In this document: positions 1 through 37,585 of the stretch, in pieces
Layout of the letters: each line of letters opens with the position of its first letter
Position numbering within the stretch: position 1 is the stretch's first letter
Virus record (IMG/VR): IMGVR_UViG_3300029922_000169
Coordinates: 1 to 37,585 of that record
Reading direction: 5' to 3' (one strand)
DNA: 37,585 nt
Source: a virus
Made by a program: the position numbers and the translations under genes
Notes under the pieces: generated by a model
Database searches by the model: none
Told to the model about the DNA's origin: nothing
What the model saw: the letters and a program-made list of their open reading frames with translations, nothing else

Positions 1-583
1 GAATGGTAACGTGGGAGCCATCGCCGTAGCCAATCTGTTCAAAGGCGTCGATAACAGCAGAGGCCATATCGTCGTCGCCATTAGCGGAAATCTTAGCCAC
101 CTGCTTCAACATGCCCTTGTTCTCTTCAGTCACCTTGATAGTACGGGACTGAATGTAGGGCATCAAAATATCTTCTGTGACTTTAGAGATGCGACGAGTA
201 GCCTTCTGAGGGCTGTACTTTGGGTTAGCTTCACAAAAAGCGAATAGATGCTTAATGATAGCGTAAGAAAGAACAGTAGCGGTAGTAGTACCGTCACCTG
301 CCTCTGTTGCAGTACGCTGAGCTACGTCGCGCGTGCTCTCAATGATCAAATGCTCATAAGCATCCTTGGCGCCTAGGGATTTGAAAATAGTAACACCGTC
401 TTTGGTCAGCTTATTAGGCAGGCCAGGGTAGTCAGATTCGATCATGGTAACGCGCCCACCCGGTCCCATCGAGGAACCGACGATATCGGAGATACGGCGC
501 ATGGTATTAAGAACCTTTTTCTTTAGAAAGTCCCTGTCACACTCAAACATCTTAGGTGCGGATTTAGCTTTACGATGAGACAT
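1..583 (-). CDS. groEL: GroEL-type chaperonin (Hsp60), N-terminal part
   Basis: This is the N-terminal 194 codons of a group I chaperonin, running off the left edge. The protein begins MSHRKAKSAPKMFECD. It carries the equatorial-domain ATP-binding motifs: SSMGPGGR at residues 37-44, KDGVTIFKS at 61-69 and the signature GDGTTTATVL at 96-105, which contains the Asp equivalent to E. coli GroEL D87. The ATG at 583-581 has a clear GGAGG Shine-Dalgarno (SD) sequence just upstream. It is the only minus-strand gene in the window and is divergent from the helicase gene, with about 70 nt between the two starts. In the family the protein forms a ring that folds proteins with a GroES lid; phage versions may help fold virion proteins. 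The apical domain and the second half lie outside the window, so completeness cannot be judged. Confidence 0.96.
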   Translation of the reverse strand, partial: MSHRKAKSAPKMFECDRDFLKKKVLNTMRRISDIVGSSMGPGGRVTMIESDYPGLPNKLTKDGVTIFKSLGAKDAYEHLIIESTRDVAQRTATEAGDGTTTATVLSYAIIKHLFAFCEANPKYSPQKATRRISKVTEDILMPYIQSRTIKVTEENKGMLKQVAKISANGDDDMASAVIDAFEQIGYGDGSHVTI

Positions 584-616
584 TAGTATCCTCCATTTGT
601 TACCCTGCCTATATCA

Positions 617-645
617 TTGCTTTTTGATTTTCTTAATGATATTAT
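617..645 (+). promoter_or_regulatory. Sigma70-like promoter for the helicase gene, predicting a leaderless mRNA
   Basis: TTGCTT (617-622) is followed after 17 bp by TATTAT (640-645). Counting the last base of the -10 as position -7 places +1 at 652, one base before the ATG at 653. There is no usable SD: AGGG lies only 2 nt from the ATG. The mRNA would therefore be essentially leaderless. Confidence 0.55.
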
Positions 646-646
646 A
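641..646 (-). promoter_or_regulatory. Possible -10 element for groEL (TATAAT, minus strand)
   Basis: Read on the minus strand, 646-641 is TATAAT. It would start a transcript near 634 with a leader of about 50 nt that contains the groEL SD. No good -35 hexamer lies at 16-18 bp. The element overlaps the plus-strand TATTAT at 640-645, so the same palindromic AT block could serve both directions. Confidence 0.35.
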
Positions 647-652
647 AGGGCA

Positions 653-2155
653 ATGCAAATCATCGTAGAAAGCCCATCTAAGGCCTTTGTCAAGGCTTCT
701 GGCGAAGAACTTGACTGTCTTCGTAAACAGCTGAGCTATGTGAATACGGCAAATCAGCATCAATTGATGCGCCACGCCCGGAATCATTGGTTCAAGAATA
801 GTAACCTCGAAAGGTGGACTAATCAGTATAACGAACTAAAGGCTTCGGTACATAATTGCGTAATGTTCTCCGAAATGTACGAGGATTACATTCGGCCAGG
901 GTCGATTTCCTACCTCAAAGATTTCCAGCTATCGATTACCAATAATATCAAGTATCCTACGCCCAAAAAGGTAGCATGGGAAAAACCACTACCCTTTGAG
1001 CTGTACTACTACCAGGAAGAAACCTGGAAGCTCCTCCTGGAAGCCAAGCATGGAAATGCTGAGCTGTGTACGGGGGCAGGTAAATCTGCTATTCTACTCA
1101 AGATTTGTCGGGAAACAGGGTTTCCTACCGCGATCATAGCCCCTTCTAAGAGTATTTTCAATGAGTTACTAGAGAAGTTTGAGTACCACTTTGGTAAAAA
1201 GATGGTTGGCCGGTTTGGGGATGGCAAGAAAGTTCTAGGTAAGCGCTTTACCATTTGCATTGGGGATTCGATAGCAAATATTAAGCCAGGGACCGAGGAG
1301 TGGGAGTTCTTTAGTAAGCTCAGTATGGTATGTGTAGACGAAAGCCACACATGGGGCGCCGACTCCCTGGAACAGATTTGCCATGGCGTCTTAGCTGACG
1401 TTCCCTACCGCTTCTTCTTCAGTGGCACCCAGACGCGCGGAGATGGCACTGCCAAGCTACTTCAGAGCATCATTGGACCTACCGTATATACCCTGACCAC
1501 GGCACAAGCGGTGGCCGGTGGCTTCATCTGCCCACACGATTACACAATCATAGAAGTTGAGTCTTCTAATCCGAATTATGCCACCCCAGATATTCTGGAC
1601 ATGAAACGGGTCCACTACCTTGGCAACAAGAATATCTGTGCGTTCTATGCCAAACTGGCTAACGCCATGGCCCTATCAGAAAAGAAGCAAACACTTATCC
1701 TTGTTGAAGAATTGCATCAAATTGCCTCACTCGTGAAGCTTCTGAAAGTGCCTTATGCCTATGCTCACAGTGAGAAGAAACCTGATAGATTACGAGAACT
1801 TGGGCTAGAGAAGGTCGATTCAGCAGAGAGTGTAGAAAAGTTCAACAAAGGCGAAGCCCTTGTTTTGATTGGCACTTCGTGTATTTCTGTCGGCACTAAT
1901 ATCTACCCTACCCATAACACCTGCAACTGGCAGGGCGGCACCTCAGAGATCAAGACTAAACAGGGGGCTGTGGGCAGGAGCGTAAGGCTAGGTTCTCAGA
2001 ATCCTTGGGCTTCTAAGTGTGTTCCAAAGACCAAGGCTACGATCTGGGACGCCGATGTAACCGATATCTACGTCATGCATGCCCATCTGGAAGATCGGGT
2101 AGAGTTCTACACCGAATCTGGTTCAGAAATCAAGAGAATTCGACTAAAAAAATAA
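653..2155 (+). CDS. uvsW: UvsW-like superfamily 2 DNA helicase
   Basis: A 500-residue SF2 helicase. It has an N-terminal region of about 110 residues and an aromatic, Gln-containing segment (FELYYYQEETW) before motif I. Walker A is CTGAGKS at about 139-145, motif II is DESH at about 229-232, motif III is SGTQTR, and motif VI is QGAVGRSVRLG near the C-terminus. This order and size match T4 UvsW, which remodels stalled forks, Holliday junctions and R-loops and helps switch replication from origins to recombination. I chose ATG 653 over a TTG at 617 because the promoter -10 at 640-645 would lie inside a gene starting at 617. The next gene follows after 21 nt, across a hairpin. Exact substrate preference is inferred from the family. 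Confidence 0.88.
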   Translation: MQIIVESPSKAFVKASGEELDCLRKQLSYVNTANQHQLMRHARNHWFKNSNLERWTNQYNELKASVHNCVMFSEMYEDYIRPGSISYLKDFQLSITNNIKYPTPKKVAWEKPLPFELYYYQEETWKLLLEAKHGNAELCTGAGKSAILLKICRETGFPTAIIAPSKSIFNELLEKFEYHFGKKMVGRFGDGKKVLGKRFTICIGDSIANIKPGTEEWEFFSKLSMVCVDESHTWGADSLEQICHGVLADVPYRFFFSGTQTRGDGTAKLLQSIIGPTVYTLTTAQAVAGGFICPHDYTIIEVESSNPNYATPDILDMKRVHYLGNKNICAFYAKLANAMALSEKKQTLILVEELHQIASLVKLLKVPYAYAHSEKKPDRLRELGLEKVDSAESVEKFNKGEALVLIGTSCISVGTNIYPTHNTCNWQGGTSEIKTKQGAVGRSVRLGSQNPWASKCVPKTKATIWDADVTDIYVMHAHLEDRVEFYTESGSEIKRIRLKK

Positions 2156-2178
2156 CTCCTATGATATATAGGGGTTAT
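2152..2178. promoter_or_regulatory. 11-bp inverted repeat covering the helicase stop and the sigma-like gene start
   Basis: ATAACTCCTAT (2152-2162) pairs with ATAGGGGTTAT (2168-2178) through 11 bp, one of them G-T, around a 5-nt GATAT loop. The left arm contains the helicase stop codon and the right arm contains AGGGG plus the first two bases of the next ATG. It could be an RNA hairpin that blocks initiation on read-through mRNA, or a palindromic operator overlapping the local -10 element. Confidence 0.55.
2162..2170 (+). promoter_or_regulatory. Extended -10 element directly before the sigma-like gene
   Basis: TG-A-TATATA spans 2162-2170. With the last base as -7, +1 falls exactly on the A of ATG 2177, predicting a leaderless transcript. 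No convincing -35 is present, as is usual for extended -10 promoters. The element lies inside the inverted repeat at 2152-2178. Confidence 0.4.
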
Positions 2179-3244
2179 GAGCAGGACAAGCAAGAAAGAC
2201 TACGGGTTCGACGATTCATTCTACAAATTAGCTGGTGAAGTTACTAGAGCGCTTGAGCGCAATAAAGGTAACATGCCAAAAGAAGATAAGGTTCTTAACT
2301 CTACCGATCAGCAGCGCAAACAAGTAGAAGAACTCTTAGACGCAGAGAAGAAATTCAAAGAGACGATTCTCAAGTACCGCCAGGCAACAGAGGTGTACAA
2401 GAAGTTTCTACAGAAAGTCTGTATCCAGAACAAAAATATTTTGAGCGCACGTCCCTACTTTCGAGAGACAGCGGTTTCATTCAGTAAAAAGATCACTCCA
2501 GCCATCAAAGAAGAAAATATCGAACTGCTCAAGACCTTCGATATCAATTACCAGTTCATCAAATTCATTAGACAGTCTTGGCTAGGCCCCTTTCCCAAGC
2601 GCGCGGAACAACTTTTCCAGCGTGTCCACGCCGCCCGTACTCTCCTAATCGAAAATAACATGCCTTTGGCCATTAATAGAGCTAAACTGTTCTATAGGAA
2701 GACTCCTAAGAGCCACCTATCCCTGATGGATTTTATCGGCATCTGCTCTATGGGATTGGCCGCAGGCATCGACAAGTGGTGTGGCACCTATTCCCCAGTA
2801 TTTAGGTCAGTTTGTATTGGTAGAATGGTAGGCAACATGATCGATTCGTATAGCGAAACCATGCTACATTTTTATCCATCAGACAAGCGTGTTCTTTACA
2901 AAGCCCATACCATTCGTGGTCGAAGGGGCATCGACGAGATCAATGAATTGACTGAAGCTGTGAACAGTAGTTTCCACGCTGACGAGCTTGAGGGTAAGAC
3001 AATCCCTAAGAACGATATCAATGTGAGCGAGCTTAGTGCGCTAATGAGTGCAGCTAGTACGGTTTCCGCAGATGCGTCTGTGGACGCCGAAGGCTATGGG
3101 GTGTATAGTTATACGGAGGATTCTACTCAAAATGTTGAAGAAGCATATTTTGAAAAAGAAGCAACAAATAAAATGTTGACATTGGCCAAAGAATTGCCTA
3201 TAATATATAAAAAGATACTACGTTTAAAAGGCTTAAAAATATGA
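2177..3244 (+). CDS. Sigma-70 region 2-like transcription factor
   Basis: A 355-residue protein. Residues about 155-225 read like sigma region 2: a helix LLIENNMPLAINRAKLFY, then LSLMDFIGICSMGLAAGIDK (compare the core-binding DLIQEGNIGLMKA pattern of sigma region 2.2), then TYSPVFRSVCIGRMVGNMID, corresponding to regions 2.3-2.4. The first 150 residues are charged and helical; the last 90 are acidic with a basic end. A typical region 4 HTH is not obvious. It could redirect host RNA polymerase to phage promoters, as T4 gp55 does. A second region-2-like protein lies at 27794-28723. A consensus promoter for the next gene is embedded in its last 70 nt. The assignment is by pattern, so it is moderate. 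Confidence 0.6.
   Translation: MSRTSKKDYGFDDSFYKLAGEVTRALERNKGNMPKEDKVLNSTDQQRKQVEELLDAEKKFKETILKYRQATEVYKKFLQKVCIQNKNILSARPYFRETAVSFSKKITPAIKEENIELLKTFDINYQFIKFIRQSWLGPFPKRAEQLFQRVHAARTLLIENNMPLAINRAKLFYRKTPKSHLSLMDFIGICSMGLAAGIDKWCGTYSPVFRSVCIGRMVGNMIDSYSETMLHFYPSDKRVLYKAHTIRGRRGIDEINELTEAVNSSFHADELEGKTIPKNDINVSELSALMSAASTVSADASVDAEGYGVYSYTEDSTQNVEEAYFEKEATNKMLTLAKELPIIYKKILRLKGLKI
3176..3204 (+). promoter_or_regulatory. Perfect consensus sigma70 promoter
   Basis: TTGACA at 3176-3181 and TATAAT at 3199-3204 are separated by exactly 17 bp, a 12/12 match to the Escherichia coli consensus. The expected +1 is near 3211, giving a leader of about 30 nt before ATG 3241. It sits inside the 3' end of the sigma-like gene. 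Confidence 0.75.
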
Positions 3245-3684
3245 AGCAATGCTTCAAATGCAAATCTTTCAAAGAAAATGAAGAATTTCATAATGATAAA
3301 TCTAGAAAAGATGGCCTTTATCCTGTTTGTAAAGTTTGTAAAACCGCAAATGATAGATTAAGACGTAAAAATAATCCAGAAAGATATAGAGAAATCTCAA
3401 ATAAGTGGGATAAGAAAAATCCTGATAAAAAGAGAAACGGCGCTTTAAAAAGAGAATATGGTATAACTCTTGAAGAATATAATGTTATACTTGCTAAACA
3501 GAATAAAAAGTGCGCTATTTGCTTGAGAGATAAATCTGAGTTTAAAGTTTCAATGCATCTAGACCACGACCACATTACAGGAAAAATAAGAGGTATCTTA
3601 TGCGCTTCTTGCAATAGAGTTCTAGGTCTTTTAAAAGATAATCCAGAAAACTTGGAAAGAGCTTTGGTTTATTTGAAAGCGTAA
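3241..3684 (+). CDS. Recombination endonuclease VII family (HNH/His-Me) nuclease
   Basis: 147 residues, close to T4 gp49 (157). The catalytic block HLDHDHITGKIRGILCASCN at about 102-121 matches the endonuclease VII pattern. Zinc-binding CxxC pairs are seen at CFKC and CKVC in the N-terminal region and at CAIC and CASC around the active site. T4 gp49 cleaves Holliday junctions and branched DNA before packaging; related small genes also occur as homing-type endonucleases. The gene overlaps the upstream stop by 4 nt (ATGA), is clearly more AT-rich than its neighbours, and has its own consensus promoter. With a RuvC-like resolvase also present at 10216-10836, a selfish or redundant role is possible. 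Confidence 0.85.
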   Translation: MKQCFKCKSFKENEEFHNDKSRKDGLYPVCKVCKTANDRLRRKNNPERYREISNKWDKKNPDKKRNGALKREYGITLEEYNVILAKQNKKCAICLRDKSEFKVSMHLDHDHITGKIRGILCASCNRVLGLLKDNPENLERALVYLKA

Positions 3685-3698
3685 TCGGGAGTAAAAAT

Positions 3699-4064
3699 AT
3701 GAAACTAGTAATAGACGGTGTATCGCAAGATGATGGGTTATTTCATTTGACTTCTACTAGATCCATGAATAATAAGCTTGTTCTTGCAGCCTACAAAAAA
3801 GAAGCCCTCCGAGCCAATGTATCGAATGGCTTTGCTCGCCCTGACCAAAAAGTTACGGTGAAAGGGCTAGAAGTTCTGATGGATGCTAAGCTTAATGATG
3901 GCACACTAGTTCTTAAAGGTTCTTTGGCTTATGTCAAAGAAGAAAGCTTACACACTCAGGCGTGGGCACAGAAAAACTATGAGTCTGACGCTGTAGGCGT
4001 ACCATTCATTCTTGCAGACGCTACCAACGTAGAATTCTTTACTCCTCCAAAGGAAACTGCTTGA
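3699..4064 (+). CDS. Unknown 121-residue protein, possibly GroES-like
   Basis: A 121-residue beta-rich protein with a good GGGAG SD before ATG 3699. Segments such as NKLVLAAYKKEALRANVSNG, DAKLNDGTLVLKGSLAYVKE and PFILADATNVEFF could correspond to the opening strand, mobile loop and closing strands of a co-chaperonin (GroES, T4 gp31). The resemblance is only to the general pattern and no diagnostic motif is present. The argument is helped by the phage GroEL at the left end. It overlaps sbcD by 3 nt. Alternatively it is an unrelated small beta-barrel protein. Confidence 0.6.
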   Translation: MKLVIDGVSQDDGLFHLTSTRSMNNKLVLAAYKKEALRANVSNGFARPDQKVTVKGLEVLMDAKLNDGTLVLKGSLAYVKEESLHTQAWAQKNYESDAVGVPFILADATNVEFFTPPKETA

Positions 4065-5020
4065 TCATACTTCGAGTAGGCGATCCCCACGTTCGCGTGG
4101 CGAATATTGATGAGAGCGATGCTCTTATGTCTAGAGTTGCTGAGCTAGCGCTTAGCCATAAAGTAGACCGCATCGAACTTCTTGGCGACCTATTCCATAC
4201 CCATGCTATCCTACGATTAGAAGTCCTAGAATTCTGGGATAACTGGCTAGATCATCTTTCTGATATCTGTGAAGTAGTGGTGCTCGTAGGAAATCACGAT
4301 CAAAGCGGTGACTATAACTCTGCAAGTCATGCTCTCAATGTTTTCCAACGTATCAAAAAGAAGAACCTAAGAATCGTAGACGTAGCAATGCCCATCGGCC
4401 CTATCGGTTACATTTCTTATTTCCACGATCCAGCTAAATTTGTGGACATAGCGAATAGTCTGGTAGCCTCTGGCGCCAGAGTACTTGTTTGCCACCAGAC
4501 CTTCAACGGTTCCCGGTTTGAGAGTGGCATGTATGCCCCAGATGGTATCGACCCAGACCTGATTAAAGCTGACCTAATCATCAGCGGCCATATCCATGCT
4601 CAGCAGCGCTTCGGTAAGGTGATCTACCCTGGTACCGCTAGATGGGATACTGCTTCAGACGCCAACCAGCCAAAAGGGCTATGGGTGTTTGAACACGATG
4701 ATCAGACTGGAGCAATCCTGTCAGAAAAGTTCATTTCCACAGAAAACGTCTGTAAGCCTATCATGTCCTTTACTTACAAGGAAGGCGATGCAGGAATGCC
4801 TGATTGGACCCCAGGCGCCAGAGTATCCGTAGAGCTTATAGGCTCATCTGCTTGGTGCGCCCAGGAAAAGGAAAAGCTCAAGGGCAAATGCAGTATAAAG
4901 ACGAAGACACAGAACCGCAAAGCTGGTGATAACTTTGAGCAATTCATGTCCAATCTGTTCGTATCCACTATGGATAAGGAACATTTGATGAAACTCGCAA
5001 AGGAGCTTGGTGTTGTCTGA
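4061..5020 (+). CDS. sbcD: SbcD/Mre11-like (T4 gp47-like) nuclease subunit
   Basis: A 319-residue calcineurin-type metallophosphoesterase. The ordered metal motifs are D8-x-H10 (GDPH), GD at 42-43, GNHD at 77-80, H145 (VCHQTF) and GHIH at 176-179, followed by a GTAR turn at 191-194 typical of the Mre11/SbcD core. It should be the nuclease half of an SbcCD/gp46-gp47 complex that resects double-strand ends for recombination-dependent replication; the ATPase half is at 7265-9310. The start is TTG 4061, overlapping the previous TGA, with an AAGGA SD about 6 nt upstream. The two subunits are separated by four genes, whereas they are usually nearly adjacent. Confidence 0.93.
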   Translation: MIILRVGDPHVRVANIDESDALMSRVAELALSHKVDRIELLGDLFHTHAILRLEVLEFWDNWLDHLSDICEVVVLVGNHDQSGDYNSASHALNVFQRIKKKNLRIVDVAMPIGPIGYISYFHDPAKFVDIANSLVASGARVLVCHQTFNGSRFESGMYAPDGIDPDLIKADLIISGHIHAQQRFGKVIYPGTARWDTASDANQPKGLWVFEHDDQTGAILSEKFISTENVCKPIMSFTYKEGDAGMPDWTPGARVSVELIGSSAWCAQEKEKLKGKCSIKTKTQNRKAGDNFEQFMSNLFVSTMDKEHLMKLAKELGVV

Positions 5021-5420
5021 CAAAATTGATTCCAGAGAGATGCTTCAAAAGATGGCTCAGCTATCTATCTCTACCAATCAGATTAATGAGATTCAGCAAA
5101 AAAATCTCAAAATGTATCCTTTTGTCTTCTTTAATGGCGTCAAGTCTGTTAGTATAGACTATGATTTGACCAATCAGAGCAAGGTCAATTACGATACTAA
5201 CCCTAAGACTATGGAAATTGTCTATAAATTCGACAAGCCCATAATGGACAATTTCAAGGTATCATATAATTTAGAGATTGACGAGACCGAAGACAATTCT
5301 CATATGCCCAAGAGATTTGAAGCATTGGAGAAGGCCATCTGGACCTTATTTTGGAAGGATATCCCGGTGGAAGTGAAGTTCAACGGCAAAGACGTGTATA
5401 CGAGTAAAAAGAATGCCTGA
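5010..5420 (+). CDS. Unknown protein inside the sbcD-sbcC interval
   Basis: About 136 residues, not recognised. The N-terminal third is helical and polar. The rest looks like alternating beta strands (YPFVFFNGVKSVSIDYDL, MEIVYKFDKP), ending in VEVKFNGKDVYTSKKNA. No signal peptide or metal motif is seen. The start is ambiguous: TTG 5007, GTG 5010 and TTG 5013 are in frame, and AAAGGAG at 4999-5005 best fits GTG 5010. It overlaps sbcD by 11 nt and the next gene by 8 nt, so it is co-translated with them. Confidence 0.7.
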   Translation: MLSDKIDSREMLQKMAQLSISTNQINEIQQKNLKMYPFVFFNGVKSVSIDYDLTNQSKVNYDTNPKTMEIVYKFDKPIMDNFKVSYNLEIDETEDNSHMPKRFEALEKAIWTLFWKDIPVEVKFNGKDVYTSKKNA

Positions 5421-6129
5421 AGAGAAAGAACTACCAGCCGAAAATCAGATTACCGACATTTCCGATAAGGACATGGAAAAGGTAAAGAAATTCATGGCTG
5501 ATGGCCTACCTGGTATCGCTAAGCTGGAAGAGAACCAGTTTCAGAGATCCACAGAAATGTATATGGCCGGTAGTACCTATCACCAGATTTCTAACGCTAC
5601 TGGCATTCCTAGGGCTGCGGTCCTATACCTATCTCATACTTTTGGCTGGTACCTAGCCAGACGCGAATATCTTTGGGAATTGCAAGAAAAGGTCAAATCG
5701 CGTATCATCGATTCCAAGCTAGAGAGTAAAGACTTTCTCTTGCTATATATCCAAGCTTCTCAGAAGCGCATTGGTAAGAATCTAAAGAAATATTTGGCCA
5801 CAGATGATGAGAAACACGCAAACGAAATCGATCTGAAAGAAGTATCTCAACTACTTAAAACTATTGAAGTTCTACAAGGACTCGATAGCGAAGGCAAAGA
5901 TTCCAGAGGCAAAACACCCGCTGTAGGACTGAATTTCCCCGATGGTGTTACGATCGAAAGGTCAGGGGATAATAAGCTAACAATTTCGCCAAAGGAAAAG
6001 ACGGTGGGAGACATGCTAAAGAAATTTGCTGACAAACGCCGCGAAGAACAGAATAAAACTAAAGAGAGTTCTGATATAATAGACGTTAGTAACAACAACA
6101 ACGAGGAGTCAAAAAATGAAAAAGAGTAA
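5413..6129 (+). CDS. Helix-turn-helix protein of unknown role
   Basis: 238 residues. Residues about 50-75 (MYMAGSTYHQISNATGIPR) look like a helix-turn-helix of the kind found in small terminase subunits and other phage DNA-binding proteins. Residues about 75-160 form long charged helices, and the C-terminus is Asn/Glu/Lys-rich and probably disordered. A small terminase role is possible but unsupported, because no large terminase is visible here; a regulator or replication accessory factor is equally possible. A putative promoter for the next gene is embedded near its 3' end. Confidence 0.7.
   Translation: MPEEKELPAENQITDISDKDMEKVKKFMADGLPGIAKLEENQFQRSTEMYMAGSTYHQISNATGIPRAAVLYLSHTFGWYLARREYLWELQEKVKSRIIDSKLESKDFLLLYIQASQKRIGKNLKKYLATDDEKHANEIDLKEVSQLLKTIEVLQGLDSEGKDSRGKTPAVGLNFPDGVTIERSGDNKLTISPKEKTVGDMLKKFADKRREEQNKTKESSDIIDVSNNNNEESKNEKE
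6072..6080 (+). promoter_or_regulatory. Extended -10 promoter upstream of the exported ClpP-like gene
   Basis: TG-A-TATAAT at 6072-6080 is a full extended -10. No -35 match is present. The predicted +1 is near 6087, giving a leader of about 29 nt that contains the GAGGAG SD at 6103-6108 before ATG 6116. It lies within the coding region of the upstream gene. Confidence 0.5.
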
Positions 6130-7012
6130 GTTCCTAGGGTTGATGGTAGTGGGGCTATTGGCCTTGATTCCTTTCAACTCTTCATCCGAAGCCAGCCAGC
6201 CTACCACGTCGGTAACGCTAACCAGTGATAACACGCTGGTTCTAAATTCTGAAGTCAATGGTGAATCGGTTTCTGCCGTTATCGCCAAGGCTAAAGAACT
6301 CGACAGTAACATGAATAGCCGATTGAAAAATCCTCTCGGCGGAAAAAGCAAGCCCCTGTACCTGTTTTTGAATACCCCAGGTGGTAGCATTCAGTCTGGT
6401 TTGGAGCTGATCGAGTCTATGAAAGGCTTGGGTCGTCCGGTTAACACTGTAACGCTGTTCGCAGCTAGTATGGGGTTCCAGATCGCTCAAAACCTTGATG
6501 ATCGCCTTATTCTCCAGACTGGTGTGCTCATGAGCCACCACGCCGCTGGCGAATTCGAGGGTTATTTCGGAGGAAGCTCGCCTACTCAAATGGACACCCG
6601 CTACCAACTGTGGTTGGATCGCGTTCGTGAACTAGACGAACAGACGGTAAAACGTACTAACGGCAAGCAGACCTACGAAAGCTATACCAAGCAGTATGAC
6701 CACGAAATGTGGCTCACTGGTACCAAGTCGGTTGAACAAGGCTATGCTGACCGCGTAGTGACTGTAAAATGCGACTCTTCTTTATCTGGCGTTACTACTT
6801 ATACCGCCAGCTTCATGGGTATGAACCTTGCCTATGATCTAGACGCTTGCCCCCTGAACACTAGCCCCATGAACGTTCGCGTTGCTGGCGGCGGCTCTGG
6901 TACCATTATCATTACCGGTGCAGACCTAGACAATCGTTTTGAAGAAATCAAAAAAGAGTTCCTGAAACAGTACGAGAAGAATCAGCGCATGGCTGCACCG
7001 ATGAACTGGTAG
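6116..7012 (+). CDS. Exported ClpP/crotonase-fold serine protease
   Basis: 298 residues with an N-terminal Sec signal: MKKSK, a hydrophobic core to about residue 20, and a likely cleavage after SEA at 24-26. The mature part has the ClpP fold signature: oxyanion loop NTPGGS at 86-91, nucleophile Ser118 in FAASMG, His141 in MSHH, and a candidate Asp196 followed by a TGTKSVEQGYADRV segment like the ClpP C-terminal helix. All three catalytic residues appear present. Normal ClpP is cytosolic and works with Clp ATPases; a secreted version resembles the periplasmic side of SppA/NfeD-type proteases. About 75 extra residues follow the ClpP core and end in a charged helix. A strong GAGGAG SD and its own promoter suggest substantial expression. 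Target unknown. Confidence 0.85.
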   Translation: MKKSKFLGLMVVGLLALIPFNSSSEASQPTTSVTLTSDNTLVLNSEVNGESVSAVIAKAKELDSNMNSRLKNPLGGKSKPLYLFLNTPGGSIQSGLELIESMKGLGRPVNTVTLFAASMGFQIAQNLDDRLILQTGVLMSHHAAGEFEGYFGGSSPTQMDTRYQLWLDRVRELDEQTVKRTNGKQTYESYTKQYDHEMWLTGTKSVEQGYADRVVTVKCDSSLSGVTTYTASFMGMNLAYDLDACPLNTSPMNVRVAGGGSGTIIITGADLDNRFEEIKKEFLKQYEKNQRMAAPMNW

Positions 7013-7016
7013 GCTT

Positions 7017-7265
7017 ATGCCTCTGTTTCACTACGTCTGCGAATGCAATCATTCGGTAAGTAAATTTCATAGGCAGGTGGCAAGCGCACCTGCTCTGATT
7101 ACCTGCGAAAAATGCGGCAAAGACGCAAAAAAGACACTAAAAGCCCCGGCCTCAGTATCCAAAGTCATAGTAGACAATGGGTTCCAGGCCAGGGCAGTTG
7201 AAGTAAATCCAGAAATCATCGAAATCAACAAAGCAAGATCAGAGAAAGACTATAGGGAAGACTAG
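7017..7265 (+). CDS. FmdB-type zinc-ribbon protein
   Basis: 82 residues. It begins MPLFHYVCECNHS and continues to CEKCGKDAKKTLKAP at about 34-48, the layout of the FmdB/putative regulatory zinc-ribbon family (MPxYxYxCxxC...CxxCG). The first metal pair is CxC rather than CxxC. The C-terminal half is charged. It overlaps the sbcC start by 1 nt. The family has no well-established biochemical role, so only the fold is claimed. Confidence 0.75.
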   Translation: MPLFHYVCECNHSVSKFHRQVASAPALITCEKCGKDAKKTLKAPASVSKVIVDNGFQARAVEVNPEIIEINKARSEKDYRED

Positions 7266-9310
7266 TGCTTAACCTAAAAGAACTGAGATTTAGTGGAATA
7301 GGACGGTTTGTTGAAGAACAAGTCGTCCATTTTGAGTCTTTAGGTAGACTTGTTCAGCTAGATGGCAAGAACAACAATACCAATGGTTCCAGCGGCGCCG
7401 GAAAAAGCACTGTGTTCAACGCCATGGACTTTCTCCTTGGCTTCAACGATATCCCTAATGGCGTACTAAAATCCCGCCTTTCCGAGAATGCTATCAACGT
7501 TAAAGGTATATTCGAGTACAACGGTAGGCCTTTAACCATTACCAGGGGTAGAAAACTCCTTATCGATCAAGATGGCGACATCACTACTGGTAGCTCTAAG
7601 CTGACAGAAGAAAAACTAGATCAGATTCTAGCGATGCCACGACACTTATTCAGAAAAATTCTACACAAGAGACAAGGCGAAGGCGGCTTTTTCTTGCCCA
7701 TGACCCCTAGAGAAATCAACGATTTCTTGATGGATTGCCTCGATTTGAGCCATTTTAGGCCAAAAATCCTCACTGTAGAGAATTACATCAAAGAACTTGA
7801 AGAGAAGAAAAATTCCGTACTAGCCAAGGTAGAATCAGCTAAATCTGGCCTACAGGCCACCAAAGACGCCTACGTTTCCCTTGGATCGCCTCCTGAGAAG
7901 GACATAGACCAAGCCACCATCCTTAAGCTTAAAGGGAAATTGACCGATTCCACCAATGCGTGGAATGCCGTACTTGCCATTCATCAGCTAGAGTCAGATG
8001 CCGTAGAAGCTATGCGGCCAGATATTTCTTCTACTGCATACGATCGCTCTAAGCTAGAAGCCCTGGAGAAGGAGTCTGCTGGATTAGAAAATGAGATTAG
8101 AGCATTCAAAGCAATGGAAACAAATAGGCTTGCCTCAGCTAAGATGGCCCATCTCCAGCTAAGCAATGCGATTTTCGGCCTTCAATGTAAAATCTCAGCT
8201 GGACAGGAAGCGCACAAAGAAAGTTTAAATGTAGCAGACCAAATCAAAAAGATCAGGAATGGCCAATGTTTTACCTGCGGCCAGGACTGGAAAGACGCCC
8301 AGAAAGAATTCCAGCTGATGGATAGTCTTAGGCCTCTAAAGAATAAAATTGATGCAGGCGCAGCCGCAGCGATAGATTTGCCCCTTGTTCAATATGAACT
8401 TGATCGTATCGTGCCTCAGCTTGCTTCTAGAGAAATTGCAGAATTACCTGATCTTTTAGCTCAACAAGCTCCTCTTCTGGAAGCCATCGCCGTAGAGCGA
8501 GATAAAGAGAAGGCCCATCAAGCTACAGAGTCTACTAAGAACAAGGAAGTATTATCTAAGTTCGCCTCCATGCAGGCTTTTACCAGGGAAAAGCATTCCA
8601 AAGAATCTGAGCAGGCTCGCGGCCAATTGGACTTAGATCGTAGGGCCTTTGAAGCAGCGGTAGCTAAGCTCAAGTTGTACGAGGATTGTCGTACACGCTA
8701 CGAACGTTCCTTGGCTACCCTCAAAGACCAAGAGGCTACCTACAGCCATAATGTATCTGAATTAACAAAAACGTCAATTCAGACGCATAATGAATTAGTC
8801 CTAGCAGAAGAATTGAAAAGGGCTCTAAAGAGCTACCTTTCTTGCTCTTTTGATGATGCTCTAGAAACTATCAGCGATAGTGCGACTAAATTGATACGAC
8901 ATATTCCAAACATGGCGAATGCCACTATCCAGCTAGAAGGGGTCAGAGAGACCTTGGACGGTAAGATCAAGGAAGAGGTCAATGCCGTTATCCATATGGA
9001 TGGCGAAGAGAACGTGCCGATCCGTAGCCTTTGTGGCGGTGAGCGTACCGCGACCGATCTGGCCATCGACATTTCTGTAATTGATCTTATCGAAAATAAG
9101 GCAAACAAAGGAATAGATATTTTTGTGCTTGACGAACCCTTCAATGGGTTAGATACTGTATGTATAGAAATGGCATTGGAAGTGCTAAAGAACTCTAGCA
9201 TCAGCAAGCGGCTTATCATTGTCGATCACAACCCTGAAGTGAAGCAGATGGTAGAAAGTAGATTACTTGTAACCAGAGATGGCCCTACAAGTAGAATTTC
9301 ACAGGCGTAG
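7265..9310 (+). CDS. sbcC: SbcC/Rad50-like (T4 gp46-like) ATPase
   Basis: 681 residues with the full SMC-type layout. Walker A is GSSGAGKST at 41-49, followed by a coiled coil, the zinc hook CFTC at 335-338, a second coiled coil, the ABC signature SLCGGERTA, and Walker B with D-loop IFVLDEPFNGLD near 630-645. It would dimerise through the hook and drive the SbcD nuclease at DNA ends. The GTG at 7265 overlaps the previous stop. The short coiled-coil arms give a size between T4 gp46 (560) and bacterial SbcC (about 1050). Confidence 0.95.
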   Translation: MLNLKELRFSGIGRFVEEQVVHFESLGRLVQLDGKNNNTNGSSGAGKSTVFNAMDFLLGFNDIPNGVLKSRLSENAINVKGIFEYNGRPLTITRGRKLLIDQDGDITTGSSKLTEEKLDQILAMPRHLFRKILHKRQGEGGFFLPMTPREINDFLMDCLDLSHFRPKILTVENYIKELEEKKNSVLAKVESAKSGLQATKDAYVSLGSPPEKDIDQATILKLKGKLTDSTNAWNAVLAIHQLESDAVEAMRPDISSTAYDRSKLEALEKESAGLENEIRAFKAMETNRLASAKMAHLQLSNAIFGLQCKISAGQEAHKESLNVADQIKKIRNGQCFTCGQDWKDAQKEFQLMDSLRPLKNKIDAGAAAAIDLPLVQYELDRIVPQLASREIAELPDLLAQQAPLLEAIAVERDKEKAHQATESTKNKEVLSKFASMQAFTREKHSKESEQARGQLDLDRRAFEAAVAKLKLYEDCRTRYERSLATLKDQEATYSHNVSELTKTSIQTHNELVLAEELKRALKSYLSCSFDDALETISDSATKLIRHIPNMANATIQLEGVRETLDGKIKEEVNAVIHMDGEENVPIRSLCGGERTATDLAIDISVIDLIENKANKGIDIFVLDEPFNGLDTVCIEMALEVLKNSSISKRLIIVDHNPEVKQMVESRLLVTRDGPTSRISQA

Positions 9311-9317
9311 GAGAATC

Positions 9318-9656
9318 ATGTCTACTAAAGATCAGATCGACAAAGAGTTAGCAGAATATCTCAACAAGGAACCTAACCTAAACAGGAACGACAGGATTAC
9401 CTACCTTAGAGCGATATTTTATAAGCACCTTGAGATCAATCAGTTGGAACATGTGATTAACAACTACGACCTGCACGTTATATTAGGTGACGCCAAGGGA
9501 ATTCACGCAAATATCAAGCTTCCCATGAACATTACCGGGAAGCGCGTAGCAGGCCACGAAGTAGTCCACGTATCGGTTCTAGAGTCTTTCGTTAGATACT
9601 TAAACAGCATGCACTTGTTGAAAAAACTCACCAAGTTCGACTACACGGAGAAATAA
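9318..9656 (+). CDS. Unknown 112-residue protein
   Basis: Starts at ATG 9318 with TAGGAG at 9308-9313; an in-frame upstream start inside sbcC lacks an SD. The protein is mostly helical and charged, with a middle segment YDLHVILGDAKGIHANIKLP. I recognise no family. Its position directly behind sbcC suggests a recombination or replication accessory role, but that is context only. Its stop overlaps the next ATG by 1 nt. Confidence 0.7.
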   Translation: MSTKDQIDKELAEYLNKEPNLNRNDRITYLRAIFYKHLEINQLEHVINNYDLHVILGDAKGIHANIKLPMNITGKRVAGHEVVHVSVLESFVRYLNSMHLLKKLTKFDYTEK

Positions 9657-9928
9657 TGATTTTTAATGTAAAAAACACTGCAGGTATGGGTAAAAAATGT
9701 GCAGTATACGATGCTCAAGGGACAAAAATCGGCTCTTGTTTTAGGTATGACTCTAAGACTAGAGAAGTTAGCATGTACCTTGTTGGCCAGCACCCAAAAA
9801 TCAAAACCAAAAAGGTTTTAACTAAGCGCATCAGGGCTCACAAGCCACACGTTATGGCATGGGCTACATTGAAAGTAAAAGTAAAAATTCCAGGATCGTA
9901 TATTATTGTTGATGGCGTAAAATACTAA
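9656..9928 (+). CDS. Unknown basic 90-residue protein
   Basis: A small, strongly basic, probably beta-rich protein (KIKTKKVLTKRIRAHKPHV, ending KIPGSYIIVDGVKY). The basic character would allow nucleic-acid binding, but no motif proves it. CGGAG lies a suitable distance before ATG 9656. Not recognised. Confidence 0.65.
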   Translation: MIFNVKNTAGMGKKCAVYDAQGTKIGSCFRYDSKTREVSMYLVGQHPKIKTKKVLTKRIRAHKPHVMAWATLKVKVKIPGSYIIVDGVKY

Positions 9929-9937
9929 GGAGAAAAT

Positions 9938-10219
9938 ATGGCTAGAGCAAAAAAGAGTTTACAAGAAAAAGTACACGAGGAGATGCCTGAGTTCGCTGCG
10001 GAAGTAGCTGGCTTGGCAGTCCAAGACCTTAACAACCGTCTGGCCGCTTTGGCTAAGGGCGCTGAAGAAAACGAGCAAGCACAGGAAGACGACGAGGAGC
10101 TTGAACAAGCTCGCGCTGAAGCTTCCGAATTGGCTGCTCCGTACCGAGACGCTAAAAAGGCACTTCGCCTTCGTAGCCGATATGTGATTTCACTGATCCG
10201 CGAGAAAGGTGGTCAGTGA
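9938..10219 (+). CDS. Unknown small helical protein
   Basis: 93 residues with an excellent AAGGAG SD. An acidic, Ala/Glu-rich helical centre (residues about 40-70, ENEQAQEDDEELEQARAEA) is followed by a basic C-terminal helix (YRDAKKALRLRSRYVISLIR). It is probably a short coiled coil. No family recognised. It overlaps the RuvC-like gene by 4 nt. Confidence 0.7.
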   Translation: MARAKKSLQEKVHEEMPEFAAEVAGLAVQDLNNRLAALAKGAEENEQAQEDDEELEQARAEASELAAPYRDAKKALRLRSRYVISLIREKGGQ

Positions 10220-10836
10220 ACGACGAGCGCGTACTCACATTAGACATTTCATCCAAAACTGGATGGGCGTCCTTGGTTAGTACAAAAGATGGTATCGAGC
10301 TTGAGGCTTACGGTACATTGCCAGCGATCCACCAACCTGATGGGCAATACCCGCAGTCTATGGTGGATTGGGCATATCTTTGTTACGCGGAAATTATGGT
10401 ATTAGTTGATCGTTTTGCTCCAGATGTTCTTGTGATAGAAGAGACTGTAGCTGGTAGTAAAGCGGTATATACTCAAAAGTTTTTGGAATGGGTTCATTAT
10501 TTAGTTGCCAAGTTCATAAAAGAGAGTAATATAAAAGCTACATATCTTTTAACCGGCGCTTGGCGATCTGAAACAGGATGCTTAATGACTAAAGAAGAGT
10601 CAAAGCATAATAAGGCTGTCAAGAAGTATAAAGAGAAAAATGCTACCTCAATTGCCTATGATGAGAAAGGCAAGAGGATTGGCAGACTCACGAAGAAACA
10701 TATCAATGTGAGACGAGCAAATGAAGTGTTTGGGCAATATCTCAAAACACCGTTGAAGAAAAAAGACGAGGATACCGCAGACTCCCTATTACTAGGGTAC
10801 TGCTACCATCTTCGGAGGATAAAGCAGAATGGCTAA
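10216..10836 (+). CDS. RuvC-like Holliday junction resolvase (RNase H fold)
   Basis: 206 residues. The acidic residues of the RNase H/RuvC fold are in order: D10 in LTLDISSKTGW, Glu in VLVIEET at about 72-78, and an acidic pair in the C-terminal KKKDEDTADSLLLGY segment. RuvC-type enzymes cut Holliday junctions symmetrically; phage relatives resolve recombination intermediates before packaging. GTG 10216 overlaps the previous stop. The central third (about 10430-10790) is more AT-rich than the ends. It is the second resolvase-type gene here, alongside the endonuclease VII-like gene. Confidence 0.8.
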   Translation: MNDERVLTLDISSKTGWASLVSTKDGIELEAYGTLPAIHQPDGQYPQSMVDWAYLCYAEIMVLVDRFAPDVLVIEETVAGSKAVYTQKFLEWVHYLVAKFIKESNIKATYLLTGAWRSETGCLMTKEESKHNKAVKKYKEKNATSIAYDEKGKRIGRLTKKHINVRRANEVFGQYLKTPLKKKDEDTADSLLLGYCYHLRRIKQNG

Positions 10837-11839
10837 CAATTTATGGGACGATGAAACTGTAGAAGAGTTTCGCGATGTACCCGAAGAAGCAGAGACAGGA
10901 AGCAAGCAAGTCCAAAACGGAATCGCTAGCTCTCAACCGGCAATGGTAGTACCTTCATATCGACCAAGCAATATCCCCGCAGAACCTGTGGTGCAACGTC
11001 AAGCACCCAGGCAGCAGGTTGTGAGTGCAGATACTCAGGAAGTCGATCTAGAAGATTTGGGCATTGAGCAAGAAGAAGATTTCACAGAAGTCCTCAATGA
11101 CGCTAACCTTCGCATTGAGCAAGGTCGCCTCTATCAAATGATCATGAACCATGACCTTTTTCAGGGCATGGAAGCTGACGAGCGCGCCGTAGATAATGTA
11201 CAGAGAGAAATCCGTAAGTTCGCACGAGAACGCATGGAAATCATGTTGGGCATGCGTCAAGAGCAGGTTGCTCAATCTGCCAATATGGTATCTTCGCCTT
11301 TTAACGACCTAGAAGTGGATATTCTCAAAAAGATCGCTTCCAAGGCCACCAATGGCGCTACTGAGACCGCTGAGGCTAATGAGATCGCTCAGGTGGTTAA
11401 AGCGCCTCCTAAGCGCACCCTGACCCCTATTGGCGGCACTACTGCTATGAAGCGGCCCCAGACACCTCAAAGGCAAGCTCCTCAAGGTAAAGCTTTGCAG
11501 GCCCGGACGCAAGCGCCGATCAAGAGGTCTAAAATGGACCTTACGATCGATCAAATCGCAGCAGAAGAGGGTATTCCACGAGAATTACTCGAAGAAAATT
11601 ACAAGCCAATCGGTAAACCTCTGCATGAGCTAACTCCACAAGAATTAGCCCAAAGAGAAAAAGAAACCGCAGCTAGGCTTAGAAAGCACACGACGGTTAA
11701 ATCTGCAAGTGCTTTACCTATGGCTACGCCAGAACAAGCAGAAATGATCGCAATGCAAAGAGCCACACAAATATCGTCTGCCCCAGGCATGGCAGCGTTA
11801 TTAGCCAAAGTACAGAGTATGCCAGTTAAGAATACCTAA
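10829..11839 (+). CDS. Unknown 336-residue protein with disordered linkers
   Basis: Modular layout: an acidic N-terminus, a Pro/Gln/Val-rich linker (about 30-70), a helical domain (about 75-185), a Pro/Gln/Arg-rich linker (about 195-235), and a helical C-terminal region containing LTIDQIAAEEGIPRELL, which could form an HTH-like turn. No catalytic motif is visible. It may be a scaffold or hub protein, but I do not recognise it. GGAGG lies about 10 nt before ATG 10829. Confidence 0.7.
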   Translation: MANNLWDDETVEEFRDVPEEAETGSKQVQNGIASSQPAMVVPSYRPSNIPAEPVVQRQAPRQQVVSADTQEVDLEDLGIEQEEDFTEVLNDANLRIEQGRLYQMIMNHDLFQGMEADERAVDNVQREIRKFARERMEIMLGMRQEQVAQSANMVSSPFNDLEVDILKKIASKATNGATETAEANEIAQVVKAPPKRTLTPIGGTTAMKRPQTPQRQAPQGKALQARTQAPIKRSKMDLTIDQIAAEEGIPRELLEENYKPIGKPLHELTPQELAQREKETAARLRKHTTVKSASALPMATPEQAEMIAMQRATQISSAPGMAALLAKVQSMPVKNT

Positions 11840-11860
11840 TAGTTCACTAAGGAGAACAAA

Positions 11861-12583
11861 ATGACCCAGAATCAACCACAAAATCAGCCCCAGAACAAGC
11901 CTCCTGTAGATAATCGTAGCGCCTCTCAGAAAATTGCGGATCTCGAAAATGCCGTAATGTCCACGTACCAAACTTTGGATAATGTAATCAAAGACTTGGG
12001 CACCATCAAAGATGCTATCAAACTTCTTGGTAACAAAGTGGACTCTATCGTTAAGGCTTCCGTTAACGGCGAGGCCATCAGCGATGCAGTACTTGCTCGC
12101 ATCATGATCGAGAACAACTGCGAAGAATTGGCCAATAAAGTCAAGGTAATGATTGCTCAAGGCGTTCTAGCTCCCCAAGAACAGGTTGGCGACAACTCGT
12201 TTATCGTGGGCGCTGAGCTAAACGACGCTGGAGAAACCGTCAATCCTCGTCTGCAATTCGGTATCTTCGCACTTCGTCCTGAATTGCAAGAAAAGCTCAA
12301 AGGTTCCAAGCCTGGAGATGTGATCAACCTTGAAGAAGGTAAGCTCAAGTTCAAAGTGCTTGAGACTCATGCCATCCAGCAGCCAAAAGAAAACGCCCCA
12401 GCTCCCTTAGCCCCCGCTTCGACTGATGCCGCTCCCGCAGCTGCTCCGTTGGCCTCCGCAGGCGCTCCTGCAGCACCAGCTGCTCTAGCTCCTGTGTCGT
12501 CTGACGCTGCTCCCGCTGCCCCTGCAGCAGATCAAGCGCCCCAAGCAGCTCCCGCTACAGAACAGGCTGCTCCGCAAGCATAA
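11861..12583 (+). CDS. Unknown protein with a coiled coil, a small beta domain and an Ala/Pro tail
   Basis: 240 residues after a strong AAGGAG SD. It has a Gln/Asn/Pro-rich start (1-20), a helical coiled-coil region (about 24-66), a folded segment (about 105-175) and an Ala/Pro-rich tail (about 178-240). In the folded part, LQEKLKGSKPGDVINLEEGK plus a KFKVLE strand is reminiscent of FKBP/GreA-type domains, where a GxKxGD turn precedes the last strands. That likeness is weak. A proline-isomerase-like or RNA-polymerase-binding role is therefore only a possibility. Confidence 0.7.
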   Translation: MTQNQPQNQPQNKPPVDNRSASQKIADLENAVMSTYQTLDNVIKDLGTIKDAIKLLGNKVDSIVKASVNGEAISDAVLARIMIENNCEELANKVKVMIAQGVLAPQEQVGDNSFIVGAELNDAGETVNPRLQFGIFALRPELQEKLKGSKPGDVINLEEGKLKFKVLETHAIQQPKENAPAPLAPASTDAAPAAAPLASAGAPAAPAALAPVSSDAAPAAPAADQAPQAAPATEQAAPQA

Positions 12584-12610
12584 TTGTCTTCGGAACTAAC
12601 CTTTTATGAT
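12584..12610 (+). promoter_or_regulatory. Weak promoter candidate before the A1-like gene
   Basis: In the 38-nt gap, TTGTCT (12584-12589) and TATGAT (12605-12610) are 15 bp apart, shorter than optimal. The predicted +1 is near 12616-12617, only 5-6 nt before ATG 12622 and overlapping an in-frame GTG at 12616. This would again give a nearly leaderless mRNA. Confidence 0.3.
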
Positions 12611-12621
12611 AGCAGGTGCCC

Positions 12622-14244
12622 ATGCAAGAATTGACGAAGAACCATATAAAATTGATCAAGGCTTACATCAAACTCGTTAAGAAGACGGGTATGTATCCTG
12701 GAAGGTCGGAGCTGGATAGAATCGGGTACAACCGAGACAAACTCAGACACTACTTTTCAAACCTTGAAACGCTCAAGAAAACTGCACAAGCATGGGCAGA
12801 AGAAAATGATCCTAAAGCCTTTGAAAATGTGATCGACGAAAGTATTTTCACACCACAAAGGCTTAAGTCTCTACAAAGTAATGTCAAGAAATTCAAGAGA
12901 TTCGTGGTTACGACAGCCGTAGTTGGCTGTCCAGTTCACGAAGGCTTCTTAGAAAGTATCAAAACGTACTGCAAGCATAAAGATGCGATGTTACTCGTTC
13001 TGCCATCTGAAGATCGCGCATCTGGTGCTAATTGGAACTTAGACCACAGACTTGATAGGGACTCCATTGTTTTTAGTGATGTAAAGCTAAACAGCAATGT
13101 GTTCTTATGCTCCATCAAAACAGGCGCAAAGCAAATCGACCCTACCACCGGACTTGACCGAATTGGTCAACGTAATGGTAGCTTTATTTATGCTTCGCCA
13201 AAACAACGTCTGAAATTCATGCCAGTGAGTAACATTAAGTATCCTCACGCTGAAATGACCACGGGAGCGATCACGCAGCCTGGGTACTTCCAAATTCGTG
13301 ATAGTGTACGTAACCCCTACATGTGCGAAAGAACGGCCTACATCGCCAACCACGACCACGTAATGGGCGCCCTGATAGTCGAGATCGAAGACGATAATAA
13401 GTACCACTTCCGCCAAATCCAAGCCGATGCTCGCGGAGCCTTCGTAGATTTGGCTGATTTCTATAATGGTAGCAAAATCAGTAAGTTATATGCCGAAGGC
13501 CTTTCTATGGGCGATTGGCACTCAGGCGAGACTGATCCCGGCGCCGTAAAAGCGTGGAAAGAGGTCGTAGCGCTTGTGAAGCCTACTACTCTGTTCGTAC
13601 ACGATGGGTTCAATGGTCTCTCAATCAATCATCACGAGCGCGAGCGCCAAATCAGACGCGCAATACTTGCCAAAAAAGGTTTACTAAATCTTGAATCTGA
13701 ACTCTCAGCCCTAGCTAGAGACTTAGATGATATGGCCTCCTGGGGTGGTATCAAGAAAGTGGTGATAGTTAAATCTAACCATGATATCTTCCTAGACCGC
13801 TGGCTTGATGGTGGCGAATACGTAGAAGATCCATATAACTACGATATGGGCGTAACTCTAGCTAAAGCCATGGTAGATGGCAAGAATCCTCTCAAACACG
13901 CAGTAGAATTGCTTGGTCTCAAGGCCAAGGATAAGATGCGCTGGCTCTCTATGGACGAGGACTATTTCATTGCTCGTATCCAGTGCGGAGCGCACGGTCA
14001 CAAAGGACCAAAAGGTTCCCGTGGTTCATTGGCTGGAATGGAGAAGTCTTACGGCCTTTCCGTAACGGGTCACTCCCACGGCCCAGAGATTCTTCGCGGT
14101 GCCTGGCAGAACGGAACGTCTAGTTTACTGAAGCTTTCCTATAACGAAGGTGCTTCTGACTGGGTACATTCTTCTACCATTATCTATCCAAACGGTATGA
14201 GACAGCTGATCAATTCTTTCGACGGTAACTGGCGCTTGAAGTAG
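12622..14244 (+). CDS. Large metallophosphoesterase resembling phage T5 A1
   Basis: About 540 residues. The N-terminal 60 residues look like a helical DNA-binding segment (KKTGMYPGRSELDRIG). The second half carries calcineurin-type metal motifs in order: GDWH at about 297-300, an HDGFNG segment, KSNHD (a variant of GNHD), GAHGHKGPKGS and VTGHSHG. This arrangement and length resemble the A1 protein of T5-like phages, which is needed for host DNA degradation and second-step DNA transfer; that link is from memory, not from a search. GTG 12616 is an alternative start two codons upstream. The protein is distinct from SbcD at 4061-5020. Confidence 0.75.
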   Translation: MQELTKNHIKLIKAYIKLVKKTGMYPGRSELDRIGYNRDKLRHYFSNLETLKKTAQAWAEENDPKAFENVIDESIFTPQRLKSLQSNVKKFKRFVVTTAVVGCPVHEGFLESIKTYCKHKDAMLLVLPSEDRASGANWNLDHRLDRDSIVFSDVKLNSNVFLCSIKTGAKQIDPTTGLDRIGQRNGSFIYASPKQRLKFMPVSNIKYPHAEMTTGAITQPGYFQIRDSVRNPYMCERTAYIANHDHVMGALIVEIEDDNKYHFRQIQADARGAFVDLADFYNGSKISKLYAEGLSMGDWHSGETDPGAVKAWKEVVALVKPTTLFVHDGFNGLSINHHERERQIRRAILAKKGLLNLESELSALARDLDDMASWGGIKKVVIVKSNHDIFLDRWLDGGEYVEDPYNYDMGVTLAKAMVDGKNPLKHAVELLGLKAKDKMRWLSMDEDYFIARIQCGAHGHKGPKGSRGSLAGMEKSYGLSVTGHSHGPEILRGAWQNGTSSLLKLSYNEGASDWVHSSTIIYPNGMRQLINSFDGNWRLK

Positions 14245-14250
14245 GTAAAT

Positions 14251-14634
14251 GTGGGCAAACAAGCTGATCTAGAAAAACTAGATCGAACGATCAAAGATGG
14301 AGAAATTAGACTTCGCACGGTGAAGACTAATATAGACAGTCTTAGTCGTGAAATTGCTACACTTGAAGAATTAGAAATCCAGCTTAGATTGAACCTTCAA
14401 TGCCTCAAAGAAAATAAGATCGTAGCTATAGCAACTGAATATAAGAAGGCCAAGGAAGATTTGGCTAAAGCTAAGACCCGTAGAATTTCTATTAGTAATG
14501 ATCGTGAACATTTCAGGAAGGCAGTTGCCGAGGTAGAAATCGTTATGAAAAAAGCTAAAGAAGAATTGGACGAGATGAATAAGGAAGGTAACAATGTTTT
14601 GTACGTTGAATTCGGCGGTAAAGTCAATGGATAA
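14251..14634 (+). CDS. Coiled-coil protein
   Basis: 127 residues, almost entirely heptad-like helix with many Leu/Ile/Glu/Lys (e.g. IDSLSREIATLEELEIQLRL), ending in a short strand VLYVEFGGKVNG. It starts at GTG 14251, just after the A1-like stop. It probably oligomerises or binds a partner; no family recognised. Its 3' end overlaps the next gene. Confidence 0.7.
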   Translation: MGKQADLEKLDRTIKDGEIRLRTVKTNIDSLSREIATLEELEIQLRLNLQCLKENKIVAIATEYKKAKEDLAKAKTRRISISNDREHFRKAVAEVEIVMKKAKEELDEMNKEGNNVLYVEFGGKVNG

Positions 14635-14848
14635 AGAAGATATCCAAAAAAGAATCACAGAAGAAGAGGACTACATTCGTTGCCCAAAATGTAGCAATTC
14701 TCTCACGAAATTCCTTGCAAAAAACTCAGAGGGGGTTGAGGATAGTACTATAGCTCGGCTACTTATGATCCCTGAAGAAAAAGTTCAGGAATTATACGAA
14801 GACGCCGTGAAAAAGTTGCGCGAAGGGATGGTAGATAGAAATGAGTAA
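14594..14848 (+). CDS. Small zinc-ribbon plus sigma region 4-like HTH protein
   Basis: 84 residues from ATG 14594, which has a strong AAGGAAGG SD 5 nt upstream; ATG 14627 (73 residues) is an alternative. A CPKC pair at about 29-32 offers half a zinc site. Residues about 51-80 (STIARLLMIPEEKVQELYED then AVKKLREG) follow the pattern of sigma region 4, in which a recognition helix is followed by an A-LRKLR end. It could be a stand-alone DNA- or RNA-polymerase-binding factor. The likeness is short and only suggestive. Confidence 0.65.
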   Translation: MFCTLNSAVKSMDKEDIQKRITEEEDYIRCPKCSNSLTKFLAKNSEGVEDSTIARLLMIPEEKVQELYEDAVKKLREGMVDRNE

Positions 14849-15059
14849 AATGACCCTCTATTGTAACGGTAAAGCTATTACCGTTTCTAACGATCTTGAT
14901 CCTAACAAGGTAGATTTTTTAGTTGATTACGGCGACATAGAGACTTTCGATGTTCTATCTTTAACTGCAGAAGAAGCATCTTTGTTTGCTAGTGTTATAC
15001 GAACTGTTTTAGGACAAGAAAAATCACTTGAGCCAAAAGAGAAAGTTAAGACGACGTGA
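14841..15059 (+). CDS. Unknown 72-residue protein
   Basis: Small acidic protein, MSKMTLYCNGKAITVSNDLD..., probably a beta hairpin followed by a helix (AEEASLFASVIRTVLGQ). It overlaps the upstream stop by 8 nt and the RNase H start by 4 nt. AT-rich compared with its neighbours. Not recognised. Confidence 0.6.
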   Translation: MSKMTLYCNGKAITVSNDLDPNKVDFLVDYGDIETFDVLSLTAEEASLFASVIRTVLGQEKSLEPKEKVKTT

Positions 15060-15697
15060 ACATCGAGGTCTACTCAGACGGTAGCGCCACTACAAAAGAC
15101 AAGCCAGGAGGCTATGGCTGGGTAATGGTGATCAATGGCGTGAAGCATTCGGAAGGCAAAGGCCATATGCCTGGTGCCTCCAATAACGACGCCGAGATGG
15201 AAGCCGCCATCCAAGGTCTTGCCGCAGTTCTAAAATACCTCAACGATTGGGTTACAGGCGAAGACGGTAGGCCACTAGGCCCTCTTCCTGACGCCAATGT
15301 TACTCTAGTCTCAGACAGCCAACTCATCCTTGGCTGGGCCAGCGGAGTCTACCGCTTTAAACAAGCAGACAAATACGCAAAGTATAAACAGTTGGAATTC
15401 TTAGTGAAAAGGCTCGACGCCAAGACTAGGCACGTCAAAGGCCATTCTGGCGACGAGCACAATGAGCGCTGCGATAAGCTGGCCAATCTTGGTCGCCTTC
15501 AAAAAGAAGAAGAGTTAAAGAGCAAACCTCCAGAGCAAACCCTTATAGGTACTAAGAAAACCGGGACTTTATGCGTTTGGTATAAAGGCATTCTAAAAGT
15601 CATTGACTTAGACTCCAATGTGATAGAGAATCATGATAGAATCACCCACGGTACCCGTGGCGGCATACTAGAGATTCGCGAGGACAAATCCAGATGA
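15056..15697 (+). CDS. rnhA: Ribonuclease HI
   Basis: 213 residues. It has the RNase HI catalytic set: D8 in VYSDGSA, E47 in NNDAEMEAA, Asp in LVSDSQLILGW at about 84-94, and HVKGHSGDEHNERCDKLAN with the flexible His and the last Asp. The enzyme removes RNA from RNA-DNA hybrids, such as Okazaki primers made by the phage primase. An extra C-terminal region of about 70 residues (from about 145) is absent from the 155-residue E. coli enzyme and may be a small added domain. GTG 15056 overlaps the preceding stop. Confidence 0.92.
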   Translation: MNIEVYSDGSATTKDKPGGYGWVMVINGVKHSEGKGHMPGASNNDAEMEAAIQGLAAVLKYLNDWVTGEDGRPLGPLPDANVTLVSDSQLILGWASGVYRFKQADKYAKYKQLEFLVKRLDAKTRHVKGHSGDEHNERCDKLANLGRLQKEEELKSKPPEQTLIGTKKTGTLCVWYKGILKVIDLDSNVIENHDRITHGTRGGILEIREDKSR

Positions 15698-16230
15698 AAA
15701 CTTGGACTTTGACACATACTGGATTCGTAGAAGTGAACGTTACGCAAGAAATGCGCGATGCCGCCGATAAACGAGACAAATCGTTCTACAATAGGCTTGG
15801 GAACGTAGGTACCCATAGGACCGACAAAGGGCGCCAGCGCACTACTGGATACCTTGCTGAGGCCGCTGTAGCCAGCGTGTTCCCTAGGCTTGAATACAGT
15901 AAAGACCCGAATATCGACTTTATTTTCAAAGACATAACATTCGATGTGAAGGCTCAAGGGTGTAACTCTATGCCCTCTCCCACGTTCGTAGGAACCCTAT
16001 ACGAGGAGCAAAGCTCCCGCGAAGTGGACTTCTACATTTTCACTAGGGTCAAGAACGACTTCACGAAGGTTTGGATCACAGGCTTTGTCTCCAAAAAACA
16101 GTTCCTTAGCACCGCTAAGCTAATTCCTGTGGGCGCCGTAAACAATAACTTTCGCTACGATCAGGCGAGATACGAGATCGAATATCGACTTCTGACCAAA
16201 CCCCAGCAATTCATGGGTCCGAAGACGTGA
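15694..16230 (+). CDS. Possible PD-(D/E)XK-fold nuclease
   Basis: 178 residues. The order TTGYLAEAAVAS (Glu on a helix, about 51-62), NIDFIF (Asp) and ITFDVKAQG (Asp-x-Lys, about 84-91) matches the E...D...(D/E)xK active site of the PD-(D/E)XK fold, as in small phage nucleases and restriction-like enzymes. Following strands (VDFYIFTRV) are compatible. No named family is recognised and DNA target or structure specificity cannot be told. It lies between RNase H and a zinc-tail protein with 4-nt overlaps on both sides. Confidence 0.6.
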   Translation: MKTWTLTHTGFVEVNVTQEMRDAADKRDKSFYNRLGNVGTHRTDKGRQRTTGYLAEAAVASVFPRLEYSKDPNIDFIFKDITFDVKAQGCNSMPSPTFVGTLYEEQSSREVDFYIFTRVKNDFTKVWITGFVSKKQFLSTAKLIPVGAVNNNFRYDQARYEIEYRLLTKPQQFMGPKT

Positions 16231-16619
16231 CACGAGGCGAAGCAAAAACACTGCTTATGCTTGGTGATTTAGCTACCATATACGCGAATATGCCTATGGG
16301 AACTACTTTAAGACTAGTATTTCTTGACCTTATAAGTGGCGCAACTGGTTCAGATTTAGATACAATGGTTGAAAAATGCTTAGGTCTAAAGAGACACATT
16401 GGCATTTATGTGATGGGATGCAATTCGCCTGCAGAAACTGATGTAAAATTTAGAGAAAGAGCAGAACAATGCTCTTATATTTTGGACTCTTATACGCCTC
16501 CTGTTTCCGTACCAGACGCCCCAGTACAAACACAATGCTTCCACTATTGGAAGTCCTATCAGGGCATTCTTGAAAAATACGATTACTGTGACTTCTGTGA
16601 TTTAAAAAGGAACCAATGA
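16227..16619 (+). CDS. Unknown protein with a C-terminal zinc-ribbon tail (copy 1)
   Basis: 130 residues. The first 100 are unassigned, helical then strand-like, and AT-rich. The last 27 form a compact CxH...CxxC module (CFHYWKSYQGILEKYD, then YCDFC) that recurs at the end of the otherwise unrelated protein at 17672-17974. The start is GTG 16227, overlapping the upstream stop by 4 nt. The tail is probably a zinc knuckle used as a docking or nucleic-acid-binding add-on. Confidence 0.65.
   Translation: MTRGEAKTLLMLGDLATIYANMPMGTTLRLVFLDLISGATGSDLDTMVEKCLGLKRHIGIYVMGCNSPAETDVKFRERAEQCSYILDSYTPPVSVPDAPVQTQCFHYWKSYQGILEKYDYCDFCDLKRNQ
16536..16616 (+). repeat. Zinc-tail coding module, copy 1
   Basis: Encodes C-x-H-x-W-K-x-Y-Q-G-x-x-E-K-Y-D-Y-C-x-x-C. 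It shares a 17-nt exact match (16572-16588) with copy 2 (17933-17949), indicating a recent common origin of the tail rather than convergence. Confidence 0.7.
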
Positions 16620-16858
16620 CATACGCCCATCGCAAGAAGGCCGAGCAGGTAATTCAAGAATCGATACAGAGGATGTATCCCAAAGCTAAATTGAAGCCTA
16701 ACACTGGCAACTATATCTTGAACCAGCTATTGAAAGCTGGGTACACAAATGATAAGATCATGGTTCATGTTAGCGAGCCTGAAGTTCAAAAAGAGCTAGA
16801 GCAGGCAGTTTTCAAATGTAGAACAGACTGCGGCCCTGACTGCCAAGAGGATGAATAA
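16616..16858 (+). CDS. Unknown 80-residue protein with a Cys-rich end
   Basis: Mostly helical and basic, with a C-terminal CRTDCGPDC cluster that could bind a metal. It overlaps the previous stop by 4 nt and the following lipoprotein ATG by 1 nt. Residues about 28-60 (NTGNYILNQLLKAGYTNDKI) could form a small helical bundle. Not recognised. Confidence 0.6.
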   Translation: MTYAHRKKAEQVIQESIQRMYPKAKLKPNTGNYILNQLLKAGYTNDKIMVHVSEPEVQKELEQAVFKCRTDCGPDCQEDE

Positions 16859-17040
16859 TGAAAAAGCTATTGTTTTTAATCCCATTTTTCTTAGTTGGCT
16901 GTAGAGACGACGATGTTATTCAAGCGCACCAAATGGCTAAATTTGGAGCACCTCAAGGTCTTGAGGCGTGCTACAATGTTAGCGAACCTGTTGAAATTGA
17001 AGGAAGATATTGTCTAAAATACGTAGGTAAAAGAAAATGA
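16858..17040 (+). CDS. Small lipoprotein 1
   Basis: 60 residues with a classical lipoprotein signal: MKKLLFLIPFFLVGC, lipobox L-V-G-C at 12-15. Cys15 would be lipidated and the 45-residue mature part anchored in the envelope. Two further Cys (CYNVSEPVEIEGRYC) could form a disulfide in the periplasm. It is the first of three such genes within 2 kb. In other phages, lipoproteins of this size (T5 Llp, phi80 Cor) block receptors against superinfection; that role here is inference. Confidence 0.75.
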   Translation: MKKLLFLIPFFLVGCRDDDVIQAHQMAKFGAPQGLEACYNVSEPVEIEGRYCLKYVGKRK

Positions 17041-17675
17041 ATTATTACATGCCCTTTGACTGTGAAACTGGCGGATTCAATCCCAAGACTTCGGACTTGC
17101 TTACGCTCTATATCTGCATCGTAGATGAAGAGTTCAAGCTCTGCGACGAGTTGAATCTCAAGCTCAAGCCAGACGGTGGACGCCTTCCTGTGGTTGAGGC
17201 TCAGGCTCTCGCGATCAACAAAATCAATATCCAGGAGCATCTGGCTAATCCTGAGACTGTTACCTATTCTGAAGCTAAAGCTAAAATCGTAGCTATGATC
17301 AGAAAATACCTCAAGAAGAATGGTCGGTACAGTAACATTCGTCCAATGGGCTACAACGTGCCCTTCGATACCAAATGGTGCCAAGAGCATTTGATTCAGC
17401 CAGACGAGTGGGAAAGCATGCTCCACTATAAGAGCGTTGACGTGATGGCCGCAGTAGACTTCCTCAAAGAAGTTAAGTGGTTCCCACAGAATCTGGGTAG
17501 CCTTGGCAGCGTTGTAGAATACCTACAACTGCCAGTACGCGGAGCACACGATGCTAAAGAGGATATCTTAATGACTCTTGACGTTCACAAGAAGCTTATC
17601 GAAATCATGGCTTCTAAAAAAGAAAACAGCGGTACTGGCGGTGGCGATCTTATCAGCCTTTTGGAGGCCGAATGA
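17037..17675 (+). CDS. DnaQ-like DEDDh 3'-5' exonuclease
   Basis: 212 residues. Exo I is FDCETGG (D8, E10), Exo II is MGYNVPFDTKW at about 104-114, and Exo III is AHDAKEDILMTLDVH at about 175-189 with the DEDDh His and Asp. This matches the proofreading epsilon subunit of DNA polymerase III. The phage also encodes its own alpha subunit 1.2 kb downstream, so the two probably work together. The acidic, hydrophobic C-terminus (DLISLLEAE) could be a clamp- or partner-binding tail. It overlaps flanking genes by 4 nt on each side. Confidence 0.88.
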   Translation: MNYYMPFDCETGGFNPKTSDLLTLYICIVDEEFKLCDELNLKLKPDGGRLPVVEAQALAINKINIQEHLANPETVTYSEAKAKIVAMIRKYLKKNGRYSNIRPMGYNVPFDTKWCQEHLIQPDEWESMLHYKSVDVMAAVDFLKEVKWFPQNLGSLGSVVEYLQLPVRGAHDAKEDILMTLDVHKKLIEIMASKKENSGTGGGDLISLLEAE

Positions 17676-17974
17676 GTTCCATTCCTTCTGGTCGTGCTAC
17701 TTTGATCATTAAAGATGCTAATGGCGATGTAATTTATGAAGGCATTTGCTCTAGCTACAGTATGTCTGTTAGCCGGAATGGTAGAACAATTAAAGCAGAG
17801 GGAATGGATTTAATACCAGTAGTGAGCCTTCCCAATGCTATAGATTTCATACCTATCAATATTAGTATCAACGATGTTGGCGTAACTGCTGCGAAATGTA
17901 CCCATAAATGGAAGCTTTATCAAGGTCTTCAAGAAAAATACGATTACTGCGAAACATGTGGAGTGAAAAAATGA
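17672..17974 (+). CDS. Unknown protein with a C-terminal zinc-ribbon tail (copy 2)
   Basis: 100 residues. The N-terminal 70 are beta-rich (RATLIIKDANGDVIYEG). The C-terminal 25 are a zinc-ribbon module (CTHKWKLYQGLQEKYD then YCETCG) nearly identical to the tail of the protein at 16227-16619, although the N-terminal parts differ. Function unknown; the shared tail suggests a common partner. It overlaps the next lipoprotein ATG by 4 nt. Confidence 0.7.
   Translation: MSSIPSGRATLIIKDANGDVIYEGICSSYSMSVSRNGRTIKAEGMDLIPVVSLPNAIDFIPINISINDVGVTAAKCTHKWKLYQGLQEKYDYCETCGVKK
17897..17971 (+). repeat. Zinc-tail coding module, copy 2
   Basis: Second copy of the module at 16536-16616, including the identical 17-nt block at 17933-17949. 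The two copies are about 1.3 kb apart in direct orientation at the 3' ends of different genes. Confidence 0.7.
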
Positions 17975-18174
17975 AATACCTATTAGTTCTGTTACTACTT
18001 GCGGGATGCTCCTCTGAAACTAGGGCATATACCTGTGCCGTTAACCTGAACAGGGGATTCAGCGTTGATTCAACACAAACCGTTGTACTAAATGCAACAT
18101 CAGAGCGACATGCAGATAATCAAGCTAGAGCCTTTTTCCCTGGTGCAAACAACGTAGAATGCGAGGAGTGGTAA
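17971..18174 (+). CDS. Small lipoprotein 2
   Basis: 67 residues from ATG 17971 (overlapping the upstream stop; a longer in-frame reading inside the previous gene has no signal). MKYLLVLLLLAGCSSE contains lipobox L-A-G-C with Cys13. The mature 55 residues have two more Cys (YTCAVNL near the start and VECEEW at the end). The first 17 residues closely resemble lipoprotein 3 (18648-18845), suggesting the signal or the whole gene was duplicated. Confidence 0.75.
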   Translation: MKYLLVLLLLAGCSSETRAYTCAVNLNRGFSVDSTQTVVLNATSERHADNQARAFFPGANNVECEEW

Positions 18175-18651
18175 ATGAACGAAGATAACTTTGAATTCTT
18201 TTGGCATGGTCCCTTCAGTCAATGGATGCACAGCCCCTTTACCGTGGATGGCGTAGAGTACACCTGCGCTGAACAGTATATGATGGCCATGAAAGCAGAC
18301 ACCTTTGGTGACAAAGAAAGTTTGAAGAAAATTATGGCTACCGAAGATCCTAGGGAACAGAAAGCCCTCGGTCGCAAAGTGAAAGGCTTCAAGCCTGAAA
18401 CTTGGGATAAACTAGCAAAGGCATTCGTTTATCGCGCCAACTTATCTAAATTTTCCAATCCCATTTTGAAACAGATACTTTTGAACACTGGTGATAAAGA
18501 GCTTGTCGAGGCTAGTCCCTACGATAAGATTTGGGGCATCGGAATGTCTGAAACTGATCCTGACCGACTCGATAAGACGAAATGGAAAGGCACTAACTGG
18601 CTGGGCGAAGTGCTTATGCAAGTGCGTGACACTTTGAAGAAACAAGCATGA
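18175..18651 (+). CDS. NADAR-family N-glycosidase (YbiA-like)
   Basis: 158 residues matching the NADAR family along its whole length: FFWHGPFSQW, PFTVDGVEYTCAEQYMMAMK, FGDKESLKKIMATEDPRE, KALGRKVKGF, LLNTGDKELVEASPYDKIWG and GTNWLGEVLM. YbiA cleaves the glycosidic bond in early riboflavin intermediates, and other NADAR members remove ADP-ribose from nucleobases (the DarT-NADAR systems). A phage copy could reverse DNA ADP-ribosylation by host DarT or act in NAD/ADP-ribose turnover; the sequence alone does not decide. It lies between two lipoprotein genes, starting immediately after one and overlapping the next by 4 nt. Confidence 0.9.
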   Translation: MNEDNFEFFWHGPFSQWMHSPFTVDGVEYTCAEQYMMAMKADTFGDKESLKKIMATEDPREQKALGRKVKGFKPETWDKLAKAFVYRANLSKFSNPILKQILLNTGDKELVEASPYDKIWGIGMSETDPDRLDKTKWKGTNWLGEVLMQVRDTLKKQA

Positions 18652-18845
18652 AGTATTTGCTCACCACCCTTCTACTACTTGGCTGCAGTTCTGAAGAACA
18701 GAAGCCACTTCCTCCGCATCCTGCGGTCGATAAGCAGTATAGGTGTACTGAGCAAGCTCGCTTAAACTGCGTTATGGGCAGAAGCGATGTTGAAACAATT
18801 TCCTGTATGCCAGAAGAATTTAAACGCTGTATGGATGGAAAATGA
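18648..18845 (+). CDS. Small lipoprotein 3
   Basis: 65 residues. MKYLLTTLLLLGCSSEEQ has lipobox L-L-G-C with Cys13. The mature part is Pro-rich at first (KPLPPHP) and then has four spaced Cys (YRC, LNC, ISC, KRC) that could form two disulfides outside the cytoplasm. The signal region is close to lipoprotein 2. It overlaps the NADAR stop and the polymerase start by 4 nt each. Confidence 0.75.
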   Translation: MKYLLTTLLLLGCSSEEQKPLPPHPAVDKQYRCTEQARLNCVMGRSDVETISCMPEEFKRCMDGK

Positions 18846-21800
18846 AGATTTCGCCACATGCCCACATCGAGTCGCCCCTAACCGGTAGCACCATTGCCGA
18901 TATGCTCCACAGAGCTAAGGAGCTTGGCCGTACCCATTTCTTCTTTGCAGACCACGGCCATCTATCCTCTGCTCTCAAGGTAGCCAGGGTCATGAAGGAC
19001 GAGGAAAAGCGTCTCAAGACCAAGCTAGGGCTCAAGTTGATCCCAGGCATCGAAATCTATTTCAAAGACATTAACTGTCCGATTATTGCCGGTACCAAGT
19101 TGGACCGCTGTAAGTACTTCAGCCTGACCCTTTATTGCGAAGATCAGGTGGCCTATCAAGAGCTATGCCGTATCGTAAGCCGAACGGATATGCCTATGAT
19201 CGAGGTCTATGAGGAAAAGCAACAGCTATGGGCCTGGGCTGATTTGGAACGCATTTCCAAATTCAACGTAAACGTTGTCCTAGGCGGCGTACATTGCATG
19301 GTATCGAAACCCATGCTTGATGGCCGTGCCGACCTGGGCGAACTCGTCCTGCAGCATTTAAAGAGCATGTTCGCTGGCCGCATCTATGCCGCTCTGGTGT
19401 GCGAGCCCTGGACCAAGAAATATAGTCAGATCGTAGAGATCAAGTATTTAGACGGTACCCGCTCTACCTGTCGCCCCAATGATTTGGTTACTACTGACCG
19501 TGCGCGCCGCATCAAGGCTAGCGACCTTCTGGAGCGCTCAGGCCACAAAGTTCTCAAGGGCCTTTCTACTGGTGGTATGTACCAGGAAGTCGAAAAGCCT
19601 ATCGCCTCCGTAAAGCTCCATAAAGGATTCCTGCCTTTCCCTGGCGGCGACGCCACTCTCAAGGTGAACAGGTTCCTCAAGGCTCTCTCCAAAAAGCACC
19701 ACTATATCCTTCTTGCCAGTGACTACGCATACTACGCCAACAAAGAAGATAAGATCGTCCAAACGATGCGCCTAGAGGGCAATAACAAGCTCCAGCCCAA
19801 CCTGCACATGAAGAGTACTCATGAAATCCAAGACTACCTGTGCAATACCCTTGGAATGCAGTCAGTAGAAGTGGATGCTATCTTTTCCAATAACGGCGTC
19901 TGGGCGGCTCGTTTTGATAATCTTAAACTCAAGTACGACTGGCGTCTAGCTGATCCTGGAGAAGATCCTTTAGCTCAGGCCATGAAAATCATTAAAGATA
20001 ATGGGCGCATGCGCTGGGACGACCCAGTTTGGGTTGATCGTCTTCAATTAGAGCTTAACGTAATTGCCAAGAACCCTAAGAAAGACCTTACAGCCTATTT
20101 CCTTCCTATCCGAGATGTACTGAATCACTACAAGGAAAACGGATTGCTGACCGGCCCTGGCCGAGGTTCCGCAGGCGGTTCTCTGTTCTGCTATCTACTC
20201 GGAATTACACAGGTAAATCCTTTCAAGTACGATCTACCTTTCAACCGATTCTTCTCCATGGAACGTATCATGATGGGCAAGTTGCCCGATATCGACGTTG
20301 ACTTGGAAAGCCGCGAACTCCTAGTGGGTGAAGATGGCAAATCTGGCTATCTCTACGGTCGTTGGGGGAACAAAGCTGCTCAGGTAGGTACGCGAACTAC
20401 CATACGTCTGAAATCGGCCATTAAAGACACTAACCGCTACTTCAATGGCAAGGTAGAGTCTGATATCGAAGTCTTTACCAAGGGCTTGCCAGCGCCTCCG
20501 CAAGGGGTCACAGACCACGACTTCGTATTTGGCTTTGACGACGACGAAGGCACGTATCACCCTGGCTTGATCGAGCAATCGGAAGACCTTAAGAAATACG
20601 CAGAATCTAGACCAAAAGAGTGGGAGATCGTGTCCAAGGCCATGGGTCTTACTCGCGCCTACTCCAAACACGCCTCTGCATTCGTATTGAGCGACGTACC
20701 GATTCAGGACGTAGTGCCAGTTAAAGATGGTAACGTAACTCAATACGAGGCCAAAGAGTGCGAGGCTGCGGGCCTCATCAAGTACGATTTCCTGGTAATC
20801 AACCAGCTGAAAGACGTGCGTGTATGCATGGACCTCATCAATAAAAAGTGCGGCGAAAAGCTCGAAGTGGGCAATTTCATGCACAATGGCGCGAAGACCT
20901 ATATCTGGGATCTACCAGAAATCCTGGAAGTCTACCAGAGCATTCATACCGGAAATTGCGAAGCTATCTTTCAAATCAGTACTAGGTCCATGACCCCAGC
21001 GGTTGTTGAGATCATGCCTACTGAGCTTATGCACGTCGCAAACATTCTCGCCCTAATCCGCCCAGGCCCGGTGGACTGTATTGATCCTGAGACTGGCAGA
21101 AACATGGTGGAAGAATACTATTTACGCCGTAAAGGTATGGCGGAACCCTCTATCAAAGAATTGGCCACTATCATATCGGAAACGTATGGTATTATGATCT
21201 TCCAAGAGCAGCTTGGCAAGATCGCTATGCAGCTTGCAGGCTTTACGCCAGAAGTAGCAGAGCAGCTTCGTGAGAACATGGCCAAGAAGAAAAAGGTAGA
21301 ACTCATGAACATGAAGCCTCAGTTCATTGAGGGTGCGACGCCCAAGGTCGGCAAAGAAACTGCCGAGGCCATCTGGAGTCAGATGGAAACCTTCGGACGA
21401 TACGGATTCTCGATTATCCACGCTGTAGAATACGCAATGATTACATATGCTTGTATGTTTTTGAAACACTACTATCCTCTCGAATGGTGGGCAGCTATCT
21501 TGACCAATGCTACTGAGCAAGAAATCACTGGTAAGTTCTGGCCCTACGTGAAAGATATCGTTTCGCCTCCTGATATCAACCTCTCTGGCGATACGATGGT
21601 AGTAGACTACAAGAATGAAAAGATCAGAGCTAAAATGGGTATCATCCGTGGTATGGGTGAAGCTTCGATTGACCCAATCGTAAATGGAAGACCTTATAAG
21701 TCCATTCAGGAATTTGTGGACAAAGAGGTCGCTGGTCCTAGCCTCAGCCATAAACTCATTCACGTTGGCGTTCTCGATTCACTCTTCGCTCCGAAGTCTA

Positions 21801-22408
21801 CTCTGTTGCAGAAACTCAAGGCTTTTGAGGATGCTGTAGAGATCAAAAAGTTTAAAGAGAAAGTCGCCAAAGCAGAAGCTGCAGGCAAGAAGCTGCGGGC
21901 GCTACAGCCAAAAGAAGGCGTGGTACCTGAAGGCTATATTAACCTCCACCCGCTTGCCGATGCTGCCATGAAGAAGTCGGTGCTGCCTAGTATGCCTATC
22001 AATCTGCATGAGCTTGGAAAGCGCTACTCCAAGGTCTTGGCTCCATTCGAGTCCGTACCTTCTGTGACCAGCGCCAATGGCTATGCCACTATGCTTATCA
22101 ATGGCCACCGTTTACAGTGCCTAGATGAGGCGTCCGGTGACGCTGTAACCAAAGACGTATATGTGGCGGCTACCTGCTTTATAATTAAAGCAGAGGAGTT
22201 CTCCTACGCCAAAGGTGCCAAAAGAGCCCTTAAAATGACCATAGACGCAGATGGTTACGTATCTGAGAAGGTTTTATGGCCTGGATATGAGAGCGGTGTG
22301 CTAGAATACCCTATAGGCTTTGCTAAAGGGTGCATAGCAACAATCTTCTTTAGGAAGAAGGCAGGGCGAAAAGATATGAGTATTATGAGCCTTACCGTGG
22401 AGACATAG
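18842..22408 (+). CDS. dnaE: DNA polymerase III alpha subunit (C-family, DnaE-type)
   Basis: 1188 residues. There is an N-terminal PHP domain (H6-A-H8, ADHGH at 36-40, GIEIYF at 69-74). The palm follows: LLTGPGRGSAGGSLFCYLLG at about 435-454, catalytic PDIDVD at 482-487 and the third Asp in KYDFL. Fingers and HhH-type segments include ALIRPGPV, IMIFQEQLGKIA and GRYGFSIIHAVEYAM, with an OB-like C-terminal part. Compared with E. coli DnaE, about 80 extra residues lie between PHP and palm, mostly an insert at about 193-268. The late PHP site reads SDYAYY instead of the usual ND-x-H, so PHP metal binding may be incomplete. It pairs naturally with the DnaQ-like gene upstream. Confidence 0.95.
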   Translation: MKISPHAHIESPLTGSTIADMLHRAKELGRTHFFFADHGHLSSALKVARVMKDEEKRLKTKLGLKLIPGIEIYFKDINCPIIAGTKLDRCKYFSLTLYCEDQVAYQELCRIVSRTDMPMIEVYEEKQQLWAWADLERISKFNVNVVLGGVHCMVSKPMLDGRADLGELVLQHLKSMFAGRIYAALVCEPWTKKYSQIVEIKYLDGTRSTCRPNDLVTTDRARRIKASDLLERSGHKVLKGLSTGGMYQEVEKPIASVKLHKGFLPFPGGDATLKVNRFLKALSKKHHYILLASDYAYYANKEDKIVQTMRLEGNNKLQPNLHMKSTHEIQDYLCNTLGMQSVEVDAIFSNNGVWAARFDNLKLKYDWRLADPGEDPLAQAMKIIKDNGRMRWDDPVWVDRLQLELNVIAKNPKKDLTAYFLPIRDVLNHYKENGLLTGPGRGSAGGSLFCYLLGITQVNPFKYDLPFNRFFSMERIMMGKLPDIDVDLESRELLVGEDGKSGYLYGRWGNKAAQVGTRTTIRLKSAIKDTNRYFNGKVESDIEVFTKGLPAPPQGVTDHDFVFGFDDDEGTYHPGLIEQSEDLKKYAESRPKEWEIVSKAMGLTRAYSKHASAFVLSDVPIQDVVPVKDGNVTQYEAKECEAAGLIKYDFLVINQLKDVRVCMDLINKKCGEKLEVGNFMHNGAKTYIWDLPEILEVYQSIHTGNCEAIFQISTRSMTPAVVEIMPTELMHVANILALIRPGPVDCIDPETGRNMVEEYYLRRKGMAEPSIKELATIISETYGIMIFQEQLGKIAMQLAGFTPEVAEQLRENMAKKKKVELMNMKPQFIEGATPKVGKETAEAIWSQMETFGRYGFSIIHAVEYAMITYACMFLKHYYPLEWWAAILTNATEQEITGKFWPYVKDIVSPPDINLSGDTMVVDYKNEKIRAKMGIIRGMGEASIDPIVNGRPYKSIQEFVDKEVAGPSLSHKLIHVGVLDSLFAPKSTLLQKLKAFEDAVEIKKFKEKVAKAEAAGKKLRALQPKEGVVPEGYINLHPLADAAMKKSVLPSMPINLHELGKRYSKVLAPFESVPSVTSANGYATMLINGHRLQCLDEASGDAVTKDVYVAATCFIIKAEEFSYAKGAKRALKMTIDADGYVSEKVLWPGYESGVLEYPIGFAKGCIATIFFRKKAGRKDMSIMSLTVET

Positions 22409-23025
22409 TGAAACTTTATGATAAAATACAAGTAGGCGATATCTTTGGAGATTTAACAGTATTAAAAATTAATGTTGATACAAAGACCGAATCATATGTA
22501 GCTGATTGCAGCTGTTTATGTGGAGGAAAAACTAACGTATCTATTTATCATTTGTTCAATGGAGACACTTTGACCTGTGGATGTGGTCTATACGGTATAA
22601 GAAAAAGGGGTGGTCAAGGCTATACAACTTGGAATGGGGTATATCAGATTTATGAAAGAAATGCCAAAAAGAAAAGTAGAAGTTTTAGCTTAACCTTAAA
22701 AGATTTCAGGGAATTAGCAAGCTTAAACTGTCATTATTGTGGCGCTGAGCCTAAGCTTGTGAATAGGTATTTGGATAGGCAAGGAAATCAAAAACGAAAA
22801 AATAAAGAGTATCAACAAAGTACCATAGATATGGCCTATGCTAAAATAAACGGCTTAGACAGAATTGACAGTAGTTTAGGATACGAAAAAAATAACACAA
22901 TACCTTGCTGTTTTACTTGTAATAGGGCAAAAGGTGACATGAGCTATAAGGACTTCATAGACTGGATCAGTAGAATAAAGTCTCATGATATTGTTCATTT
23001 GACTTCATACAAAGACATGCTATAA
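22408..23025 (+). CDS. HNH homing-type endonuclease
   Basis: 205 residues starting at GTG 22408, overlapping the dnaE stop by 1 nt. The N-terminal part (GDIFGDLTVL, DCSCLCGG, GDTLTCGCG) is the zinc-binding region common in phage HNH/AP2 endonucleases. YTTWNGVYQIYERNAK follows, and then the HNH core CHYCG...NGLDRIDSSLGYEKNNT...CCFTCNRAKGD. The gene is strikingly AT-rich compared with dnaE. It is probably a free-standing homing endonuclease inserted after the polymerase gene without disrupting it. Confidence 0.85.
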   Translation: MKLYDKIQVGDIFGDLTVLKINVDTKTESYVADCSCLCGGKTNVSIYHLFNGDTLTCGCGLYGIRKRGGQGYTTWNGVYQIYERNAKKKSRSFSLTLKDFRELASLNCHYCGAEPKLVNRYLDRQGNQKRKNKEYQQSTIDMAYAKINGLDRIDSSLGYEKNNTIPCCFTCNRAKGDMSYKDFIDWISRIKSHDIVHLTSYKDML

Positions 23026-23026
23026 T
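22999..23026 (+). promoter_or_regulatory. Strong sigma70 promoter for the subtilase gene, leaderless
   Basis: TTGACT (22999-23004), 16 bp, then TATAAT (23021-23026) preceded by TG-C (an extended -10). With the last T as -7, +1 is exactly the A of ATG 23033. No SD precedes that ATG. The promoter overlaps the 3' end of the HNH gene. Confidence 0.65.
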
Positions 23027-23032
23027 TGATTA

Positions 23033-23776
23033 ATGAAGTTGTTAGCTTTTTTATCAGCTCTATCTCTTCTAAGTCCATATGCGGAAGCTAAGGACTGTCG
23101 TAAATCACCAATCAAAATCGCCGTAATAGATTCAGGTTTCGGATACTTCGGAAAAGGTCATAAGGCCCATCTCTGCAAATATGGCCATAAGGATTTCTCC
23201 TCGGATACGGCCTTCTATGAAGCGTATAATACTGAAGTTCGTGTGCCGCTAGATATCCATGGCCATGGAACCAATATCGCCGGGATCATAGATAATTACG
23301 CCAAGGAATCTGGAGTCAATTATTGCATCGTGGTGATCAAGTACTTTTCTATAAACCATACTGGACAACAAAATCTTGATGCTTCTATAGCCTCCATACG
23401 TTACGCAACGAACATAAAGGTTGATTATATCAACTACTCTGGCGGCGGCGTTGACTTCTCTATTGCTGAAGCGCAGGCGGTAAAAAGATTTCTAGACAAC
23501 GGCGGTCGGCTTATTGCCGCTGCTGGCAATGAAAATAGTAACCTAGATATGTCCAGTTTTTATCCAGCAATGTACGATAAAAGAATAATTGTTGTTGGCA
23601 ATCACACCGCACATGGTGTAAGATCATATCTATCCAATTATGGTAGCCCAGTAAAACGCTGGGAAGTAGGCGAAAACGTAAATGCCTACGGAATAACTTT
23701 GACCGGTACATCACAAGCTACGGCGGTCGCCACTGGCAAGATCGTTTCAGAAAGCAAGTGTGATATAAGGAACTAA
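23033..23776 (+). CDS. Secreted subtilisin-like serine protease (S8 family)
   Basis: 247 residues. The signal peptide MKLLAFLSALSLLSPYAEA probably cleaves after residue 19. The catalytic triad is D33 in IAVIDSGFG, H78 in HGHGTNIAG and S227 in GTSQATA; the oxyanion Asn lies in AAAGNEN. The mature domain begins almost at the first catalytic strand, so there is no visible prodomain, unlike most secreted subtilases. The mature size (about 228 residues) is below that of subtilisin (275). Its position behind a dedicated strong promoter suggests independent expression. It probably acts in the periplasm or outside; targets are unknown. Confidence 0.9.
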   Translation: MKLLAFLSALSLLSPYAEAKDCRKSPIKIAVIDSGFGYFGKGHKAHLCKYGHKDFSSDTAFYEAYNTEVRVPLDIHGHGTNIAGIIDNYAKESGVNYCIVVIKYFSINHTGQQNLDASIASIRYATNIKVDYINYSGGGVDFSIAEAQAVKRFLDNGGRLIAAAGNENSNLDMSSFYPAMYDKRIIVVGNHTAHGVRSYLSNYGSPVKRWEVGENVNAYGITLTGTSQATAVATGKIVSESKCDIRN

Positions 23777-24084
23777 TGTTTGACAACAAAGTCCTGAAGA
23801 AAAAGAAGCTTGATAGCGAAGCATCTTTAAGAGTTACCCAAAATGAAATGAGCGGAAGAATTTTCGTTGATTTCTTTTCTGAAGATGGTAGACTCAAAGT
23901 ACAAAAAAGTTTTCAAGATACTTTCCAGGGTCGAGCAGACGCTGAGAAGTTTCAAAAGAAGATTAAGTCAATAAAAGATTTAAGGAAACATCTTGGACTC
24001 CCTGAGCCCAAGCCAGTAGTAATTCAAAAAGTGATAAGCGTTGAGCTTACAGAGCAGGGTATTACAACCCAGGAGAAAAAATGA
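23776..24084 (+). CDS. Unknown 102-residue basic protein
   Basis: Lys-rich N-terminus (NKVLKKKKLDSEASLRV), a beta-hairpin-like centre (GRIFVDFFSEDGRLKVQKSF) and a C-terminal acidic/Val-rich strand. AAGGA precedes ATG 23776. No family recognised. The gene abuts the subtilase stop and overlaps the next gene by 4 nt. Confidence 0.65.
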   Translation: MFDNKVLKKKKLDSEASLRVTQNEMSGRIFVDFFSEDGRLKVQKSFQDTFQGRADAEKFQKKIKSIKDLRKHLGLPEPKPVVIQKVISVELTEQGITTQEKK

Positions 24085-24860
24085 CACTAGCGAAAACGAT
24101 GGAAGAAATTAAGAAAGTAAAGCCCTTCGCAGAGGAAGACGTTGATAGCGGCCCTCGCGAAACTCTAGCTGGCCGACGTGGACGTAAGAGCCAGTCGATC
24201 GAGCAGTTGGTTCGTCTATATCGCGAGTACCGTCTGAAGCTTATTGAATCTGCCGCGTTCATCGTTGTCACCGGTTCTTCTAAAGACGAATTCACTCGTT
24301 TGGCTACAGAAGAGTTCAAGTGCATGAGCACTGATCCCGACACGTTCTATAAAGACCTCGCTGATCGCATTCCACCTGCTCTGTACAATGGTGCTGAGAC
24401 TGTAGCGAATCTATTCGACGTTATCGGTCGCCATCTGGAAGACAAAGCTGGTGAGCTTGATATCAATGGGTATCCTCAGTTGATCTTCAAACAAGAATAT
24501 CGCACCACACTCAAAAACAAGAATGATCTCTTGAATCTGATCCGTACCGCGATCAATGACAAAGTTGGCCCAGAGATCGTAGGCATCCAGGCCGCGTCTT
24601 CCCTGCTAAAGCAAGCTATTGCCGCTGAGCATGGCGCAAAAGTTACGCCAATCGTGCTGTCTACAGACAACGAAAAACTCGCCCTAGAACTTGAAGGCTC
24701 TCTTGGTCGTCTGCGCCCACGCGGCGTATTCCTGGTAGTAGCTGGGAAAGGCACCAAGACCCTGCGCGCCGTTGATGGCGTGATCTCTGTAAAAGAGCCA
24801 ACGAGTGAAACCGTTGGTGAGGTTATGTCTCAAGTTAGCGCCGCAACGAAAAACAAGTGA
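24081..24860 (+). CDS. Unknown 259-residue protein upstream of SSB
   Basis: Starts at ATG 24081 after a good AGGAG SD. It has an acidic then basic N-terminus (TLAGRRGRKSQSIEQ), a helical middle, and a C-terminal region resembling a small alpha/beta domain (PIVLSTDNEKLALELEG, RGVFLVVAGKGTKTLRAVDG). Codon use matches its highly expressed neighbours. Its place directly before SSB and RecA suggests a replication role, but no motif establishes it. Confidence 0.7.
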   Translation: MTLAKTMEEIKKVKPFAEEDVDSGPRETLAGRRGRKSQSIEQLVRLYREYRLKLIESAAFIVVTGSSKDEFTRLATEEFKCMSTDPDTFYKDLADRIPPALYNGAETVANLFDVIGRHLEDKAGELDINGYPQLIFKQEYRTTLKNKNDLLNLIRTAINDKVGPEIVGIQAASSLLKQAIAAEHGAKVTPIVLSTDNEKLALELEGSLGRLRPRGVFLVVAGKGTKTLRAVDGVISVKEPTSETVGEVMSQVSAATKNK

Positions 24861-24907
24861 AAGATTTAGTCGAACAAATATCCAACCACAAAATAGGAAG
24901 AAACAAA

Positions 24908-26056
24908 ATGGCTGTAAAAACTGGTAAAGCAAAATTTGGTGGAGACTACGTAAAGCGTAAGTACTTCAAACTTAAAGATGGAACGAGCGAATTCCGCATC
25001 CTTCCTCCCCTTGGATTTAACGGGGCAGACCCCGATGGCAAATGGAGCCAATTCTATAACGTGCATTATGGCTACGCCAATAGCAAAGGCGAGATGCGCG
25101 TATTCCAGAGTTCTCTGGTCAAGAATCGCAAGACGAAGATGATTGAAGCTGGCGACGCCGCGCTCGACCGTATCAATGCGATCAAAGCTGAAGTCGAAAA
25201 AGCAAAAGCTGCTGGCGACACTGCCCGCGAAAAGAAACTCCAAGAATTGGCTGGTGGCCAGAAATCCAAGTACAACTTGGACAATAACCACTATCTCAAT
25301 GCCATCGACGATCAAGGGAATATCGGTATTCTCAAGCTTCGTCACCGCGCCAAGCTCGCCCTAGACGTTGAAATTAAGCGTCTGCGTGACAAAGGCGTAG
25401 AGCCTCTTGACGTTGAAACTGGCCGCGTGTTCGTGTTCACCCGTTCTGGAATGGGCCTGGATACCACTTTCAAGGTGGATACCAAGAAGAAGCGTTTCAT
25501 GGTAGACCAAGTAGGCGAAGTAGAACAGGAAGTTGTACACGTCCTTACTGATGATATCCTCAATCGTCTTGAGAAAGAAGCTGCTCAACTTGATAAGCTT
25601 TTCAAGCGTCCTACCCCTGAAGAAGTGGCTCGTATCGTGGCAGAATCCGATATTCTTACCGGTAAGTCACGCGCAGTAGACGAAATCCTGGATGCAAAAC
25701 AGGACGCCGCTACGCAAGCTGAACCCGATACTGAAGAAGGCGAAGGACCAGATGGTGAGGATCAACCCGCAGCACAGGCTCCGTTGACTACGCAAACTGT
25801 AATCACTACGAATCCTCCTCAGACGCTTGCTGGCGCTGGTGGCTCAAATCCTGCCACTACGACTACACAAGCGGCTACTACAACTCCAGCAGCTACTACG
25901 ACCCCGGCGCCAGTTACCACTACGCCAGCTGCTCAACCTGTAGTTACGGGCGCTACTGTAACCGTAGGCTCTGCTCCTAAAACTACCGCCCAGGTAGTAA
26001 CTGAGCAAAGTGATGCGGAATTCCTCAAGTCTCTAGGCATCACTCCAGGCGCCTAA
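24908..26056 (+). CDS. gp32-like single-stranded DNA-binding protein
   Basis: About 382 residues from ATG 24908 (AGGAAG at 24895-24900); an in-frame GTG at 24857 would add 17 residues but lacks a comparable SD. The opening KYFKLKDGTSEFRILPPLG is typical of T4 gp32-type phage SSBs, and further OB-fold-like strands follow to about residue 200. An acidic stretch (EPDTEEGEGPDGEDQPA) leads into a Thr/Pro/Ala-rich linker and the C-terminal tip DAEFLKSLGI, a hydrophobic/acidic end like those that recruit partners in SSBs. It lies just upstream of the RecA-like gene. Confidence 0.75.
   Translation: MAVKTGKAKFGGDYVKRKYFKLKDGTSEFRILPPLGFNGADPDGKWSQFYNVHYGYANSKGEMRVFQSSLVKNRKTKMIEAGDAALDRINAIKAEVEKAKAAGDTAREKKLQELAGGQKSKYNLDNNHYLNAIDDQGNIGILKLRHRAKLALDVEIKRLRDKGVEPLDVETGRVFVFTRSGMGLDTTFKVDTKKKRFMVDQVGEVEQEVVHVLTDDILNRLEKEAAQLDKLFKRPTPEEVARIVAESDILTGKSRAVDEILDAKQDAATQAEPDTEEGEGPDGEDQPAAQAPLTTQTVITTNPPQTLAGAGGSNPATTTTQAATTTPAATTTPAPVTTTPAAQPVVTGATVTVGSAPKTTAQVVTEQSDAEFLKSLGITPGA
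25853..25935 (+). repeat. Thr/Pro/Ala codon repeats in the SSB linker
   Basis: Imperfect tandem repeats of ACT/ACG/CCA/GCT-type codons encode runs such as TTTTQAATTTPAATTTPA. The result is a mucin-like flexible linker between the acidic segment and the conserved C-terminal tip of SSB. Confidence 0.6.
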
Positions 26057-26065
26057 TAGGAACTT

Positions 26066-26584
26066 ATGGAAAACAATCCCAATGACCACGCGCTGGTGAT
26101 CCCTGCATTTGGCAAATCACCATCGCTACGCCTAGATATGTCCAGAGTACGTGAGGCTGAGGTAAGGTTTATCGAAGCCAAAACCGTCAGTCCCTCTACG
26201 TACTCTGACTTAGAGAATGTTTTCAACGAGTCCTATCGGGTACTTAAGACCCACGTATCTAACATCGGATACCAACTTGCATTGGCAAACAAAGCGCTTA
26301 GAGCGGCCAAGGCAGAAGTGGTACTCGGTGCCTACGCAGAGCATATGGCAGGCAAACCCAAGTATCAAGACAACGCAGACCTCAGAGACGCTTTCCTTAT
26401 GAAAGACCCTGACTACCTTGCTGCCTTGGATAGGGTGGATCAGCTTAAGGCTTTTGAAAGCAATTTCGAGGGTAAAATCAAAGTCATAGAGAATGTCTGC
26501 AAATATATGAGACAGAAAATGTATTTAATTTCAAAAAGTGGCGTGCCGATGGACGGTCCCATCGGCGTGACGATCAGGAGATAA
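26066..26584 (+). CDS. Unknown protein between SSB and RecA
   Basis: 172 residues, predominantly helical (VFNESYRVLKTHVSNIGYQL, ALANKALRAAKAEVVLGAY), with no enzymatic motif. GGAA precedes ATG 26066. Its position between an SSB and a UvsX-like recombinase is where a mediator (UvsY-like) would make sense, but no sequence likeness to UvsY is evident, so that is context only. Confidence 0.7.
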   Translation: MENNPNDHALVIPAFGKSPSLRLDMSRVREAEVRFIEAKTVSPSTYSDLENVFNESYRVLKTHVSNIGYQLALANKALRAAKAEVVLGAYAEHMAGKPKYQDNADLRDAFLMKDPDYLAALDRVDQLKAFESNFEGKIKVIENVCKYMRQKMYLISKSGVPMDGPIGVTIRR

Positions 26585-26585
26585 A

Positions 26586-27656
26586 ATGGCTAATAAGTGG
26601 ACTAAACAACTCAGGACTTACGACGATGCTGTGGATTATGATTATGATTCATTCGCTGCAGAAAATTGTTTGTATACCCCTAGCCCATATTACAATTGGA
26701 TTTTTGCTAACAAAAGCAACGGAATTCCAAAAAACGCTTCTCTGCTTCTTTTGTCAGAACAGAAAGCTGGTAAATCTCTGACGTGTTACGCCACAATCTT
26801 GGAAATGCAGCGACGAGATAGAATCGCAAAAATCGCAGAAGACATGAAAGGTCACGCGGTTTATTTCAATACTGAGCTTCGCGGTCAACTACAGCACGAC
26901 ATTTTTCCTGAGATCGACAAGGACTTGATGCATATTTACGACACGAAAGATCCAGTAGAAATCTTCGACCGCATTGAAGACGATATCAAGCCCATGGTAC
27001 AAGATGGTCTGCCACTCCGCATGATTATCATCGATTCCCTTACGAATATTCAAGGCGTAAAGCGCAAAGATGCTGAATCGGTATCCGATCACCTTCGCGG
27101 CGACCACGCTCTTACGGTACAAACTGGACTAGATAAGTTGGTTCCTTTTTGCAAACGCAATAAGATTTTGCTCATCGGTACGTCTCAACTACGTGCCAAC
27201 CAAAAGGCTGCTCCTGGTCAGCCAGACTCTCAAATGGCCGAAGGCTGGATCGTGAAGCATACGTTTGAGTACTTTATCTCCCTCAAGCGTGCAGGCGCCG
27301 CAGAGGACAAGAAAGACTTGGAAGGTAAGACCTTTGAAGACGAATCCATTAAGGATGCCCGCGATCAGCACCTTCTGACCGGCCACAAGATTTACGCAAA
27401 GTGTGAAGCTAACTCTATTGGTCCCCAAGGCCGAGCTGGCGTTTTCACAATGGACTACAAAAAAGGTATCATTAACCAGCACGAAGAGATTTTCTTCCTT
27501 GGTAAAGACACCAACGTAATCAAACTTACTGGTCAGACCTATAGCTTCGGTGGCCAATCGGCCCGTGGTCAAGCAGCCTTCGCGCTCCTGATCCGCGACA
27601 ATCCTGAGCTTGGTAAGGCCATCCTAGAAGAAGTTCGTAAACTAGACGATAAGTAA
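26586..27656 (+). CDS. RecA/UvsX-like recombinase
   Basis: 356 residues. Walker A is the variant SEQKAGKS at 57-64 (canonical GPESSGKT; T4 UvsX is also atypical here). Walker B is MIIIDSL at 144-150, followed by the RecA-type strand IGTSQLR (compare NQ) near 200 and a region LTGHKIYAKCEANSIGPQGR. The enzyme forms filaments on ssDNA and catalyses strand exchange for recombination-dependent replication and repair, with the SSB upstream. GGAGAT precedes ATG 26586. A structured RNA follows its stop. Confidence 0.85.
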   Translation: MANKWTKQLRTYDDAVDYDYDSFAAENCLYTPSPYYNWIFANKSNGIPKNASLLLLSEQKAGKSLTCYATILEMQRRDRIAKIAEDMKGHAVYFNTELRGQLQHDIFPEIDKDLMHIYDTKDPVEIFDRIEDDIKPMVQDGLPLRMIIIDSLTNIQGVKRKDAESVSDHLRGDHALTVQTGLDKLVPFCKRNKILLIGTSQLRANQKAAPGQPDSQMAEGWIVKHTFEYFISLKRAGAAEDKKDLEGKTFEDESIKDARDQHLLTGHKIYAKCEANSIGPQGRAGVFTMDYKKGIINQHEEIFFLGKDTNVIKLTGQTYSFGGQSARGQAAFALLIRDNPELGKAILEEVRKLDDK

Positions 27657-27663
27657 TTGCTCC

Positions 27664-27783
27664 GGTCGCAGCTGGCGAAGAGTGGGGAGTCCTGACGCAT
27701 TGCTATGGACTTAATGTAGCCCCGTTAGGGGGCGAGCGGGTTAAAATCCGTGTGCCGACCACTTCGCAGCGGCCCTCTTTTTT
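27664..27783 (+). ncRNA. Unassigned structured RNA with terminal intrinsic terminator
   Basis: The gap between recA and the next gene folds into a closed, multibranched RNA. The outer stem is GGTCGC (27664-27669) with GCGGCC (27769-27774), continued by GCGAAG (27675-27680) with CTTCGC (27762-27767) and TGG/CCA (27683-27685/27759-27761). Inside are three hairpins: AGTCC/GGACT (27688-27692/27707-27711), GCCCC/GGGGC (27719-27723/27729-27733), and a short GCGG/CCGT stem with a GTTAAAAT loop (27736-27751). A T6 run follows the outer stem. Alternative pairings exist: GGGG at 27684-27687 can compete for the CCCC at 27720-27723, and the loop 27697-27701 can pair with 27713-27717. It fits no tRNA and no riboswitch or ribozyme consensus I can recall. 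Confidence 0.65.
27769..27783 (+). terminator. Intrinsic terminator formed by the closing stem of the RNA
   Basis: The 3' arm GCGGCC is followed by CTC and six T (27778-27783), the standard layout of a Rho-independent terminator. The pairing arm is almost 100 nt upstream, so termination would depend on the whole RNA folding. The SD of the next gene (GAAGGA at 27784-27789) starts right after the T run. Confidence 0.55.
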
Positions 27784-27793
27784 GAAGGAATCT

Positions 27794-28723
27794 ATGGGAA
27801 AAGGAATCATTTTAAGACCAAGAGCAGAAAAGAAAAAGATCCATTCAAGGAATGAATTTGAGCTTTGCTACCTTCGCCATCAGTACATCAGGAAAACCCT
27901 CCACAATCCAACTCCAGAAGAAATGCAGCCATACATGGCAATCGCCAAGCATATGGCTAAGAACACGTTCTTTACCTATCGCAATCTATTCCAGCTGGTC
28001 GGCTTTGAATCAGAAGACCTAATCAGCATCGCCACCGTCCACCTAGTCAGCTTCCTTGGCCTCTTCTCCCTGGATAAGCTTCCAGAGAAGTACAAAGACT
28101 TTTTTGAGGTATACGCTGCAAACAACTCCAAAGAGCCAGACGCAGACCAGATTCTAAATAAGAATAAGGCAAACTGTACCATTTTTCTTAAGCAAAGAAT
28201 GGAAGACGTTGTTCGTATATGCCGACAGAAGGCGCGCAACATCAAAGGTCTTCCAACGGAAGAATATTTCTTCTACTGCGGTGTAGCAAAGCCTCCCAAG
28301 ATTCTCAGAAATCTGGCCGAGAACTATGATAAATACGACTATCGAAAGCTCGATACTGCGGTCTACAAGTCGATCAGAAAGAAAGCTAAGCCAGACGCAG
28401 ACGATCGTATTTTTAGATTCAATGGAAAATATTACGTAGCCGTTCTAGTAGCGCAAAAATCTCTAGGTCTTGAGGATTTAGATGGCGCGGATATGAACCC
28501 ATATGATAGCATCCATAATATGGACCCGGAGAAAGTGCTGTTTTCCATGGAAGACGCTACGGACTGGGAAAAGAAGCAAGAAGAGTTTGATCGTAAGTCC
28601 AAGTTTTCTAAGAGCAATATTATCAAGAAGTTCATAGAAAAGAACAGGGAAAACAAGGACTACAGAGAAGAACTAAGGACAGCGAGAAGATTACTTAAGA
28701 GTCTGGAGAAGAATAGTGTCTGA
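27794..28723 (+). CDS. Second sigma region 2-like protein
   Basis: 309 residues from ATG 27794, which has GAAGGA 5 nt upstream; an ATG-initiated extension would reach into the structured RNA. Residues about 48-90 (PYMAIAKHMAKNTFF, then FESEDLISIATVHLVSFLGL) follow the sigma region 2.1-2.2 pattern. About 50 residues later comes FLKQRMEDVVRICRQKARNI, like the region 2.3-2.4 helix. The C-terminal third is basic and helical and may contain a further DNA-binding part. It may be a phage sigma or a late-transcription factor like T4 gp55. The match is by pattern and moderately convincing. Confidence 0.5.
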   Translation: MGKGIILRPRAEKKKIHSRNEFELCYLRHQYIRKTLHNPTPEEMQPYMAIAKHMAKNTFFTYRNLFQLVGFESEDLISIATVHLVSFLGLFSLDKLPEKYKDFFEVYAANNSKEPDADQILNKNKANCTIFLKQRMEDVVRICRQKARNIKGLPTEEYFFYCGVAKPPKILRNLAENYDKYDYRKLDTAVYKSIRKKAKPDADDRIFRFNGKYYVAVLVAQKSLGLEDLDGADMNPYDSIHNMDPEKVLFSMEDATDWEKKQEEFDRKSKFSKSNIIKKFIEKNRENKDYREELRTARRLLKSLEKNSV

Positions 28724-29279
28724 TGCCGTAATGGAAAAATTTCTCCACACATGGAGGGAAAAGTTTGGAGAAACAGCTTCTAGTAAGAAGTACGGCAACG
28801 TTTACACAAAAATACCAGTTAAAGGAAGAAAAGAAGCTCTTATAATATTTTTCATGCAGATGAAAGAGCTAGGATACGAAAAAGAAAGATTTTCTAAACA
28901 ATCATTTGTAGCAGAGTTGATTCCCTTTGTTTTTGGAGAAGCTCCGTGGGTAAACAAAGAACAGCAAAAGCGAGCACATGGCGCCTTAGCGACAGAAGTT
29001 AAGGACATTTTACTTGGTGACATTTGGGACGATGAAAAAACCAAAGAAGAAACGGCGAAGCTATTCTCAGGAACCCCACAGCCTACAACACGACTCGCTA
29101 AGCCAACTACCCAACCTGACTCAAAAGCGGCTCCTGCTGTACCTGAAAAAGAGGCGCCAGAGCCAGAAGAAAGATACGGCAAAGAAGTAGATAGATCACT
29201 TTACGCCCATTTACCTAAAACCCAGGTGGTCCTGGACGAAGAATTTGCAAAATTGATAGGGGTCGATCCCGATGAGTGA
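28716..29279 (+). CDS. Unknown protein before the replicative helicase
   Basis: 187 residues starting at GTG 28716 (GGAGAAG SD). There is a helical N-terminal domain (about 1-105), a Pro/Thr/Ala/Glu-rich linker (about 110-150), and a C-terminal tail with a helix VVLDEEFAKLIGVDPDE. It overlaps the helicase gene by 8 nt. Helicase loaders are often found in this position and have a domain-linker-tail layout, but there is no recognisable gp59 or DnaC motif. Confidence 0.65.
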   Translation: MSDAVMEKFLHTWREKFGETASSKKYGNVYTKIPVKGRKEALIIFFMQMKELGYEKERFSKQSFVAELIPFVFGEAPWVNKEQQKRAHGALATEVKDILLGDIWDDEKTKEETAKLFSGTPQPTTRLAKPTTQPDSKAAPAVPEKEAPEPEERYGKEVDRSLYAHLPKTQVVLDEEFAKLIGVDPDE

Positions 29280-30423
29280 AGCCAAGCAAGATTTCTTGAA
29301 AGGCTTATCTGGGGAGTCTGACCTAGATAAGAAAAAGAAAGAAATCGACATAAACAGAACCAATAACCAATATGATCGCCTAAAAGAAGGCGAACGTAAG
29401 GCTAGCTTAGCCAGCCAGGCATCGTTTGGTCCTTTGGACCCTGAGCGAGTCCTCCAGTTGGCCCAGGAAAGCACTGATTATATCGATTCCGCCGCCTCAG
29501 CGATGAAGTTCATCAGCGAGGTATTCGATGGCATTGTACCGTTTTTCTCTAAGAACCTCATTCTAATTGGCGCCAAGACGGGTGAAGGTAAGTCCACCTG
29601 CGTAGCTAACATTGTACGGTCTACGATTGCTCAGATCAATCCTATAACTGGTAAGCCGCGCCGCTGCCTTGTTCTTACGAACGAGGAGAATATCGTAGAC
29701 TTCTACAACCGCGTGACCTGCCTACTCAAGGGCTGGCACTACGTTAATCATGACAAGTTTACTCAGGAACAGAAGCAAACCTTCGAGCAGTATATCAAGC
29801 TGCTTAGCAAGGATGGTAGGCTTACGGTCGTAGACGACACCCATAGGACCGCTAGCGGTGAGACTACGGACGGTTTGACTACCACCGTAGAAGGCATCGA
29901 GACCATATTCGAGAACCTTCTCAGGGACAAAGAGTATTACGACGTGGTAGTTATCGACTACTATCAAGGGGTTATGGAATCTACCAAAGACCCAATGATG
30001 GACGAATTTAAGGTCCAGGCCCGCCTTACCCACGTTCTTGAGAAATACCGTAAGTCCTATCCAGCGCCCATCATTCTCATGGCCCAAACCAATCCTCCAG
30101 AGCGTGAGACCCCTTCCCCATTCCAGGTCAGAATCCAGGGCCGCAAACTGATCTGTACCAAGGCTACCATGATTATCGAGATGATCGCTAACCGTGAGGA
30201 ATTGACTACGGAATGGCTGATCCACAAAGGCCGCTATGCCGAGTCCACTGGCACCAGCGTATTCACTGGCTATAAGAACGGCCTGTTCGTAAAACGAGAC
30301 GAGAAGTTTACCGCCGAAGTACGCCAAATGCGCGAAAAGAAGGCGGCAGCAGAATTTGACAAAATGGCTGGCATCAAGGTGCCTACACAAGAAACCGCAA
30401 TGGCAGGAGCAGAAAATGAGTGA
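29272..30423 (+). CDS. DnaB-like replicative helicase (superfamily 4)
   Basis: 383 residues. After an N-terminal region of about 90 residues comes the RecA core: Walker A GAKTGEGKST at 100-109, motif 1a LTNEEN, Walker B VVVIDYYQG at about 226-234 and a motif 3-like ILMAQTNPP. The N-terminal domain is short compared with bacterial DnaB (about 470 residues in total), more like T4 gp41-type helicases. It would unwind DNA 5'-3' at the fork as a hexamer. Its gene sits close to the primase gene (31444). Confidence 0.87.
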   Translation: MSEAKQDFLKGLSGESDLDKKKKEIDINRTNNQYDRLKEGERKASLASQASFGPLDPERVLQLAQESTDYIDSAASAMKFISEVFDGIVPFFSKNLILIGAKTGEGKSTCVANIVRSTIAQINPITGKPRRCLVLTNEENIVDFYNRVTCLLKGWHYVNHDKFTQEQKQTFEQYIKLLSKDGRLTVVDDTHRTASGETTDGLTTTVEGIETIFENLLRDKEYYDVVVIDYYQGVMESTKDPMMDEFKVQARLTHVLEKYRKSYPAPIILMAQTNPPERETPSPFQVRIQGRKLICTKATMIIEMIANREELTTEWLIHKGRYAESTGTSVFTGYKNGLFVKRDEKFTAEVRQMREKKAAAEFDKMAGIKVPTQETAMAGAENE

Positions 30424-30853
30424 TAGCAACGATATAACACCAGAACAAGCAGGCGAGGTCTTCGCGGAGGGTCGCATCCAGATAGGCTTTGATGTTGTAG
30501 AGCTTCAGCGAGTAAGCCTACAGCCGGGTGACGCCCTTATGGTAACTATCAAAAATGATGACATGGACCATGCTTCATTGAACGCTCTACGGTCTGCGCT
30601 AAAAGATGCATTCCCAGACAACAAGATATTCATATTTGGTATGGGCACCGCCGACGACGTAAAACTTTCAGTTATAGGTCAAGAATCGGTTGCAAAGACT
30701 GAAAATGTCGGGTATTGTAATAACTGTAACTGCGGTAAAAAAGAACGTGCCGAACAAACTTTAGAAGGAGAATCAGATGGAAGAAGTAAGCCAGAATCAA
30801 GTGGAGAAGGTACCTGCGGAAACCAATGTAGTGGAGGCTGCTCCGAGAGATGA
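30416..30853 (+). CDS. Unknown protein with a Cys-rich C-terminus
   Basis: 145 residues from ATG 30416 (GGAG about 8 nt upstream). The N-terminal 100 residues are an unassigned alpha/beta domain (GDALMVTIKNDDMDHASLNA, KIFIFGMG). The C-terminal third is Cys-rich: YCNNCNCGKK and later TCGNQCSGGC. It could bind zinc or a metal cluster. The last 77 nt overlap the next gene in another frame, an unusually long overlap for this window. Confidence 0.65.
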   Translation: MSDSNDITPEQAGEVFAEGRIQIGFDVVELQRVSLQPGDALMVTIKNDDMDHASLNALRSALKDAFPDNKIFIFGMGTADDVKLSVIGQESVAKTENVGYCNNCNCGKKERAEQTLEGESDGRSKPESSGEGTCGNQCSGGCSER

Positions 30854-31268
30854 AAGACAGATTTGGGAAGTAAGGGGTGAAGAACGCGAACAGCTTGACT
30901 CCCTCTCCAAAGAAGTATTCGGTGCCGCCAGCCGCTGGCAGTCCTTGATTACTAAGGGCTATTCAGAACTTGTTACCGAAGAAGTTGAGGAATACGTTCC
31001 TGAAGCAACTGACAAAGATGGTAAAGTAACCCCAGGCTTTAATCGTAATGTGCGAGTACCTGTGAAGCGCAAAGATGGCGCCATGCAGTCTGTCAAGAAA
31101 TATCACGATATCAAATCTGTAACGATCTATATGCTGGATCGCAAAGCCCAACTAGACAAAATCAAAGCTGAAGTCAAGCGCATGCAAGACGAAGCTAGAG
31201 CTAAGAAGGAAGCGCAAGACCTTGCTAAGCGCGTACATGAAGACGCTCAAGGCTCCGCTGCCCTATGA
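30777..31268 (+). CDS. Unknown 163-residue charged protein
   Basis: ATG 30777 has a strong AGAAGGAG SD, so initiation inside the upstream gene is credible. Acidic N-terminus, a Trp-containing helical segment (VFGAASRWQSLITKGY), a basic strand region (VRVPVKRKDGAMQSVKKYHD) and a long C-terminal charged helix. No motif recognised. Confidence 0.7.
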   Translation: MEEVSQNQVEKVPAETNVVEAAPRDERQIWEVRGEEREQLDSLSKEVFGAASRWQSLITKGYSELVTEEVEEYVPEATDKDGKVTPGFNRNVRVPVKRKDGAMQSVKKYHDIKSVTIYMLDRKAQLDKIKAEVKRMQDEARAKKEAQDLAKRVHEDAQGSAAL

Positions 31269-31477
31269 GCCTATCATCTTGGGCATTCCAAATCTTAGAA
31301 ATGGGATTTCAACCAGACGATCTGATAAATAAAGCGTGTGCCCGTTTTAACTTTAGTCCAAATCAAATACAGTCCAACCACCTGCTGATTGAAGCTCTTA
31401 TAGAAACTAATGATCGTATCAGAAAACTAGAGGAAGAACTTGCGTGCATGAAACAGGGAAAAAACTCCTCAACCTGA
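31265..31477 (+). CDS. Unknown 70-residue helical protein
   Basis: Short all-helical protein ending in a probable coiled coil (IETNDRIRKLEEELACMKQ). It overlaps the upstream stop by 4 nt and the primase start by 34 nt. Not recognised. Confidence 0.6.
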   Translation: MSLSSWAFQILEMGFQPDDLINKACARFNFSPNQIQSNHLLIEALIETNDRIRKLEEELACMKQGKNSST

Positions 31478-32307
31478 TGTTCAGACCAGGGGAAACGGTG
31501 TGCGTAAGTCATAACAAATATGGCTATCATAGCATTCCCCTGGACAACGCTTTAAACGGCCCTGTCACGCTTGTTCCTCCAGATACCACTAGAGACTGGG
31601 AAAAGCCAGACTCCAACGATCTTACCTTGGTCGCCCTCAACCCCATCAAGGGCTTTAGGCAGGATTTGAGCTGTACAGCCTTCCGCAACTTCCTAGTGGA
31701 GATGGACCACGGGCCACTCCCTGAGCAGCTAGCATACGCAAATAAGATCGGCTTACCCTACAGCGCCGTGGTTTTTAGCGGCAACAAAAGCCTCCACTTC
31801 CTGATCTCCCTAGCGACCGACCTACCGGATGAAGCCACCTATCGGAAGCTGTCTGAGTGGATTCTAGGCATTGCCACGATAGCTGACCAAAACACTAAGA
31901 ATCCTTCTCGCAGTATCCGTGTTCCTGGTGCATACCGGGAACCAGGAAAGAAGCAGATATTGGTGCAAATCAAAGAGCCCATCTCACTTTCTACCCTTGG
32001 AGAGTGGTTAAATAAGCATCCAGACGCCAAACCAAAAGAAAAAGAGAAACGGGAGATTTCTGGGAAGCACGATTTTAGTAAATTAAAACAATGGGTTATA
32101 GATCGATTACTTAACGGCCTAGACCCGAATCAAGGCAGAAATAAGCAATGGTTTTCCATAGCTTGCGAATTCGCCATCGCTGGATATTCAGAGGAAGACA
32201 CAATCTTAATTCTGGAGGATTTCTTCGTAGCAGATAGGGATTTCAAAGAAAGAGAATGGCTCACTTCAATACGAAGTGGATTTAAATATATCTACGACAG
32301 AAAATAA
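31444..32307 (+). CDS. Archaeo-eukaryotic-type (AEP) DNA primase
   Basis: 287 residues. The N-terminal part carries AEP superfamily features: an acidic pair in FLVEMDHG (E86, D88), the SGNKSLH motif at 112-118 with the catalytic-site His, and a NPSRSIRVPGAYREPGKKQ block at about 153-171. All are typical of phage/plasmid PriS-like primases. A C-terminal module (GRNKQWFSIACEFAIAGYSE and SIRSGFKYIY) looks like a PriCT-type helical domain. No zinc finger or TOPRIM domain is present, so it is not DnaG. GTG 31444 has a plausible AGGAAG SD; ATG 31477 is an alternative. Confidence 0.8.
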   Translation: MHETGKKLLNLMFRPGETVCVSHNKYGYHSIPLDNALNGPVTLVPPDTTRDWEKPDSNDLTLVALNPIKGFRQDLSCTAFRNFLVEMDHGPLPEQLAYANKIGLPYSAVVFSGNKSLHFLISLATDLPDEATYRKLSEWILGIATIADQNTKNPSRSIRVPGAYREPGKKQILVQIKEPISLSTLGEWLNKHPDAKPKEKEKREISGKHDFSKLKQWVIDRLLNGLDPNQGRNKQWFSIACEFAIAGYSEEDTILILEDFFVADRDFKEREWLTSIRSGFKYIYDRK

Positions 32308-32310
32308 CGT

Positions 32311-33063
32311 ATGCCAAAGCGGCTATCTATTGAATATGTTAAAGATTTTTTCAAAAGTATAGGATATACTCTTTTAACAAAAACATATGAAAACTCTAGA
32401 CAAATACTAGAAGTTGCCTGCGAAAATGGTCATGTTCATAATGTAACATTTTCTAGATTAGGATATAAAAATCAAAAATGTCACGTATGCGTTTCCAAAG
32501 CTTCTCGATTTACGATTGAATATGTAAGGAATGTATTTGAAAGTGAAGGATATAAGCTTGTCTCAGATACATACGAGCGATCTGGACAAAAATTAAAAGT
32601 GTCATGTCCTAGTGGCCATTTATGGTTTACAACTTTGAATAAGTTCAAAGATAGTAAACGAAGATGCCCCGAATGTTCTTTTCTAGGCGGTACATCTAGG
32701 TTAGAAAGGGAGTTGTTTTTGATCGTAAAAGAACAATTTCCATCTACTAAAAAGTCAAAGCACAGGCATATAAAAATTGCTCAAAAACCCCACATTCACG
32801 GTTTTGACATAGATATCTATATTCCTGAACTTAAAAAGGGAATAGAGTTTGACGGTACCTATTTTCATTCTGTTGCGGGACTCCAAAGGGGCTATCCAGA
32901 TTGGCCCCTAAAAGATCTTAAGAATTATCATAAAATTAAGGATTCCTATTTCAAATCAAAAGGTATTGACATTTTGCACATAAAAGAGGAAAATTGGAAT
33001 AGCGATAGAGAAAAATGTATAAAAGAAGTATTATTATTTTTAGGTGCTAAATGGGACGCATGA
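32311..33063 (+). CDS. Zinc-ribbon plus Vsr-like (EDxHD-type) homing endonuclease
   Basis: 250 residues. Two tandem repeats of about 60 residues each contain LSIEYVKDFFKSIGYTLL / FTIEYVRNVFESEGYKLV and end in CHVC / CPEC zinc pairs. They are followed by a nuclease domain with GFDIDIYIPELKKGIEFDG, a conserved His (YFHS), KD-rich helices and GIDILHIKEENW. This matches Vsr-like phage homing endonucleases such as I-Bth0305I. It is markedly AT-rich and sits between primase and ClpP genes. Its last codons overlap the ClpP ATG. Confidence 0.8.
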   Translation: MPKRLSIEYVKDFFKSIGYTLLTKTYENSRQILEVACENGHVHNVTFSRLGYKNQKCHVCVSKASRFTIEYVRNVFESEGYKLVSDTYERSGQKLKVSCPSGHLWFTTLNKFKDSKRRCPECSFLGGTSRLERELFLIVKEQFPSTKKSKHRHIKIAQKPHIHGFDIDIYIPELKKGIEFDGTYFHSVAGLQRGYPDWPLKDLKNYHKIKDSYFKSKGIDILHIKEENWNSDREKCIKEVLLFLGAKWDA

Positions 33064-33659
33064 ATCGGGACGACATTGATAAGTTTCACGACTATAGCAT
33101 CTATATTCCACATCGTACAATCTACATGGGGTCAGAAGGCGCTACGGAAGATGATAATTCCGAGCACGGCGTAGACCACTTGATGGCAGAGCGCACAATT
33201 AAGAATCTGCATATTTTAGATATGCAGTCCCAGGAGCCAATCACAATCATCATGAACAACCCAGGCGGAGACGTTACGCATGGTATGGCAATTTATGATG
33301 CTATCCAAGCCTGCCGTTCTCACGTAACGGTCAAGGTATTCGGCCACGCAATGAGCATGGGCTCTATCATTTTGCAGGCCGCAGATGAGCGAATCATGGC
33401 TCCTAATGCCAAATTTATGATCCACTATGGATATTTTTCAGTTGATACACACGCTAAAACTGCTGAAAAGTGGATGGAAGATAGCAAAAAAGACGACAAA
33501 TGGATGGAGAAACTGTTCCTGGATAAAATTCAGGTAAAACAGCCCCAGTTCAGCATGGCTCGTTTGCGCTCTATGTTGAATTTTGATACTATTCTCACTG
33601 CTCAGCAGACGGTAGATTTCAATCTTGCTGACAAAATTCTTGGAAAGGGCGAAGAATGA
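33051..33659 (+). CDS. clpP: Cytosolic ClpP-like serine protease
   Basis: 202 residues, close to bacterial ClpP (207). Oxyanion loop NNPGGD at 69-74, nucleophile Ser102 in HAMSMGS, His125 in MIHYG and an Asp in NFDTILTAQQTVDFNLAD give a complete triad. There is no signal peptide, so it would act in the cytoplasm, possibly with host ClpX/ClpA or as a virion-maturation protease. ATG 33051 has AGGTG at a good distance; ATG 33060 is an alternative. It is only distantly related to the exported ClpP-like protein at 6116-7012. Confidence 0.88.
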   Translation: MGRMNRDDIDKFHDYSIYIPHRTIYMGSEGATEDDNSEHGVDHLMAERTIKNLHILDMQSQEPITIIMNNPGGDVTHGMAIYDAIQACRSHVTVKVFGHAMSMGSIILQAADERIMAPNAKFMIHYGYFSVDTHAKTAEKWMEDSKKDDKWMEKLFLDKIQVKQPQFSMARLRSMLNFDTILTAQQTVDFNLADKILGKGEE

Positions 33660-33898
33660 ACGCTTTATTTATTATTTTAACATTAAATGCTGGCGGGACT
33701 ATCTACGTAAGTCCTACTGAAATCACTACAGTTGCAGATTCGCGTTGCGATCATTGGGAAGGTCATATGAATCTTTTTTCAAATGATTCCCATCTTGTTA
33801 AAGAAGAATGCACAGAAGTTGCTTTAAAAAATGGCAAATTCATTTACGTTAAGGAAAGAGCTTTAGATATCATCTCAAAGCAAAAAACCTGTAAATGA
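33656..33898 (+). CDS. Unknown small, possibly exported protein
   Basis: 80 residues. MNALFIILTLNAGG is hydrophobic and could act as a short signal peptide or anchor, but it lacks basic residues at the start. Three Cys (SRC, EEC, KTC) in the remaining part would suit disulfides if exported. AT-rich. It overlaps neighbours by 4 nt on each side. Confidence 0.6.
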   Translation: MNALFIILTLNAGGTIYVSPTEITTVADSRCDHWEGHMNLFSNDSHLVKEECTEVALKNGKFIYVKERALDIISKQKTCK

Positions 33899-34404
33899 AC
33901 ACTCTAGATATCCTGCTCATTTTTTCTATCGGCCTATATCTAGGTAACAAGCTTCCTGACTGGATCGCTAAAGCAATGGTCTGGTATGCCACGCGCCCAA
34001 TCATAAAAATGATCACGCCTACCAAGATTAAGCAGGGCAGGCTCTGCAAAGGCCCGCACAATTGGATCGCCAAAAAATTAGATATCCAAGGTAAGGAATC
34101 CAATATTTGTCGCGTATGCGGCCTGATCGAAGGCACTGGCAGAATGGCCACCGCAGAGGCTCTTGATCAAATCGAAGAGAATATGCGGTTTGACGCTCTA
34201 GAAGAGCAGGTATATCAGGACTTCGTTTCTAGAGAAAACGAAGATATCAGGAAATATTTTGCAGCAGAGTTGAAAGGCGGCTTAGACTTTGGTAAGATGG
34301 CAAAGCTTCACAATGCTGGTATCACGTTTGGGGTACGATACAACAAGTACAAATCAATCCATCTTCCGCCACTGTTGAAGAACCTGGAAAAGAGTAACTC
34401 ATGA
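33895..34404 (+). CDS. Membrane-anchored zinc-ribbon protein
   Basis: 169 residues. A hydrophobic N-terminal segment (DILLIFSIGLYLG, 5-17) is followed by basic residues, suggesting an inner-membrane anchor. A zinc-ribbon-like segment (CKGPHNW, then ICRVCGL, about 51-77) has a spacing reminiscent of the zinc tails at 16536 and 17897. The C-terminal helical half is acidic then basic. It may tether phage machinery to the membrane; no family recognised. Confidence 0.65.
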   Translation: MNTLDILLIFSIGLYLGNKLPDWIAKAMVWYATRPIIKMITPTKIKQGRLCKGPHNWIAKKLDIQGKESNICRVCGLIEGTGRMATAEALDQIEENMRFDALEEQVYQDFVSRENEDIRKYFAAELKGGLDFGKMAKLHNAGITFGVRYNKYKSIHLPPLLKNLEKSNS

Positions 34405-35051
34405 CCGATGAAAAAACTCTAGAACACATTGAATTTGAGACGAAGTATCGCGTCGAAGATCATCAGCTGATTGAATTCAAACAGATAATGGATTCTTCTC
34501 CAGAGGAAAAGAGGTTTATTTATGTCGAAGGCCCCGATTACTACTGGACGTATCCTAGTTGGTGGTTTCAAAATAACCCTCAATGGGATGAAAGCGGAAC
34601 TTTTGTCCGTTTCCGAAAACCCTCTTATGGACTCGACAACGGCAACCGTCAAGTTACTTGGAAATATAAGCCACGAGAAGCTAAAAACAATATCCAAAGA
34701 ACTGAGAATAACTGGGATATCAAGGACAAAACCGACGAATCTAGTATTACTAAACAACTACAGTGCTCAGGTTGCAAGTTCAATTTCAGCATCGTCAAAA
34801 ACTGCCACATATATATTCTTAACGATGCCACGCTCGTTTTTTACACCGTTTACGACACTACTGATGGAAAGCCTAAAAAAGCCGACTCGTTCGTTGAAAT
34901 CGAAGTCAACGAAGAGAACATGAAGAATACGACCGCAGAACAGGCCTGGGCGGTAATCGTTAAATACGAAAAGGTACTGGAAAGCATCGGCTTGAATGCC
35001 CAAAAGCGTCTTAAAAAGAGCCTTTTTGCAATGTATAAGCGCAATGTATGA
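34401..35051 (+). CDS. CYTH-domain triphosphate tunnel protein
   Basis: 216 residues. The hallmark ExExK motif is EFETK at 11-15. It is followed by charged alternating strands FVRFRKP, VTWKYK, QRTENNWDI and FVEIEVN, and a C-terminal VLESIGL...KKSLFAMY helix, the standard CYTH layout. The family acts on triphosphates (class IV adenylate cyclase, thiamine triphosphatase, RNA triphosphatase, tripolyphosphatase). An insert with ITKQLQCSGCKFNFS adds a CxxC. Which triphosphate is used cannot be told from sequence. Confidence 0.75.
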   Translation: MTDEKTLEHIEFETKYRVEDHQLIEFKQIMDSSPEEKRFIYVEGPDYYWTYPSWWFQNNPQWDESGTFVRFRKPSYGLDNGNRQVTWKYKPREAKNNIQRTENNWDIKDKTDESSITKQLQCSGCKFNFSIVKNCHIYILNDATLVFYTVYDTTDGKPKKADSFVEIEVNEENMKNTTAEQAWAVIVKYEKVLESIGLNAQKRLKKSLFAMYKRNV

Positions 35052-35275
35052 TTTCTCCAGAACTGCTCATAACCAAGCTGACAGACGAGAATGAGAAGCT
35101 TAAAAAAGAGCTAGAGCAGGCTCAAACAGATATCAAAGATTTTGAAGTTCTTGCAGTGGAATGGAAAGATGGCTACAATAGGATGAAGCGATCTCTAGAA
35201 ATCAAGGTTACGCATCTGGAACAAACCATAGAAGATATGCGCCTGGAAGCTAAAGAGGAGCGCGAACGTGAATAG
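35048..35275 (+). CDS. Short coiled-coil protein
   Basis: 75 residues, almost one continuous charged helix (LTDENEKLKKELEQAQTDIK ... EDMRLEAKEERERE). It overlaps the neighbouring genes by 4 and 8 nt. It probably oligomerises or acts as an adaptor. Not recognised. Confidence 0.6.
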   Translation: MISPELLITKLTDENEKLKKELEQAQTDIKDFEVLAVEWKDGYNRMKRSLEIKVTHLEQTIEDMRLEAKEERERE

Positions 35276-35465
35276 AAATGGCAAATCCTTTGAACAGCCT
35301 TCCGAGACTCCCGAAGAGATCGTAGGTCTATTGGGTAATATTGGCAATCGCCCAGATATTCGTGCCGTACAAGAACGTCAGGTGAAAGAAATACAGAAGC
35401 TTATAGATGAAGCTTATGCTAGAGGTCATAAAAACGGCTTCTATCTTGGAGATTATCGTGAATAA
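35268..35465 (+). CDS. Unknown 65-residue protein
   Basis: Starts at GTG 35268 within the end of the preceding gene. Pro/Glu-rich N-terminus followed by a helix (VQERQVKEIQKLIDEAYARG) and an aromatic end GFYLGDYRE. It overlaps the next gene by 8 nt. No family recognised. Confidence 0.55.
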   Translation: MNRNGKSFEQPSETPEEIVGLLGNIGNRPDIRAVQERQVKEIQKLIDEAYARGHKNGFYLGDYRE

Positions 35466-36165
35466 GTATCCTCTAGATAATCAGGCACTCGAAGAAATCT
35501 CTAGAGATGTTCTCCAACACCATCGTGCGCAAAACGAAGTGATCACGAAACTCGTTGGCTTCCTTCTGGAAGCTATGGGCGACGAAGATATGGACTGGCA
35601 TGATGCTCAGGTTTTTCTGAAAACTATGGGTATCAGAAAGAACGAATACGAGAATCACCGTTTCAACCAAAAGAACGGCTACAATACTAAGGCCAATTCT
35701 CCTTACGCGGCCACTCCACAGGAAATCGGGGTACAGATTGCTCCAATGGAAGAAAACAGGTTGAATGCCTTGGAAGCTGAAAGCGGCCCCGAAATGAGCG
35801 AAGAAGACCTCGCTGCTCATTTCAATGTTCCAGTCCCAAAGAGAAAGAGCGGTAAAAGCCTGAATAAGATGAGTCTGGAAGAGATCAACGAGTGGGAAGC
35901 TCAACAAAATAATAGTTCAGATATCTATAAAGTACAGGCTCGCATCAAGAACATAGCCCGTAGTGCTTCTGGCGGAAATCTAACTGCTCAAGGCGACATG
36001 TTAGTCAATTCGTTCACGCACGTAGTAAAAGCATTCTACGATTTTGCTGAAACTATTGAAGACAAAGACACTAAAATCAAACTGATCGAATTGACTAAAA
36101 AGCAGGAAGAAATTCCCGGCAGTCTGATATCTGCTCTTGGCGCGGGAGTAAAAATCGCAAAATGA
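35458..36165 (+). CDS. Unknown 235-residue protein
   Basis: GTG 35458 is preferred because GGAG lies 6 nt upstream at 35448-35451; a longer in-frame reading from 35407 has no SD. There is a helical N-terminal domain (about 1-65), a polar Asn/Pro-rich linker, an acidic helix (EMSEEDLAAHFNVPVPKRK) and a helical C-terminal domain. Unassigned. It overlaps the HNH-AP2 gene by 4 nt. Confidence 0.65.
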   Translation: MNKYPLDNQALEEISRDVLQHHRAQNEVITKLVGFLLEAMGDEDMDWHDAQVFLKTMGIRKNEYENHRFNQKNGYNTKANSPYAATPQEIGVQIAPMEENRLNALEAESGPEMSEEDLAAHFNVPVPKRKSGKSLNKMSLEEINEWEAQQNNSSDIYKVQARIKNIARSASGGNLTAQGDMLVNSFTHVVKAFYDFAETIEDKDTKIKLIELTKKQEEIPGSLISALGAGVKIAK

Positions 36166-36656
36166 GAGAGATTAAACTTACTCAAGATAAGGTAGCGCTA
36201 GTAGATGATGAAGATTTCGATAGAGTCAGCGCGCTAACGTGGTCTGCTCACTTAGAAAACAAAGAATATTACTATGCCGTACATAGTATTAATTGTGAGG
36301 GTAAAAAGAAACAAATTAGAATGCATCGTTTTATATTAAACGTATCAAATCCTAAAATCTATGTGGACCACGTAAATGGTGATACATTAGATAATAGAAA
36401 AGAAAACCTGAGATTAGCTTCAAACTCAGAAAATTCTAGAAATTTGACCAGACAAAGAACAAACATTTCTGGTTACAGGGGAGTATTTAAGGCTCCAGAT
36501 AGTTATAAGACTAGGCCCTGGAAAGCTGGTATAAAATATAATAACAAAAATAAACACTTAGGATATTTTGCGACTCCAGAAGAGGCCGCTAGAGTATTCG
36601 ACAAAGCAGCTAAAGAATTGTTTGGAGAATTTTGTGGAAAACTCAATTTTGAATAA
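36162..36656 (+). CDS. HNH-AP2 homing-type endonuclease
   Basis: 164 residues. The HNH core includes MHRFIL, VDHVNGDTLDNRKENLRLAS and NSENSRN (about 61-106). It is followed by an AP2-type DNA-binding domain with SGYRGVFKAPDSYKTRPWKA, HLGYFATPEEAARVFDKAAK and a GEFCGKLNF end. This is the classic phage HNH-AP2 homing endonuclease. It is AT-rich, enters with a 4-nt ATGA overlap, and its end overlaps the aminotransferase start by 23 nt. Confidence 0.9.
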   Translation: MREIKLTQDKVALVDDEDFDRVSALTWSAHLENKEYYYAVHSINCEGKKKQIRMHRFILNVSNPKIYVDHVNGDTLDNRKENLRLASNSENSRNLTRQRTNISGYRGVFKAPDSYKTRPWKAGIKYNNKNKHLGYFATPEEAARVFDKAAKELFGEFCGKLNFE

Positions 36657-37585
36657 GCAATACAAATTCGATTTTGGATTTGGCGATACTCGTGGAATCC
36701 GCGAGATCATGATGAGCCATATTCCTGGTAAATTTCTAGAAACAGATTTTGGCTCATATGGCTATCCTCCACATGTGGGTAATCCAGAGCTTATTGAGGA
36801 AGTCAGAGACTTGATTGTTGACCTGACTGGTAAGCAATATAAACATGTTCTAATCACTAATGGTGCCACAAATGCTCTTAATGCGTATATTTATGCAGCT
36901 AAGAATGGAATAACCAGAACCCTTATAACTCACCCTCTTTATTTCATGATGTATCCTGGAATTGCAAAATTACATGGATTGGAGCACAAAACTAGCTGGT
37001 CAGTGAATCCTTCCTACTACGGCGGGGAACTTGGCTTTGTTGATAGCCCAAATAATCCCACCGGAAAATTATTTACTGGACCTATTTGTGCAACTGGAAC
37101 AGTTTGGGACTCATCCTATCATACGCCAACTTATTGCGGAGTTCGCTCCAATCCAGGAAGCAAACTTAAATGTATAGGCGTAACGCCCTGCCACGAAGCT
37201 ATGGCTGGCAGCCTAAGCAAGCTTACCGGCATCAACGGGCTTCGCGTAGGGTGGCTAGCCACCGATAATGACGCTATCTTCCAGAAAGCCTACCACTACG
37301 TAGAGCACGACCTTTGTGGTGTAAGTAACCCTTCCCAGCATGCTGCCTTGCAGATACTCAAAAAGGTCAACTTACAAGAGTTTTACGAGGACTCAAAGGT
37401 CTTACTGGACACTAACCGGGACACTTTGTCCAGATTGAACCATATTTTTAGCGGCCAGCCCATCTTTCCTGTTGGCATGTATGCCCTATTTGAGGTAGAC
37501 TCTAAGCTACGAGACCTATTGGAAAGAGCTAGCGTACATACCCTGGATGGGCGTCTGATTGGCGACCATAGAGATAGCGTGCGAT
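36634..37585 (+). CDS. PLP-dependent aminotransferase (fold type I), 3'-truncated by the window
   Basis: 317 codons are visible, starting at GTG 36634 with GGAG at 36624-36627. Fold type I landmarks: the TNGATNAL cofactor-phosphate loop (75-82), SPNNPTGK (138-145), Asp159 with Tyr162 (WDSSY), Lys196 in GSLSKLTGINGLRVGW (the Schiff-base lysine), and Arg204. The PLP lysine and its partners are all present, so it is probably an active class I/II aminotransferase. Substrate is unknown. In some phages PLP enzymes take part in DNA base hypermodification or cell-wall and amino-acid metabolism; either is speculative here. The C-terminal domain continues outside the window. Confidence 0.88.
   Translation, partial: MENSILNKQYKFDFGFGDTRGIREIMMSHIPGKFLETDFGSYGYPPHVGNPELIEEVRDLIVDLTGKQYKHVLITNGATNALNAYIYAAKNGITRTLITHPLYFMMYPGIAKLHGLEHKTSWSVNPSYYGGELGFVDSPNNPTGKLFTGPICATGTVWDSSYHTPTYCGVRSNPGSKLKCIGVTPCHEAMAGSLSKLTGINGLRVGWLATDNDAIFQKAYHYVEHDLCGVSNPSQHAALQILKKVNLQEFYEDSKVLLDTNRDTLSRLNHIFSGQPIFPVGMYALFEVDSKLRDLLERASVHTLDGRLIGDHRDSVR

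Follow-up and report, generated by a model that had tools for sequence, protein, structure and literature searches.

A putative structured RNA downstream of a phage uvsX-like gene and a family of covarying RNAs that share its junction in related phages

The uvsX–P0002 locus

The DNA considered here is an IMG/VR virus record of 37,585 bases, analysed as a whole and referred to below as the window; 98.5% of it is coding by crude ORF tiling. Among its replication and recombination genes, a gene for a UvsX/RecA-like recombinase is followed on the same strand by a gene for a 309-residue protein, P0002 (Table 1). The two are separated by 137 nt, counted from the stop of the uvsX-like gene to the ATG at 27794. 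This gap contains no credible ORF, and its GC content (0.58 over 27657–27751) compares with 0.447 across the window. The crude tiling leaves three gaps of at least 70 nt (17975–18174, 35276–35406 and 27657–27793); since listed ORFs cover the first two, the third is the only convincing noncoding gap. The initial annotation, made from the letters of the DNA, had called this stretch exceptional, and the ORF check agrees.

The uvsX-like gene is kept in all relatives compared, and P0002 adjoins it in most of them. Sequence searches of Pfam, PHROGs and the PDB gave no match to P0002. Its AF2 model is of moderate confidence (pLDDT 79, pTM 0.49), and a fold search with this model gave no match at E ≤ 0.001. 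The earlier description of the downstream gene as sigma-like is therefore unsupported by either sequence or fold searches.

Table 1. Features of the gap, its flanking genes and selected family A copies. Positions are those of the window unless a locus is named.
Feature	Position	Strand	Basis
UvsX/RecA-like recombinase gene, upstream	26586..27656	+	PHROG 97 UvsX-like recombinase, E 4e-16
Noncoding gap with putative RNA	27657..27793	+	ORF positions, GC content
Closing stem, 5' strand	27664..27685	+	27664–27669, 27675–27680, 27681–27685; AGCUG 27670–27674 bulged in MFE
Closing stem, 3' strand	27755..27774	+	MFE, duplex test, pair probabilities
Hairpin 1 (27687–27692/27707–27712)	27687..27712	+	MFE, pair probability ~0.68
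Alternative hairpin (27691–27697/27723–27729 and 27702–27706/27716–27720)	27691..27729	+	pair probability ~0.31
Hairpin 2, GCCCC-GUUAG-GGGGC (27719–27723/27729–27733)	27719..27733	+	MFE
Alternative terminator-like helix AGGGGGC (27727–27733)/GCCCUCU (27772–27778), into U run	27727..27778	+	forced fold
Hairpin 3 (27736–27741/27746–27751)	27736..27751	+	pair probability 0.82–1.0
T6 run, putative transcription end, 3 nt past closing stem	27778..27783	+	sequence
Shine–Dalgarno-like AAGGA of next gene	27785..27789	+	sequence
P0002, 309 aa	27794..28723	+	no Pfam/PHROG/PDB match; AF2 model
Family A example copy	L139:3528–3707	−	alignment A4
Family A example copy	L103:9891–10112	−	alignment A4
Family A example copy	L019:4564–4743	+	alignment A4
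Copy with T-arm-like hairpin	L109:5900–6104		variable domains
Copy with T-arm-like hairpin	L115:2574–2781		variable domains
Copy with T-arm-like hairpin	L037:4554–4713		variable domains
Copy with T-arm-like hairpin	L018 ~4930–5090		by eye, besides the three counted copies

Predicted fold of the gap RNA

The MFE structure of the gap RNA (−46.4 to −47.5 kcal/mol) has an interrupted closing stem that encloses three hairpins, as had been proposed. The outer helix of the stem is formed by GGUCGC (27664–27669) and GCGGCC (27769–27774), the inner one by GCGAAG (27675–27680) and CUUCGC (27762–27767), with a short extension to 27686/27755. The four outermost pairs have probabilities of ~0.8, and 27676–27677/27765–27766 reach ~0.97. 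As a whole, the 137 nt show no excess stability over dinucleotide shuffles (−47.5 versus −46.6 ± 3.9, z −0.24). The end-to-end duplex of −22.8 kcal/mol is matched by 3.1% of shuffles (p ~0.03); among 750 window segments of equal length, no case was seen.

This fold has a competitor, an alternative hairpin that excludes hairpins 1 and 2. A switch had been suggested before, based on pairing of GGGG (27684–27687) with CCCC (27720–27723); the probability of that pairing is below 0.25. Because the alternative hairpin reaches ~0.31, two competing folds are plausible, at pairs other than those originally named.

Terminator-like and promoter-like signals

The T6 run does not follow the closing stem directly, as the initial annotation had it, but is separated from it by CTC (27775–27777); the Shine–Dalgarno-like sequence does lie immediately behind the T run, as described. 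A simple scan of the gap found no classic intrinsic terminator, that is, a short GC-rich hairpin flush with the T run. The only candidates that could serve as terminators are the long-range closing stem, with its 3-nt spacer, and the alternative helix AGGGGGC/GCCCUCU, whose forced fold is predicted at −39.1 kcal/mol, a loss of 7 kcal/mol against the MFE (−46.4 kcal/mol). A promoter search upstream of the gap gave a weak result, with one 10/12 site within uvsX where 0.7 are expected.

These features raise the question of a cis-acting attenuator, in which alternative pairings around 27691–27733 would control the formation of a terminator ahead of P0002, made up of the U run and either the closing stem or AGGGGGC/GCCCUCU. 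The T run directly precedes the Shine–Dalgarno sequence of that gene, the mutually exclusive folds have comparable probabilities (0.69/0.41 versus 0.31), and there is a second terminator-like helix; the copies of the RNA family found at the junction in relatives (family A, see below) likewise lie just before P0002. However, no switch is conserved across relatives, some P0002 homologues have no leader at all, and the GGGG/CCCC pairing is improbable. In addition, the junction RNAs of relatives belong to a family that occurs before many unrelated genes. An attenuator is a serious rival to the reading preferred below, albeit an unlikely one.

Comparison with known RNA classes

The RNA had previously been assigned to no known class. 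At Rfam thresholds this is right; a covariance-model search of the window returned no family at its threshold. In a permissive Rfam search, the matches of the gap to the ZTP riboswitch and to a CRISPR repeat are at chance level.

The best structural match is the ZTP (pfl) riboswitch, RF01750. Its full-length alignment (1–86) scores 16.9 bits, far under the gathering score of 39, with E ~1 over all Rfam families and 0.037 if ZTP alone is sought in the window only. A divergent ZTP-like riboswitch would consist of P1 (27658–27669/~27732–27742), a joining segment CUGGCGAA, a P3-like GCCGACC...GGC, a pseudoknot GCGAAG/CUUCGC and the U run, which is the motif order of the class. GCGAAG and CUUCGC are complementary where the known pseudoknot lies (J1/2–L3), GCCG and CGGC can pair as P3, and in the known switch P3 and the pseudoknot bring about strand displacement (PMC10085676). 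Against this, the nested closing stem takes the same bases, P1 and P2 are poorly formed in the gap, and nothing comparable is found at the junction in relatives; moreover, the downstream gene shows no sign of a role in purine or one-carbon metabolism. The resemblance is treated as chance, and a riboswitch of this kind is considered very improbable.

Like bacterial Y RNAs (YrlA), which act with Ro60, the window RNA has a closing stem, and its GGCGAAGAG stretch resembles a Ro-binding motif. No Rfam Y RNA match is found in the gap. The Y RNA reading is disfavoured because none of 27 records contains a Ro60/TROVE gene (PF05731) above the cut-off; the window is itself a fragment. With tRNA and tmRNA, the window RNA shares a T-loop-like UUAAAAU stretch in hairpin 3, but it lacks acceptor and anticodon arms; ARAGORN finds nothing in the window, and there is no Rfam match. 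The GOLLD and ROOL RNAs are several hundred nt long. As with these ornate RNAs (PMC12286853), the case is one of phage-associated structured noncoding RNA of unsettled function; the gap RNA has no Rfam match.

The junction in related phages

Searches with UvsX and P0002 yielded ~30 distinct related phages. In some of these (L022, L023/L024, L030 and L031, with 25–36 nt) and in most of the more distant relatives, the junction has no room for an RNA. Since several relatives thus have no gap between uvsX and P0002, P0002 needs no leader RNA. Other relatives carry noncoding, stem-closed segments at the junction, several of which share an obvious motif. This motif defines a new family of covarying phage RNAs, for which family A is used as a working name. 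Three progressively broader covariance models of the family (R1, R2 and R3) were employed; junction copies in relatives reach 20–98 bits with R1 or R2.

With R1, family A is found at the junction of L019 (97.9 bits), L016 (92.9), L026 (80.9), L037 (47.5) and L005 (20.4). In L002, the relative with the most similar UvsX (77% identity), two tandem copies lie there (28.4 and 25.0 bits with R2), and L018 has a weak match (14 bits, E 0.17, R2). In L109, a copy precedes the P0002 homologue, with no uvsX detected upstream. In total, at least six relatives carry family A at this junction.

Other occupants of the site were also observed. Noncoding junction segments unmatched by the models are found at L006:4045–4253, L007:4105–4542, L008:4042–4202, L028:4542–4635 and L237 ~3533–3635; the junction RNAs of L006, L007, L008 and L028 give no score with the family A models. 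The L028 segment gives a tidy four-way junction, cloverleaf-like but with no tRNA signatures. L143–L148 (for example at L145:2188 and L148:5650) carry a related RNA, named 'group B', that contains UUGGGA...CUAAACAAYCCGAG; group B sites lie between uvsX and P0002 in L002, L018 and L021 (behind an additional gene), and those of L145 and L148 have tRNA genes nearby. In Myxococcus phage Mx1 (OR576727.2), the same gene neighbourhood has an unannotated gap of 445 nt with a tRNA-like stretch (L052:7830–8274), which is not matched by R1 or R3.

Taken together, the comparisons show the uvsX–P0002 junction to be a hotspot for stand-alone structured RNAs, which related phages carry, exchange or lose.

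A DNA-level element, such as a replication or recombination signal, might also account for the gap. It lies among replication and recombination genes, and two relatives (L003/L004; L003:2453–3070, −) have, by inspection, a GIY-YIG-like homing endonuclease ORF at the junction, on the opposite strand. The elements of the relatives, however, are RNAs: their changes are compensatory, promoter-like boxes and T runs accompany them, and at the junction they lie on the coding strand; a role at the DNA level is scarcely probable. It and the ZTP-like reading are regarded as minor.

Family A, a covarying phage RNA family

A DNA pattern derived from the junction motif was scanned over IMG/VR and returned 50 stretches; 36 distinct copies were aligned after chance matches and near-duplicates had been dropped. 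A later alignment (A4) holds 64 copies, and the family has more than 60 members.

The layout is P1 / GCGUGGAAAGCUGUGG...CCACUGGAGACACGC / 3' hairpin / P1 / T run. The closing stem P1 has 7 bp and is followed by CGGCGUGGRAAGCUGUGG, a hypervariable domain and CCACUGGAGACACGC. Core pairs are P2 (GCGUG/CACGC) and P3 (GUGG/CCAC), with an internal loop of GAAAGCU and UGGAGA. The 3' part comprises a second hypervariable domain and a 5-bp hairpin with an 8-nt loop (aGUMGCGn), flush with P1 and often followed by a T run. In A4, CGGCGUGGAAAGCUGUGG...CCACUGGAGACACGC is near-invariant.

Among the 64 copies, 98.4% of the cells are paired, and double changes occur in 19 of the 21 pairs. The covariation score is 0.572; shuffles give 0.163 ± 0.009, and slid controls do not exceed 0.09. 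These pairing counts lean towards structure, since complementarity was used to place P1 and the hairpin and since the model guided the fitting of A4. The first of these biases does not extend to the variation in P2 and P3, both of which were fixed by sequence alignment. In loci covering many copies, the RNA has no Rfam 15 match at gathering thresholds, and one copy (L139) has none up to E 5. No description of the family was found in the literature covered, which excluded subscription journals and preprints.

Family A also occurs away from the junction, singly or in tandem, before many unrelated genes. Three copies each are found in G018, G012 and G026, two each in G024 and G003, and two or more in G010 and G011; in G012 and G018 the junction is empty of RNA, and the family lies elsewhere in these two genomes. 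A −10-like box lies just upstream of 20 of 66 copies (8.8 ± 2.7 expected), and four or more T residues lie just downstream of 33 (8.4 ± 2.3 expected). Copies in metagenome-assembled bacterial bins (L153, L161 and L165, from Cyclobacteriaceae, Deltaproteobacteria and Dependentiae MAGs) may be hints of hosts, or phage contigs contaminating the bins.

Tandem arrays or close pairs with differing inner domains were seen in L195:277–1409 (G018), L194 (G012), L201 (G026), L108, L110, L118 and L122; such arrays can be likened to small RNA gene clusters. Hairpins similar to a tRNA T-arm (UUCRANY loop, at least 4 bp) are present in the variable domains of 3 of the 64 copies, where 0.1 are expected (Table 1). 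A tRNA-like element that lacks a normal anticodon arm is present in L018 as well.

The window RNA and family A

The window RNA occupies the same junction as family A, on the same strand, and is likewise multibranched, with a long closing stem (pair probability ~0.8) and, after CTC, a T6 run. It differs in having neither the P2/P3 core nor a flush 3' hairpin; GCGUG/CACGC and GUGG/CCAC with GAAAGCU and UGGAGA are absent from 27657–27793, as is a 5-bp hairpin that abuts P1 and has a loop of 8 nt. With filters off, the models give −0.9 (R1), 2.4 (R2) and 1.4 bits (R3) across the gap, by which membership of family A is ruled out.

The gap has no DNA relatives in sequenced phages. A search of IMG/VR for its closing-stem pattern returned an identical contig (L243) and L242/L244; the latter were rejected as homologues, being copies of one portal-like gene in which the match lies inside the coding frame. 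As no homologue beyond the identical contig was found, there is no covariation evidence for the window RNA. The comparison of the junction across ~30 relatives supplied neither a homologue of this RNA nor covariation for it.

It is conceivable that the gap holds what is left of an RNA of the family A type, decayed or degenerate and retained simply to terminate transcription between uvsX and P0002. L002, the nearest phage by UvsX, has its two family A copies at the corresponding place; the window keeps a closing stem and a T run but not P2, P3 or the 3' hairpin, and the z-score of the whole fold is near zero. On the other hand, no core sequence is recognisable (at most 2.4 bits), and the gap is GC-rich, with a coherent closing stem (p 0.03). 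Such a remnant is rather improbable; together with the attenuator it is nevertheless a serious rival.

Proposed nature of the window RNA

Most likely, the window RNA adds to the stand-alone phage RNAs of this site or is a decayed example. That it is a stand-alone noncoding RNA, one more occupant of the uvsX–P0002 hotspot, is the tentatively preferred reading, which is given somewhat less than an even chance. The initial annotation had listed a stand-alone phage sRNA among its options. This is indirectly supported by the covarying RNAs at the junction in relatives, which elsewhere have promoter-like and terminator-like signals of their own; the window RNA itself fails all three models and lacks homologues and covariation. 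By analogy with the junction RNAs of relatives, we infer that it is transcribed, terminated and functional.

As a stand-alone RNA, it would be ~110–120 nt long (about 27664–27783) and would probably be transcribed with the uvsX operon. It would fold back via the interrupted closing stem around the three hairpins and end at the stem and U run. Rather than switching the next gene, it would probably act in trans during infection; a structured scaffold that binds a host or phage protein is a guess.

A broader proposal is that the window RNA, the unclassified junction RNAs of L006, L007, L008, L021 and L028, and family A form one fast-diversifying class of stand-alone RNAs. Its members would share a fixed frame of closing stem and T run and, in most cases, a small protein- or ribosome-binding core, with freely exchangeable inner domains. 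Exchange would take place at the uvsX hotspot and tandem multiplication elsewhere, with conflict with hosts as the probable driving force. This unification is put forward as speculation and is held with little confidence.

Significance

Taken alone, the window RNA adds one to the orphan phage RNAs that lack homologues, and its value is as a pointer to family A. This widespread family, newly recognised here, is strongly supported: its core hardly varies, two domains are hypervariable, some copies form tandem arrays, and many have a promoter-like box of their own. It would supply a covariance model for the annotation of such RNAs, and it makes the role of stand-alone structured RNAs in virulent phages testable by expression, pull-down and deletion.
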